From NCBI GenBank assembly GCA_945992055.1, contig CAMFVG010000110.1:1-64000 (forward strand): a DNA stretch of 64,000 bases, in the 5' to 3' direction. Position 1 is the stretch's first letter. Each line of letters begins with the position of its first letter. Under the pieces are notes generated by a model. That model was given only the letters and a program-made list of their open reading frames with translations, had not been told where the DNA came from and ran no database searches. The translations under genes and the position numbers were made by a program. Shown piece by piece: positions 1-64,000 of this stretch. This DNA comes from an uncultured Clostridia bacterium (GTDB lineage: Bacteria; Bacillota; Clostridia; Lachnospirales; Lachnospiraceae).

Positions 1-266
1 AATTCTTTCACTCCGTTTGCATTCGCTCCCGGCGTATTAAACACAACAATGCCTTCCTCTGCACAGCGTTCTAACGGAATATTGTTAACACCTGCACCTG
101 CTCTTGCAATCACTTTTAAATTTTCACCAAACTCCATGTCATGCATAGCAGCACTTCTTACAAGCACTGCATCTGCATTTTCCATTTTATCCACTGCAAC
201 ATAGTCTGTATCAAATTGATTCAATCCTATTTTTGCAATTGGATTCAAGCAATAATATTTATACAT
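1..266 (-). CDS. serA: D-3-phosphoglycerate dehydrogenase, N-terminal part (runs off the left edge)
   Basis: Reverse-strand translation reads MYKYYCLNPIAKIGLNQFDTDYVAVDKMENADAVLVRSAAMHDMEFGENLKVIARAGAGVNNIPLERCAEEGIVVFNTPGANANGVKE, typical of PGDH; it directly follows serC. Confidence 0.85.
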   Translation of the reverse strand, partial: MYKYYCLNPIAKIGLNQFDTDYVAVDKMENADAVLVRSAAMHDMEFGENLKVIARAGAGVNNIPLERCAEEGIVVFNTPGANANGVKE

Positions 267-267
267 C

Positions 268-1350
268 TTACAGATTCTCCTCTTCAAATTTCTTCATAAA
301 AGCAACCAAGGCCTTTACACCTTCTATTGGCATTGCATTGTAGATGCTGGCTCTCATACCGCCCACACTGCGATGACCCTTAAGATTTTCAAGTCCCGCT
401 TCTTTTGCTTCTTTTACAAATTTTGCATCTAATTCTGCATCACCTGTTACAAATGGTACATTCATAAGAGAACGGTCTTTCTTCTCCACTGTTCCTTTGA
501 ACAATTTGCTCTCATCCAAGAAATCATAGAGAATCTTTGCTTTCTTTTCATTATATTCTTTGATTGTGCTAAGACCGCCCATTTCTTTCAACCATTTAAA
601 CACTTTACCGCAAATATAGATTCCATATGCCGGTGGCGTATTGTAAAGAGAATTTGCATCTGCATGTGTTTTATAAGTCAACATCGTCGGAGTTCCCGGA
701 AGAACATCTTCGGTAATTAAATCCTCTCGGATAATTACAATTACAACACCTGCCGGTCCTATGTTTTTCTGTACTCCACCGTAGATAATGCCGTATTTGG
801 TTACATCAACCGGTTCTGATAAAAAGCAGGAAGAAACATCCGATACTAATACCTTTCCTTTGGTGTTCGGCAATTCTTTGAATTTAGTACCGTAAATCGT
901 ATTGTTCTCACAAATATATACATAATCTGCATCGTCTGAAATCGGCAAATCTGAGCAATCCGGAATATAAGAAAACGTCTTATCTTCTGATGTCGCAATT
1001 TTATTTGCTTTTCCGTATTTCTGTGCCTCTTGATACGCTTTCTTCGCCCATTGACCTGTTACAATAAAATCGGCAACTTTGTTTTTCATTAAATTCATCG
1101 GAATCATGGCAAACTGTTGAGATGCTCCTCCTTGCAAAAACAACACTTTGTAATTATCCGGAATATTCATGAGTTCACGAAGATCTGCTTCCGCTGTCTT
1201 GATAATCTCATCATATGCTTTCGAGCGGTGACTCATCTCCATAACTGACATTCCGGTGCCTTTGTAATTAAGCATTTCATCTGCCGCTTCTTTCAACACA
1301 CATTCCGGCAATACAGCCGGTCCTGCCGAAAAATTATACACTCTACCCAT
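268..1350 (-). CDS. serC: Phosphoserine aminotransferase
   Basis: 360 aa ORF, MGRVYNFSAGPAVLPECVLKEAADEM... typical SerC; adjacent to serA. Confidence 0.95.
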   Translation of the reverse strand: MGRVYNFSAGPAVLPECVLKEAADEMLNYKGTGMSVMEMSHRSKAYDEIIKTAEADLRELMNIPDNYKVLFLQGGASQQFAMIPMNLMKNKVADFIVTGQWAKKAYQEAQKYGKANKIATSEDKTFSYIPDCSDLPISDDADYVYICENNTIYGTKFKELPNTKGKVLVSDVSSCFLSEPVDVTKYGIIYGGVQKNIGPAGVVIVIIREDLITEDVLPGTPTMLTYKTHADANSLYNTPPAYGIYICGKVFKWLKEMGGLSTIKEYNEKKAKILYDFLDESKLFKGTVEKKDRSLMNVPFVTGDAELDAKFVKEAKEAGLENLKGHRSVGGMRASIYNAMPIEGVKALVAFMKKFEEENL

Positions 1351-1370
1351 TACTCTATTCCTCCTATTTT

Positions 1371-3050
1371 TTATTTTGTTTGTAAATCTTCTTCACTGAA
1401 TACTTCACTAATAGCTGCTCCAGGTGCTACCATCGGCCAAACCTTATCATCACTGTCAATTTGACAATCGATTACAACCGGTCTGCCAAGCGTTAACGCT
1501 TTTGCAAATGCTGTTTTGAACTCCTCCTGCGTGGTTACTCTGATACCCACTGCACCCATGGCTTCTGCAAGTTTCACAAAATCCACTGCATCATTTAAAA
1601 CGGTGGACGAATAACGTTTTCCATAGAACAAAGTCTGCCATTGACGCACCATTCCTAAAACATGGTTGTTAACAACCACCTGAATGATCGGAATATTATG
1701 TCTGACAGCTGTGGCTATCTCATTCATATTCATACGAAAACAGCCATCCCCCGCAATATTTACAACGGTCTTCTCCGGAACACCGGTTTTGGCACCTAAC
1801 GAAGCTCCCAAACCATATCCCATGGTTCCTAGGCCTCCGGAAGTGAGAAATGTTCTTGGTTTGCTGTATTTATAAAACTGTGCAGCCCACATTTGATGTT
1901 GCCCTACTTCCGTCGTAATTACGGCCTCTCCGTTTGTCTGATTGTAAATTTCCTCTACAATAAATGGACCGGTCAAAACATCTTTATGATATGTAAGCGG
2001 GAATTTTTCTTTATATTCCCTGATTTGCTGTTTCCATTCTTCGTGGTTTTGCTGCTCTAATTTTTCATTCAACATTTGAAGCACGAGATTCAAATCCCCT
2101 TGAATACTCGCATGTGTCATAATATTTTTATCGATTTCTGTTGGATCAATATCAATCTGCAGAATTTTTGCTTTACTTGCAAACTTACTTGCATTTCCCG
2201 TAACACGGTCACTAAATCTGGCTCCGAGAACCACTAATAAATCACACTTACTGACACCGTAATTCGCAGGTTTGGTTCCATGCATTCCGAGCATTCCCGT
2301 GTAAAGCTCATCTGTTCCCGGGAAAGCACCTTTTCCCATCAGGGAGTCTGTAACCGGGGCATCCATTTTGTGCGCGAATTCCATCAACGCTTCGCTGGCA
2401 CCTGAAAGCACTGCACCACCACCTACAAAAATAAATGGTTTTTTTGACTTTTGAATCATTTTGATTGCTACATCAATTTCACGCTCACAAATGTCTGTTT
2501 CAACACATTTTTTGGTGTCAATTTCTGCCTTTTTGTACTCACATGTATTTGCAGTGACATCCTTTGGAACATCAATTAAAACCGGTCCCGGACGTCCCGT
2601 TCTTGCAATCTCAAATGCTTTACGAATAGTAGCAGCCAAATCCTTGACATCTTTTACAATATAGTTATGCTTTGTAATCGGCATTGTGACACCTGCGATG
2701 TCAATTTCCTGAAAACTATCTTTTCCTAAAAGTGAGACACCTACATTACATGTAATCGCCACAATTGGAATAGAATCCATATATGCAGTAGCAATTCCCG
2801 TCACAAGATTTGTTGCACCCGGTCCGCTGGTCGCAAAACACACACCCACTTTTCCGGTTGCTCTGGCATATCCATCCGCCGCATGGGATGCTCCCTGCTC
2901 ATGCGAAGTTAAAATATGATTTATTTCATCGCTATGTTTATATAAAGCATCATACACATTTAAAATGGCTCCCCCAGGATATCCGAAAACGGTATCGACA
3001 CCTTGTTCTTTTAAACATTCGATGACAATTTCTGCTCCTGTTAATTGCAT
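1371..3050 (-). CDS. ilvB: Acetolactate synthase, large subunit
   Basis: 559 aa; ThDP-enzyme motifs (GYPGGAILNVYDAL, SHEQGASHAADGYARATGKVGVCFATSGPGATNL). Confidence 0.95.
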   Translation of the reverse strand: MQLTGAEIVIECLKEQGVDTVFGYPGGAILNVYDALYKHSDEINHILTSHEQGASHAADGYARATGKVGVCFATSGPGATNLVTGIATAYMDSIPIVAITCNVGVSLLGKDSFQEIDIAGVTMPITKHNYIVKDVKDLAATIRKAFEIARTGRPGPVLIDVPKDVTANTCEYKKAEIDTKKCVETDICEREIDVAIKMIQKSKKPFIFVGGGAVLSGASEALMEFAHKMDAPVTDSLMGKGAFPGTDELYTGMLGMHGTKPANYGVSKCDLLVVLGARFSDRVTGNASKFASKAKILQIDIDPTEIDKNIMTHASIQGDLNLVLQMLNEKLEQQNHEEWKQQIREYKEKFPLTYHKDVLTGPFIVEEIYNQTNGEAVITTEVGQHQMWAAQFYKYSKPRTFLTSGGLGTMGYGLGASLGAKTGVPEKTVVNIAGDGCFRMNMNEIATAVRHNIPIIQVVVNNHVLGMVRQWQTLFYGKRYSSTVLNDAVDFVKLAEAMGAVGIRVTTQEEFKTAFAKALTLGRPVVIDCQIDSDDKVWPMVAPGAAISEVFSEEDLQTK

Positions 3051-3065
3051 CTTATATCTCCTTCT

Positions 3066-4733
3066 CTATCTCGGTATTTCTAATATTGCGCCTCTGTTTC
3101 CTGATGTAACCATAGATGCATATCTTGCCAAATATCCGGTGGTAACTTTTGGCTCGCGAGGTACCCATTTGGCTTTTCTCTCTGCCAATACCTCATCAGA
3201 AACTTTGAGTTCAATCTTTGTTTCAGGAATATTGATCTTAATAATATCTCCTTCTTCTACCAACGCAATCGGTCCACCTACCGCTGCTTCCGGGGATACA
3301 TGCCCGATGGATGCTCCTCTGGATGCTCCACTGAAACGTCCGTCTGTGATTAATGCAACGCTTGCACCCAATCCCATACCTGCAATTGCAGATGTCGGAT
3401 TCAGCATTTCACGCATACCAGGGCCTCCTTTTGGACCTTCGTAACGGATAACCACTACATCACCGGCAACAATCTTACCACCTTTGATTGCATCAATTGC
3501 ATCTTCCTCACAATCAAACACTCTCGCCGGTCCTTCATGAACCATCATTTCTTCCACAACTGCAGAGCGTTTTACAACACCTCCATGAGGTGCTAAATTT
3601 CCGGTAAGCACTGCCAATCCACCTGTTTCACTGTAAGGATTGTCAATTGGTCTAATTACTTCCGGATCTTTATTGATCGAATTAGCAATGTTTTCTCCAA
3701 CTGTTTTTCCTGTAACTGTCAGGCAATCTGTATATAATAAATTCTTCTTGTTCAGCTCATTCATAACAGCATATACGCCACCGGCTTCATTCAAATCTTC
3801 CATATATGTAGGTCCTGCCGGCGCCAAATGGCAAAGGTTCGGCGTCTTTGCACTGATTTCATTTGCAAAAGTAATATCAAAATCCATGCCTATTTCATGT
3901 GCGATTGCAGGCAAATGCAACATACTGTTTGTGGAACATCCCAATGCCATATCAACAGTCAATGCATTGAGGATTGCTTTTTCTGTCATAATATCTCTTG
4001 GGCGAATATTCTTTTCTAACAATTCCATGACTTTCATGCCGGCATGTTTTGCCAAACGAATTCTTTCAGAATATACTGCAGGGATTGTTCCATTTCCACC
4101 TAATCCCATTCCAAGTACCTCTGTCAAACAGTTCATGCTGTTAGCAGTATACATACCTGAACACGAACCACAAGTAGGACATACTTTTTCTTCAAATTCT
4201 GTCACATCTTCTGCTGTCATAGTTCCTGCCGCATAAGAGCCTACCGCTTCAAACATACTGGAAAGACTTCTCTTGCATCCTTTCACTTTACCTGCAAGCA
4301 TCGGACCGCCACTTACAAATATGGTTGGTACGTTGATGCGCGCAGCAGCCATCAAAAGCCCCGGCACATTCTTATCACAATTCGGAATCATAACCAATGC
4401 ATCAAATTGATGCGCCATAGCCATGGCTTCCGTAGAATCTGCAATCAAATCTCTGGTTACCAAGGAATACTTCATTCCCACATGCCCCATTGCAATACCA
4501 TCACAAACTGCAATTGCAGGAAACATAATCGGTGTTCCGCCTGCCATTGCAACGCCCATCTTAACGGCATCGCAAATCTTGTCCAAGTTCATATGACCCG
4601 GTACAATTTCGTTATAAGAACATACAATACCAACAAGCGGTCTTTGACGTTCTTCCTCCGTGTAACCCAGTGCATTAAACAATGATCGGTGAGGTGCTTG
4701 TTGTACGCCTTTTGTAACTGTATCACTTCTCAT
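3066..4733 (-). CDS. ilvD: Dihydroxy-acid dehydratase
   Basis: [23 protein letters not shown]... [33 protein letters not shown]; start moved to the ATG at 4733 behind an AGGAGGAAG Shine-Dalgarno. Confidence 0.95.
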
Positions 4734-4816
4734 TTTCTCTTCCTCCTGATTTATACATTGAAGCATATATAGGAAATAGTATATATGCCCCTATTATTCC
4801 AACATATTTACTCTTT

Positions 4817-4845
4817 ATAATATCGCATTTTCCCCTTCTGGGCAA
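4817..4845 (-). promoter_or_regulatory. Sigma-A-type promoter upstream of ilvD
   Basis: Minus strand TTGCCC-N17-TATTAT. Confidence 0.55.
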
Positions 4846-4861
4846 GTATTTCACCACAAAA

Positions 4862-4885
4862 AAAGATGTGCTTTTCGCACATCTT
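4862..4885 (-). terminator. Rho-independent terminator after yajC
   Basis: GATGTGC-GAAAA-GCACATC stem-loop followed by a T-run on the minus strand. Confidence 0.8.
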
Positions 4886-4893
4886 TCTACTTT

Positions 4894-5196
4894 TTATTCT
4901 GCACTTGGTTTTTCTACTTGTGTAATTGCTGCTTTCTGCATCGGAATACGGCAATTTTTGTTATTACCGAATTCTACAATCACATCATCTTCAGAAATAT
5001 CAATAATCACTCCGTAAAAACCACTTGTTGTAAGAACAGTATCTCCTACTTCCATTTGTGAGAGCATCAACTGTATTCTTTTTTGTTCCTTTTTCTGCGG
5101 ACGCATCATAAAGAACCATAATAAACCGATAAATGCTGCATAAACAACTAACATTACGATCGGGCTTCCACCAGCCGCACCATTCATTGTAATCAT
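4894..5196 (-). CDS. yajC: Preprotein translocase subunit YajC
   Basis: 100 aa, single TM then MRPQKKEQKRIQLMLSQMEVGDTVLTTSGFYGVI. Confidence 0.93.
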   Translation of the reverse strand: MITMNGAAGGSPIVMLVVYAAFIGLLWFFMMRPQKKEQKRIQLMLSQMEVGDTVLTTSGFYGVIIDISEDDVIVEFGNNKNCRIPMQKAAITQVEKPSAE

Positions 5197-5268
5197 TCTA
5201 CTTCCTCCTACTTTTTAAACACTATGGATATCATACACAATATCTAAATATTCATCAAGTAATTTTTT

Positions 5269-6396
5269 TTACTTTCCTGACATTCTTGCCAACTTTTCTT
5301 CTTTATATTCTTTATAACAACCTTTTTCTATTGCCTCTCGAATTTCTTCCATCATCGTATTATAAAAATACAAGTTGTGCAACACACAAAGTCTCATGCC
5401 TAGCATTTCTTTCGCTTTTAACAAGTGCCGAATATAGGCTCTACTGTAAGTACGGCATGCAGGGCACTGACATCCTTCCTCAATCGGCGCTTCATCCAGC
5501 TCGTACTTGGCATTGAAAAGATTCAACTTGCCTTGATTTGTATACACGTGTCCGTGTCTTCCGTTTCGGCTTGGATACACACAATCAAAGAAATCCACGC
5601 CTCTATCCACTGCCTCTAATATATTTGCAGGAGTTCCAACTCCCATCAAATAAGTCGGTTTTTCCAGTGGCAAATATGGAACAACTGCATCTAAAATGCG
5701 ATACATATCTTCATGGGATTCTCCAACTGCCAATCCTCCAACTGCATAACCATCCAAATCCAACTTGGAAATTTCTTTCGCATGGGCAATGCGGATATCT
5801 TCATAAATACCACCCTGGTTAATTCCAAACAATAATTGATTTTTATTAATGGTATCCGGAAGTTGATTTAATCTCGCCATCTCCTCTTTGCATCTTGCCA
5901 ACCATCTGGTCGTACGTGCCACGGAATCTTCTATATACTTTCGATTTGCCACGCTGGACGGACATTCATCGAAAGCCATGGCTATTGTTGAGCCAAGATT
6001 GGATTGAATCTGCATACTCTCTTCCGGGCCCATGAAAATCTTTTTCCCGTCTATATGGGAATTGAAATAAACACCTTCTTCTTTAATTTTGCGAAGCCCC
6101 GCCAAAGAGAATACTTGAAATCCTCCGGAATCCGTCAATATCGGCTTATCCCATACCATAAATTTGTGTAATCCACCAAGTTTTTTGACAACCTCATCTC
6201 CCGGTCTCACATGCAAATGATAGGTGTTTGATAATTGCACTTGAGTTTTTATCCCTTGCAAATCCTCTGTTGATACAGCCCCCTTAATGGCTGCTATTGT
6301 TCCCACATTCATAAATACCGGTGTTTGAATCACACCGTGAACAGTATGAAACTCTGCACGTTTTGCAAGGCCATCTCGTTTAATTAGTTTATACAT
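5269..6396 (-). CDS. tgt: Queuine tRNA-ribosyltransferase
   Basis: 375 aa; VFMNVGTIAAIKG, LTDSGGFQVFSLAGLRKI, CQCPAC zinc site. Confidence 0.95.
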   Translation of the reverse strand: MYKLIKRDGLAKRAEFHTVHGVIQTPVFMNVGTIAAIKGAVSTEDLQGIKTQVQLSNTYHLHVRPGDEVVKKLGGLHKFMVWDKPILTDSGGFQVFSLAGLRKIKEEGVYFNSHIDGKKIFMGPEESMQIQSNLGSTIAMAFDECPSSVANRKYIEDSVARTTRWLARCKEEMARLNQLPDTINKNQLLFGINQGGIYEDIRIAHAKEISKLDLDGYAVGGLAVGESHEDMYRILDAVVPYLPLEKPTYLMGVGTPANILEAVDRGVDFFDCVYPSRNGRHGHVYTNQGKLNLFNAKYELDEAPIEEGCQCPACRTYSRAYIRHLLKAKEMLGMRLCVLHNLYFYNTMMEEIREAIEKGCYKEYKEEKLARMSGK

Positions 6397-6411
6397 AGTT
6401 TCCTCTTTTTA

Positions 6412-8175
6412 TTAATAATGAATTACAACCGGACACCCCACATGAACCATGTCGTAGAAAGTCCGTACTGCACTTAACGGCATATTGATACAACCATGGG
6501 AACCATACCCTTGGCGATAGCGATTACCACCAAAGGCCGCCTGCCATGTCGCATCATGGAAACCAATGCCTCCCCAAGTCACGCGTGCCCAGTAAGCTAC
6601 TTGGGTTTCATATTCGCGTTTCCCATTCGGCATAATGTTTCCTCGCAGAATCTTGTTGCGCATTTTTTCTAAAATCGTAAAAATCCCGGCAGTCGTCGGT
6701 GTAGATGGTTTTCCTGTCACTACATCACTTTCAAAGGTGACTGCCCCATTTTGAATGAACCACATATGTTGAGTTCCAAGGTCAACTTCCACATAAGTTG
6801 TGCCCCATACATACTGACCTTCCGGCGTTGCCTCTCTTGAAAAGATTGGTGCTCGTGATACTTTTTCTCCTGCTTGAATCTCCTGTACCAACTGTGCCCC
6901 TTCTTGATCTACTCCTACAATTCGTCCAAGTATCGCATTCTCTATTGTAACTTCTTTTCCGGCAGGAGTGACCATAACTCCTGCACGATTATTGGTATTG
7001 AACTGTTGACTCAATGACTGTGCATAGGCTTTTGCATAATCTAAAGACACGGACGGTGTCATGTTTTCATCTGCATAAATCCATGCGGCAAAGATGTCTT
7101 TGTTAAGTACCACTTCAATACCATCGTACTGATATGTAACCTCTGTATCCAGATAACCATTCATCGCATCTTTGGCTGCGTGAACTTCTTTTGATTTTGC
7201 TGTGAACTTCGGTTGCACATAGCATTTTGTTTTTTGCAAATCAAAGGTATCGTTCAGTGTCTTTACGCTTTCATGAGAAGTTTCTATCAATTTTGCCCAA
7301 TCAATCTGGGTACCGTAAACTTCTTTTTGTATCACAAACTCTTTTTCGTCAAACACAACCGTTGCTGCAACAGGAGCTACTTGATTCTCCGGTTTCACAA
7401 ACTCTAATTCTCCTAAAAGCATATCCAATTTTTCGTGATTATAAGTCAAAAGAACCTCTGCCTGAATATCGTTTTTCGTAAATATCGCCTTCGGCCATAA
7501 AAACTGGTTTTGCTTTTTAAAAGCTTCCTCTACTTGTTTGTAACCCTCATACTGAATGTCAAAATCTTTTCCTTTGATTTTCTCCTTTTTTCCATCTGAT
7601 TTTACAATCGTTAAGGAGTACTTTTCTACCTGCTTTTGCAGAACCTTTTCCACTTCTTCCACTGTCATATTGGAGCAATCCATATGATTTACAGAAGTTT
7701 GCATAAACAATCTTTTCTTATAATAAAAAGACATACCTAAATAAACAGCTAGTAAAACAACGATAAATGCTGCTACTGATGCAATCAAAATCTTTGCTTT
7801 CTTGCTTAATGGCTTCGTTGCTTCCTCTGTTCCTGTTCCTGTTTCTGCCTCTTTTTCTGATTCCGCTTTTTCAGTTTCTGCTTCTGATACAGATTCTTCA
7901 GACTCATTTTTTTCAGAATCAGCTTCCCCGGCTTCCGATTCCGACGCCTCTGTTACGGCTTCCTCTGTTTCGGCTTCTTCCGTTTCGGTTGTTTCTGTAA
8001 CTTCTTCTGTTTCGGTTACCTCTTCCGTTGTTTCTTCCACCGTTTCTTCCACCGTTTCTTCCACTGTGTCTGCCACTGTTTCTTCAGTTTCAGTCACTTC
8101 TTCAACCGGCGTTTCCTGTACGTCCTCTAATAATTCTTCTGTAATTTTCTCTTCCGTGTTCTCCACATTCCCCAT
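6412..8175 (-). CDS. L,D-transpeptidase (YkuD) with a long acidic Glu/Thr-rich N-terminal cytoplasmic segment and one TM
   Basis: C-terminal YkuD core ending YGSHGCINMPLSAVRTFYDMV; TM ILIASVAAFIVVLLAVYLGMSF; start chosen at MGNVENTEE (AAGGAG Shine-Dalgarno). Confidence 0.9.
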   Translation of the reverse strand: MGNVENTEEKITEELLEDVQETPVEEVTETEETVADTVEETVEETVEETTEEVTETEEVTETTETEEAETEEAVTEASESEAGEADSEKNESEESVSEAETEKAESEKEAETGTGTEEATKPLSKKAKILIASVAAFIVVLLAVYLGMSFYYKKRLFMQTSVNHMDCSNMTVEEVEKVLQKQVEKYSLTIVKSDGKKEKIKGKDFDIQYEGYKQVEEAFKKQNQFLWPKAIFTKNDIQAEVLLTYNHEKLDMLLGELEFVKPENQVAPVAATVVFDEKEFVIQKEVYGTQIDWAKLIETSHESVKTLNDTFDLQKTKCYVQPKFTAKSKEVHAAKDAMNGYLDTEVTYQYDGIEVVLNKDIFAAWIYADENMTPSVSLDYAKAYAQSLSQQFNTNNRAGVMVTPAGKEVTIENAILGRIVGVDQEGAQLVQEIQAGEKVSRAPIFSREATPEGQYVWGTTYVEVDLGTQHMWFIQNGAVTFESDVVTGKPSTPTTAGIFTILEKMRNKILRGNIMPNGKREYETQVAYWARVTWGGIGFHDATWQAAFGGNRYRQGYGSHGCINMPLSAVRTFYDMVHVGCPVVIHY

Positions 8176-8332
8176 GTGTCTAACTCCTTTATCTTCAATG
8201 TATCGTTTATTATAATACGAACTTTTCAAAAAGTACAGTAATTTATTATTGCGCCTTTTAGAAAAAAAGAGGACATGTTATACTGTCTATAGTAAAATTT
8301 CACAATAAAACGGAGTAAACGAAACAAAAACA

Positions 8333-9226
8333 ATGAAACGTACTTTTTCTTATACAATATCAGAGGACTTTAATTCCTATAGCCTATTACAATTTCTGAA
8401 GACAAAAAAATATTCAAGCCAAATCATTACGCATTTGAAGCGTACTGAAAATGGGCTTCTAATCAATAGTGTGTGGGCGAGGATCCATGATATATTACAT
8501 ACAAATGATATTGTCACAATTCAATTAGTTGAAAATGATTCATCAGAAAATATTGTTCCTACAAATCTGCCCCTTGATGTCGTATATGAAGACGAGGATA
8601 TTTTAGTTATAAATAAAGATTCGAATCGCCCTATTCACCCTTCTCAAGGAAACTACGACAATACATTAGCAAATGCAGTTGCCTACTATTATCAGCAACG
8701 GGGTGAAGCCTTCACCTACCGCTGTATCAATCGCCTGGACCGAGACACTACCGGTTTATTGATTATTGCAAAACATATGTATAGCGCATCGTTATTATCC
8801 GAAATGGTACAAACACGTGAGATCCATCGTGAATATCTGGCAGTTGCCTCCGGGAACGTTCCTTCATCCGGAACGATTATTGCGCCGATTGCCCGTGTCG
8901 ACGGCTCCACAATTGAACGTCATGTGGATGAGAAAAATGGGGAGTATGCTTGCACCCATTATAAAACATTAGTGTCAAAAAACGGATATTCTCTGGTATC
9001 ATTGAAACTCGAAACCGGACGCACACACCAAATCAGGGTTCATATGAAACACATTGGTCATCCTCTTCCCGGAGATTTTTTGTATAACCCAGACTACTCT
9101 ATCATTCAGCGTCAGGCGCTTCATTCTCACAAATTGCGCTTTATTCACCCAATTACAGGTGAAGCGTTGGAGTTTGTAGCCGATTTGCCGGATGATATGA
9201 AACACTTTTTTCTCACAAAAAATTAA
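8333..9226 (+). CDS. RluA-family pseudouridine synthase
   Basis: INRLDRDTTGLLIIAK catalytic motif and GRTHQIRVHMKHIGHPLPGD. Confidence 0.93.
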   Translation: MKRTFSYTISEDFNSYSLLQFLKTKKYSSQIITHLKRTENGLLINSVWARIHDILHTNDIVTIQLVENDSSENIVPTNLPLDVVYEDEDILVINKDSNRPIHPSQGNYDNTLANAVAYYYQQRGEAFTYRCINRLDRDTTGLLIIAKHMYSASLLSEMVQTREIHREYLAVASGNVPSSGTIIAPIARVDGSTIERHVDEKNGEYACTHYKTLVSKNGYSLVSLKLETGRTHQIRVHMKHIGHPLPGDFLYNPDYSIIQRQALHSHKLRFIHPITGEALEFVADLPDDMKHFFLTKN

Positions 9227-9251
9227 AAATAATAAGGTGTTAACTCGTGCA

Positions 9252-9292
9252 AAAATGACCTCGAAAATTCATAAATTTTCAAGGTCATTTTT
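9252..9292. terminator. Bidirectional rho-independent terminator between the RluA gene and the radical SAM operon
   Basis: AAAATGACCTcGAAAATT-cata-AATTTTCaAGGTCATTTTTTT. Confidence 0.8.
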
Positions 9293-10559
9293 TTGATTTT
9301 ATTATTTGACACCTTATTAGTTCTTTCATCAATGTATATCCATTTTTAAAAGAAAGTGCCGATAAAACAAGTATAGTCAATAAGTTTATACTTTTATTCA
9401 CATCCAAGAATTCAGATACCCGTTTAGGAACAATGCAAGGAAAAAAGGTGTATGAATACCTTATTTTCTTGTTTATTACCTTTTTTACAACATTATCATT
9501 TAAGACGTATTGCTTAAATAACGGAAGAATATAATAATTTCTTTTGATTACTTCTAATTTCGTGTTTTTAGGATTAGCATTTGCATCAATGTTATTAAAC
9601 GCTGGTTTATCTGTATAGGAAGACATATGGCAACCGCCTTTACACAGTTTTCTCCATTTGCATCGTTTACACTCATGTGGTAACGCAAAATCGTTCTGCA
9701 TTTTCATTCTCTGACGAATACTACTAATATTTTCTTCGAAAATATTTCCATAAGTTCTGTTATCTTTTCCACAAAAACGAACATCTCCCTTACTGTTGAT
9801 AACAAAACTTTGTTCTCCTTCTATACCACAACCTTTTGCGAATATTGAAATTGCATCCTTGTTATCAATTGAGCAATATGCGTATCCGCCACAAGTTCGT
9901 ACTGAAATATCATACCTCTTTCTTATATCCACACATTTGTCAAAAAAAGTATTGAGTTGTTCATTGTCTAGAAGTTGATTTTCAATACTGTTATCTACTC
10001 CTATCGGCTTGGTCGCTCTGCTAAAATATATTGATTCTAAAGAATATCTGTGAATCAAGAAATCAGCAGTTGATTCCATGTATTGTAAATTCATTGACTG
10101 AACAACAATATTTATTAAAAAGTCAACACCATACTTATGTAATAAATCAAGACCTGCCACTACATTGTCGTATGAATTCATACCTGTTATTTTATAAAAA
10201 ATATCACTATCATTTGCAGGTACTGACACCATGACCTGAATATTACTTTTTTTTAAAAAATGTGCTATCTCCTCGGTAATCAAAGTGCCATTTGTAAGCA
10301 ATCTGACAAAAATATTCTGTTGGATAAATGTTTCAATAGATTTTTTTACTTTATCAAACACCAGCAATGGTTCACCACCTGTAATCGCAACAGATACAGG
10401 TTGAAAACTCAATATCTTTTCTGCTATTTTGTCATAATCATTTACATCTTCATTGCTAATTTCATTTGTTTTAAAATGGTTGTAACAGTAAAAACAATTG
10501 TGATTACAAGAATCAGTCACTTCCCAAGCTATATTATGATTTGTTATATGTTCACGCAT
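9285..10559 (-). CDS. Radical SAM/SPASM peptide- or protein-modifying enzyme (rSAM-B)
   Basis: SCNHNCFYCYNH (CxxxCxxC), AITGGEPLL, C-terminal SPASM-like CGIEGEQS...FCGKDN...CKRCKWRKLCKGGCHMSS. Start taken at MREHITNHNIAW, 1 nt after the stop of the upstream gene. Confidence 0.85.
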   Translation of the reverse strand: MREHITNHNIAWEVTDSCNHNCFYCYNHFKTNEISNEDVNDYDKIAEKILSFQPVSVAITGGEPLLVFDKVKKSIETFIQQNIFVRLLTNGTLITEEIAHFLKKSNIQVMVSVPANDSDIFYKITGMNSYDNVVAGLDLLHKYGVDFLINIVVQSMNLQYMESTADFLIHRYSLESIYFSRATKPIGVDNSIENQLLDNEQLNTFFDKCVDIRKRYDISVRTCGGYAYCSIDNKDAISIFAKGCGIEGEQSFVINSKGDVRFCGKDNRTYGNIFEENISSIRQRMKMQNDFALPHECKRCKWRKLCKGGCHMSSYTDKPAFNNIDANANPKNTKLEVIKRNYYILPLFKQYVLNDNVVKKVINKKIRYSYTFFPCIVPKRVSEFLDVNKSINLLTILVLSALSFKNGYTLMKELIRCQIIKSKK

Positions 10560-10560
10560 A

Positions 10561-10986
10561 TTAACAACATCCCGAACTACTCGTAAAAGAACAGCCCCAA
10601 CCATCATATGGATTTCTTCTATCAGAACCTGAACTTGAGCCAAAATCCACAAAAATCATAAGACAACCCATAATCAAGGAACTAATAATGTAATACACAA
10701 AAGAATAATTGCAGACACACATGACAAAAATCGCAAAAATTCCACCCATAATAAACGCCTCACTATGCTTTTGCACAGAACGTATAATCGAATACACAAA
10801 TATAGTTAATACAGGAATCACAATCGAAATTATGCACCATGTTTCTTTTGTCGATAATAAGTTCATGCTATTAAATGTTTCAAAGCTAAATATAAAAACA
10901 TTTTCTTCCAAAATAGAATAAGCCACCGCAAAAGAAAAAACACACAAAACCAATAAAATACTAAACCAAGTTTTTTTGTTTAACAT
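10561..10986 (-). CDS. Small multi-TM protein with Ser/Cys-rich C-terminal tail; putative substrate of the flanking radical SAM enzymes
   Basis: Starts MLNKKTWFSILLVLCVFSFAVAY with GGAGG 7 nt upstream; about four hydrophobic segments, then DFGSSSGSDRRNPYDGWGCSFTSSSGCC. Confidence 0.75.
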   Translation of the reverse strand: MLNKKTWFSILLVLCVFSFAVAYSILEENVFIFSFETFNSMNLLSTKETWCIISIVIPVLTIFVYSIIRSVQKHSEAFIMGGIFAIFVMCVCNYSFVYYIISSLIMGCLMIFVDFGSSSGSDRRNPYDGWGCSFTSSSGCC

Positions 10987-11015
10987 AATAAAACCTCCAT
11001 TTTCTATTTTATATT

Positions 11016-12035
11016 TTAAAGCAATGGGCAAAAAGGATCCGGAACATCATATTTCCCTTTTACCGCATAGGCCATACAACGGGATGCACCTAAACATTTG
11101 CTTTGAAAATCGCACCTTAAGCATTTATCACTACATCTATGCTTTCTCAAATCTACAAACACATCATTATTAAAATAAACCTCTGAAAGAGTCGTATTAT
11201 TAATATTTCCACAAACAATAGGCAATCTGCGACAAGGCATAATGTTGCCATACTCATCAACCGTTATTAGCGTTTCTCCTGCTTTACAAAAATATGGTGA
11301 ATCTTCAGAACCCAAAAATTGTAGTGCACGATAATTCTCTACTCGTAACCCTGATTCTTCATTAGCAGGATTTTCTTTTTCTTGTCTCAAAATACTAATG
11401 TATTGTGGCATTAATTCTGTGCTAATCGGTCGTATAAACTCACTTTTATAAACAGGAATATATCGATCGCTCCACAACGTGCTCACATGATACTTTCTGC
11501 AAATTTCTGCAATTATTGGAAAATCCGCAAAATTATCTTCATGCGCAGTAAACGACACTCTTGTTGGAACACCATTTTTATATAGCAATTGCAAGACTTC
11601 TATAACCTTACCAAAATTTCCATCACCACGGATTTCATCGTGTGTTCTTTCCGTTCCATCTATACTAACTTGAAAATTTTGAAACCTCTTGTTTTGTTTT
11701 AATAGACGTAAATACTCTGGTCGCACCAGCGTCCCGTTTGACATTATTACAAGAAAATATTTTTTTCTGCATACAAACTTTAGTATTCTTTTTATATTTT
11801 TATGTAAAAATGGTTCACCACCGGTTATTCTTAATTGTGGCACAATTGTCTCTGTTGGATATTCCTTTCCTAATGCCTTTATAAGCATGTCAAACTGTTT
11901 TATGACCTTTTTTATATCACTATAACTCATTTCAGACTGATGCTCGTCAATATAACAATGCTTGCATCGCAAGTTACATCTGCCTGTTATGTGCATTTGT
12001 AAAGAAATAACTCTAAAATCCTTCATATACTTCAA
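11016..12035 (-). CDS. Radical SAM/SPASM protein (rSAM-A)
   Basis: GRCNLRCKHCYIDE, LRITGGEPFLHKN, SPASM-like CRRLPIVCGNI...CSDKCLRCDFQSKCLGASRC. Confidence 0.87.
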   Translation of the reverse strand: MKYMKDFRVISLQMHITGRCNLRCKHCYIDEHQSEMSYSDIKKVIKQFDMLIKALGKEYPTETIVPQLRITGGEPFLHKNIKRILKFVCRKKYFLVIMSNGTLVRPEYLRLLKQNKRFQNFQVSIDGTERTHDEIRGDGNFGKVIEVLQLLYKNGVPTRVSFTAHEDNFADFPIIAEICRKYHVSTLWSDRYIPVYKSEFIRPISTELMPQYISILRQEKENPANEESGLRVENYRALQFLGSEDSPYFCKAGETLITVDEYGNIMPCRRLPIVCGNINNTTLSEVYFNNDVFVDLRKHRCSDKCLRCDFQSKCLGASRCMAYAVKGKYDVPDPFCPLL

Positions 12036-12068
12036 GACATGTCCTTATTTTTTATGATACTGTACCAA

Positions 12069-12100
12069 ATACCAAGCACCATCATGATGGTACTCGGTAT
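12069..12100. repeat. 32-nt near-perfect palindrome upstream of the radical SAM operon
   Basis: ATACCAAGCACCATCATGATGGTACTCGGTAT: 16 pairs allowing 2 G-U; no strong T-run on either side. Confidence 0.7.
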
Positions 12101-12125
12101 CTATCTTTTCAGTTTTAAAACACAT

Positions 12126-13793
12126 TTATATTTGGAAACATCCTCCACCAATAAACTCTTTTAACAAAGAATTTTGTGGCACATGTTCACTTCCGATTCC
12201 TACAAAATAATCTAAAAACTTCAATAATCTTTTTGCCTCTATATATTCCTCGCACTCTTTCTCGATTCCGAAAAGAACCGGCTCGGCATACTGTTTTAAA
12301 ACTGCCAACTCATAAATCAGTGCCGAATTAAACATGACATCAGCTTCTTCCTGATACGGGAAAATATTTTCTTCTTCTCCTCGTCTGACTGATGGCCACA
12401 TAGCAATTGTATTCCTTGCATTGGTTCCACGAGTTCTTGCATCACGCACCATACGACGCAACAATCTTCCGTCGGTTGTAGGAATCCGATTATGTTCGTC
12501 GATATTCAATTGTGTCAACGCACTAATATAAACTTTAAACTTATTCTCTCTTGGCAACTGGTAGGTCAATGCATCATTCAAACAATGTATACCCTCAATT
12601 ACTAATACATCCTGTTCACCCAATTGTTTTGGTGGCAATTTATACTCTCTCTTACCGGTTTTAAAATTAAAGGTAGGTAATTTCACCGCTTTTCCAGCCA
12701 ACAATTCTTTCAAATCTTGGTTTAATTGTTCTACATCTATCGCTTCCAAACACTCAAAATTGTAATTGCCATCCTTATCTCTTGGTGTTTTTTCACGATC
12801 TACAAAATAATTATCTACCGCTATCGGATGCGGAATCATTCCATGGGCACGAAGTTGTATGGAAAGGCGATGCGAAAATGTAGTTTTTCCAGAAGATGAC
12901 GGTCCTGCAATCAACACAAACTTAACATTTCCTCTATCTGCAATCGTTCTTGCAATATCACCTATTTTCTTTTCCTGTAAAGCTTCTTGCACCAAGATGG
13001 TTTCTTGGATCGTTCCTTTGGTGATTTCTTCATTCAAATCAGCTACCGTTTGAATGCCGAGCATATCTCCCCATTTACTTGATTCATCTAACACTTTAAA
13101 CAATTTTTGATGTGGTTCAAACGGAGGAACAACGGTTGGAGCTTCACATTCCGGCATCTGAATAACAAATCCTTCTCCATACAAATACAACTCAAAATAC
13201 TGCAGATAAGAAGCATCCGGAACCATATAGCCATAATAATAGTCTTCAAACTCATTCATACTATAGATATTCACTTTGGAAACACGACGGTATTCAAACA
13301 ATCGCTCCTTGTCTTTCATCCCATGCTTGCGGAATAAAGCGATAGCTTCATCTGTATTCACCGTTCTTTTCTTGATCGGCATTTTTTCTGCTATCATTTC
13401 ATGCATTCGCTTTTTTACACGCTCAAGAAATGTTTCGTCTATTTTCCATCCACCTGCAACAGTACAGTAAAACCCCTTGCTTACAGAAAAATCAATTCGT
13501 ACTTTACACTGTTTTTCATGTCCACAAATATCATGAATCGCTTTCACTAACATAAGACACATACTGCGCTTATAGGTTTTGTTTCCAACGGCGTCCCCAA
13601 CTGTAATAAATTTTAATACACAATCCTTTTTCAAGGTTTTTCTCAACTCGAATAATTTGTAATTTTCACACCCCAGTACAATTTGATGTTCATACTGTGC
13701 CTGAAAATCTTTTGCTATTTGTTCAAAAGTAGTGTCCTCTGCATATTCACGCACAATTCCATTTACTTGTACCTGATATGTGTTCTTATTCAT
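12126..13793 (-). CDS. Nucleoside (uridine) kinase family protein with TGS/ThrRS-like N-terminal region
   Basis: 555 aa; GPSSSGKTTFSHRLSIQLRAHG Walker A, PIAVDNYFVDREKTPRD; N-terminal TGS-like segment. Confidence 0.85.
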   Translation of the reverse strand: MNKNTYQVQVNGIVREYAEDTTFEQIAKDFQAQYEHQIVLGCENYKLFELRKTLKKDCVLKFITVGDAVGNKTYKRSMCLMLVKAIHDICGHEKQCKVRIDFSVSKGFYCTVAGGWKIDETFLERVKKRMHEMIAEKMPIKKRTVNTDEAIALFRKHGMKDKERLFEYRRVSKVNIYSMNEFEDYYYGYMVPDASYLQYFELYLYGEGFVIQMPECEAPTVVPPFEPHQKLFKVLDESSKWGDMLGIQTVADLNEEITKGTIQETILVQEALQEKKIGDIARTIADRGNVKFVLIAGPSSSGKTTFSHRLSIQLRAHGMIPHPIAVDNYFVDREKTPRDKDGNYNFECLEAIDVEQLNQDLKELLAGKAVKLPTFNFKTGKREYKLPPKQLGEQDVLVIEGIHCLNDALTYQLPRENKFKVYISALTQLNIDEHNRIPTTDGRLLRRMVRDARTRGTNARNTIAMWPSVRRGEEENIFPYQEEADVMFNSALIYELAVLKQYAEPVLFGIEKECEEYIEAKRLLKFLDYFVGIGSEHVPQNSLLKEFIGGGCFQI

Positions 13794-13812
13794 ACAGCGC
13801 CTCCTTCTCTTT

Positions 13813-14589
13813 TTATATCACACAAAAAGGATTCTTTATATTAGCCTTTAAAACTTCCATATTTTCAAGGCAATTTGCAAGATAATTTGCAACGTCCTCA
13901 ATAAAGATATGTTCCAAGCCATAATGTCCGGCATCAATAATAATCAAACCTTCTGCATTGGCATCGATGCCTTCATGATGGTCAATTTCTGCTGTGATAA
14001 ACGCCTCCGCTTTTTTTGAAAGTGCAAATTCAGACATGTGTTTTCCAGACCCTGGAGATATGGCAACTCTTTGTATACGCACATCTAGATCACCATATAC
14101 TTTAACGGTCTCTAATCCAAACTTTGTTTTCACCAATTCGCAACATTCTCTGACTGTCATTTCTCCTGGCAATTGTCCCACTCTTCCGATGCCTTCCTGT
14201 TGCTCCGGATTCGTAATATCCAATACTTGTGTATCTTGCAGCCCTAAAATTTCACTTGCCAAATCTGCCATCCGCAACACATCATAATTTGTATGCATTG
14301 CGTAATAGGAAATATCGTGTTGCAACAAGGTTACAACACGACGTCCGATTAATTGTTCATCTGTAATCTGTTTTTGTGGCGAAAAAATCATTGGATGATG
14401 TGTCACAATCATATCTGCTTTCTTCGAAATCGCATCTTCAATAACTTCATCTGTCAGATCCAGTGCCACGTAGATTTTTTGCACTTCTTTTTCTATGCGT
14501 CCAACCAGTAATCCAACATTATCCCACTCCAGAGCTGCATGCTTTGGATATGTATTTTCAATCATTTCCATAATATCTCTGCAAAGCAT
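13813..14589 (-). CDS. Nif3-like dinuclear metal centre hexameric protein
   Basis: ALEWDNVGLLVGR, DMIVTHHPMIFSP, IDAGHYGLEHIFIEDVANYL. Confidence 0.92.
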   Translation of the reverse strand: MLCRDIMEMIENTYPKHAALEWDNVGLLVGRIEKEVQKIYVALDLTDEVIEDAISKKADMIVTHHPMIFSPQKQITDEQLIGRRVVTLLQHDISYYAMHTNYDVLRMADLASEILGLQDTQVLDITNPEQQEGIGRVGQLPGEMTVRECCELVKTKFGLETVKVYGDLDVRIQRVAISPGSGKHMSEFALSKKAEAFITAEIDHHEGIDANAEGLIIIDAGHYGLEHIFIEDVANYLANCLENMEVLKANIKNPFCVI

Positions 14590-15259
14590 ACTTTATTTCC
14601 TCCAGTTCTTTTTCTATCATGCTTCTTCGTTCTTCAATATGAATACCGTCCCTATGCACAATATTTTTTAATATATCTGTTTTAACTTTGAATTCTTTTT
14701 CTAAAAACATCTTTAATACGGGATGCTTTTGTTCCAAAAGCTTCCTGCCATATTGGAGCTCTACAGTATTATACGCAGAAGCTTGTCCATTTATCACTTT
14801 CATCATCGGATAGAACTTACCGTCCTCAACAACCATGTCCTCCGCGATAATGCGGTATTTATGTTCGCAAAGATATTTCCGTACTTTCCAAAGCTCTGAT
14901 TGCGGTTGCAAGATAAACTCTTTTACGCTTCGGAACACGGAATCACCGTTTTTTAAAATACGAACAGTTAATGCTCCGCCCATACCTGCAATGACAACAC
15001 ACTCGAACTCTCCCGGAACAACATTTTGAACTCCGTCTGATTGGCGTGTTTCGATATGGGATTGCAAGCCATGCTCCCTAATGTGTCGCTCTGCTTTTTT
15101 TAATGGTCCAAGATTCACATCCATAGCCAATACTTTTGGACTTTTTTGCGATTCCAATAAATATATTGGAATATATCCGTGATCGGTTCCTACATCAACT
15201 ACCGATACACCATCACTCACAAGATTTGCTACTGCCTGTAAACGTTTTGACAACTCCAT
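14558..15259 (-). CDS. trmK: tRNA (adenine22-N1)-methyltransferase TrmK family
   Basis: VVDVGTDHGYIPIYLLE, VVIAGMGGALTVRIL; next to rpoD and Nif3, a typical Firmicute arrangement. Confidence 0.9.
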   Translation of the reverse strand: MELSKRLQAVANLVSDGVSVVDVGTDHGYIPIYLLESQKSPKVLAMDVNLGPLKKAERHIREHGLQSHIETRQSDGVQNVVPGEFECVVIAGMGGALTVRILKNGDSVFRSVKEFILQPQSELWKVRKYLCEHKYRIIAEDMVVEDGKFYPMMKVINGQASAYNTVELQYGRKLLEQKHPVLKMFLEKEFKVKTDILKNIVHRDGIHIEERRSMIEKELEEIKYALQRYYGND

Positions 15260-15268
15260 AACTTACAC

Positions 15269-16414
15269 CTAGTCTAAATAATCTCTCAACTTTCTGCTTC
15301 TACTTGGATGACGTAGTTTTCGCAATGCTTTTGCTTCAATTTGACGAATACGTTCACGTGTTACATCAAATTCTTTTCCTACTTCTTCCAATGTCCTAGC
15401 TCGTCCATCATTCATACCAAAACGTAAACGAAGTACCTTCTGTTCTCTCTCTGTTAAAGTATCTAACACTTCATTCAATTGTTCTTTTAACAATGTGGCT
15501 GCAGCAGCTTCTGCCGGAACCGGCACATTATCATCTTGAATGAAATCACCAAGATGGCTGTCTTCCTCCTCACCAATTGGGGTTTCCAAAGAAACCGGTT
15601 CTTGAGAAATCTTCAGAATCTCTCGAACACGTTCTACCGGCATGTCCAATTCTGCAGCGATTTCTTCCGGCATTGGCTCACGCCCTAATTCTTGCAATAA
15701 TTGTCTTGATACACGAATCAATTTATTGATGGTCTCAACCATATGCACCGGAATACGAATAGTTCTCGCTTGATCAGCAATCGCTCTGGTAATGGCTTGA
15801 CGAATCCACCATGTTGCATAGGTACTGAATTTAAAGCCTTTTTGATAATCAAATTTCTCAACAGCTTTAATTAACCCCAAATTTCCTTCTTGAATCAAAT
15901 CCAAAAACAACATCCCACGTCCAACATAACGTTTTGCAATACTTACAACCAAACGTAAATTCGCCTCTGCCAAACGTTTCTTTGCTTCTTCATCCCCTTC
16001 GGACATACGTTTTGCCAATTCCACTTCTTCTTCGGCACTGAGGAGCGGCACCTTTCCGATTTCTTTCAAATACATACGTACCGGATCTTCGATACTGATT
16101 CCATCCGGAACAGACAAACCGATTTTCTCCATATCTACATCGACTTCTTCCTCTTCCGCAGCCAACATAATTTCAATATCATCCGGAGCATCTTCTTCGG
16201 TTGAATTTGAGATTCGAAGTACGTCAATACCTTGAGCCTCTAAATACTCAAAAATTTTATCCATTTGTTCTGCTTCCAGCTCCATGTCTGAGAAAACCTC
16301 ATTGATTTCCGTGAGTTCAAGAATATTTTTCTTCTTTTTCCCAAGTGCAACCAGCGTGTTTAGTTTTTCCTCAAATTTCATAGCTTGTTCTTCCATGTAG
16401 TATCCATCCTCCAT
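15269..16414 (-). CDS. rpoD: RNA polymerase primary sigma factor
   Basis: [43 protein letters not shown]-terminal region 4.2 helix-turn-helix. Exact start uncertain. Confidence 0.96.
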
Positions 16415-16434
16415 AACTTGTTAATATTTTATCC

Positions 16435-18210
16435 TCAATCAATAGAAATATGCAATTTCTGTAAGTCCTGCAAGTTTCTCCTTGCAATCATTAATTTTTG
16501 CAACCCCTCAATATCAGTAGGTTCCAATAGCCTTGTGGCCTCATTGATGCTGTTCGTTTTGACACGAATGATGGTTTCCTTCAATGCTTTCTCCTGCTCT
16601 GCCTTCGTATCCAACCGTTGAATCTTGGTATGAAACAGCGACGCCACTTCCTTATGTTCATCCTCATCCGTAAAATAATTCATCACTTGTGCCGGTTTTA
16701 CTTCTCCGGATTCGTACTGCTCGTACAATATATTTGCAACCGACTTATACAAATCTTTTGTGAAATCTTCCGGAAAAATGTATTTTTTAATCTGCGCAAA
16801 AACGCGTTTGTCTTCCGCTAACCATGTAAGCAAAATCTTTTGAGACTGCAAATTGCCATCCTCTTTATTTTTATCCTTGCCACCGGTTTGTTTTGCTTTA
16901 GTGGCCGGTGCCGCCAGTCCATGTTTGATTGCCATGGTTGCAACCAGTTTTCGCAAATTTTCATAACCAACATGGTACTTTTCGGCTACTGCCTCAATAT
17001 AATTATTGCGTTCAATTTCTTCCTCAAATTGATTTAAACGTTTGGCAACTTCATTGAAAAATGATGTTTTTCCTTCCGGTGAATTCATATCATATTCTCG
17101 TTCCAATATTTCTAACGAGAATAAAAATCCATTCCGCGCCTTATTAATGCGTTCTTCGAATGCTTCTGTTCCAAGATGTTTGATAAATTCATCCGGGTCT
17201 TTGTATGGTTCCATCCGAATAATTTTTGCAATAATACCGGCTTCTTTCAAAATAGGAATCGCACGCAATGCAGCCTTCGTTCCCGCTTCATCGCTGTCAA
17301 ACGTCAAATACACCTCATTCACATAGCGTTTAATCAGAGATGCATGTCCAGGAGTAAACGCAGTTCCTAACGATGCAACTGCATTTGTAAATCCCGCTTG
17401 ATGCAGTGCAATCACATCCATATATCCTTCACACAACAAAAAATAGCTTTTTCTGGATGTCCTTGCCCTATTAAGCCCATATAAATTACGACTCTTGTCA
17501 AATATAACTGTTTCTGGCGAATTTAAGTATTTTGGCTCTCCGTCTCCCATAACTCGTCCACCAAAACCAATCACACGATTATTGACATCCATAATCGGAA
17601 ACATGACGCGATTCCAAAATTTATCAAATACACCACTTTTCTCGCTAACGGAAATCAACCCGGCTTTTACAAGTATTTCGTCTGAATATCCTTTTGTTTT
17701 GAGATATTTATAAAGATCGTCCCGATATTTATGCGAATATCCCAATCCAAACGCTGTAATCGTTTCTTCGTTAAGCCCTCTTTTGGTTAAATATGTATGT
17801 GCATACTTTCCCTGTTCTGACTTAAGTTGTACGTAAAAATATTGGGCTGCCAATTTATTTACTTCTAACAAGATGGATTTCAAATTTGCACGCTCTTTTG
17901 CTTCCTCCGAATACTCTTCTTCCGGAATTTCAATTCCCACGCGCTCTGCAAGCATTCGCACTGCTTCCATAAAGGAGAAGTTCTCGTACTCCATGACAAA
18001 GGTGAAAACGTTTCCGCCCACACCGCATCCAAAACAATGATACATTTGTTTGGAAGGACTGACAGAAAAAGACGGTGACTTTTCATTATGAAACGGGCAT
18101 AAACCAAAATAATTGCTTCCACTCTTTTTCAACTTTACATACGTAGAAATCACATCAACAATATCATTTCTGCTTCTGATTTCTTCAATCAAATCTTCTG
18201 AAAAGTACAT
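16435..18210 (-). CDS. dnaG: DNA primase
   Basis: CPFHNEKSPSFSVSPSKQMYHCFGCGVGG zinc-binding domain and TOPRIM CEGYMDVIALHQAG. Confidence 0.96.
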   Translation of the reverse strand: MYFSEDLIEEIRSRNDIVDVISTYVKLKKSGSNYFGLCPFHNEKSPSFSVSPSKQMYHCFGCGVGGNVFTFVMEYENFSFMEAVRMLAERVGIEIPEEEYSEEAKERANLKSILLEVNKLAAQYFYVQLKSEQGKYAHTYLTKRGLNEETITAFGLGYSHKYRDDLYKYLKTKGYSDEILVKAGLISVSEKSGVFDKFWNRVMFPIMDVNNRVIGFGGRVMGDGEPKYLNSPETVIFDKSRNLYGLNRARTSRKSYFLLCEGYMDVIALHQAGFTNAVASLGTAFTPGHASLIKRYVNEVYLTFDSDEAGTKAALRAIPILKEAGIIAKIIRMEPYKDPDEFIKHLGTEAFEERINKARNGFLFSLEILEREYDMNSPEGKTSFFNEVAKRLNQFEEEIERNNYIEAVAEKYHVGYENLRKLVATMAIKHGLAAPATKAKQTGGKDKNKEDGNLQSQKILLTWLAEDKRVFAQIKKYIFPEDFTKDLYKSVANILYEQYESGEVKPAQVMNYFTDEDEHKEVASLFHTKIQRLDTKAEQEKALKETIIRVKTNSINEATRLLEPTDIEGLQKLMIARRNLQDLQKLHISID

Positions 18211-18268
18211 GTTTTCCTCCTTTCAACCTTCTCTTTATATACTATTCGACAAATATCTTTGATTTCCT

Positions 18269-19276
18269 TTAATTTTTCCAAGATTCCGGAACAAAAATTT
18301 CCTGGAAAGTTTTTACTGCATAATTATCGGTCATGCCGGCGATATAGTCACAGATAACCTGTTCCTTACAGTCTCCATTCTTTTCCATTCGTTGCAGATA
18401 TTCCTGCGGAAGTTTTTCAAGATGCTCCAAGTAGTAACTATAAAGATTCTTCACCATCTCAACTGCTTTATGTTCTTCCTGTTTTGCAAGTGGATTTCGA
18501 TAAACATTGTCAAACATAAATCTTCGTAGTCCTTGCATCGCCTCTTCTACTTCTTTCGACATTCTTACATTTGGTTGATCCATGCTATTTATAATAACAT
18601 CGTGGGTAATTGTATTTAATCTTTCCCGCGTAGAATTTCCCAAAATCTGTCTATATTTCGGTGGTATATCTGCCTCTGACAATATACCGCCACGAATCGC
18701 ATCGTCGATATCGTGATTCACATATGCGATTTTATCAGACATCCTTACAATCTGCCCTTCCAATGTCATAGGTTCACTTGCTGTTTGATGTGTCAAAATC
18801 CCATCAAGCACTTCTTTCGTCAAGTTTAACCCTCGGCCATCCTTTTCCAGACACTCAACTACTCGTACACTTTGTTCGTTGTGTTTAAATCCCAACGGAC
18901 AAATTTCATCTAACGCCCGTTCTCCGGCATGTCCAAAAGGAGTGTGTCCCAAATCGTGCCCCAGGCTGATTGCTTCCACTAAATCTTCGTTCAAACGCAA
19001 TGCTTTTGCAATGGTTCTTGCATTTTGTGACACTTCCAAAGTGTGTGTCAGTCTAGTACGATAATGATCTCCCCAAGGCAACAGAAATACCTGTGTCTTC
19101 TGTTTCAATCTCCGAAATGCTTTGCTATGAAGAATGCGATCTCGATCTCTTTGAAAAGCCGGTCTAATATCACATTCTGCTTCTTTAATTTTTCTTCCTA
19201 AAGATTCCTTACTCTTCGTCGCATAAGGACTCAAATATTCTAGTTCTCGTAGTTCTAATTGTTCACGAATTGTCAT
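18269..19276 (-). CDS. dgt: Deoxyguanosinetriphosphate triphosphohydrolase-like protein
   Basis: HD-domain RTRLTHTLEVSQNARTIAKAL, HDLGHTPFGHAGE; start trimmed to MTIREQLE. Confidence 0.92.
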   Translation of the reverse strand: MTIREQLELRELEYLSPYATKSKESLGRKIKEAECDIRPAFQRDRDRILHSKAFRRLKQKTQVFLLPWGDHYRTRLTHTLEVSQNARTIAKALRLNEDLVEAISLGHDLGHTPFGHAGERALDEICPLGFKHNEQSVRVVECLEKDGRGLNLTKEVLDGILTHQTASEPMTLEGQIVRMSDKIAYVNHDIDDAIRGGILSEADIPPKYRQILGNSTRERLNTITHDVIINSMDQPNVRMSKEVEEAMQGLRRFMFDNVYRNPLAKQEEHKAVEMVKNLYSYYLEHLEKLPQEYLQRMEKNGDCKEQVICDYIAGMTDNYAVKTFQEIFVPESWKN

Positions 19277-19363
19277 GGTATGCCTCCATTCTACAAAGAT
19301 ATTTCTATTATATCGCAACTTAATGATGGATACAAGTTTTCTCATTTTTAAGCAAAAAAACTG

Positions 19364-19392
19364 TTGACAATGCAAATATCACATGATAGTAT
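19364..19392 (+). promoter_or_regulatory. Promoter of tRNA-Leu
   Basis: TTGACA-N17-TAGTAT. Confidence 0.7.
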
Positions 19393-19418
19393 GTTCAAGT
19401 ACGGTAAGAAGCCGTTTT

Positions 19419-19503
19419 GCAGGAGTGTCGGAACTGGCAGACGAGCAAGACTAAGGATCTTGTAAGCAATGCGCTTGTGTGGGTTCAAGTCCCATCTCCT
19501 GCA
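19419..19503 (+). tRNA. tRNA-Leu(AAG)
   Basis: Acceptor GCAGGAG/CTCCTGC; anticodon stem CAAGA/TCTTG with loop CTAAGGA (anticodon AAG); long variable arm; GGTTCAAGTCC T arm. Confidence 0.93.
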
Positions 19504-19506
19504 TGG

Positions 19507-19544
19507 AAAATAAGAGACCTAGAAAATTCTAGGTCTCTTATTTT
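19507..19544 (+). terminator. Terminator after tRNA-Leu
   Basis: AAAATAAGAGACCTAGA-aaat-TCTAGGTCTCTTATTTT. Confidence 0.85.
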
Positions 19545-19577
19545 ATCTGTCGACATAAAAAAGAGTTTGCAAGCAAA

Positions 19578-19618
19578 AAAACTCCTGATGATATTTCATC
19601 AGGAGCTTCTTATTTTTT
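19578..19618 (-). terminator. Terminator after rplT
   Basis: CTCCTGATG-atattt-CATCAGGAG; minus strand followed by a T-run. Confidence 0.8.
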
Positions 19619-19628
19619 CATTCTTTAA

Positions 19629-19982
19629 TTAGTTTGCTTTCTTAGCAACTTCTGCCAATGCTGCAAATCCTTGTGCATCATTAACTGCCATTTCAGCCAA
19701 CATCTTTCTGTTGATTTCAACACCAGCTACTTTTAAACCGTGCATCAATTTGCTGTATGATAAACCATTCATTCTTGCAGCTGCATTGATACGAGCGATC
19801 CACAATTGTCTCATTTGACGTTTGCGTTCTTTTCTACCAGCGTAAGCTGATGTCAAAGCTCTCATAACTGATTGTTTTGCAACTCTATATTGTTTTGATC
19901 TAGCTCCTCTGTAACCTTTAGCCAGTTTTAATACTTTATTGTGTTTTCTTCTAGCGTTCATTCCGCCTTTAATTCTTGCCAT
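19629..19982 (-). CDS. rplT: 50S ribosomal protein L20
   Basis: [37 protein letters not shown]. Confidence 0.98.
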
Positions 19983-20010
19983 GTCCTTCTAATCCTCCTT
20001 TTCCCAAATC

Positions 20011-20208
20011 TTATAAGTATGGTAATACTTTCTTCATGTTCTTAACATTTGTAGCATCTGTAATAGTTGCTTGTCTAAGATTTCTTTTTCTCTTTGTAGA
20101 TTTCTTAGTTAAGATATGGCTCTTGTAAGCTTTGTTTCTTTTCAATTGACCTGTAGCTGTTTTTTTGAAGCGCTTTGCAGCAGCTCTATTTGTTTTTAAT
20201 TTTGGCAT
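20011..20208 (-). CDS. rpmI: 50S ribosomal protein L35
   Basis: [37 protein letters not shown]. Confidence 0.98.
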
Positions 20209-20242
20209 GATATGTTCCTCCTTAATCTTCTTTTCCTGTTTT

Positions 20243-20737
20243 TTAACGTTTTTCCGTTAAAACCATGCTAATGCTTCTGCCTTCGAGTTTCGCAGGCTTT
20301 TCTACACTTGCGACCTCTTTCAACATATCTGCGAAATCATCCAAGATATGCTTGCTCGTCTGCATGTGTGCCATTTCTCTTCCTCGAAAACGTAAAGTAA
20401 CTTTTACTTTATCACCTTTTTGAATGAACTTTTTCGCACTGTTTACTTTTGTGTTCAAATCGTTCTTATCAATATTCGGTGAAAGACGCACTTCCTTCAC
20501 GTCAACAGTTTTTTGTTTCTTTCTTGCTTCTTTTTCTTTTCTTGCCTGTTCATACCTGAATTTACCGTAATCGATAATCTTACAAACAGGTGGTTTTGCT
20601 GTTGGAGCAATCTTGACTAAATCCAAATCAGCCTCCTGTGCCAATTTCATAGCCTCCTTGGCTGACATGATTCCTAATTGTTCGCCATCTTCTCCGATGA
20701 CACGAACCTCTTTGTCTCTGATTTGCTCATTAATCAT
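20243..20737 (-). CDS. infC: Translation initiation factor IF-3
   Basis: [32 protein letters not shown]...; upstream of rpmI-rplT. Confidence 0.96.
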
Positions 20738-20744
20738 TAATTCG

Positions 20745-20958
20745 CTAATGGTAGTGCACCTCCATAAAAATAATACTTACTTTACTCGTTCCTCGCATTT
20801 GCGCAAAAAAAATGAATAGCCATAAACCATCCACTCCATATCTGCACACCCAAACACATAAAATGCCTTAAGTTATGCTTCAATATCAACCGCCAGTCAC
20901 GCAATTGTGCTGGGGTGAGAGTGGAACTCTACTTTCTTTTCCGCTTCACGCAAGGAAT
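20745..20958 (-). promoter_or_regulatory. Long structured infC-rpmI-rplT leader (L20-leader-like autoregulatory element)
   Basis: About 210 nt between the TTGACA-N17-TAGAGT promoter and infC, with several inverted repeats; position matches known Firmicute infC-operon leaders. Confidence 0.55.
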
Positions 20959-20987
20959 ACTCTATCATAGACTTTATCAACTGTCAA
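20959..20987 (-). promoter_or_regulatory. Promoter of the infC operon
   Basis: Minus strand TTGACA-N17-TAGAGT. Confidence 0.7.
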
Positions 20988-21113
20988 GTGTTTTTTATCC
21001 TCTTTTTCATAACATTTTTCTTGCCTTTAAATTCCTTATATGGCATAATATTATGCAGTGTCGTTTTACTACAACAACTTATTAAAAAGCATATACAAGG
21101 AGGAATTGTACAA

Positions 21114-22478
21114 ATGAATCAACGTAGTAATTTTACGAGTAAGATCGGTTTCGTTCTTGCCGCTGCCGGTTCAGCTGTCGGTCTTGGAAATCTGTGGCGT
21201 TTCCCTTACCTTGCAGCACAATATGGTGGTGGAACCTTTTTATTAGTATATTTGATTTTGGCTGTTACTTTTGGTTTTGCATTAATGGTGGCCGAAATTG
21301 CAATTGGAAGAAAAACTGGGTTAAGTGCAATTGGTGCATACAAAGCATTGGATAAACGCTTTGGGTTTGTAGGGATTTTAACCGCTCTCGTACCGGCAAT
21401 TATCCTCCCATACTATAGTGTTATTGGCGGATGGGTAATGAAATACTTTTTCACCTTTTTAACCGTAGATATTAAAGTCGTAGCTGATGATGCTTTCTTT
21501 GGCAATTTCATTGGTGGGAGTCCACTTGAACCTCTTGGTTGGTTTTTCTTATTTATAGCGCTGACTTCTATTATCGTACTTTTAGGTGTTGAAAAGGGAA
21601 TTGAAAAAGTAAGCAAATTTATGATGCCTTTTTTAGCAATTCTCACTGTCGGAATTGCAATTTTCGTCATAACAAGACCTGGCGCATTAGATGGGGTTGT
21701 ATACTATATAAAACCAAACTTCAAAGATTTCTCGTTTACTACAATTCTCGCAGCTATGGGGCAACTTTTCTATTCCATGTCCCTGGCTATGGGCATTATG
21801 ATTACATATGGTTCTTACATGAAGAAGGATAACAACTTAGAAAGCTCTGTCCGTCAAATTGAAATCTTTGACACAGCAATTGCTTTCCTTGCAGGTCTTA
21901 TGATTGTGCCTGCTGCTTATATGTTCTTTGATGGTTCAACAGAAGGTTTGAAGAAGGGACCTACTTTGATGTTTGTCATTCTCCCAAAAGTATTTGGTGA
22001 GATGGGATCTACTGTGGGAACTATTATTGGTGTTGCATTCTTCCTTTTAGTATTCTTTGCAGCCATAACATCTTCTATTTCATTAATGGAAACCGTCGTT
22101 TCTATTGTCATGGACAAGACAAAACTCGGAAGAAAAGCTGCTTGTGCCGCTGTAACTGTATTCTCGTTGCTAATGGGAATTCCTTCCTCTCTAGGATTTA
22201 ACGTATGGTCACACATTGCTCCATTGGGACAGGATTTATTAACTTTCTTTGACTTTATTAGCAATAGTGTTATAATGCCGATTGTTGCATTCTTTACTTG
22301 TGTATTAGTTGGTTTCATCATAAAACCAAAGACAATTGTTGACGAAGTTAAAGAAACCGATGGCAAATTCAAAAGCGAGAAATTATTTGTTATAATGATC
22401 AAATGGATTGCCCCTATCTTCATTCTTGGAATTCTCGGATTTTCCGTTGCTGAAGGAATGGGTTGGATTAACGTTTAG
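21114..22478 (+). CDS. Sodium-dependent transporter (SNF/neurotransmitter:Na+ symporter family)
   Basis: FTSKIGFVLAAAGSAVGLGNLWRFPYLAAQYGGGTFLLVYL; start at ATG behind AAGGAGG. Confidence 0.94.
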   Translation: MNQRSNFTSKIGFVLAAAGSAVGLGNLWRFPYLAAQYGGGTFLLVYLILAVTFGFALMVAEIAIGRKTGLSAIGAYKALDKRFGFVGILTALVPAIILPYYSVIGGWVMKYFFTFLTVDIKVVADDAFFGNFIGGSPLEPLGWFFLFIALTSIIVLLGVEKGIEKVSKFMMPFLAILTVGIAIFVITRPGALDGVVYYIKPNFKDFSFTTILAAMGQLFYSMSLAMGIMITYGSYMKKDNNLESSVRQIEIFDTAIAFLAGLMIVPAAYMFFDGSTEGLKKGPTLMFVILPKVFGEMGSTVGTIIGVAFFLLVFFAAITSSISLMETVVSIVMDKTKLGRKAACAAVTVFSLLMGIPSSLGFNVWSHIAPLGQDLLTFFDFISNSVIMPIVAFFTCVLVGFIIKPKTIVDEVKETDGKFKSEKLFVIMIKWIAPIFILGILGFSVAEGMGWINV

Positions 22479-22488
22479 ACAAAATTTT

Positions 22489-22524
22489 AGAGCATATCGC
22501 AAAGCGCGATATGCTCTTTCTTAT
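22489..22524. terminator. Bidirectional terminator
   Basis: AGAGCATATCGC-aaa-GCGCGATATGCTCTTTCTT. Confidence 0.7.
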
Positions 22525-23387
22525 TAGTTTCTTTCTCCCATATAGAAAATGGATACAACGCCCGGTCCTGTATGACTTCCAATTACAGCGCCAATTCCGT
22601 TAATAATAATATTTTCGATACCAAACCTCTCGCGAATCTCTTTCGCCAAAAACTCCGCATCCTCTTCAGCATCTCCGTGTACAATCATCACAACGTTATT
22701 TTCAAATCCTTCAGACTTCTTTTCCATACGGTCTATCAAGGAAAGCATTGCTCTTTTTCTACCACGTTCTTTTCCGATTACAATTAATTTCCCCTCATCA
22801 TTTACATGAATGATCGGTTTGATTTTAATAATCGTTCCAACTACCGCAGATGCCTTTGATACGCGTCCACCACGGTGTAAATGATACAAATCATCAATGG
22901 TGACATCATGACAAACATGCAATTTATTATCTTCTATCCACTGTGCGATTTCTTCCATAGTTTTCCCTTGTTCTTTCAGTTCTACTGCTTTATATAGCAA
23001 TAGCCCTTCTCCCATAGAGGCACACAAACTGTCAATAACAATAATCTTTCCATCCGGATATTCCTCTATGAGTTCCTCAGCTGCAATGCGAACACTATTA
23101 TAACTTCCACTTAAACCGGATGTAAATCCTATATAAAGAATGTCCTTTCCTTCTTTTACAATCGGTTCAAGTGCTTCTTTAGCTTGTTCCGGATTTATTT
23201 GAGAAGTGGTCGGCATAGAGCCTTCTCTGATTTTATCAAAAAATTCTCTTCCTGACAGGCCGTTCATATCTTCATATGTAACTCCGTCCATAATATAGGA
23301 CAGAGACACAACCACTACTCCTTTTTCTTCGTAATAGGTTTTTGGCAAATCTGTTGTACTATCTGTAACAATCACAAATTCTTTCAT
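22524..23387 (-). CDS. DegV family fatty-acid-binding protein
   Basis: VTDSTTDLPKTYYEEKGVVVVSL; TSQINPEQ; FTSGLSGSYNSVRIA. Confidence 0.93.
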   Translation of the reverse strand: MKEFVIVTDSTTDLPKTYYEEKGVVVVSLSYIMDGVTYEDMNGLSGREFFDKIREGSMPTTSQINPEQAKEALEPIVKEGKDILYIGFTSGLSGSYNSVRIAAEELIEEYPDGKIIVIDSLCASMGEGLLLYKAVELKEQGKTMEEIAQWIEDNKLHVCHDVTIDDLYHLHRGGRVSKASAVVGTIIKIKPIIHVNDEGKLIVIGKERGRKRAMLSLIDRMEKKSEGFENNVVMIVHGDAEEDAEFLAKEIRERFGIENIIINGIGAVIGSHTGPGVVSIFYMGERN

Positions 23388-23474
23388 CTATACTTACCTC
23401 CATTAGTTTCAAAATATAAGGATGTGTAGATTATAACATTAATTTGTGAAAATTTGTTGACTAAATTTATCTTT

Positions 23475-24839
23475 TTAATTTAATTTGACATTTAAGTAAT
23501 TTCTTCCCGACAAAGTTTTATTAAATACAAGTGATGAAATCACAATAAGAGTTCCTATCAAAAAGCCAATCCAATTGAAGCAAGCTGTCAAAACAAGCAA
23601 TAATAACCGCATAAATTTCAACGCATATCCCAGTTCAAAATTAGGTTGTGTATAATTAGAAACCGCCACAAAACTCATATATAGCATCACTTCACTGTTA
23701 AACCAACCTGATTTTACAGCAAATTCTCCCATAACTATACCTGCAATTACGCTTAACGGCGTACTAAGCATACTCGGAGTGTTCATAGCCGCCAAACGCA
23801 AACCATCTATTGACAATTCTAAAATCAGCAATTGAAAAATGAGCGGAATATTCACAGTATCTTTTAGTGCCACAAATTGAAACACTTTCGGTAACCATTC
23901 TTCATTTTGCATAAAAAGCAAAAATACCGGTGTAAAAAATACCGTTGCGAATGTAATCAGAGCCCTTGTTATTTTTAAATACACGTTAGTCAATGTAGGA
24001 AAATAATAGTCATTGGCTTCCTCGATTACATCCAATATAGAGGTCGGAAGAATCATTGCCGATGGAGAATTGTCCACTAGCAGAACCACTTTTCCTTCCA
24101 TAAGGCAGGCTGCTGCTGTATCAGGTCGTTCCGTGAACTTAAATTTCGGAAACGGATTAAACCACTTTCTTTTAAACAACGCATCCGCAAGACTTTGCTG
24201 ATTCATACGAAGCGACTCCAAATCCAGAGAATGGATCCTCTCTTCTAAATTTTCTAAAAGTCCTGTATCTACTTTATCAGACATATAGCAAAGTGCCACA
24301 TCTGTTCTGGAAACCCTCCCCACCTCAAACATTTTCATGATAAGATGTGGGTCTCGAATGCGTCGTCGCATCAATGCTGTATTAAATACAATCGTCTCTA
24401 CAAATCCATCTCTGGAACCTCTAAGTGATTTATCTTTATCCGGTTCCTCCACACCTCTCGCAGGATACGTTCTGCAATCAATGGCAAGGCACGCTTCGTA
24501 ACCATCAATAAACAAGCAAGTAACTCCTGATAAAATATTCTTCACTATTAAATCAAAATCAGCAATTACATCCACTTCTACATACGGCAATGCCATTTTT
24601 GAAAATCCCGTTGCCGTACTTGGCATATCATCCTTCTTTAACATAAAAAAACCAGACATGATTTTTTGCATAGTTTCGTCTTTCGTAAAACCATCTATAA
24701 AATAAAAAGTACTTTTCTTTTCTCCAATAATAATATCTCGCTGTATAATATCAAAACTTTCTTTCACTGGTAAAAGGTGATTCATATAAGTAACATTTTC
24801 TTCTAACGTATGAAATATCGTTTTCTTTCCTTCCGACAT
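23475..24839 (-). CDS. Spore germination protein of the GerA/SpoVAF family
   Basis: DYYFPTLTNVYLKITRALITFATVFFTPVFLLFMQN, GLRLAAMNTPSMLSTPLSVIAGIVMGEFAVKSGWF; start MSEGKK behind GGAGG. Confidence 0.88.
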   Translation of the reverse strand: MSEGKKTIFHTLEENVTYMNHLLPVKESFDIIQRDIIIGEKKSTFYFIDGFTKDETMQKIMSGFFMLKKDDMPSTATGFSKMALPYVEVDVIADFDLIVKNILSGVTCLFIDGYEACLAIDCRTYPARGVEEPDKDKSLRGSRDGFVETIVFNTALMRRRIRDPHLIMKMFEVGRVSRTDVALCYMSDKVDTGLLENLEERIHSLDLESLRMNQQSLADALFKRKWFNPFPKFKFTERPDTAAACLMEGKVVLLVDNSPSAMILPTSILDVIEEANDYYFPTLTNVYLKITRALITFATVFFTPVFLLFMQNEEWLPKVFQFVALKDTVNIPLIFQLLILELSIDGLRLAAMNTPSMLSTPLSVIAGIVMGEFAVKSGWFNSEVMLYMSFVAVSNYTQPNFELGYALKFMRLLLLVLTACFNWIGFLIGTLIVISSLVFNKTLSGRNYLNVKLN

Positions 24840-24955
24840 AAAAAAACCTCCGCGCTGCCATACTTTGTAGTAAGTATTTCCAGCTACGAAGGTTTTATGC
24901 ATGTGTTACATACATCCTGCTCCGCACGATAGTCTGTCAAAACAGACTCTTATAA

Positions 24956-25390
24956 TTACTTCCCAGTTGATCCAAAGCCCCCCGCACCGCGAACCGTATC
25001 ATTCAGTTCGTCTACTGCGTGAAACTCTACACTTAAGAATGGAACCACAACAAGTTGTGCTACTTTTTGTCCCGGTGTAATCCGACGAATCTCTGTACTG
25101 TCATTGTGCAGTGCCACTTTAACTTCTCCTCTGTAATCCGCATCTACTACTCCAACACAATTGGCCGGACGAAGAGATTCCTTTGCAGCCAACCCACTTC
25201 TCGCAAAAATCCCTCCAAAATACCCCTCCGGAATTTCCATTGCGAGACCTGTAGGAATCATTGCTGTTTCATGTGGATGAATCTCCAAAATATCCTTAAT
25301 ATCGGCAAACAAATCATAGCCTGCTGCATAAGCACTTCCTTGTTCAGGAAGCATGGCTGTGTCTGTCAATTTCTTTAGATTAATCTTCAT
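24956..25390 (-). CDS. dut: dUTP diphosphatase
   Basis: AAGYDLFADI, FARSGLAAKESL, NCVGVVDADYRGEVKV, RGAGGFGSTGK. Confidence 0.95.
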   Translation of the reverse strand: MKINLKKLTDTAMLPEQGSAYAAGYDLFADIKDILEIHPHETAMIPTGLAMEIPEGYFGGIFARSGLAAKESLRPANCVGVVDADYRGEVKVALHNDSTEIRRITPGQKVAQLVVVPFLSVEFHAVDELNDTVRGAGGFGSTGK

Positions 25391-25871
25391 GTAAAATTAC
25401 CTCTCCCTTTTCTAACGTTTTTTGAACATCAATCACACGTTGATTAGAACTTCCAACCCAGTGCAAATTTACATCTTTTTTCTCTACCTCAAACTCTCCA
25501 TCAATCAAAACATCCAGATATGGAACAACTTTCATATTTTTTACATCTTCCCACAGACCCCCGGTGTATAACCAGATAGATTTTTTTGGATATTTCTCAC
25601 GGATTTCTTTTGCAAGTTCAGCTACGTCATAAGCATTGTTGATATGTAACGGATCTCCACCACTAAATGTGATTCCATGAATATAATCTTTCTCTAATTC
25701 AGCAAAGATTTCCTGTTTTGCCGATTCGTCAAATTCCAATCCTCCATTCGGATCCCAAGTGATGGGATTATGGCAGTCTTTGCAACAATGGGTACAGCCT
25801 GACACCCATAGTACTACGCGCAGGCCATCCCCGTTTAACATATCATCTTTTGTTATATTGTGATATCTCAT
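25380..25871 (-). CDS. nrdG: Anaerobic ribonucleotide reductase-activating protein
   Basis: LWVSGCTHCCKDCHNP radical SAM motif; SGGDPLH; adjacent to nrdD. Confidence 0.94.
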   Translation of the reverse strand: MRYHNITKDDMLNGDGLRVVLWVSGCTHCCKDCHNPITWDPNGGLEFDESAKQEIFAELEKDYIHGITFSGGDPLHINNAYDVAELAKEIREKYPKKSIWLYTGGLWEDVKNMKVVPYLDVLIDGEFEVEKKDVNLHWVGSSNQRVIDVQKTLEKGEVILHED

Positions 25872-27991
25872 TACATACTTTTCCTTTCTGCAATTTCCGC
25901 CATTTTGGCATCATTGAGCCTCGTATCTCCTTTTACACGAGAATATGATAAATATCCATTCATACGGTCGATTTTTGTAAGATTTTTACTTCCACATTTT
26001 GGGCAAACATCCATGGATAATTCTTCATGACCACAATCATCACAGTATGCAAGAGACAAATTCACGCCTTCATAGAATCCAAGGTCCATAGCTCGACGTA
26101 CAAGCGCTTTGATTGCCTCTTTGTTATAATTGATCGGATATTTTACATATTGAATCTTTCCACCGTTAGAAAGTTCCCAGAAACGTCCTTCCAGATCCTG
26201 TTTTTGAATCGGGGTAATATCTTCTGATACGTGACAATGGAAACTATTACTTACATATTCTCGGTCGGATACATTCTCTATAATTCCATATTTTTTACGG
26301 AACTGCTTTACTTGTACCCCACAGAGATTCTCTGCAGGTGTTCCGTAAATTGCATATAAATGGCCATCTTCTTCTTTAAATTGATTTACCTTTTTATTGA
26401 TATATTCTAACACCTCAAGGGCGAACTGGCCATCTTCTACCAATGATTTCTTATTGTGTAACTGTTGTAATTCATTAAATGCTGTAATTCCAAAAGAAGC
26501 TGTCGCTGCTTTCAAAAGCGGTTTGATCTTATCATACAATCCAAGATTTCCGCCATAGAATCCACCTTCGCAATACGCGAGCGGATTGGTTGAAGCTTTC
26601 AATTCACCGAGATAATCATACGTACGAATATGAAGTTGTCGGATGAGTTCCAAATAGTAATCTAATACTTCATAAAAATCTTTTCCTTCTTGCTTCGCTT
26701 TTGCGTAAATCATTGGAAGATGGAGACTTACTGCACCAATATTAAATCTTCCAACAAATACCGGCACATCATTTTCATCCGCCGGATTCATGCCACCTCT
26801 CTCATACCAAGGTGATAAAAATGCTCTACATCCCATCGGACTAATTATTTTACCGTACTGTTTGTACATACTCGCAACGTATCCCTTGCCTGTCAGACTC
26901 AACCAGTCTGGATACATTGTCTTTCTGGAACATTCAATACCGGCCTCAAATACGTCCTCCAATTCCTTTCCCGGTCCATGAAGGTTTTCATCATACAGGA
27001 ACACAATCTTCGGGAAAAGAACCGGTTTCTTGTGACCTTTCTTTCCTTGTCCGTTCATACGAACCTTGAGCATTGAAATAGTCACCAATTTACCATATTT
27101 TGATGTATTCGTGCCCGCTGTTACTGTAATAAACGGATAATCACCTCGGCTGGAGGATACGGAATTAAACTTGTACTCCCATCCCTGGAATCCTTGCTCC
27201 ATCTCTTTCTCCAAATCGGCCCAGGCTACTTCCTCCGCTTTCTCTTGTGAAAGTCCCAGTTCTAAATATTTGTTCAAATGCTTTGTATATGACTTTTCTG
27301 CATACGGTTCTAAAATATCATCTACACTTGGAACCGTAAAACCACCATACTGTTGACTAGCAGCACTCAGCACGATGTCTCCGATTACATCAAATGCAAC
27401 ATCAAGGGTCTTCGGTTCATTGTACCAAAGATTTCCCATCTCAAAACCGCCACTCAATACATTTTTTACATCAAACAGGCAACAGTTCATGGTGTCCCTT
27501 CTTGCTGACATATCGTGAATGTAAATATAGCCTTCACGGATTGCTTGAATTTCCTCCACTGTAAGGAAAAACTTCTTATATAATTCCTTATTTAATTCAT
27601 TAAAAATCAAACTCCTCTTGGTGGAAACCAGTGCACTGTCCGTGTTACTGTTTTCCTTATCCCCAATATACATAATGGATTGGCTCTTTTTATACACCTC
27701 GTCCAACATCTGCACAAAATCCTGTTTGTAGTTGCGATAATCCTTGTAACTTTTTGCAACCGTTGGATTTACTTTTTCCAAGGCACCTTCAACCACATTA
27801 TGCATCTGCGCAATCTGAATCTCGGTGATATCCATCTTTTTGACTTCTTCTTCCACAAATTTGCAGATAAAGTCTAGTTCTTCTTCTGTAAACTTAATCA
27901 ATGCACGATATGCCGACTTATTAACAGCCGCCACAACCTTCTGCACATTAAATTCTTCCTTCGAACCGTCTTTTTTGACAACTCTTATCAC
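25871..27991 (-). CDS. nrdD: Anaerobic ribonucleoside-triphosphate reductase
   Basis: 706 aa; ATP-cone N-terminus, YCDDCGHEELSMDVCPKCGSKNL zinc site, glycyl-radical C-terminus. Confidence 0.95.
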   Translation of the reverse strand: MIRVVKKDGSKEEFNVQKVVAAVNKSAYRALIKFTEEELDFICKFVEEEVKKMDITEIQIAQMHNVVEGALEKVNPTVAKSYKDYRNYKQDFVQMLDEVYKKSQSIMYIGDKENSNTDSALVSTKRSLIFNELNKELYKKFFLTVEEIQAIREGYIYIHDMSARRDTMNCCLFDVKNVLSGGFEMGNLWYNEPKTLDVAFDVIGDIVLSAASQQYGGFTVPSVDDILEPYAEKSYTKHLNKYLELGLSQEKAEEVAWADLEKEMEQGFQGWEYKFNSVSSSRGDYPFITVTAGTNTSKYGKLVTISMLKVRMNGQGKKGHKKPVLFPKIVFLYDENLHGPGKELEDVFEAGIECSRKTMYPDWLSLTGKGYVASMYKQYGKIISPMGCRAFLSPWYERGGMNPADENDVPVFVGRFNIGAVSLHLPMIYAKAKQEGKDFYEVLDYYLELIRQLHIRTYDYLGELKASTNPLAYCEGGFYGGNLGLYDKIKPLLKAATASFGITAFNELQQLHNKKSLVEDGQFALEVLEYINKKVNQFKEEDGHLYAIYGTPAENLCGVQVKQFRKKYGIIENVSDREYVSNSFHCHVSEDITPIQKQDLEGRFWELSNGGKIQYVKYPINYNKEAIKALVRRAMDLGFYEGVNLSLAYCDDCGHEELSMDVCPKCGSKNLTKIDRMNGYLSYSRVKGDTRLNDAKMAEIAERKSM

Positions 27992-28152
27992 TCTGCTTCT
28001 CTCCTTTCATTTTTTCTATATTTTGTATTTCATTATCAACTCAAGCACTAGATAATGTGTTCTGCGCATTACTAATCTTATCATTCTCCATTCTATCAGT
28101 CAACAGAAATAATATACAAATTTCAGTAATTTTTCATCCCCTTTTTTTGTAC

Positions 28153-28201
28153 AAAAAATACACCTCTAAATGTTGGTTGCGTTCCAACATTTAGGGTGTA
28201 T
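28153..28201 (-). terminator. Terminator after metA
   Basis: ATACACCCTAAATGTTGGA-acgcaa-CCAACATTTAGAGGTGTATTTTTT on the minus strand. Confidence 0.85.
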
Positions 28202-28210
28202 CTCTGCCAT

Positions 28211-29128
28211 TTATTCATCATCTTCCAATATATATGGAGTTTCTTGATATACATAATAATTCGCCCAATTAGTATAGAGATTATTGGCATGGGAACGCCA
28301 TGTCAACAATGGCTTGTTTTGGCAATCATCATCCGGATAATAATTTTTAGGAATCGCAATCTCCAATCCTTTATTCTTGTCTCTCATGTATTCATTATGT
28401 AATGTTACACGATCATATTCCGGATGCCCCATAACAAAAATTTGTTTTCCATCCTCGGACATTGCCAAAAATACACCTGCCTCTTCTGATTCTGCCAAAA
28501 TCAACATATTTGGAATACTGCGAATTGCCTCTGTCGGAACCGTGGTGTGTCTGGAATGTGGTGCATAGAAAACATCATCAAACCCTCTTACCAATGGAGT
28601 TTTTCTGTTTTGTACTCGGTGTTCAAACACTCCGAACATTTTGGCATCCAGCGGCCTTTTGTCTACTCCATAATGATAAAACAATCCTGCCTGTGCGCCC
28701 CAACACAAATGCATCGTGGACGTAACATGAGTTTTTGTCCATTCCATGATTTCTTTCAGTTCTTCCCAATAATCCACTTCCTCGTACGGCATCTGCTCTA
28801 CCGGTGCACCTGTAATAATAAAACCATCAAATTTCTGTTTCTTTATATCCTTAAACGGCACATAAAACTTATTCAAATGACTGGTAGAGGTGTTTTTGGA
28901 TTGATGACTCGATACATTTACAAAAATCACATCTATCTGAAGTGGTGTGTTTGACAACATACGAAGAATTTGTAACTCTGTATCTTCCTTTAACGGCATT
29001 AGATTAAGAAGTCCAATCTTAATCGGTCTGATATCTTGTTGTGTTGCACGAGACTCATCCATAACGAATATATTCTCTTCTTCAAGAATACCTCGAACAG
29101 GTAAATCATTCTGTACACGAATCGGCAT
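28211..29128 (-). CDS. metA: Homoserine O-acyltransferase (MetA family; probably acetyl-CoA specific)
   Basis: [59 protein letters not shown] 9 nt upstream of ATG. Confidence 0.93.
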
Positions 29129-30446
29129 CTTCTTTTTCCTCCACTTCTTTCTGCTCTTGAGAAACGAATACTCCGCTCTCATCCACATAGTTTTTTTCTG
29201 TATATTGTTCTGTTTCTATCGGCAAATTCTTTTGCTCCAATTTCTGTTGTATAAAAATCTTTGCAATATAATAAATCAAAGCAAATGTCGGTACCCCCAG
29301 AATCATTCCAACAAAACCGAATAGTCCTCCTGATATAAGGATTGAAAAAATCACCCAGAATGAAGATAATCCGGTAGAGTCTCCCAAAATTTTAGGTCCG
29401 ATTACATTACCGTCTAGTTGCTGCAACAAGAGTACAAACAGGATAAATCCCAACCCTTTCATCGGGTCAACTAACAGAATCAGAATCGCACTTGGAATGG
29501 CACCGATAAACGGTCCAAAAAACGGAATTACGTTTGTTACACCCACAATCACACTCACCAATAAAGCATATGGCATTCTAAAGATTGTAAGACCCACAAA
29601 ACATAATACACCGATAATCGCGGAGTCAATTAATTTTCCGATAATAAATCCACTGAAAATCTCATTTGCCTTTCTCGCAATATGTAAAATAAAATTTGCA
29701 CGTTTCGGTTTGCAAAACGCATATACAAGCTTTTTACCTTGATTTAAGAATTTTTCTTTGCTAAAGAGCAAATAAACGGAAACCATAATGCCCACCAGTA
29801 TATCTATTGCCAAATTAACCACACTGATGACACCGGCTGTTAAACTGGATACCAGATTTCCCGTCTGCACCAATAAGTCATTCTGTGCCCACTTCATCAA
29901 ATCCGTAGCTACCCAATTCTCAATTGCCTTATTGGCTTCAAGTATGACTGTCTTTAAAATATTATCAACTGTAGAGTTTCCTTCTAACATGGTATTAATC
30001 TTTTCACCCAAAACACGCAAATCTTTTGGAAGTGTAACTACCAAATCACGAATACTTTTGTATAACTCCGGAATAAGCATATTCAGCAAAGTAACAACCA
30101 ATGCCACTCCAAGAAGCAGTGCCACAAAAATCCCAATTGCCTTCGCTGTTTTTTTCGCAGAGTTCTCCTTCTTGAACACTTTTTGCAATCTCGGTTCTAA
30201 AAGGTTCTCCACTCGTCTTACCAACGGATTTAACAAAAAAGCAATGACAAATCCATAAATAATCGGCAACAGTACTTCTATTACTTTTCCTATTCCTTTT
30301 GTAATATCATCAAAGCGATACATGGCAAAGAAGAAAAGTACCCCTGCCACGATAACTAGGAATGCCGTCATCCCTCGCCCTAAATGTTCACGCAACTTCG
30401 ATGGTTCCCTTTTTATCAATTGTGGTTCTTTATCATGAAAACTCAT
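29106..30446 (-). CDS. AI-2E family (YtvI/PerM-like) transporter
   Basis: Multi-[67 protein letters not shown]. Confidence 0.9.
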
Positions 30447-30510
30447 ACCTATAATTCCTTTCAAACATATGGTTCATTATACATTGTAAAGGAAACTACC
30501 GTCAACTAAA

Positions 30511-30538
30511 AAACGGTATAGTTTTCACTATACCGTTC
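30511..30538 (-). terminator. Terminator after the DUF1540 gene
   Basis: AACGGTATAGT-gaaa-ACTATACCGTTTTTT on the minus strand. Confidence 0.8.
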
Positions 30539-30542
30539 ATTC

Positions 30543-30863
30543 CTATGATTCTTTTTTAAATGTTGCACATTCTGTCTCTTCTGTTCGGCTGGCATCAGAA
30601 CCCATCACACTGATTTTTCCCGCATAACATTTACGGGAATCGTTGTATTTGCATTCTACTGCCTGACATACAATATCACTGGTCGGAGAAGCATCCTTTG
30701 CACTACTATTGCTATACGATTCTCCTTTTCTCTCAACAAAACTTCCGCAACTTGTCTGTTCAGAAACTTGTGCTGAACTTCCGATTACTTCGATGGAATC
30801 TAACTCACAATAATTTTGTTTGTTGTGAACACAAGTAACAACTCCACATTTTAATTCTGGCAT
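30543..30863 (-). CDS. DUF1540 protein with two tandem Cys domains
   Basis: CGVVTCVHNKQNYCELDSIEVIG...SCGSF and CQAVECKYNDSRKCYAGKISVMG...ECATF. Confidence 0.85.
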   Translation of the reverse strand: MPELKCGVVTCVHNKQNYCELDSIEVIGSSAQVSEQTSCGSFVERKGESYSNSSAKDASPTSDIVCQAVECKYNDSRKCYAGKISVMGSDASRTEETECATFKKES

Positions 30864-30918
30864 GACCATACCTCCTTTATTTGTTTTCACATGGTTAGTA
30901 TGCCCATTTGCTCACTTA

Positions 30919-31566
30919 TTATTTATAAATTTTCTTTATTTTTAAATTCAATGCTTCTGCCAATCTTTTATGGCTTTCTTTCGTCAGGTGCACACCATCC
31001 GCACCTGTATCTAATTCCTTTGTGCTCAAAAAATAACAATTATATTTCTTTGCAATTCCTTCATATATAGGAGTCAATTCCTCTGATTTTTTTGAAGCTC
31101 CCTTATACAAATTATCTTCCTTGCAGTAATTTACCTCTTCATTTACCGGTGGCGGTGCCACAATCAATAGTTTCGGATAGGACTCTCTGCATTGAGATTT
31201 TCTATTAAGAATAGTTTTCACAAAATACTGTTCCAACTTTTCCCCGATTTCAGTCGCTGTATTATGGTAATCCTTTCTCAACTCGTTTGTTCCCAGCATC
31301 AAAACAACCAAATCAATCGGATCGTGTGTATCCAAACAAGGAATCAAATAGTCATATCCATTCTTACCTACTTTTCCAGGTCTCACATCATCGGATGTGA
31401 GTGTTCTACTATTTAATCCTTCCTCAATAACTTCAAATTCATTTCCTAATAACTCGGACAAAATACTTGTCCATCTTTCACTTACTCCATATCTTTGATG
31501 GGCAGTACCTGAAATAAATCCCCACGTATTAGAATCCCCATAACATAGTATTCTGATTTTCTCCAT
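30919..31566 (-). CDS. SGNH/GDSL-family hydrolase
   Basis: ILCYGDSNTWGF block I, VLMLGTNELR block III, DGVHLTKESHKRLAE block V. Confidence 0.9.
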   Translation of the reverse strand: MEKIRILCYGDSNTWGFISGTAHQRYGVSERWTSILSELLGNEFEVIEEGLNSRTLTSDDVRPGKVGKNGYDYLIPCLDTHDPIDLVVLMLGTNELRKDYHNTATEIGEKLEQYFVKTILNRKSQCRESYPKLLIVAPPPVNEEVNYCKEDNLYKGASKKSEELTPIYEGIAKKYNCYFLSTKELDTGADGVHLTKESHKRLAEALNLKIKKIYK

Positions 31567-31597
31567 ATCTCTTTTCCTCTTCTTCATTTTTAACGTT

Positions 31598-31624
31598 ATA
31601 AAAGCCCTTTAAAAGGGCTTTTAT
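31598..31624 (-). terminator. Terminator after the SEC-C protein gene
   Basis: ATAAAAGCCCTTTTAAAGGGCTTTTAT. Confidence 0.7.
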
Positions 31625-32125
31625 TTATCTACCACAACATTTTTTATATTTTTTTCCGCTACCACATGGACAAGGATCATTTCTTCCGATTTTCTTTTCC
31701 TTACGAATAGTTGTAGAATTTTTCTGCTCTTTGTATAATTCTTTTCTTTTTTCTTCCGTAAAAATAGCTTCCCACTGCGGTAGTTCATACAACCATTCTG
31801 CTTTCGCAGCAACCATATTTTTGTATAATTTTTCTTTGTCAAAAGCAAGGCTTACAACGGTATCCTCTTCCATCTCATCGATCGGATTCGGCTCTTTCAA
31901 ACTATCGTTAATTCCATCTAAAAATCCAGTCATGGTAAATACTTCGATTCCATATTTTTCAGCGAGTTCCTTTACGGTCCCCTTTACTTCTTCATCCGGA
32001 TTTGCTAGTAATTGTTCATAAATTCCTTTTTCAAGTTCAAAATAAGTCCCCCAGAATTGTTGCACTGTATTTTGATCCATATCGTTTGCATATGCTGTAT
32101 CACGCCATTCTTGTAATAATGCCAT
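31625..32125 (-). CDS. SEC-C metal-binding domain protein
   Basis: C-terminal [21 protein letters not shown]. Confidence 0.87.
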
Positions 32126-32207
32126 TTTCTCGTCTCCTTTATCCATTAAGTTACATCTTTTGTATCATATCATTGCTCATAATTTTGGTCAATAGCTTTC
32201 TTTCTCT

Positions 32208-32236
32208 TGACATGTTAGGCAAAACGCGACTATACT
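32208..32236 (+). promoter_or_regulatory. Promoter of asnA
   Basis: TTGACA-N17-TATACT. Confidence 0.7.
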
Positions 32237-32264
32237 ATTACTATTGTTAAAAGGAGTAAGAATT

Positions 32265-33275
32265 ATGGAACATTTAACTATACCACAAGGCTACCATTCC
32301 CCTCTTACAATTAGGGAGACTGAGGTTGCCATTAAAGAAATAAAGGACCATTTTGAAAGAGCGCTTGCAAAATCTTTGCATTTAACCCGTGTTTCCGCTC
32401 CGCTTTTTGTAAAACCGGAATCCGGGCTCAATGATAATTTAAACGGTATTGAAAGACCTGTATCCTTCGGAATCAAAGAACAAAATGACGCTCCTGTGGA
32501 AATCGTTCATTCCCTTGCAAAGTGGAAACGATATGCGTTAAAGAGATACGGATTCCATTCAGGCGAAGGTCTTTACACAGATATGAATGCTATTCGTCGC
32601 GATGAAGATACAGACAACATTCATTCTATCTATGTAGATCAATGGGATTGGGAAAAGGTCATCTCAAAGGAGGAGCGAAACACAGAAACTTTAGAATATA
32701 CAGTTCGCAAAGTATATGCTGCTCTAAAAGAAACAGAAGAATTCATCTCAAGAAGATACAATTACATAGAACCAATTCTTCCGGAAGAAATCTTCTTCAT
32801 TACTTCTCAAGAATTAGAAGATTTATATCCGGACATGACTGCCAAACAACGTGAATATAGTATTGCAAAAGAAAAAGGTGCTGTATTCATTTCGCAGATT
32901 GGAAAATATTTGGTTTCAGGAGAAAAACACGATGGTCGCGCTCCTGACTATGATGATTGGGAATTAAATGGTGATATTATCGTTTACTACCCTGTTCTCG
33001 ATATTGCTCTGGAATTGTCCTCCATGGGTATTCGCGTAGATGAAGAGTCTTTAAAACAGCAGTTGGATGTTTCCGGCTGTCCAGAGCGTGCAGAATTGGA
33101 ATTCCAAAAAGCCCTTTTAAACCACGAACTTCCATATACAATCGGTGGTGGTTTGGGACAATCACGTATATGCATGTTTTGTCTTCGCAAAGCACATATT
33201 GGGGAAGTTCAATCTTCCACCTGGCCGGAAGAAATTGTTAAAACAGCTTTAGAAAACGGAATACAGATGTTATAA
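32265..33275 (+). CDS. asnA: Aspartate-ammonia ligase
   Basis: VSAPLFVKPESGLNDNLNGIERPV; GGGLGQSRICMFCLRKAHIGEVQ. Confidence 0.95.
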   Translation: MEHLTIPQGYHSPLTIRETEVAIKEIKDHFERALAKSLHLTRVSAPLFVKPESGLNDNLNGIERPVSFGIKEQNDAPVEIVHSLAKWKRYALKRYGFHSGEGLYTDMNAIRRDEDTDNIHSIYVDQWDWEKVISKEERNTETLEYTVRKVYAALKETEEFISRRYNYIEPILPEEIFFITSQELEDLYPDMTAKQREYSIAKEKGAVFISQIGKYLVSGEKHDGRAPDYDDWELNGDIIVYYPVLDIALELSSMGIRVDEESLKQQLDVSGCPERAELEFQKALLNHELPYTIGGGLGQSRICMFCLRKAHIGEVQSSTWPEEIVKTALENGIQML

Positions 33276-33285
33276 TACAAAACGC

Positions 33286-33316
33286 AAAAGGTTCAAGGAC
33301 TCCCTTGAACCTTTTT
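33286..33316. terminator. Bidirectional terminator between asnA and cls
   Basis: AAAAGGTTCAAGG-actc-CCTTGAACCTTTTT. Confidence 0.85.
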
Positions 33317-33321
33317 ATCTT

Positions 33322-34899
33322 TTACATCAATGGTGCTACCAACCGTAATACTTTACCACATATTTTTTGTAAGATACTACGTTTCTTCAAATCACGCAAT
33401 GTGACTTTCTGGCATTTTTGCAACGTGTTTTGGAAATCCTGCTCAATCTCCCAAACAACCCCATTATTATAAATAAATGCTCCGCACTCAAAGTGATGAT
33501 ACAGACTACGATAATCCAAGTTAACGGTACCAACTGTTGCTGTATCGTTGTCAGAAACAAATACTTTGGCATGAACAAATCCCGGTGTATATTCGTAAAT
33601 CTGCACACCTGCTTCTATTAAACGCTTATAATAAGTTTTTGCAAGCGCAAATGCATACCATTTATCCGGAATGTGCGGCATAATAATAATCACTTCAATA
33701 CCGCATTCTGCTGCATATATAAGTGTAGACATCATATCGTCATCAATAATCAAATACGGTGTCATAATATGCACATATTTTTTCGCGTGATTTAATATGT
33801 GAAGATAAATCTGTTCTCCTACATTCTTTTTATCAAACGGGCTATCCGCATATGGAAGAACATATCCCAACTCTCGTTTCCACTCCGATGATTTTGGAAC
33901 CATATACTTATCAAAATTTTCCAGACGTTTTTCAGATACATTCCACAACTGCAAAAACATCATAGCGAAACTTTGAACCGCTTCACCTTCTACCATAATT
34001 GCTGTATCTTTCCAATGGCCAAATCTTTTCTTTCTGTTAATGTATTCATCTGCCAGATTGATGCCTCCGGTAAAAGCCACCTTTCCATCAATCACACATA
34101 TTTTACGATGGTCGCGATTATTTTGATAAGATGATAGCACTGGTCTTACCGGACTAAATTGTTTACATTTAATTCCTGCTCTGCGCAGTTCCTTTTCATA
34201 ATGGTATGGCAACAAATACAAACTGCATGTGCCATCGTACATCACACGTACATCAACACCCTGCCATACTTTTTCTTTTAAGATATCTAAAATTTCACCC
34301 CACATGATGCCTTTTTCCACGATGAAATATTCCATAAAAATATAGTCACTGGCATTACGCAGTTGCTTCTTCAGCTCTTCAAACTTTTCTTCGCCCGATG
34401 CAAAATACATCACGCTGCTATTTCGATAAACTGGATAGGAAACCTTGTTTGTTAAATACGACACTAAATTTGCATTGGCCGGTTTCGAAGTACGAATATC
34501 TTCCAACACTTGCGCATCCTGCAGCATGTAAGGCTTGATTGTTTTCTGTAAATCAGACAGCCTCTTTTCTAAATAAGAAGTTCCCGGTTGCGTTTTTACA
34601 AACACATAAAATGCGGTGCCCAGAATCGGCGTTGCCATAATTAATAATATCCAAGTTAACTTAAAATCCGAATTACTGGCATTGTTCATAATGTGTATGA
34701 CCACAATAACGCTCAATACCAAAAATCCCCCATAAATATAGGTTGCATAATCTTTTAAATAGGTGATCGTTGCACCAAAAACGAACAACTGTATCATTAC
34801 CAAGGTGACAAGAATAAAAACTCGGCTAAATACAATATTTAAAATTCCTTTTTTTGCTTTTTTGACAGGTTGTATATTTCTGATCTCCATGTCAATCAC
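33322..34899 (-). CDS. cls: Cardiolipin synthase
   Basis: Two PLD HKD motifs (NRDHRKICVIDGKVAFTGGINLADEY; VHAKVFVSDNDTATVGTVNLDYRS). Confidence 0.93.
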   Translation of the reverse strand: MIDMEIRNIQPVKKAKKGILNIVFSRVFILVTLVMIQLFVFGATITYLKDYATYIYGGFLVLSVIVVIHIMNNASNSDFKLTWILLIMATPILGTAFYVFVKTQPGTSYLEKRLSDLQKTIKPYMLQDAQVLEDIRTSKPANANLVSYLTNKVSYPVYRNSSVMYFASGEEKFEELKKQLRNASDYIFMEYFIVEKGIMWGEILDILKEKVWQGVDVRVMYDGTCSLYLLPYHYEKELRRAGIKCKQFSPVRPVLSSYQNNRDHRKICVIDGKVAFTGGINLADEYINRKKRFGHWKDTAIMVEGEAVQSFAMMFLQLWNVSEKRLENFDKYMVPKSSEWKRELGYVLPYADSPFDKKNVGEQIYLHILNHAKKYVHIMTPYLIIDDDMMSTLIYAAECGIEVIIIMPHIPDKWYAFALAKTYYKRLIEAGVQIYEYTPGFVHAKVFVSDNDTATVGTVNLDYRSLYHHFECGAFIYNNGVVWEIEQDFQNTLQKCQKVTLRDLKKRSILQKICGKVLRLVAPLM

Positions 34900-34973
34900 T
34901 TCCTTCTTTTGCTACATCGGCTTTAGTCTATCATACTTTATTTTAACAGACAATATTCGCATTTCCTTTTCTT

Positions 34974-36371
34974 TCATTTCCAAATCTCACACAATATCTC
35001 TGTTGCTTTTACAATATCCTTTTCACTGATATTTGCATATCCCAACAAAATGGTTGCATGCTTCTGATCGCAACTGCCCGTATTATATTTTGACAACCCA
35101 TACACTTTGATGCGATGTTCTTTTGCCAAAGAAATCAATTCTTCCTCTGTTCTTCCATCCGTAAAATGCAACAACAAATGTACTCCTGCATGTTCACCTG
35201 TGATGCGACACTGATTCATTAGTGGCTTGAGATTGGCAAGCAGTATATCATGTCTTCCCTTGTACAATGCTCTCATTTTGTTAAGATGTCGCTCAAAATG
35301 TCCCTTCTCCATAAATCTTTGCACAACGCATTGATCCACTTTAGAAACGGTACAACTCAAAAATTCGCACTGTTTGTGATACGCTTCAATTAAAGGCTTT
35401 GGAAGAACCATATAACTCACTCGAATTGCCGGTGCAATGGATCTGGAAAAGGTGCCCAGATAAATCACTTTCCCATTTGCATCATACCCTTGCAATGCCG
35501 GAATCGGTTTCCCTTTATAGCGAAATTCACTATCGTAATCATCTTCAATAATATAGCGTTCTTCTGATTCTACTGCCCATTTCAACAGTTCCAATCTTCG
35601 TTTTATCGGCATTACAATCCCCAACGGATATTGATGCGATGGCATCACATATGCAAGATTCGCTCCAGACTCGCGCAATTTGTTTACTTGCATTCCATAC
35701 TGATCCATATCCACTGTTGTAACTTCATATGAAAGTTTTTCAAAAAGTCGATATGCTTGCTTGTAAGTCGGCGTTTCAAACGCGATCTTTTGATTTTTGC
35801 CAAAGATCATGCCTAGCAACATCAAAAGGTATTCATTTCCGGCACCCACAACAATCTGATCTACTGTACAATTCACACCCCTGGCCTGGTGCAAATAATT
35901 CTGAATGGCATATCGAAAATCCTCTTCTCCCTGGGAATCGCCACTCTTAAATAGCTCCGACCTATCATCTATTAAAATTTCCTTAGATATTTTTCTCCAA
36001 ATATTGTATGGAAAGCTATAAAGATCAATCCCATTAGGGTTGAAATCATAATCATACTTTTTCGTTTCTTTCCCACGAACCTTCGAATATTTTTCACCGG
36101 AAAAATTCTGACGATATACTCCTTCCAATTCCGAAACATAATATCCTTTTCGTGGCATAGTCTCGATGAACCCTTCCGAGAGCAACTGTTCATAAGCCAT
36201 TTCAACAGTGCTGCGGCTTACTTCCAAATATTGTGCCAGCGCTCTTGTGGAAGGCAACTTCTCCCCACAGGACATTCTTGCAGAACAAATATCATCTTTG
36301 ATGTATTGATAAATCTGTTCATACAACGGTATATGTAGTTTTTCATTTAAATTAATTGTTAATTCATTCAT
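34974..36371 (-). CDS. MocR/PdxR-type GntR transcriptional regulator with aminotransferase-like domain
   Basis: LYEQIYQYIKDDICSARMSCGEKLPSTRALAQYLEVSRSTVEMAYEQLLSEGFI wHTH plus fold-type I PLP domain. Confidence 0.92.
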   Translation of the reverse strand: MNELTINLNEKLHIPLYEQIYQYIKDDICSARMSCGEKLPSTRALAQYLEVSRSTVEMAYEQLLSEGFIETMPRKGYYVSELEGVYRQNFSGEKYSKVRGKETKKYDYDFNPNGIDLYSFPYNIWRKISKEILIDDRSELFKSGDSQGEEDFRYAIQNYLHQARGVNCTVDQIVVGAGNEYLLMLLGMIFGKNQKIAFETPTYKQAYRLFEKLSYEVTTVDMDQYGMQVNKLRESGANLAYVMPSHQYPLGIVMPIKRRLELLKWAVESEERYIIEDDYDSEFRYKGKPIPALQGYDANGKVIYLGTFSRSIAPAIRVSYMVLPKPLIEAYHKQCEFLSCTVSKVDQCVVQRFMEKGHFERHLNKMRALYKGRHDILLANLKPLMNQCRITGEHAGVHLLLHFTDGRTEEELISLAKEHRIKVYGLSKYNTGSCDQKHATILLGYANISEKDIVKATEILCEIWK

Positions 36372-36423
36372 ATATTGCCCTATTAAAACAGGGACAAAAG
36401 ACTGCTCTTTTGCCCCCTAAGAT

Positions 36424-38091
36424 TTAGTTTGGTAATTTAAATGAGCTCTTCAATGAAACAATGCGGTTAAACACCAACGCATCAGGCTTGGAATCTTTTG
36501 CATCCACGCAGAAATAACCATTTCTTACGAATTGGAAACTATCATAAGCCTTGACTCCATCAAAACTCGGCTCTAAATAGCAGTTCTTGAGCACAGTCAA
36601 AGAATTCGGATTCAAATTAAGAGAACCATCTTCTTTATTATAAACTCCTTTTTCTTCATCTACAATGTTTTCATACAGACGCACTTCTGCTTTCGTTGCA
36701 TACGGCGCCGGAACCCAATGAATCGTTCCTTTCACTTTACGTCCGGTAAATCCTGTACCACATTTTGTCTCCGGATCATAAGTACAATGAATCTCTGTTA
36801 CTTTCCCGCTTTCGTCCTTCACGAAACTTTCACATTTCACAAAATATGCATGCATCAAACGCACTTCATTTCCCGGGAACAATCGGAAATATTTCTTCGG
36901 AGGTTCTTCCATAAAGTCCTCTCTGTCAATGTATAATTCTCTACAGAATGGAACTTTTCTAAAACCTAATTCCTCATTCTCAAGATTGTTTGCAACATCC
37001 AAATATTCAACCTGTCCTTCCGGATAGTTATCAATAATCAACTTGATCGGATCAAGAACGGCCATCATACGCGGCTTCTTCATCTTCAAATCTTCACGAA
37101 TACAATATTCAAGCATGGCATAATCAACGGAACTGTTGCTCTTTGACACACCACACAGTTCAACAAACATTTTTAAAGATTCCGGTGTAAATCCACGTCT
37201 TCGAAGTGCTGCAATGGAAACGAGTCTCGGATCATCCCATCCGTCCACAATGCCTTCTTCTACTAGTTTCTTAATATATCTCTTACCTGTTACAACATTG
37301 GTCAAATACAATTTTGCAAATTCAATCTGTCTAGGTGCCGGATTAAACTCACACTCTTTTACTACCCAATCATAAAGCGGTCTATGGTCTTCAAATTCCA
37401 AGGTGCAAATGGAATGCGTAATCTTTTCTACTGCATCCTCTATTGGATGCGCAAAATCATACATTGGATAAATGCACCATTTGTCTCCTGTGTTATGGTG
37501 AGTCATATGTGCCACACGATAAATAATAGGGTCACGCATGTTGATATTTGGTGAAGCCATATCAATCTTTGCACGAAGCACCCTTTCGCCATCCTCAAAC
37601 TTGCCGTCTTTCATAGCTTCAAAAAGCTCCAGATTTTCTTCTACAGTACGTTCACGGAACGGACTATTCTTACCAGGCTCTGTAAGTGTTCCTCTGTATT
37701 CACGGATTTCTTCCGGTGAAAGATCACAAACATAAGCTTTGCCTTTTTTAATCAGCTTTACAGCACACTCGTACATTACTTCAAAATAATCAGAAGCAAA
37801 GAACAAATTATCCTTCCAATCCGCTCCCAACCATTGTATATCTTCTTTGATTGACTCTACAAATTCAATCTTTTCTTTTGTTGGATTGGTATCGTCAAAA
37901 CGCATATGAAACTTTCCATTGTATTTTTGTGCCAATCCATAGTTTAATAAAATAGATTTGGCATGTCCGATATGAAGATATCCATTCGGTTCCGGAGGAA
38001 ATCTGGTACACACGGTGTCATACACACCATCTCTTAAATCTTTTTCAATCTCTTGCTCTATAAAATTTTTTGAAACTACTTCTTTTTCCAT
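36424..38091 (-). CDS. glnS: Glutamine-tRNA ligase
   Basis: [47 protein letters not shown]. Confidence 0.95.
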
Positions 38092-38182
38092 AGTAGCCCT
38101 CCTCAAAATCAAGTCTCTACATTATCTAATAATTTTATCACAAAATGCAAAAATGAACAAGTATTGTCGAAGAAGTTATATA

Positions 38183-38212
38183 AAAATAAGACACTGCAAT
38201 GCAGTGTCTCTC
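38183..38212 (-). terminator. Terminator after tRNA-Thr
   Basis: AGACACTGCATTGCAGTGTCTTATTTTT on the minus strand. Confidence 0.8.
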
Positions 38213-38219
38213 ACTCAAA

Positions 38220-38292
38220 AGCTGTTGGCGGGACTTGAACCCGTGACCTCCGCCTTACCAAGGCGACGCGCTACCGACTGCGCCACAACAGC
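38220..38292 (-). tRNA. tRNA-Thr(GGT)
   Basis: GCTGTTG...CAACAGC acceptor; anticodon loop TTGGTAA; GGTTCAAGTCC T arm. Confidence 0.94.
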
Positions 38293-38320
38293 CTACTGTC
38301 TTTGACAGTCCTCTAATATA

Positions 38321-38941
38321 CTACAATACGTTTGATAGAATGTCAAACACTTTCTGTTTAATTCTTTGTAGGGCATTATCGATTGATTTCGGGCTTTTGT
38401 CCAACAATTTTGCAATCGAACGATAATCCTCTCCCATCAAATGTAAATGCAGAACTCTTCCTTCAAATGCACTCAATCTCTGACTTAATTCCTGTTCTAT
38501 CGTATGAAAATATTCTTTGTCCAGGAACAAATCTTCCGGATTGTTATCTTTATTATTCTGAAGTTGATCAATCAGTGGCGTCTGGCGTTCCTCTACACTC
38601 TCATCACCAACAGCATATAACGACACATAGGAATTGAGTGGCATGTGTTTCTGCCTTTGCGACAACTTAATGGCCGTGTACATCTGTCTGGACACACATA
38701 AGTCTGCAAAGCTTGCAAAAGACATGTCCTGCTTCAAATCATAGTCACGGACTGCTTTAAACAGGCCAATCATTCCTTCTTGAATCAGATCGTCATTCTC
38801 TCCGCCAAGTAAAAACATTGCTTTTGCTTTCTTTTTGACCAAAAACTTGTATTTATCTACAATAAAATCTGTAATTTCAGATTCCCCTTCACGCAATTTC
38901 CGGATCAATTGTTCATCCGCCATCGTTTCAAATTTCTTCAT
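38321..38941 (-). CDS. sigH: RNA polymerase sporulation sigma factor SigH
   Basis: ADEQLIRKLREGESEITDFIVDKYKFLVKKKAKAMFLLGGENDDLIQEGMIGLFKAVRDYD; upstream of it lie rlmB-mrnC-cysS as in B. subtilis. Confidence 0.93.
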   Translation of the reverse strand: MKKFETMADEQLIRKLREGESEITDFIVDKYKFLVKKKAKAMFLLGGENDDLIQEGMIGLFKAVRDYDLKQDMSFASFADLCVSRQMYTAIKLSQRQKHMPLNSYVSLYAVGDESVEERQTPLIDQLQNNKDNNPEDLFLDKEYFHTIEQELSQRLSAFEGRVLHLHLMGEDYRSIAKLLDKSPKSIDNALQRIKQKVFDILSNVL

Positions 38942-38942
38942 A

Positions 38943-39695
38943 CTATTTTAAACGTTGTCTCACGATTTCATATGCTAACACACCCGTTGCCACAGATGCA
39001 TTCAAAGAATCGATATCACCTTTCATAGGAATAGATGCGATAAAATCACATTTTTCTTTCACAAGGCGCCCTACACCTTCACCTTCGTTTCCAACAACCA
39101 ATCCAATCGGTCCGGTCAAGTTCAGACGATACATGGACTCTCCACCCATATCAGCACAAACAAACCAAAGACCTTTTTCTTTTAATTCCTCCATGGTTTT
39201 TGCCAGATTGGTCACTTTCACAACAGGCGTGTAATTGATTGCCCCTGCAGAAGTTTTTGCAACCGTTGCCGTAAGTCCCACCGCTCGCCTCTTGGGAATA
39301 ATCACGCCATGTGCACCTGCCAGATTTGCGGTACGAATAATAGCTCCTAAATTATGTGGGTCTTCAATGCCATCTAACAAAATCACAAATGGGTCTTCGC
39401 CTTTTGCCTCTGCCAGCAGAAAAATATCTTCCAATTCTGAATACTCATACGCTGCCGCATAAGCAATTACGCCTTGATGTTTTTTTGTCTCCGACAACTG
39501 ATCTAAGCGTTCTTTTGAAACAAAATTCAGAATAGTATCATGTTTTTTTGCTTCTCGCACAATAGTACGCACCGGCCCATCCTGGCATCCGTCTAATACA
39601 AACAGCTTATCTATCGGCTTTCCGGAACGAAATGCCTCTATGACCGCATTGCGCCCTTCTATTATCAAATTTTGAACCTTTACGTCCTCGTTCAT
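38943..39695 (-). CDS. rlmB: 23S rRNA (guanosine-2'-O-)-methyltransferase RlmB family
   Basis: SpoU motifs: LDGIEDPHNLGAIIRTANLAGAHGVIIP, GLVVGNEGEGVGRLV, SLNASVATGVLAYE. Confidence 0.93.
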   Translation of the reverse strand: MNEDVKVQNLIIEGRNAVIEAFRSGKPIDKLFVLDGCQDGPVRTIVREAKKHDTILNFVSKERLDQLSETKKHQGVIAYAAAYEYSELEDIFLLAEAKGEDPFVILLDGIEDPHNLGAIIRTANLAGAHGVIIPKRRAVGLTATVAKTSAGAINYTPVVKVTNLAKTMEELKEKGLWFVCADMGGESMYRLNLTGPIGLVVGNEGEGVGRLVKEKCDFIASIPMKGDIDSLNASVATGVLAYEIVRQRLK

Positions 39696-39699
39696 ATTT

Positions 39700-40137
39700 C
39701 TATTCCCTTTCCAAACTATCCAATCCGATTTTCACTAAATCAATTAACCTTTTCCAGTCTTTTTTCAAATATAAATAACCTAAAAGAGCCTCAAATCCTG
39801 TTGCCCTTCGATAGTCAGTAATTGATTGATTCTTGGCCGGAGAAACCGATTTCGCATTCCGTCCCCGTTTATATATAGCACGCTCTTCCTCTGTCAGATG
39901 CTCCTGCATTACCCGCATCATCAAAGACTGCGTGGAGGCCTGTACCAAATTACTGGTGTCTTTATGGAGTTTATTTACCTGCTTGTTTCCATGGCTAATC
40001 ATGATATTTTTAATAATTAAATCAAATACACAATCTCCGATATACGCTAATGTAAGAGGCGAATACGTTTGTATATCCACCTCTTCCATTTGAAAAACTT
40101 CGCGCATGTATGAATCAAATTCTATGCTTTTCTCCAT
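39700..40137 (-). CDS. mrnC: Mini-ribonuclease III
   Basis: YIGDCVFDLIIKNIM, EKSIEF... TDYRRATGFEALLGYLYL; between rlmB and cysS. Confidence 0.92.
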   Translation of the reverse strand: MEKSIEFDSYMREVFQMEEVDIQTYSPLTLAYIGDCVFDLIIKNIMISHGNKQVNKLHKDTSNLVQASTQSLMMRVMQEHLTEEERAIYKRGRNAKSVSPAKNQSITDYRRATGFEALLGYLYLKKDWKRLIDLVKIGLDSLERE

Positions 40138-41528
40138 TTTACTCCTTCACGGGTATCCTCTAAAATGATCCCTTTTTCTAATAATTCATTGCGAATTTCA
40201 TCTGCTCTTTGGAAGTTTCGTTCCTTTCTTGCCATTTGACGTTCCTCAATTAATTTTTCCACATCTTCAGCAAGAAGTTCCTCTTCTTTTTCTACAATAA
40301 GTCCCAAGACATCTGACAATTTTACAATAACTGCTCTTAAACCATCTACATATTCTTTGGAGCTTTCGCCATTTGCTGTTGTATTTGCATACTTTACAAG
40401 TTCAAACACTGAAGATACTGCATCGGCTGTATTAAAGTCATCCTCCATTGCATTTTCAAAGCTTGTTACAAATTCTTTCGTTTTTTCAAATGCTTCCTTT
40501 TCTTCCGCAGTCATAGTCTGTATTTCCACAGTGCCACTCAAGTATTTGAGATTTGACACAGCGGTAAGAATACGTTCCAAACCATTCTTGGATGCTTCCA
40601 TAAGGTCTGCGCTGAAATTCAATGGGCTACGATAATGAGCACTCAACATGAAGAAACGAAGTACCTGCAAATCATATTGCTCGCTAATCTCGCGGACTGT
40701 TCTAAAATTGCCGAGAGATTTTGACATCTTATGGTTGTCAATATTCAAAAACGCATTATGCATCCAATACTTTGCAAATTCTTTTCCATTTGCCGCTTCA
40801 CTTTGAGCAATCTCATTCTCATGATGTGGGAATACAAGATCCTCTCCACCTGCATGAATATCAATTTGCTCGCCTAAGTACTTTTTAGACATAACAGAAC
40901 ATTCTATATGCCATCCTGGACGACCGTCACACCACGGTGAATTCCATGCCGGTTCACCTTCTTTTTTCGGTTTCCAAAGCACAAAGTCTAAAGAATCCTC
41001 TTTCTCATCTTCTCCGGTTACCAAAAGTGAACGGCCACCAGACTGTAAATCATCTAAATTTTTATGCGATAATTTCCCGTAATCTTCAAATTTTCTGGTA
41101 CGGAAATACACTGTCCCATTCTTCTCATATGCATATCCGGTATCAATCAATTTCTGAATCATCTCAATCATTCCATCGATCTCTTCCGTAGCAAGTGGGT
41201 GTTTTGTAGCTGGTTTCACATTCATGCCTGCCATATCTTTTTTACATTCTTCAATGAACTGCTTGGATACCTCATCCGCTGTTCTTCCTTCCTCGATGGC
41301 CTTCTTGATAATTTTATCGTCCACATCTGTAAAGTTGGATACAAAATTAACATCATAACCTTTGTATTCAAAATATCTTCTTACAGTATCAAAAACAATC
41401 ATAGGTCTTGCATTTCCAATATGGATAAAGTTGTATACGGTCGGTCCGCATACATACATTTTAACCTTTCCTTCTTCTACCGGAACAAATTCCTCTTTTT
41501 TCATAGATAATGTGTTAAATACTTTCAT
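40122..41528 (-). CDS. cysS: Cysteine-tRNA ligase
   Basis: KVKMYVCGPTVYNFIHIGNARPMIVFDTVRRY; KMSKSLGNFRTV. Confidence 0.96.
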   Translation of the reverse strand: MKVFNTLSMKKEEFVPVEEGKVKMYVCGPTVYNFIHIGNARPMIVFDTVRRYFEYKGYDVNFVSNFTDVDDKIIKKAIEEGRTADEVSKQFIEECKKDMAGMNVKPATKHPLATEEIDGMIEMIQKLIDTGYAYEKNGTVYFRTRKFEDYGKLSHKNLDDLQSGGRSLLVTGEDEKEDSLDFVLWKPKKEGEPAWNSPWCDGRPGWHIECSVMSKKYLGEQIDIHAGGEDLVFPHHENEIAQSEAANGKEFAKYWMHNAFLNIDNHKMSKSLGNFRTVREISEQYDLQVLRFFMLSAHYRSPLNFSADLMEASKNGLERILTAVSNLKYLSGTVEIQTMTAEEKEAFEKTKEFVTSFENAMEDDFNTADAVSSVFELVKYANTTANGESSKEYVDGLRAVIVKLSDVLGLIVEKEEELLAEDVEKLIEERQMARKERNFQRADEIRNELLEKGIILEDTREGVKWRKA

Positions 41529-41565
41529 GATTACCTCCTTCATTGTATAAGTTTCCTATAAAGTA

Positions 41566-41812
41566 AAAAAACTTCGCCTCTAAAACTAGAGACGAAGTAT
41601 ATCCGCGGTTCCACTCTAATAAAGAAATTTCTTTCTTCACTCAAAACACGTAACGTGTGTCCTCCGTATCCGGTTACTTATAGTTCTCCGAATCAACTCC
41701 CGAATGCACTTCATATATTCTTTCCCCAAAATCGCTTTCAGCCGATGACGATTTCTCTCTGGCAGTTCCAAATATACTACTCTCTTCGTTCTCTGTCTTT
41801 ACCTATTTCCTA
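41566..41812 (-). promoter_or_regulatory. T-box leader of cysS (Cys specifier)
   Basis: Minus strand contains AGAGTGGAACCGCGG (T-box sequence), then terminator ACTTCGTCTCTAGTTTTAGAGGCGAAGTTTTTTT; candidate specifier TGC in GAAGTGCATTCGGG. Confidence 0.9.
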
Positions 41813-41847
41813 TTCAGTTTATTCAAATTTGAACCTTTTGTCAACCT

Positions 41848-42699
41848 TTACACTACTTCATTCAGAAAAACTTTTTTACCTTGCAGATCCCGGATCATTT
41901 CCGGATGCAACACTTTCGCCATAATCATCGGTTTCTTTTCTGTCCCATAACCAACACACAACACTTCCTCTGTATCCGTTCTTGTTATATGAAAGATAGC
42001 CTGTCGAAGAATCTTCTCTTCGTAAAATAAAGGCTCACGAATTTCCTTCTTTTCTCCTGAAAAGAAACAAAACACCCCTTCTATTTTTTCATTACGTTTT
42101 GCTAAAAGAATGCCACCATTTTCACTTTGATGTTCTTCCAACAACGTTTGATAGTACCCTGTATCTCTCCAAGTAACAATATCTTTATCTTTCAAACAAG
42201 CATTTGCAAAAACTGCAATATCTTTACAATCTTGTTTGTCGGCAAGTACAAAGCAAATTTCACTATCTATTTCCCTTGTTCCCATAAATCGTCCGCTTTC
42301 CTGATTATATACAAATGTAAAGCCAAAGGGTTTATAGATATCCTCTGATGCCGGCATCAAAAATGTGAATGGTTCGTTTCTGTCTTTCATCACCTGCATG
42401 GCATGATTTAACAATTTTGCCATGAATCCTTTTCTACGATATCTTTCATCCGTAGCAACAGCAACAATATAATGTGTCTGATAAATCTGTTCCCCTATCC
42501 GCATTGTATATGGATTAAGATGAAGCATAGCTACAATCTCATCATTATCTTCTATCACATAAATCTCATTATCTCTAATTTTGACAGAATAATAATAATC
42601 TAAAAACTGCTCTGTGTCTTCTGTGAAAATTTCTTCCCAAAGTTTCCTGGTTTGAATATGCTCTTCTTTTTTTAACTTACGAACACTTCTATCTTTCAT
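41848..42699 (-). CDS. GNAT family N-acetyltransferase
   Basis: VAVATDERYRRKGFMAKLLNHAMQVM acetyl-CoA motif; start MKDRSVRKLKKEE 1 nt after the ispF stop. Confidence 0.88.
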   Translation of the reverse strand: MKDRSVRKLKKEEHIQTRKLWEEIFTEDTEQFLDYYYSVKIRDNEIYVIEDNDEIVAMLHLNPYTMRIGEQIYQTHYIVAVATDERYRRKGFMAKLLNHAMQVMKDRNEPFTFLMPASEDIYKPFGFTFVYNQESGRFMGTREIDSEICFVLADKQDCKDIAVFANACLKDKDIVTWRDTGYYQTLLEEHQSENGGILLAKRNEKIEGVFCFFSGEKKEIREPLFYEEKILRQAIFHITRTDTEEVLCVGYGTEKKPMIMAKVLHPEMIRDLQGKKVFLNEVV

Positions 42700-42700
42700 C

Positions 42701-43243
42701 TTATTGTTTTCTACAACCTCCACAACCGGCACAACCTTCTTCCTCTTCAATCTTATAGCTTGTAAAATTAGTCAGTTTCTCAATGGCGCAGATTGCTTGT
42801 GAAGAAATCCCCTCTCCAGTTCCTGTGAAACCAAGCCCTTCCTCTGTGGTTGCCTTTATATTGATTTGGTCTAACTCAATACCAAGTACCTCTGACACAT
42901 TTTTTCTCATTTTTTCAATATGTGGTGCCATCTTCGGTCGTTGTGCAACAATGGTGGCATCAATATTCTCGATTACATAGAAATTTTCGTCTAAAATTTC
43001 ACCAACATGAGCAAGCAGTTTCAAACTGTCAGCACCTTTATACGCAGGGTCTGTATCCGGAAAATGTTTGCCTATATCACCAAACGCCGCTGCACCTAAG
43101 AGTGCATCCATAATAGCATGCACCAAAACATCTGCATCCGAATGACCTAAAAGCCCTTTCTCGTAAGGAATCTTGACTCCTCCGAGAATCAAATCTCTAC
43201 CTTCTACTAATTTATGCACATCGTATCCTAAACCAACTCTCAT
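42701..43243 (-). CDS. ispF: 2-C-methyl-D-erythritol 2,4-cyclodiphosphate synthase with Cys-rich C-terminal extension
   Basis: [62 protein letters not shown]; tail [11 protein letters not shown]. Confidence 0.94.
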
Positions 43244-43308
43244 AAAAAACCTCTCTCTGATTCTTATAATAATTTAGTATATCACGTTTTCCTGTTGCTA
43301 TAAAGAAA

Positions 43309-43335
43309 AAAAGAGATTCAAATGAATCTCTTTTT
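43309..43335 (-). terminator. Terminator after tRNA-Met
   Basis: AAAAAGAGATTCATTTGAATCTCTTTTTTT on the minus strand. Confidence 0.8.
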
Positions 43336-43337
43336 AG

Positions 43338-43411
43338 TAGCGGGAACTGGATTCGAACCAGCGACACTACGGGTATGAACCGTATGCTCTAGCCAACTGA
43401 GCTATCCCGCC
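43338..43411 (-). tRNA. tRNA-Met(CAT)
   Basis: GGCGGGATAGCTCAGTTGGCTAGAGCATACGGTTCATACCCGT...GGTTCGAATCC; anticodon loop TTCATAC. Confidence 0.93.
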
Positions 43412-43426
43412 ATATATTGATTGAAA

Positions 43427-43499
43427 TGGGACCAATAGGGCTCGAACCTATGACCCTCTGCTTGTAAGGCAGATGCTCTCCCAGCTGAGCTATGATCCC
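43427..43499 (-). tRNA. tRNA-Val(TAC)
   Basis: GGGATCATAGCTCAGCTGGGAGAGCATCTGCCTTACAAGCAGAGGGTCATAGGTTCGAGCCCTATTGGTCCCA. Confidence 0.94.
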
Positions 43500-43585
43500 A
43501 TATATAAGCGGGCTGTTTTCGCAACCCGCTTTGCTAGTATACTATTATGTATCACTACTTGTCAACACTTTTTGAAAAATATTTT

Positions 43586-44371
43586 TTATTTACTATGGTA
43601 GTTTTTAAGAAACTGTTTCGTCCTCTCTTCCTTCGGACTATCAAACACTTGACTTGGTGTTCCTTGCTCCAAAATATACCCATCATCCATAAACACTACT
43701 TGGTCAGATACCTCTTTCGCAAACGACATTTCATGGGTTACAATAATCATTGTATGATTATTATCCGCCAATTCTTTGATTACTTTTAAAACCTCTCCGG
43801 TAAGTTCCGGATCCAAAGCTGATGTCGGTTCATCAAAGCATAAGATATCCGGGTCTAATGCAAGTGCTCTTGCAATTGCCACACGTTGGCACTGACCTCC
43901 CGAGAGTTGATGCGGGTAATTATTCATCCGATTTTCCAACCCCATCTGTGTCAAAAGAGAGACTGCCTGTTCTTTGATTTCTCTATGTATTTCTTTCTTT
44001 CTTGCTTTATAATCCGGAAGTTCCTCTGCCAACAGTTCCTTTGCCAACATCACATTCTGTAATGCTGTATACTGCGGGAACAAATTGAAGGACTGAAACA
44101 CCAGTCCAAAATGCAATCTCTTTTTTCTAATTTGCGTTTCAAGTTGTGTCGTCAAATCTCCTGCATCAAACAGTGTTTCTCCATTTACTCGAATCACCCC
44201 TTTGTCCGGATGCTCTAAAAAATTAAGACATCTAAGAAGGGTTGTTTTTCCACTGCCCGAAGAACCAATAATGGAAACCACTTGTCCTTTTTCTAAAGAA
44301 AAACTAACATCTTTCAAAACTTCAGTGCGTCCAAAACTTTTATGTATATGTTCAACTTCTAAAATTGCCAT
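43586..44371 (-). CDS. Polar amino-acid ABC transporter ATP-binding protein
   Basis: [20 protein letters not shown] Walker [17 protein letters not shown] signature; operon with permease and SBP. Confidence 0.94.
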
Positions 44372-44387
44372 CTATAACGCACCTCCC

Positions 44388-45074
44388 TTATCGAAAATAA
44401 TCCAGTTTTTTCTCTAAACGTCCGAGAAGAACAGTAAGAATTCCACTGAATATCAAATAGTACACGCCCGTAAAGAAAAGTGGCCAAATGGCGCCCGAAA
44501 TACCTTGCGAGCCTTTAAGAAAAGCCTGCCCTGCCCAAATAATCTCCTGAAGTGCAATAATACGGGCAAGAGAGGTATCTTTTACCAAGGTGATAATCTC
44601 GTTTGACATCGGTGGTATAATTCGTTTTACCATCTGAAGTAATTTGACTTTGAAAAATATCTGACTCTTTGTCATACCAAGAACCAGGCCTGCTTCTTCC
44701 TGACCTACCGGGACACTCTGTATTCCTCCGCGATATATTTCGGAAAAATAACATGCATAGTTAAATATAAATGCAACTGCAGCCGCGAAAAAACGTCCCG
44801 TTTCTCCACTTCCCCAAATTGGTTTTCCAAGCACCAAACCAGGAAAATAGTAGAAAATCAAAAGTTGAATCATGAGAGGCGTACCTCTCACGATCCAAAC
44901 AATAATCTTCGTTATAAAACTTAATGGTTTAAATCGGGACATTGAACCAAACGTAATAATGAGCCCTAGAGGCACTGCCCCAATCAAAGTTGCAAAGAAC
45001 AGTTTCAAGGTTTGCAAAAAGCCAACATTTAACGACTGTACAACAATCGGAAATTGTTCCAACATAAGTTCCAT
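44388..45074 (-). CDS. Polar amino-acid ABC transporter permease
   Basis: HisM/GlnP-type TM protein; WIVRGTPLMIQLLIFYYFPGL, EIYRGGIQSVPVGQEEAGLVLGMTKSQ. Confidence 0.93.
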   Translation of the reverse strand: MELMLEQFPIVVQSLNVGFLQTLKLFFATLIGAVPLGLIITFGSMSRFKPLSFITKIIVWIVRGTPLMIQLLIFYYFPGLVLGKPIWGSGETGRFFAAAVAFIFNYACYFSEIYRGGIQSVPVGQEEAGLVLGMTKSQIFFKVKLLQMVKRIIPPMSNEIITLVKDTSLARIIALQEIIWAGQAFLKGSQGISGAIWPLFFTGVYYLIFSGILTVLLGRLEKKLDYFR

Positions 45075-45098
45075 ATGTAATCCTGCTTTCTAAATATC

Positions 45099-45881
45099 TT
45101 ATTGCTCAATAATAGATTCTTGCACACCGTACTGTTTTGCGCATTTCATCATAGAACCATCTTTATAAGAATCTGCAAAGAATTTATTTAAAGCATCAAC
45201 AAGGTCAGAACCTTTACGGAATCCAACACCATATTCTTCGCTGTTAAGACTTACCGTATATGTCAAATCAGCATATCCTGTGCCTTCACCGATCATAGCA
45301 CCTGCCATAAGCAAGTCGATAACTGCTGCATCAGATGTTCCGCTCTTCACTTCTAAAAGTGCATCAGACTGCGCTTTCACTGGTGTACACTCTAATTCCA
45401 ACGCATTCACTTCTTTTTCTCCTGCGCTTCCTGCTTCCACTGCAAACTTAAGACCTGAAAGACTGTCAACGTCTTTGTATTTGTCTGCAACATCCTTGTT
45501 TACAACAACAACCTGTGCATTATTGCAATATGCATTTGAACAATCCATTGCAGATTTCACTTCATCTGTCAATGTCATACCATTCCATACGCAATCGATG
45601 GTTTTTCCATCTAGTTCCATTACCTTGTTATCCCAATCGATTTCTACAAATTCAACTTTTACACCAAGGCTCTTTGCAAATGCTTTTGCCATATCTGCAT
45701 CGAATCCGATCCATTCACCGTTGTCATCTTCATAATCCATCGGAGCAAAATCAGTAATACCTACCACCAATACTCCCTTTTCTTTAACAGCTTCCATATC
45801 TGTCTGCTCTTTAGCAGAACCACAAGCCACAAGTGAAAGAACCATAATGGCACTCATTAAAAATGTAATTATTTTTTTCAT
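45099..45881 (-). CDS. Amino-acid ABC transporter substrate-binding lipoprotein
   Basis: Lipobox MVLSLVACGS; VGITDFAPMDYEDDNGEWIGFDADMAKAFAK. Confidence 0.93.
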   Translation of the reverse strand: MKKIITFLMSAIMVLSLVACGSAKEQTDMEAVKEKGVLVVGITDFAPMDYEDDNGEWIGFDADMAKAFAKSLGVKVEFVEIDWDNKVMELDGKTIDCVWNGMTLTDEVKSAMDCSNAYCNNAQVVVVNKDVADKYKDVDSLSGLKFAVEAGSAGEKEVNALELECTPVKAQSDALLEVKSGTSDAAVIDLLMAGAMIGEGTGYADLTYTVSLNSEEYGVGFRKGSDLVDALNKFFADSYKDGSMMKCAKQYGVQESIIEQ

Positions 45882-45970
45882 AATAAAAATCTCCTTTTAA
45901 TAATTTTGAATACTTTCTAATGTTAACGAATTAGCAGAGTAAAGTCAAGTGTTTTTTATAAAAAGAATCA

Positions 45971-46045
45971 TCGGAAGTACCTAAAGGTACTTTCCGAGAT
46001 TGTAAGCGGTCGCCAAATTCTCGAGCAAGCTCCGACTTTGGCTCG
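45971..46045. repeat. Two adjacent stem-loops in the gdhA/ABC-transporter spacer (candidate interspersed element)
   Basis: Minus strand GCCAAAgtcgGAGCttGCTCgagaaTTTGGC and TCGGAAAGTACCtttaGGTACTTCCGA. Confidence 0.5.
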
Positions 46046-46057
46046 TCGCCACCACAA

Positions 46058-46099
46058 AAAAATGCGTTATCTGTGCACTTCCACAGACAACGCATTCTC
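46058..46099 (-). terminator. Terminator after gdhA
   Basis: AATGCGTTGTCTGTGG-aagtg-CACAGATAACGCATTTTTTT on the minus strand. Confidence 0.85.
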
Positions 46100-46115
46100 T
46101 TATTTGTGCTTCTAA

Positions 46116-47468
<1,353 letters not shown>

Positions 47469-47488
47469 TCATCTTATATTCAGAAAAC

Positions 47489-49579
47489 CTATTCCTCTAC
47501 AACATCTCTCATAGAGAAACTGATTCTTCCCATTTTGTCTTTTCCAAGGCAAACAACTTTTACTTTGTCTCCCAATGTAAGAACATCTTCTACATGCTTG
47601 ATTCTTTCTTTGGAAATTTTAGAAATGTGTACCATTCCTTCTTTTCCAGGCGCAAATTCGATAAATGCACCAAATTCCTTGATACTGATTACAGTTCCTT
47701 CAAATACCATACCTGCTTCAAAGTCAGTTACAATAGTTGCAATCATTTTCATTGCTTCTTCCATCTTTTCTGCATCTGTTCCACAAATAGAAACTGCACC
47801 GTCATCTGTGATATCAATCTTAACACCGGTTTGCTCAATGATGGCATTGATTGTTTTTCCTCTTTGTCCAACAACATCACCGATTTTAGCCGGATCAATC
47901 TGCATAGATTGAATCTTCGGAGCATACTGTCCAACTTCCGGACGTGGCTCTGCAATAGCTTTAGACATAACTTCATCTAAAATATATGTTCTTGCTTTCT
48001 TTGTACAAGCAATTGCTTCTTCAATAATCGGTCTTGTGAGTCCATGAATCTTAATATCCATCTGAATAGCTGTAATACCCTTATGTGTACCCGCTACCTT
48101 AAAGTCCATATCTCCAAAGAAATCTTCCAAGCCTTGAATATCGGTAAGTACCAAATATTCATCATCCGTATCCCCTGTTACAAGTCCTGCTGAAATACCT
48201 GCAACTGCTGCTTTGATCGGAACACCTGCTGCCATAAGCGACATACTTGATGCACAAATACTAGCTTGTGAAGTAGAACCATTTGACTCAAATGTTTCTG
48301 ACACTGTACGGATTGCATATGGGAATTCCTCTTCGCTAGGAAGTACCGGAACCAATGCTCTCTCTGCCAACGCACCGTGACCAATTTCACGACGTCCAGG
48401 TCCTCTAGAAGGTTTTGTTTCACCAACAGAGTAAGCCGGGAAATTGTAGTGATGCATATATCTCTTTGATGTTTCTGCTTCATCTAAACCATCTAATTTT
48501 TGAGCTTCTGATAAAGGTCCCAATGTTGTAACGGTACAAATTTGAGTTTGTCCACGTGTAAACATTGCAGAACCATGTACTCTAGGAATAATATCTGTTT
48601 CTGCTGCAAGTGGTCTGATTTGATCAATTGCTCTACCATCCGGACGTTTGTGATCTTTTAAAATCATCTTACGTACTGTTTTCTTTTCATATTGGTAGAT
48701 TGCTTCGCCTAAAATTGCCAACCACTCTTCGTTGTCAGCAAAGGCTTCTTCTAATTTTTCTGTAATAACACGAATATTTTCTTCTCTTACTTGTTTTTCA
48801 TCTGTAAAGACTGCAACTTCCATTTCTTCCGGTGTTACAATTTCTTTCATTGCCGCAAACAATTCTTCCGGAACTGCACAACTTGTATATGTGTGTTTTT
48901 CTTTTCCACATGCTGCAACAATTTCATCAATGAATTTAATAACTTCCTGGTTTACTTCGTGAGCAGCAAAAATTGCTTCGATCATTTTTGCTTCCGGAAC
49001 TTCATTTGCACCGGCCTCAATCATAATAACCTTTTCTCTGGTAGATGCAACTGTCAACTGCATATCTGATACAGCTCTTTGCGCTGCATTCGGGTTAAAT
49101 ACAAATTCTCCGTCAATCAATCCTACTTGTGTAGTAGATGTCGGTCCATCAAACGGAATGTCTGAAATTGCTGTTGCAATAGCAGAACCTAACATTGCAG
49201 TCAATTCCGGTGTACAATCCGGGTCAACTGACATAACCATGTTATTTAATGTAACATCGTTTCTGTAATCTTTCGGGAACAATGGTCTCATTGGTCTGTC
49301 GATTACACGTGAAGTAAGGATTGCATTTTCAGATGCTTTTCCTTCTCTTTTGTTAAATCCACCCGGGATTTTTCCCACTGCATACATTTTTTCTTCATAT
49401 TCAACACTTAATGGGAAGAAATCAATTCCTTCTCTTGGCTTTTCTGAAGCTGTTGCTGTAGATAACACTACTGTGTCACCATAGTGCAAAAGAACTGCAC
49501 CATTTGCCTGTGCCGCTACTCTTCCGATATCTGCGCGAAGAGTTCTGCCGGCCAATTCCATTTCAAATTGTTTAAACAT
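47489..49579 (-). CDS. pnp: Polyribonucleotide nucleotidyltransferase (PNPase)
   Basis: MFKQFEMELAGRTLRADIGRVAAQANGAVLLHYGDTVVL; C-terminal KH and S1 domains. Confidence 0.96.
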   Translation of the reverse strand: MFKQFEMELAGRTLRADIGRVAAQANGAVLLHYGDTVVLSTATASEKPREGIDFFPLSVEYEEKMYAVGKIPGGFNKREGKASENAILTSRVIDRPMRPLFPKDYRNDVTLNNMVMSVDPDCTPELTAMLGSAIATAISDIPFDGPTSTTQVGLIDGEFVFNPNAAQRAVSDMQLTVASTREKVIMIEAGANEVPEAKMIEAIFAAHEVNQEVIKFIDEIVAACGKEKHTYTSCAVPEELFAAMKEIVTPEEMEVAVFTDEKQVREENIRVITEKLEEAFADNEEWLAILGEAIYQYEKKTVRKMILKDHKRPDGRAIDQIRPLAAETDIIPRVHGSAMFTRGQTQICTVTTLGPLSEAQKLDGLDEAETSKRYMHHYNFPAYSVGETKPSRGPGRREIGHGALAERALVPVLPSEEEFPYAIRTVSETFESNGSTSQASICASSMSLMAAGVPIKAAVAGISAGLVTGDTDDEYLVLTDIQGLEDFFGDMDFKVAGTHKGITAIQMDIKIHGLTRPIIEEAIACTKKARTYILDEVMSKAIAEPRPEVGQYAPKIQSMQIDPAKIGDVVGQRGKTINAIIEQTGVKIDITDDGAVSICGTDAEKMEEAMKMIATIVTDFEAGMVFEGTVISIKEFGAFIEFAPGKEGMVHISKISKERIKHVEDVLTLGDKVKVVCLGKDKMGRISFSMRDVVEE

Positions 49580-49606
49580 ATCTATTCTCCTTTTTCTTCT
49601 TTGACC

Positions 49607-49680
49607 GAGTTGTCCGAAACTACTGAAAAAACCACCATATTCCACTGATAGTCTTTTCAGTGGTCTCGGCTCGTCAACTC
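49607..49680 (-). promoter_or_regulatory. Long hairpin in the pnp 5' leader
   Basis: Minus strand GAGTTG...CAACTC outer stem and CCGAGACcACTGAAAA / TTTTCAGTaGTTTCGG inner stem (15 of 16 paired). Confidence 0.65.
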
Positions 49681-49788
49681 AGCCCATAATCTTAGATATT
49701 ATAGCACACATTATTTCGGCTTGCAAGTTTTATACCCGCAAAAGAAAAGTGGTATTTTTCTTTGTTTTGAAAAACACCACTCATTGTT

Positions 49789-50817
49789 CTATTTCATATA
49801 TTCATCCGGGAAATACGCGCGCGTACACGCTACCCTTCCATGCTCATCTTTTACTGTGATGCGGAAATATCCCCATTTCGGGTCCACATCAAATGTAGCC
49901 TCCGTAACCAATTCTCCATGCTCTGCCAACGCCGAAAAAGCGACTCTTTTATCAAATTTGACCGAAACTTGATCTGCCCCGGAGCATGTAATATGAATCT
50001 TCCCATCCTCAATGTAAAGATCATAAATTTCCGGACCATCAGAAGCATACATATCACCATTTAGAAGCGCTTTGGCCACTGCATCATACTCTAATTTTTC
50101 TGCTTTAATCATTGTCCATGCAAGTCCCATTCCATATGGCCCCGGATTCTCCGGTGCAGCACCATGGTTGTCGTCTCCGCCGATCACAAAGATTCTCTTT
50201 CCGCTCTGCAGCATCTCATCATACACACGTGGTGTATAGTCCTCATGACCGCATAGGATACCGCTTCCATTATAGAGTTCAAGCGCATGTAAATTCTCAT
50301 AGTTTGTATAATATGTGTAATCTTCTCTTGACCATCCCACATGATTCAGCGTTACAAAAAATCCTCTGTCTCTTGCAATCTTTGCCACTTCGCTGATGCA
50401 CTCCGGTGTGTAATCTCGAATATAATCTGGATCTTCCTCATGAAATTGCACCATATCACGATAATTCACTGCATTGCCAAACAAGTATGCTGTGCGATGC
50501 CATACCGGATGTTTCACAATGTCCTTATCTAATGCAATAAAACAAAGGTCACATCGCCCTGTATTTAAAATCGGATTGTTTCCACGCCATGCAATCCACT
50601 CCATTTCAAAGCCATTCAACGCCAAAAACTTATCATCTGTCAAATCATTGTGCGGGATGAATACATCATGGTCCGTAAATGCCACAATATCGTATCCATG
50701 CTTCGAATAAACTTCCTTAATTTCCTCCGGAGTTTTTATTCCGTCGGAAAACATTGTGTGATTATGTAAATTTGCTTTATAAAAACTACCACCCTTCGGT
50801 AAAAGATATGTTCTCAC
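49789..50817 (-). CDS. PHP-domain metal-dependent phosphoesterase (copy 1)
   Basis: NLHNHTMFSDGIKTPEEIKEVYSKHGYDIVAFTDHD; GTG start (AGGAGG-N7-GTG) by comparison with copy 2. Confidence 0.85.
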   Translation of the reverse strand: MRTYLLPKGGSFYKANLHNHTMFSDGIKTPEEIKEVYSKHGYDIVAFTDHDVFIPHNDLTDDKFLALNGFEMEWIAWRGNNPILNTGRCDLCFIALDKDIVKHPVWHRTAYLFGNAVNYRDMVQFHEEDPDYIRDYTPECISEVAKIARDRGFFVTLNHVGWSREDYTYYTNYENLHALELYNGSGILCGHEDYTPRVYDEMLQSGKRIFVIGGDDNHGAAPENPGPYGMGLAWTMIKAEKLEYDAVAKALLNGDMYASDGPEIYDLYIEDGKIHITCSGADQVSVKFDKRVAFSALAEHGELVTEATFDVDPKWGYFRITVKDEHGRVACTRAYFPDEYMK

Positions 50818-50841
50818 GTTCCATCCTCCTAGCATTCATAC

Positions 50842-51867
50842 TTACATGATGTTTTCCGGGAAATATGCATTCGTGCATGCACGTCTTCCGCACTTATCTG
50901 TAATTACAATTCTAAAGTATCCCCAGTCCTTGTTAAAACCAAATACTGCTTCTGTAATTGCTTTTCCCTCTTCTGCAAAAACTCTCTGACCGACTCTGTG
51001 CTGCGTCTTACAAATAATATGCACTGCCTCCGAAAATTTCACATATAACTTGTCATCTTCTATATACATCTCATAAATTTCCGGTCCTTCTGTGGAATAA
51101 AATTGCCCCTTTTCCATTGCTGTTGTAATCGCTCTATAGTCCAACTTATCCGCTTTAATCATGGTCCATGCAAGTCCGGAATCAGAATAACGCGAATCCT
51201 CTGGCATAGCATTGTGGTTCTCATCTGCACCCACACCATAAATCCGCTTTCCGGTATTTAAAATATCATCGTACACGCGTGGATTGAAATCATCATGTCC
51301 CATCTGTATACTACTTCCATTGAACATCTCAATCGCATTCATACCATCGTATCGCGTATAATTCATATATCCTTCTCGCGAAAGCGTTGGATGGTTTAAA
51401 ATAACATAAAACCCTTTCTTTCTAGCTGTTTGCATGAGATATGAAATACATTCCACTGTATAACTTCTGCGGTAATTTGTCTCGTTTTCATCCGTTTGAA
51501 TCAATGCCTTAATTTCTTCACGAATATGCTCTTGATACAGTCTACGATGCCATAAAGGTTGGAAAATCGTATCGTCCTCTAATGCAATTAGGCTGAAATC
51601 ACAGCGTTTCACCTCATACTCTTCGTGAGCACCATAGGTAGCTACCACATCCACTTCCATACCATTCAGTGCCAAAAAGTCATCATCTGTCAAATCATTA
51701 TGCGGAATAAATGCATTGTGGTCTGTAAACGCCACAACAGAGTACCCTTTCTGCTTATAAATGTCCTTAATTTCCTCCGGTGTTCTGTTTCCGTCGGATA
51801 TGGTTGTATGGCAGTGCAGGTTTGCTTTATAAAAGTTGCCCGTTTCCGGCAAAAGATATGTTTTCAT
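50842..51867 (-). CDS. PHP-domain metal-dependent phosphoesterase (copy 2)
   Basis: MKTYLLPETGNFYKANLHCHTTISDGNRTPEEIKDIYKQKGYSVVAFTDHN; collinear with copy 1. Confidence 0.87.
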   Translation of the reverse strand: MKTYLLPETGNFYKANLHCHTTISDGNRTPEEIKDIYKQKGYSVVAFTDHNAFIPHNDLTDDDFLALNGMEVDVVATYGAHEEYEVKRCDFSLIALEDDTIFQPLWHRRLYQEHIREEIKALIQTDENETNYRRSYTVECISYLMQTARKKGFYVILNHPTLSREGYMNYTRYDGMNAIEMFNGSSIQMGHDDFNPRVYDDILNTGKRIYGVGADENHNAMPEDSRYSDSGLAWTMIKADKLDYRAITTAMEKGQFYSTEGPEIYEMYIEDDKLYVKFSEAVHIICKTQHRVGQRVFAEEGKAITEAVFGFNKDWGYFRIVITDKCGRRACTNAYFPENIM

Positions 51868-52019
51868 ACTTATATCCTCCTAATATAGAGACCTATTATC
51901 ACTTATAGATATGATATCACACCCAACTTGATTTTCAACATTTTTTTGCCTTTTCTTGCTATTTATTTCGTCCCATGTTAAGATATCCGTTGGAAATGAA
52001 TCCATGGAGGTAAATATAA

Positions 52020-53657
52020 ATGATTAGCACAAGTAATGTTACTTTACGTGTCGGAAAGAAAGCTTTATTTGAAGATGTAAATGTAAAATTTACAGAGGGA
52101 AATTGCTACGGATTAATCGGCGCAAATGGGGCCGGAAAATCTACGTTTCTAAAAATCTTATCCGGCAAATTAGAACCTACAAAGGGTGAGGTCATCATTA
52201 GTCCTGGCGAACGTCTTTCGTTTTTACAGCAGGATCACTTCAAGTATGATGACTATTTAGTTCTCGATACAGTCATCATGGGGAATCGTAGACTTTACGA
52301 TATTATGAAGGAAAAAGATGCACTCTACATGAAAGAAGATTTCACAGAAGAAGACGGTATTAAAGCCAGCGAATTAGAAGGCGAATTCGCAACCATGAAC
52401 GGTTGGGAAGCTGAATCTGATGCTGCTTCTCTCTTGAATGGGTTGGGAATCGAAACAGATTTGCACTATAAATATTTGCGCGATTTAACCGGTCCAGAAA
52501 AAGTAAAAGTTCTTTTGGCACAAGCATTGTTTGGAAATCCTGACATTTTGCTTTTAGACGAGCCGACCAACCATTTGGATTTAGATGCAATTGCTTGGCT
52601 TGAAGAATTCTTAATCAATTTTGACAACACTGTAATCGTAGTATCTCACGACCGTTACTTCTTAAACAAGGTCTGTACCCAGATAGCAGATATTGATTAT
52701 GGAAAAATCCAATTGTATGCGGGTAACTATGATTTCTGGTACGAATCAAGCCAATTAATCATTCGGCAAATGAAGGAAGCAAATCGTAAAAAAGAAGAAA
52801 AAATCAAAGAATTGCAAGAATTTATTTCTCGTTTTAGCGCCAATGCATCAAAATCAAAGCAAGCTACATCCCGCAAACGTGCATTGGAAAAAATCGAATT
52901 GGAAGACATCCGCCCTTCCAGCAGAAAATATCCCTACATTGATTTCAGGCCAAATCGTTCAATCGGAAACGAGGTTCTCTCCGTAGAAGGACTTTCAAAA
53001 ACAATTGATGGTGTAAAGGTATTAGATAACCTATCATTCACTATCGGACGCGAGGACAAGGTTGCTTTTGTTGGTGGAAACGAGCTTGCAAAAACCACAT
53101 TATTTAAGATTTTAATGGGTGAGATGGAGCCGGACGAAGGAACTTACAAATGGGGTGTTACTACCACGCAGGCATATTTCCCTAAAGACAGTACACACGA
53201 ATTTGATAACGAGGATACAATTGTTGAATGGTTAACACAATACTCTGAAGAAAAGGATGTCACATATGTTCGCGGATTTTTAGGAAGAATGCTTTTCTCC
53301 GGAGAAGATGGGGTAAAGAAAGTAAAAGTGCTTTCCGGTGGTGAAAAAGTTCGTTGTCTATTGTCAAAAATGATGATTTCCGGAGCCAATGTTCTAGTTC
53401 TTGATGAGCCAACTGACCACCTTGATATGGAAGCCATCACAGCACTTAACAATGGATTAATAAAATTCCCAGGCGTACTACTCTTCGCTTCTCGTGACCA
53501 CCAAGTAGTACAGACAACTGCAAACCGCATTATGGAAATCATTCCAGGCGGAAAATTAATTGATAAGATCACAACTTACGATGAATATTTGGAAAGTGAT
53601 GAAATGGCAAGAAAACGCCAAATCTATACAACCGATAATCGCATGGAAGATAATTAA
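52020..53657 (+). CDS. ABC-F family ATPase (YkpA/YbiT-type)
   Basis: MISTSNVTLRVGKKALFEDVNVKFTEGNCYGLIGANGAGKSTFLKIL; linker FISRFSANASKSKQATSRKRALEKI; second NBD signature LSGGEKVRCLLSKMM. Confidence 0.92.
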   Translation: MISTSNVTLRVGKKALFEDVNVKFTEGNCYGLIGANGAGKSTFLKILSGKLEPTKGEVIISPGERLSFLQQDHFKYDDYLVLDTVIMGNRRLYDIMKEKDALYMKEDFTEEDGIKASELEGEFATMNGWEAESDAASLLNGLGIETDLHYKYLRDLTGPEKVKVLLAQALFGNPDILLLDEPTNHLDLDAIAWLEEFLINFDNTVIVVSHDRYFLNKVCTQIADIDYGKIQLYAGNYDFWYESSQLIIRQMKEANRKKEEKIKELQEFISRFSANASKSKQATSRKRALEKIELEDIRPSSRKYPYIDFRPNRSIGNEVLSVEGLSKTIDGVKVLDNLSFTIGREDKVAFVGGNELAKTTLFKILMGEMEPDEGTYKWGVTTTQAYFPKDSTHEFDNEDTIVEWLTQYSEEKDVTYVRGFLGRMLFSGEDGVKKVKVLSGGEKVRCLLSKMMISGANVLVLDEPTDHLDMEAITALNNGLIKFPGVLLFASRDHQVVQTTANRIMEIIPGGKLIDKITTYDEYLESDEMARKRQIYTTDNRMEDN

Positions 53658-53661
53658 TCAA

Positions 53662-53698
53662 AAAAAGATGTGGAACTTCAAAAGTCCACATCTTTTTT
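53662..53698. terminator. Bidirectional terminator
   Basis: AAAAAAGATGTGGA-acttcaaaag-TCCACATCTTTTTT. Confidence 0.85.
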
Positions 53699-54338
53699 AA
53701 TTGTAAAACACTCTATTTCTTTCCTCTTCTGACTCTAAATCTTCTTCTGACATATACTTTTCATACATAGATTCTAAAACAAACGATGCTATAACCATAT
53801 ATAAAGTTGGTAATACAAAAATTAAAATCGGCCACATAAAAAGCAACACGATTGCTACAGCAAACAGCAACAATAATAATAATGAGCGCAGAATATGACG
53901 GATTCCCATAAGTGCACAATTTTTCATAATCGCTTTTAACTTATTTTCAAAGCGTGCTATATGCGGGAATACTTGAAGCATCCAAATGACAACCAAACAA
54001 ATCGAAATAATATTAAAAATCAACATTGCCTTATTTGGCACCATTTTTACAAAAAACAAGCAATTTGAAATAAGCAGCCAATATGCCACCATCATAAGCA
54101 ACCATACAATGGTAGACTGTTTGAAATTCGTTTTAAACGCATGCCAAAATTCACGCCAAACATGGCTTCTGTCGTGACGAATCACCTTGTTAGCCGTGTA
54201 ATATAATGCCGTTGTTGCAGCACCCGCTGTGACAATCGGAATGGAAAACAGAATCCACAAAAAATTCAAGAACACACAATCCACAATCTTATTGAGCGTT
54301 CTTATGATTCCGCTATCGTAACTAAATAACTTTCCCAT
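53697..54338 (-). CDS. YesL-like DUF624 membrane protein
   Basis: Multi-TM; IVDCVFLNFLWILFSIPIVTAGAATTALYYTANKVIRHDRSHVWREFWHAFKTNFKQSTI. Confidence 0.88.
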   Translation of the reverse strand: MGKLFSYDSGIIRTLNKIVDCVFLNFLWILFSIPIVTAGAATTALYYTANKVIRHDRSHVWREFWHAFKTNFKQSTIVWLLMMVAYWLLISNCLFFVKMVPNKAMLIFNIISICLVVIWMLQVFPHIARFENKLKAIMKNCALMGIRHILRSLLLLLLFAVAIVLLFMWPILIFVLPTLYMVIASFVLESMYEKYMSEEDLESEEERNRVFYN

Positions 54339-54390
54339 TTTGTTCCTCCATATTTATCAAAAGTTTCCCTCATACTCTCTGATAAATAGA

Positions 54391-54422
54391 CAAGCCCACC
54401 AGTGTCTGCCTGATGGGCTTGA
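54391..54422 (-). terminator. Possible terminator after the NagB-like gene
   Basis: CAAGCCCAtCaG...CtGgTGGGCTTG, weak T-run. Confidence 0.55.
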
Positions 54423-54433
54423 ACATCTAAAAA

Positions 54434-55417
54434 TTAGTATCCTACTTTTTCCCAGCATTCAAATGGAGCTGCAAGTTCATCACTAACTAAAACTTGAGTC
54501 TTCATTAACTGTAACATAGAACTTGGAACTTCTGGTGTTACAGGTCCGTGAAGTACAAGACGTGATGTCATTCTCTGCCATGATGAGAATGTTCCATTTG
54601 TCATCAATGCATGAACTTCGATACGTTCTCTTGCATTCTTAACGTCAACAGGTCCGATTGTAGCCGCACATGGTGGTACAGCTTGGATATATCCTGACTG
54701 ACCAAACACACCGTGAAGTGAGTTTTGAGCTACTGTCAACGGATGTAATTTCACAAGACGAGCTTCCATATTAAGCCATTCTTCAATTCCAGCATCTCCT
54801 GTTGCCTTTGGCATGAATTCCGGTACTGGATCAATGAATGCCATATGACCTGTCCATCCTGGTGATGAAGAACAGATATCTGCTCCACCTTCACCGATTT
54901 CTGTGATCATTTTTGAGTAATATCCAATGTTTTCTGTTGTTGGATAGTGTACGTTTTCTAATGGCATACGTAATTTTGGATCAATTTGGTATACGAAGTA
55001 TTTCAACATTGAGTGTGCAAAACCTGCTTCGTATGTTTCTGGAGCGATACGTCCCATATCATCTGCCCATTCATCCATAGCGAAGATGTGTAAGTTTCTA
55101 CAATCTACTTGGAAGTAGTTAATCAATTGAGCAAGCGGAATGTATGTATCCGGCTCTGGATTTCCAAGAATCATTGTGTATTTTTTGCCAGCCTCTGAAG
55201 CAGCTTTTAATCTAGAGAATAATGTTGCAATCAAAACCGGATGTGGATTCATCATAACTTTGATGTTGAATTCCGGATGATGCCATGCCTCTCTTTTTTC
55301 TAAATCCGTTCCGCTGATTTGGCGAAGACGTTCGCAAAGCTCTCTGTCTTTAAATGGTACATAATCAGCACATTTAAAGTCAAATTTCGTTGCTGGATCA
55401 TAAATAATGTCTTTCAT
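54434..55417 (-). CDS. Divergent glucosamine-6-phosphate isomerase/deaminase (NagB)-like protein
   Basis: LHIFAMDEWADDMG, SSSPGWTGHMAFIDP (cf. NagB DGHIAFNEP); start at MKDIIYD behind AAGGAG. Confidence 0.78.
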   Translation of the reverse strand: MKDIIYDPATKFDFKCADYVPFKDRELCERLRQISGTDLEKREAWHHPEFNIKVMMNPHPVLIATLFSRLKAASEAGKKYTMILGNPEPDTYIPLAQLINYFQVDCRNLHIFAMDEWADDMGRIAPETYEAGFAHSMLKYFVYQIDPKLRMPLENVHYPTTENIGYYSKMITEIGEGGADICSSSPGWTGHMAFIDPVPEFMPKATGDAGIEEWLNMEARLVKLHPLTVAQNSLHGVFGQSGYIQAVPPCAATIGPVDVKNARERIEVHALMTNGTFSSWQRMTSRLVLHGPVTPEVPSSMLQLMKTQVLVSDELAAPFECWEKVGY

Positions 55418-55500
55418 TTTTTTGTAATCTCCTTTCATTGGTGACATTTTTCATTTATTAAGACGCAACGCATATTTTCCGTTGCGATCATAACCTCTCA

Positions 55501-56844
55501 TTATCGCAAATCTGCCAATAATTTTCTTCCTTCGTCAATAAGCAATTTGTCTACGCCTGCTCTGAAGTTCGAACTTCTCGCCTCGTAACCTCCTTGCTCG
55601 TAAGCATCATACATCGGGAAGTATCCCTCGTAACCATTTGTGATACATGTCGGCACGACCATATCCCAACCTTCTGTTTCTTTTAATGCCTTGCCAATTC
55701 CCATAAACGGTTCCCCTGGGAAACCAAGCATCACAACATCTCCGATCGCCACACCGGATAATTCCATTTCAAACGCTTCCGGCCCATGCTCTAATCGAAC
55801 CATGCGTCCTGCTTCGGCAACAATTGTGGTAAGCATCATTCCTTCATACGGAAGTTCATCATCCTTACCTGCGTTATGTAAGTCATTAATACGATGTGCT
55901 TCTGGCATATCCTCTGGTTTCGGCATATTTGATGGCACTTGAATTGTGCGCTGTTTGCACTTTAATGTTTCCACATCGACATACTGTACCTTATCAAACA
56001 CTTGTAAAACGCCGCCTGTAATCACACGACCTATGTACCTTGCGTGTTCGTACCCTCTGGAAACGTCATCAAAATCCATAAACATACCATTTAAATATCC
56101 ACCCGTCGGGTGTACATTCACATGGTTGATATCTCCTTGTAAACCATTGAAGAAAATACATTTTGTGTTATCCAACACTTTTTCCACTGTTCTTCTTACG
56201 AATCCCGGCCAGTCTGCCGATATTTTGCATCCACCCACAACATCAGGATGATTTCCAAAGTTTGCAAGAACAATGGTTTCACCAGCTTCACGGTCAAAAC
56301 GAATCACACTAACACCATCATCGATTTCACCAACCGGTTCTACAATATCCGGATTGTTTACTCCCGGATTTGTCTTCACGCTTCCATCTTTCATACGGTA
56401 GCGACGGACAAATGCAACATTTGGAGCCTTTCCAATACCCCATCCCATCTTGGCCGGCTTCAAATCTTCCAAAGCCATAACTGCTGCATCGGTCATCTTC
56501 CGTTTTACAGTTTGATAATATTCTTGCTCTAAAACTTCTTCCGCATCCTTTGTAATTGGAGGTGCAGTGTGTGTATGTGTTCCATGAATATAAATGGACT
56601 CTGCTGAAAGGCCTGTAGCCTCCATAATACTCTCTTTAAACTCTGCTACTGCATTTCTCTTAACACCTGCATTATCAATACTTAAAAAAACAGCTCTTTC
56701 TTCTCCGCAGGCCAATGCCAACGCATTGATCTCCAATTCATCCAACACGCCCTCAGCGTAGCGAGGAACGAAATATCCTTCTAACCAAATCCCCATCATA
56801 GGAGTGACATTTACACGACTAAATCCAGCTTTCAACTTATTCAT
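55501..56844 (-). CDS. Neutral/alkaline ceramidase N-terminal-domain-like hydrolase, no obvious signal peptide
   Basis: AGFSRVNVTPMMG, IHGTHTHTAPP, FGNHPDVVGG, SADWPGFVRRTVEK, FFNGLQGDINHVN. Confidence 0.82.
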   Translation of the reverse strand: MNKLKAGFSRVNVTPMMGIWLEGYFVPRYAEGVLDELEINALALACGEERAVFLSIDNAGVKRNAVAEFKESIMEATGLSAESIYIHGTHTHTAPPITKDAEEVLEQEYYQTVKRKMTDAAVMALEDLKPAKMGWGIGKAPNVAFVRRYRMKDGSVKTNPGVNNPDIVEPVGEIDDGVSVIRFDREAGETIVLANFGNHPDVVGGCKISADWPGFVRRTVEKVLDNTKCIFFNGLQGDINHVNVHPTGGYLNGMFMDFDDVSRGYEHARYIGRVITGGVLQVFDKVQYVDVETLKCKQRTIQVPSNMPKPEDMPEAHRINDLHNAGKDDELPYEGMMLTTIVAEAGRMVRLEHGPEAFEMELSGVAIGDVVMLGFPGEPFMGIGKALKETEGWDMVVPTCITNGYEGYFPMYDAYEQGGYEARSSNFRAGVDKLLIDEGRKLLADLR

Positions 56845-56903
56845 AAGTATTTTCTCCATTCTGCCACTTTGGCCCGTTTTCCATAATAAACCTAGTTACA
56901 AAT

Positions 56904-56932
56904 ATTCTAATATGAGACCTCTTTAATGTCAA
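56904..56932 (-). promoter_or_regulatory. Promoter of the ceramidase-like/NagB-like operon
   Basis: Minus strand TTGACA-N17-TAGAAT. Confidence 0.75.
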
Positions 56933-56936
56933 GTGA

Positions 56937-56949
56937 AATAACAGTTATT
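56937..56949. promoter_or_regulatory. Putative operator between divergent promoters
   Basis: AATAAC-A-GTTATT palindrome between the two -35 boxes, overlapping the plus-strand -35. Confidence 0.5.
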
Positions 56950-56976
56950 GACAAGAATTTAAAAGCGTTATAGAAT
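56948..56976 (+). promoter_or_regulatory. Promoter of the TIM-YjbQ-kinase operon
   Basis: Plus strand TTGACA-N17-TAGAAT. Confidence 0.75.
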
Positions 56977-57039
56977 TAGTATGGTGGAATTTAAATGGAA
57001 GTAAAACACCCAAAATAACAAAAGAAAGGTTGCGAAAAT

Positions 57040-57741
57040 ATGTATACTGATTTTAAAATTAAACCGCCATTTTTCGAAGTTGGACCAAAAGCATTTCTCT
57101 ATGGAGAAGGCATGTTGAAATTGGCAAAAGTAATTGACAAAGTTGCCATGAAGTATGATGTAGATGTTATTGTGACACCACAATATACCGACATCAGTTT
57201 GTTGGCTAACAATACGGAGCGCATTCTTGTGTTTGCACAACACATGGATTACCTCCCAGTAGGTAGAGGGCTCGGCTCTGTCCTTCCGGAAGCGGTAAAA
57301 GCTGCAGGTGCTGTTGGTGTTATGCTCAATCACGCTGAAAAGCCTCTTACATTGGAAGAAATTGAGAAAACAATCATTCGTGCAGATGAAGTAGGACTTG
57401 CTACTATCGTATGTGCTGATACAGTTGAAGATATTGTTAATATTGCTAAATTAGGACCAAACTTGCTTGTTGCTGAACCTACTGAATTAATCGGAACAGG
57501 TCAGACAAGTGATGCAAACTATGTAACACAGACTATCGAACAGGTACGTGCGATTAATCCTGATATTATGGTTCTCCAGGGAGCAGGTATCTCAAACGGT
57601 CAAGACGTTTACAATACAATCAAGCTCGGAGCTCAAGCTACGGGATGCACCAGCGGCATTATTAAAGCTGAAGATCCATATGCCATGGTGGAAGAAATGC
57701 TGTATTCACTGCGCAAAGCGTGGGATGAATTACATAAATAA
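57040..57741 (+). CDS. Archaeal-type triosephosphate-isomerase-like protein
   Basis: DFKIKPPFFEVGPKA, VMLNHAEKPLTLEEIEKTI, LVAEPTELIGTGQ, VLQGAGISNGQDV. Confidence 0.85.
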   Translation: MYTDFKIKPPFFEVGPKAFLYGEGMLKLAKVIDKVAMKYDVDVIVTPQYTDISLLANNTERILVFAQHMDYLPVGRGLGSVLPEAVKAAGAVGVMLNHAEKPLTLEEIEKTIIRADEVGLATIVCADTVEDIVNIAKLGPNLLVAEPTELIGTGQTSDANYVTQTIEQVRAINPDIMVLQGAGISNGQDVYNTIKLGAQATGCTSGIIKAEDPYAMVEEMLYSLRKAWDELHK

Positions 57742-57767
57742 TTTATTATCTTTAGGAGGAAAACAAC

Positions 57768-58394
57768 ATGGATTTTAAAGTAGTACAAAAAGAAATTCAA
57801 TTACAATCAAGAGGATGGGTTCCGACTTTTCATGATATTTCAAGAGAAGTTGTAGAAATCGCCGAAGCTTCAGGAATCAAAAATGGTACTGTTTCTGTAG
57901 TTTCTCATCACACAACATGTTCTGTTATGGTTCAGGAATGTTCTCATGACATTGACACTTTCGATTTAGAATATTTACAACATGATTTACTTGACATCAT
58001 GCGTAAAATGATTCCTGACTACGCTGAAGAAGGGCAATACCGTCATCCGGGTCCACTTCATGCACAGTTCGGCCGTTATGTAAATGAACCTGGTAACTTT
58101 ACAAGTATGAACACTGACGGACATCTTCGTAGCGTATTCTTTGGAAGAAGCGAAACTATCACATTGAAAGACGGTAAATTAGATGCTGGTGAATTCGCAC
58201 ACATCTACTTCATTGACTGGGATCATGTACGTGCTCGTAAGAGACAAGTTAATGTTACTGTAATGGGAACAACAGAGGATGTTGAAGACAGAAAATTCAA
58301 CAACGGTGAAATCGTAGATACAAATCACATCTTCACAGAAGATGAAAAAGCTTACGATTTACACTATGATTTACAATTAAAAGGAAGAAGATAA
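57768..58394 (+). CDS. YjbQ (UPF0047) family protein
   Basis: GTVSVVSHHTTCSVMVQE, DGHLRSVFFGRSETITLKDGKLDAGEFAHIYFIDWD. Confidence 0.88.
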   Translation: MDFKVVQKEIQLQSRGWVPTFHDISREVVEIAEASGIKNGTVSVVSHHTTCSVMVQECSHDIDTFDLEYLQHDLLDIMRKMIPDYAEEGQYRHPGPLHAQFGRYVNEPGNFTSMNTDGHLRSVFFGRSETITLKDGKLDAGEFAHIYFIDWDHVRARKRQVNVTVMGTTEDVEDRKFNNGEIVDTNHIFTEDEKAYDLHYDLQLKGRR

Positions 58395-59794
58395 TGAGAT
58401 ATTTATTAGGCGTTGACGTTGGTACTACTTCTCTTAAAGCAGTGCTTTTTGACGAAAATACCAACCCAGTAAAAACAGTCGTAAAAGACTATACATTAAA
58501 CGCTACAGATAATATCGTGGAATTTCCCGCAGAGCAATACTGGGTATTATTCTCAGAAGCTTTAGATGAAATTACAAAAGACTATGATGTATTCGCACTG
58601 AGTATTGATACTCAGTGCGAAACTTTAATTGTAACAGATTCTGAAGGAAATGCTCTGACAGATGCAATTGTTTGGTTGGATAACCGCGCTGTAGCCGAAG
58701 CGGAAGCTATTGAAAAACATTTTGGAACAAAGAAAGTATATGAAGTAACCGGACAACCGGAAATCATTGCTACATGGCCGGCAGCTAAACTTCTTTGGTT
58801 AAAGGAAAATCGTCAGGATATCTGGCCGAAAATCAATAAAATCTTTTTATTGGAAGACTATCTTCTCTATAAATTAACCGGTGAATTCGTTACCGAAAAA
58901 ACATTGCAATCTTCTACCATCTATTATGACATTCATAACGATGCATGGTGGAATGAAATGTTGGATTTTATCGGCGTATCCGAAAAACAATTACCACGAT
59001 TATGTAACAGTGGTGAACTCGTTGGAGAATATAAAGGAATTAAGATTGCCACAAGTGCAATGGATCAAGTTGCCGGTGCAATCGGAGCCGGTGTTGTAAA
59101 ACCCGGAATCGTCAGCGAAATGACCGGCACAACTATGGCCGTGTTTGTTCCTACGGACAAAGCACCGGAATATGTGGAAGGAAGCAAAATTCCTTGTCAT
59201 ATGAACTACGATGGAAATTTTGCACTACTTATCTTCTCTGCTACTGCAGGAATGGCACTTAAATGGTTCCGCAATAATCTCTGTGAAGATTTTTCATTTG
59301 ATGATTTAAATGTATTAGCAGAAAAAGTAGATGCAGGGAGCAACGGACTAACATTCCTTCCGTACCTTTGCGGTTCTACAATGCCAAAATACAATCCAGA
59401 TGCAAGAGGTATCTTCCATGGTCTCACTTTAGAGCATACTCGCGGACATTTCGTGCGCAGTATCATGGAGGCGGTTTCTTCCATGCTCAAGAGTTATTTG
59501 GATTATCTGGGTGTTGATTGTGAGGAAATCCGCTCTATGGGCGGCGGTGCAAAAAGCGATGTTTGGTTACAAATAAAATCAGACATGTGTAACAAGCGAA
59601 TCGTTACACTAAAAAATGATGAAACAGCATGTCTCGGTTCAGCAATCCTTGCAGGTGTTGCTGCCGGCCTCTTTGAAAGTGTCGAGGAGGCCTGCAAAAA
59701 AGCAGTTATTATAAACAAAACATACACGCCAAGCGGAACCGATTATACGGATTGTTATCAAAGATTCGTAGAACTAGAAGACAAAAATGTTTAA
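58394..59794 (+). CDS. FGGY-family carbohydrate kinase
   Basis: YLLGVDVGTTSLKAVLFDENTNPV; SIDTQCETLIVTD; SMGGGAKSDVWLQIKSDMCNKRI. Confidence 0.93.
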   Translation: MRYLLGVDVGTTSLKAVLFDENTNPVKTVVKDYTLNATDNIVEFPAEQYWVLFSEALDEITKDYDVFALSIDTQCETLIVTDSEGNALTDAIVWLDNRAVAEAEAIEKHFGTKKVYEVTGQPEIIATWPAAKLLWLKENRQDIWPKINKIFLLEDYLLYKLTGEFVTEKTLQSSTIYYDIHNDAWWNEMLDFIGVSEKQLPRLCNSGELVGEYKGIKIATSAMDQVAGAIGAGVVKPGIVSEMTGTTMAVFVPTDKAPEYVEGSKIPCHMNYDGNFALLIFSATAGMALKWFRNNLCEDFSFDDLNVLAEKVDAGSNGLTFLPYLCGSTMPKYNPDARGIFHGLTLEHTRGHFVRSIMEAVSSMLKSYLDYLGVDCEEIRSMGGGAKSDVWLQIKSDMCNKRIVTLKNDETACLGSAILAGVAAGLFESVEEACKKAVIINKTYTPSGTDYTDCYQRFVELEDKNV

Positions 59795-59798
59795 AACT

Positions 59799-59825
59799 AA
59801 AAGGAACCTAATTTAGGTTCCTTTT
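59799..59825. terminator. Bidirectional terminator
   Basis: AAAAGGAACCTAATTTAGGTTCCTTTT. Confidence 0.85.
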
Positions 59826-59827
59826 CT

Positions 59828-60955
59828 TTATCGCATAAATACGCGCATAATATTTTTTGCAACTTGCTTAATTAATGTCTTTCCATTCTCCATTGCATAT
59901 TCCAATGTCATTGGTCCATTCGCAATACTAAACATGGCCGAAATTCCACATTCTAACAGCGCATCACTGTCTTCACGAACGCCTCCTCCAATTGCTATAA
60001 CCGGAACATTCTTCTCTTTCGCACGCATTCCTATTCCATATAGCACTTTTCCTTGTACAGATTGACCATCGATTCTTCCCTCTCCCGTAATTACGAGATT
60101 CGCATCTTGAAGTTCTTTCTCAAATCCACAGACATCAAGCACGATATCAATACCCGCCGCAAACTTTGCTTTGCAAAAGGCAAGAAGAGCAAATCCAAGA
60201 CCACCGGCAGCACCAGCTCCCGGGCAAATACTAAAATCTTCTCCTAAAGTTTCTTTGCTTACCTTTGCGAAATTTCCCAATGCTGCATCTAATTTTTCTA
60301 CCATCTCTGGCGTAGCACCCTTTTGTGGACCATATACTGCTGATGCCCCATTTTGTCCAACCAATGGATTCGTCACATCACAAGCCACCGTAATTTCCGT
60401 GTCAAAAATTCTTTGGTCAAACTCGCTCATATCAATATCATACAAATCAGCAAGGGCACCACCGCCTAGTGGTAGTGCATCACCATTTTTATCCTTAAAG
60501 ACTGCTCCCAACGCCATCAAGGCTCCTGCACCGCCGTCATTGGTAGCCGAACCACCAATTCCGATAATCATCTTCCTGCATCCACGCTCCAAAGCTGCTT
60601 TCATCAATTCACCTGTTCCATAGGTGGTTGCAATCATTGGATTTTTTTCATCCACAGGTACCATAGGTAATCCAGAAGCTTGTGCCATCTCAATAATCGC
60701 AACTTCTCCCTGCTCAATAGTTGCATAACTTGCAGTTGCATCCTCTCCCATTGGTCCACACACAGACAACTCATGTATTTCAGCCGGTACACAACTTGCA
60801 ATTGCATCTATTGTTCCCTCGCCTCCGTCAGCAACCGGCATAATCACTGTTTTTGCATCTTTATTCACTTCTAAGACAGCCTCTTCTATACTCTTTGCAA
60901 CATCAACTGCTGACACACTTCCTTTGAAGGAATCTGGGGAAACAATAATCTTCAT
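59828..60955 (-). CDS. Glycerate kinase
   Basis: MKIIVSPDSFKGSVSAVDVAKSIEEAV; PVADGGEGTIDAI; IGIGGSATNDGGAGALMALGA. Confidence 0.95.
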   Translation of the reverse strand: MKIIVSPDSFKGSVSAVDVAKSIEEAVLEVNKDAKTVIMPVADGGEGTIDAIASCVPAEIHELSVCGPMGEDATASYATIEQGEVAIIEMAQASGLPMVPVDEKNPMIATTYGTGELMKAALERGCRKMIIGIGGSATNDGGAGALMALGAVFKDKNGDALPLGGGALADLYDIDMSEFDQRIFDTEITVACDVTNPLVGQNGASAVYGPQKGATPEMVEKLDAALGNFAKVSKETLGEDFSICPGAGAAGGLGFALLAFCKAKFAAGIDIVLDVCGFEKELQDANLVITGEGRIDGQSVQGKVLYGIGMRAKEKNVPVIAIGGGVREDSDALLECGISAMFSIANGPMTLEYAMENGKTLIKQVAKNIMRVFMR

Positions 60956-60970
60956 AATTCATACGCTCCT

Positions 60971-62152
60971 TTAATCTTCAAAAGCTTCCTTTACTTTATC
61001 CATAAAGCCTTTTTTCTTGTTCTTCTTTTCTCCTACTTTTTCTGCTTCTTTCAGGGAATTCCCTGTTAGTTCATCAAATTTACGCAAAAGTTCCTTTGCT
61101 TCGGAACTTAATTTGCTCGGTGTTTGAATTTCTAATGTCACATAATGGTCTCCTCGTATCTTCTTATCACGAAGTGAGGGAACTCCTTTGCCACGAAGTC
61201 TCACCTTTGTACCCGTCTTCGTCCCTGATGCAATCGTATAAAGGACATCACCATCTACCGTTTTGATTCGTACATCTCCTCCCAAAGTTGCCTGGGCAAA
61301 ACTAATAGGTGCTGTGGAAAAGATATGCATATCCTGTCTTCCAAAAACAGGGTGTCTCGATACAGTTACTTCCACTAACAAATCCCCTCTCGGGCCACCA
61401 TTTATACCCGGTTCACCTTTTTCACGAATACGAATGCTCTGTCCATTATCAATACCTGCAGGTATGCTCACTGAAATTTTCTTTTTGCTCGAAACATATC
61501 CTGTCCCCGTACATTCCGGACATTTTTCACGGATGACCTTTCCAGAGCCATTACATTCCGGACAAGTCTGTACATTTTGCATAGTTCCAAAGAAAGACTG
61601 TGTCGTATATACCACTTGCCCACGCCCATTACATTTTGGACAAGTTTCCGGTGTTGTTCCCGATTTTGCTCCGGTTCCATTACATGTATTGCATGGATCC
61701 TTGATAACAACCTCTATTTCCTTCTCACACCCGAAGATTGCTTCCTCAAATGTGATTCTGACACCTTTGCGAATATTTGCGCCCTGCATCGGTCCATTGT
61801 AGGAACGTCTTGAGCGACGGTTTCCCCCAAACATATCTCCAAAAATATCCCCGAATATATCCGTGAAATCCATGCTTCCAAAATCAAAACCGCCGAAGCC
61901 ACCTGCGCCACCTGCACCTCCATCAAATGCTGCATGACCGAACTGATCATACTTTTGTTTCTTTTCCGGATCGCTTAATACGGCATATGCCTCTGACAAT
62001 TCTTTAAATTTTGCTTCTGCTTCTTTATCTCCCGGATTAGCATCCGGATGATATTTCTTACCTAAGGCTCTATATGCTTTTTTGATTGCTGCGGCGTCGG
62101 CATTTTTATCAACACCAAGCACCTCATAATAATCTCTTTTTGTTTCAGCCAT
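60971..62152 (-). CDS. dnaJ: Chaperone protein DnaJ
   Basis: [38 protein letters not shown]; four CxxCxGxG zinc motifs. Confidence 0.97.
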
Positions 62153-62187
62153 TCTTATCTGCCTCTCTATCTTACATAGTGTCATCA

Positions 62188-62323
62188 CAGTTCAGCCATG
62201 AAGCTCGAATCCGCCACGCTACTTCTCGCTTTGGCAAAACACCGTACGCCAAATATCAGCACCATTTGCTAACATGCAAGCATGACGCATACAATGCTGA
62301 TATTTTTCACATGGCTAAACTGT
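62188..62323. repeat. Large structured palindromic element filling the dnaK-dnaJ spacer
   Basis: Outer arms ACAGTTCAGCCATG/CATGGCTAAACTGT; inner 11-bp perfect stem AAATATCAGCA/TGCTGATATTT; innermost CATGC-AA-GCATG. Confidence 0.7.
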
Positions 62324-62324
62324 A

Positions 62325-64000
62325 TTAAATTTCTTTATAGTCACCATCTACTACATCGTCACCATTAAATCCTTCCGGTGCCGGACCCGCTTCCGGTGTA
62401 GGGCCACCTTGTGCAGCTTGCTGTGCTGCTGCAGCTTGTTCATACATCTTTGTAAACACACCTTGTGCGCTCGTCATAAGTTTTTCTTTTGCAGCCTTAA
62501 TTTCTTCCACATCCGCATCTGTCATTGTTTCCGGTGTTGATTTTGCAAGAATATCCTTAAGTGCTTGAATATCTGCTTCTACTGTTGCTTTTTCTGTAGC
62601 ATCTACTTTATCTGCAACATCATTTAATGCTTTCTCTGTTTGGAAAACAATAGCATCTGCATCATTTCTTGCATCAATCGCTTCTTTACGTTTCTTATCT
62701 TGAGCCTCAAACTCTGCCGCTTCCTTCACAGCCTTCTCAATATCTGCATCTGACATGTTTGATCCGGAAGTAATTGTAATGTGTTGCTCTCTTCCAGTTC
62801 CTAAATCTTTCGCAGATACGTTTACAATACCATTGGCATCGATATTAAACGTAACTTCGATTTGTGGGATACCACGTGGAGCCGGTGCAATGCCGTCCAA
62901 TCTGAATTGTCCAAGTGTTTTATTATCTTTTGCAAACTGTCTTTCGCCTTGCACTACATGGATGTCTACTGCAGTTTGATTGTCAGCTGCTGTAGAGAAT
63001 ACTTGGCTCTTGCTTGTTGGGATTGTAGTATTTCTTTCAATCAATCTTGTTGCAATTCCACCCATTGTTTCAATCGACAATGAAAGTGGAGTTACGTCAA
63101 AGAGAATGATATCTCCTGCGCCAGTATCTCCTGCTAATTTACCACCTTGAACAGATGCTCCTAAAGCCACACATTCATCTGGATTAAGAGACTTGCTCGG
63201 TTCTTTTCCTGTTAATTGTTTTACTTTATCCTGTACTGCAGGAATACGTGTAGAACCACCAACCAACAATACCTGACCAAGTTCTGCTGATGAAAGTCCT
63301 GCATCTGAAAGCGCTCTCTTAACCGGTTCTGCTGTTCTTTCCACCAAATCACTGGTGAGCTCATCAAACTTAGCTCTTGTGAGATTCAAATCCAAGTGAA
63401 GTGGTCCGGATGCATTCATGCTGATAAACGGAAGGTTGATATTTGTTGTAGTAGCTGTAGACAATTCCTTCTTTGCCTTTTCAGCTGCTTCTCTAACTCT
63501 CTGAAGAGCCATTTTATCTGCTGATAAATCCACTCCATTACCTGCTTTAAAATCAGCAACGATATAATCTACGATTTTCTGGTCAAAATCATCTCCACCA
63601 AGTCTATTGTCACCGGCTGTAGATAATACCTCGATAACGCCATCACCAATTTCAATAATTGATACGTCGAACGTACCACCACCCAAATCATATACCATGA
63701 TTTTTTGTTCTTTCTCATTGTCAAGACCATATGCAAGCGCTGCTGCTGTAGGTTCGTTAATAATACGTTTTACATCAAGTCCTGCGATTTTACCTGCATC
63801 CTTTGTGGCTTGACGTTGTGCATCGTTAAAATACGCTGGTACCGTAATTACTGCTTCTGTTACTTTTTCTCCCAAATAACCTTCTGCGTCTGCTTTCAAC
63901 TTTTGAAGAATCATTGCTGAAATTTCTTGTGGAGAATATTTCTTGTCATCAATCGTCACTTTATAATCTCTTCCCATTTCTCTCTTGATTGAAGAAATTG
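62325..64000 (-). CDS. dnaK: Chaperone protein DnaK (5' end off the right edge)
   Basis: [53 protein letters not shown]; frame stays open to position 64000, so the listed ATG at 63977 is internal. Confidence 0.97.

Follow-up and report, generated by a model that had tools for sequence, protein, structure and literature searches.

Peptide-modifying radical SAM enzymes have been regarded mainly as producers of small released peptides. A related arrangement with a membrane-bound target has been described for MNIO (DUF692) enzymes and TIGR04222 proteins, in which the enzyme gene lies beside that of a multi-TM protein carrying Cys in a C-terminal Gly/Ser stretch, and for which in-place modification has been proposed (PMC12452194). 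In that work the TIGR04222 tails were predicted to be periplasmic, the thiooxazoles made by MNIO enzymes chelate copper, and radical SAM enzymes are named only in two reference titles (PMC12452194). The locus analyzed here differs in that MNIO belongs to another enzyme superfamily, its place being taken by SPASM radical SAM proteins, and in that the membrane protein is not a TIGR04222 member. Among SPASM radical SAM proteins acting on Cys, SbtM (TIGR04082) takes four hydrogens from its Cys substrate to give a thiooxazole (PMC11002830), though that substrate is a small (seleno)peptide. The ACGX system (TIGR04340) likewise has a target containing Cys and Gly, but this consists of its own short repeat peptides. 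In ranthipeptide, SCIFF, sactipeptide and HxsB/C systems, SPASM or paired radical SAM genes adjoin a Cys- or Ser-containing substrate, which is however a free leader-core precursor. DUF2207/LemA loci also resemble the present one, since DUF2207 is the platform of related enzymes and has a Cys-less Gly/Ser tail as its usual form; unlike these, our membrane protein shows no DUF2207 similarity. In the open literature searched we found nothing on point concerning radical SAM enzymes and membrane-protein tails, nor any link of radical SAM proteins to DUF2207 or of the enzymes treated here to DUF2207 or TIGR04222.

The window, a stretch of 64,000 nucleotides from an uncultured gut-type Firmicute of the Lachnospiraceae, contains a compact minus-strand cassette of three intact ORFs, found where the earlier note had placed them. 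The first, rSAM-A (11016..12035), encodes a radical SAM/SPASM enzyme of 339 aa; it is separated by 29 nt from the gene of a four-TM membrane protein of 141 aa, the presumed substrate (10561..10986), which in turn is followed after 1 nt by rSAM-B (9285..10559), encoding a second radical SAM/SPASM enzyme of 424 aa. The start codon of rSAM-A is TTG, with an ATG 9 nt further inside, and the membrane-protein gene starts with ATG preceded by GGAGG. Both edges of the cassette were located by eye. A hairpin followed by a T-run, AAAATGACCTTGAAAATTTATGAATTTTCGAGGTCATTTTT (9252..9292, minus strand), lies directly 3' of rSAM-B and is a probable cassette terminator, absent from the output of the consensus scan; at the other edge, an inverted repeat (12055..12110) separates rSAM-A from the udk-like gene and probably terminates transcription of the latter, upstream gene. 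The cassette has been inserted between rluD and this udk-like gene and is poor in GC, the trio having 31-34% versus 37-41% in the neighbouring genes. In five congeneric genomes (G009, G005, G001, G003 and G007) rluD and the udk-like gene adjoin at distances from 0 to ~750 bp, and no homologue of the trio occurs between them. The trio looks horizontally acquired, and order, phylum, viral and plasmid searches yielded no second copy. In agreement with what had been noted about the missing transporter, peptidase and immunity genes, no protease, exporter, immunity or RRE gene is present in the cassette. Elsewhere in the window, an ORF at 31625-32146 has a Cys-rich tail that looks like an ordinary SEC-C zinc motif, unrelated to the cassette.

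Both enzymes passed the Pfam gathering cutoffs (Radical_SAM 75.1 and SPASM 30.1 bits for rSAM-A; 84.6 and 26.5 bits for rSAM-B), which bears out their reading as CxxxCxxC enzymes with SPASM-like C-termini. The CxxxCxxC motif lies at C20-C24-C27 in rSAM-A and at C18-C22-C25 in rSAM-B. The SPASM region of rSAM-A contains seven cysteines (250, 268, 305, 308, 314, 320 and 336) and that of rSAM-B six (244, 263, 297, 300, 306 and 310), the usual final-position Cys being missing in the latter. Neither protein reached a curated NCBIfam cutoff. The best model for rSAM-A was that of ACGX, with 126.9 bits versus a cutoff of 400, and its score with the SbtM model was 111.6 bits versus 350, covering only positions 196-515 of the 516 in the model. 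The best model for rSAM-B was NirJ2 (103 bits versus 500), while the PapB ranthipeptide maturase model NF047865, with a cutoff of 340, gave 96.0 bits for rSAM-A and 89.8 for rSAM-B. Named RiPP families were rejected for both enzymes, as all the NCBIfam radical SAM models, including such ranthipeptide, SCIFF, sactipeptide and HxsB/C models as appeared in the scan, scored far under cutoff. No short ACGX-repeat peptide is encoded in the cassette. A role in heme d1 or heme b synthesis (NirJ, Ahb) was discarded because of scores far under cutoff and the absence of heme-pathway neighbours, and viperin-like defence because the similarity was merely generic to radical SAM proteins. As the middle protein also lacked any match, the HMM search agrees with the earlier view that the trio lies outside the named families.

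The 141-aa protein has four hydrophobic segments according to hydropathy, and the positive-inside rule predicts an N-in/C-in topology, so that its 27-residue C-terminal tail, FGSSSGSDRRNPYDGWGCSFTSSSGCC (10564..10644, minus strand), should be cytosolic, with some uncertainty as the TM3/TM4 loop is nearly absent. This tail, the presumed modification site, consists of G, S or C in 16 of its 27 residues and bears three cysteines (GCSFTSSSGCC). C-terminal tails with at least three Cys among their final 15 residues are uncommon: of 500 ORFs in the loci used for comparison 11 have one, and 9 of these 11 adjoin a gene of the rSAM-A clade. The window tail lacks the CSSCGGG repeat, and its Gly content is below that of the other clade-associated tails. 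The protein matched neither the DUF2207 nor the TIGR04222 family model, no close relative appeared elsewhere in the genomes searched, and its interpretation as a shortened DUF2207 was rejected (hhalign probability 0.9%).

The relatives of rSAM-A provide independent support for the tail as substrate. An order-wide search of 392 genomes retrieved six, 34-36% identical to it, each lying immediately 3' of a DUF2207 gene (PF09972 + PF20990) and overlapping it; the product of this gene ends in a tail with Cys in Gly/Ser, e.g. SSSGCGGGCSSCGGGCSSCGGGGSW. The closest relatives, 32-35% identical, all overlap an upstream gene for a Cys-in-Gly/Ser tail, borne either on DUF2207 proteins (GCSSCGGGCSSCGGGGSW; 10 intact and one relic) or on TIGR04222 proteins (GGGCGGGGCGGGCGG; two cases). 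In one of the six, the relic in G451, stops and frameshifts interrupt the DUF2207 gene, but the frame for GCSSCGGGGSW and the radical SAM gene are kept. About 2.4 kb from the latter lies an ORF (L015 4299-5012) with a J-domain-like start, NPYEVLGVSPNAS, and a Cys-rich tail, GGGSTCGTGNACCDLWCADSLCECMGGDLCSCM. One TIGR04222 case is a distant relative found in G961 when 398 genomes from across the phylum were searched with an alignment; there the enzyme gene overlaps that of a TIGR04222 membrane protein (128 bits versus a cutoff of 43; C-terminus GGGCGGGSDSGGGCGGGGCGGGCGG, tail GGGCGGGGCGGGCGG); G1055, a relative of G961, shows the identical enzyme/TIGR04222 arrangement. The most basal member of the clade (G1043, contig 29) lies downstream of the gene for a single-TM protein, whose long Ser/Gly tail, ending in GGSSGNDFGGCITWR, contains a single Cys and is predicted to lie outside. 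In most of the DUF2207 pairs the tail-gene stop overlaps the radical SAM start by 7 nt (ATG...TAA), which suggests translational coupling of both genes. The DUF2207 and TIGR04222 platforms are probably cousins, since the TIGR04222 protein P0005 (L071 4879-5952) and the alignment of the DUF2207 C-terminal domain look homologous and thus share a domain (hhalign 92%, E 7e-7). The earlier proposal that a membrane-protein tail is the substrate thus finds strong backing in these overlapping Cys-bearing DUF2207 and TIGR04222 tails. The further idea of two SPASM enzymes and this middle gene as a recurrent system did not hold, as the relatives of rSAM-A adjoin other membrane proteins and have no second radical SAM gene.

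Several other arrangements were encountered. Two rSAM-A relatives (L072 5585-6908 and L073 6336-7654) have a PqqD-like partner gene in place of one for a tailed membrane protein and adjoin large membrane or propeller proteins. On L071, ORFs at 11473-13003 with repeated peptides (HVPRVRGGVP..., TPPRTRGT...) resemble a CRISPR array translated as if it were coding. A phage contig (L095 1-6000; IMGVR_UViG_3300010283_000006) carries a structural-looking ORF ending in INISASDSDGNCDCCGSDS and then four radical SAM genes; the last of these shows 33-36% identity to the tail clade, and a tail-protein gene lies in between. Three further IMG/VR phage contigs (L096 2680-4170, L097 3792-4979 and L098 3861-4976) encode proteins of 370-496 aa, of no known PHROG function, in which CxxxC repeats make up a huge region (CETGCEVSCEEGCEVSC...); two or three genes of radical SAM/SPASM type follow directly, and lysis-type genes come next.

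In order to count the association between tail Cys and neighbouring enzymes, DUF2207 proteins were collected with the PF20990 profile from the family (297 near-complete genomes) and from the pair-rich genus (29 genomes), Cys was scored in the last 30 residues, and the count was limited to proteins with a Gly/Ser tail. Ten had both Cys and an adjacent SPASM radical SAM gene, one had Cys and no such gene, none had the gene in the absence of Cys, and 35 had neither. One of the ten (G1045, contig 100) was taken from the radical SAM search, its contig being truncated. Fisher's exact test gave p=2.7e-9, a value that overstates independence because the genomes are related and nine of the ten positives come from one genus (plus one other). 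The sole exception, in G467 (L092 3245-4930), has a tail with two Cys (SDCGSSCDF / SDCGSSCDFSGGGD) and no adjacent radical SAM gene. G1043, G1045 and G1046 each encode a Cys-tailed DUF2207 protein with a radical SAM neighbour and a Cys-less one lacking it, so that these paralogues constitute a same-genome control. A better argument than the p value is that the pattern is common to four kinds of protein, namely DUF2207, TIGR04222, the Ser/Gly single-TM protein and the four-TM protein of the window.

In a tree of 25 proteins, rSAM-A grouped with the TIGR04222- and DUF2207-linked enzymes (support 93/85), and the parent node added the G1043 Ser/Gly enzyme (82/94); ACGX-, PqqD- and other RiPP-linked SPASM enzymes fell outside. 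The membership of rSAM-A in the tail-linked clade appears well supported but not beyond doubt, and its exact position is less sure than those of the other members owing to a long branch; even with its nearest relatives it shares only ~35% identity. A family-wide search with a clade profile gave 479-572 bits for clade members and at most 190 for all else, though the scores of rSAM-A and two other listed members are so by construction, their sequences being part of the profile. Among 17 lower-scoring loci checked, 16 had an enzyme 47-72% identical to the ACGX type, most with ACG-repeat peptides alongside. With SbtM, one of the closest named models, the enzymes of the DUF2207-linked clade scored 148-149 bits. 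As the four-TM protein is unrelated to the other platforms and yet bears the same type of tail, the enzyme clade seems to follow the tail, not the fold.

Taken together, these data make it reasonably probable that the cassette serves to mature a membrane protein in place, through iron-sulfur radical enzymes, one and perhaps two, that most likely remodel its Cys-bearing tail chemically. The membrane protein would be inserted with its C-terminus in the cytosol, rSAM-A from the same operon would bind the Gly/Ser/Cys tail and modify at least one of its three cysteines by radical chemistry, and the product of rSAM-B, encoded 1 nt past the tail gene, would probably introduce a further modification there. 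Once modified, the tail would remain on the membrane protein, as the absence of protease, exporter and immunity genes suggests. The C-termini of DUF2207 proteins have been described as lying inside the cell and containing Gly/Ser stretches (PMC10457818), which would leave such a tail within reach of a cytosolic radical enzyme. For TIGR04222 we favour cytosolic tails too, against the periplasmic prediction of the MNIO study, because of the domain shared with DUF2207_C. The chemistry could be a thioether crosslink or, as in SbtM, conversion of Cys to thiooxazole, and the modified tail might serve metal binding or redox sensing at the membrane. Cys-directed modification, possibly linked to metal or redox, is preferred since ACGX and SbtM are the nearest models and MNIO thiooxazoles chelate copper.

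The role of rSAM-B is the weakest link of this proposal, since the relatives of rSAM-A do elsewhere without such a partner. We found no close relatives of rSAM-B in 295 genomes of the order, viral contigs or plasmids; neither this enzyme nor the four-TM protein recurred in the genomes searched. Its nearest PDB match is the anaerobic sulfatase maturase. AlphaFold returned a confident partial radical SAM barrel, and the C-terminal 106 residues, mostly of pLDDT <50, were helical only. This uncharacterised extension of ~106 aa (residues 318-424) was considered as an RRE/PqqD domain and had no Pfam match. It is possible, if doubtful, that rSAM-A alone acts on the tail, rSAM-B having been carried along by chance in the insertion or acting on another substrate; the partner-free relatives of rSAM-A, the lack of a near relative of rSAM-B and the sulfatase-maturase match would fit this, but the gene starts 1 nt past the tail-gene stop, in the same operon and the same low-GC insertion. 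From that 1-nt spacing we argue that rSAM-B probably shares the tail substrate with rSAM-A.

SPASM radical SAM enzymes act most often on RiPP precursors, ACGX, as the nearest named family, has short peptides of Cys/Gly repeats for its substrates, and the window protein is small. It might therefore be a membrane-anchored RiPP precursor, whose modified tail is cut by host proteases and released as a bacteriocin or signal peptide. We regard this as unlikely, given the absence of protease, exporter, immunity and RRE genes from the cassette, the placement of the relatives' tails on multi-domain proteins of 525-615 aa, and the existence of the same Gly-rich tail without Cys and without enzyme. Still more improbable, although CxxC/Gly tails can bind metal without modification, is that the tail binds metal or forms disulfides as encoded while the radical SAMs act on something else, which would leave unexplained why their genes overlap just the Cys-bearing versions on unrelated platforms.

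On the reading that we prefer, in-place maturation, the cassette would extend known radical-SAM protein maturation with a tail-bearing membrane protein as target, and the sequence comparisons suggest that membrane proteins are decorated in place by a route not described before. More tentatively, a SPASM clade may be dedicated to cytosolic Cys-bearing Gly/Ser tails on any platform, whose Cys it would turn into a ligand or cofactor permanently tethered to the membrane, such as a thiooxazole or crosslinked Cys serving in metal or redox sensing; the window would then represent a two-enzyme version on a new four-TM platform, with two different radical modifications stacked on a single tail. The homology between TIGR04222 and DUF2207_C, if true, would unite two separately listed families. 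If the proposal is right, the tail clade extends radical SAM enzymes to permanent membrane-protein editing, in parallel to the MNIO/TIGR04222 proposal, and the poorly understood DUF2207, LemA and TIGR04222 proteins would gain a testable function, for which the Cys-less paralogues are natural controls.
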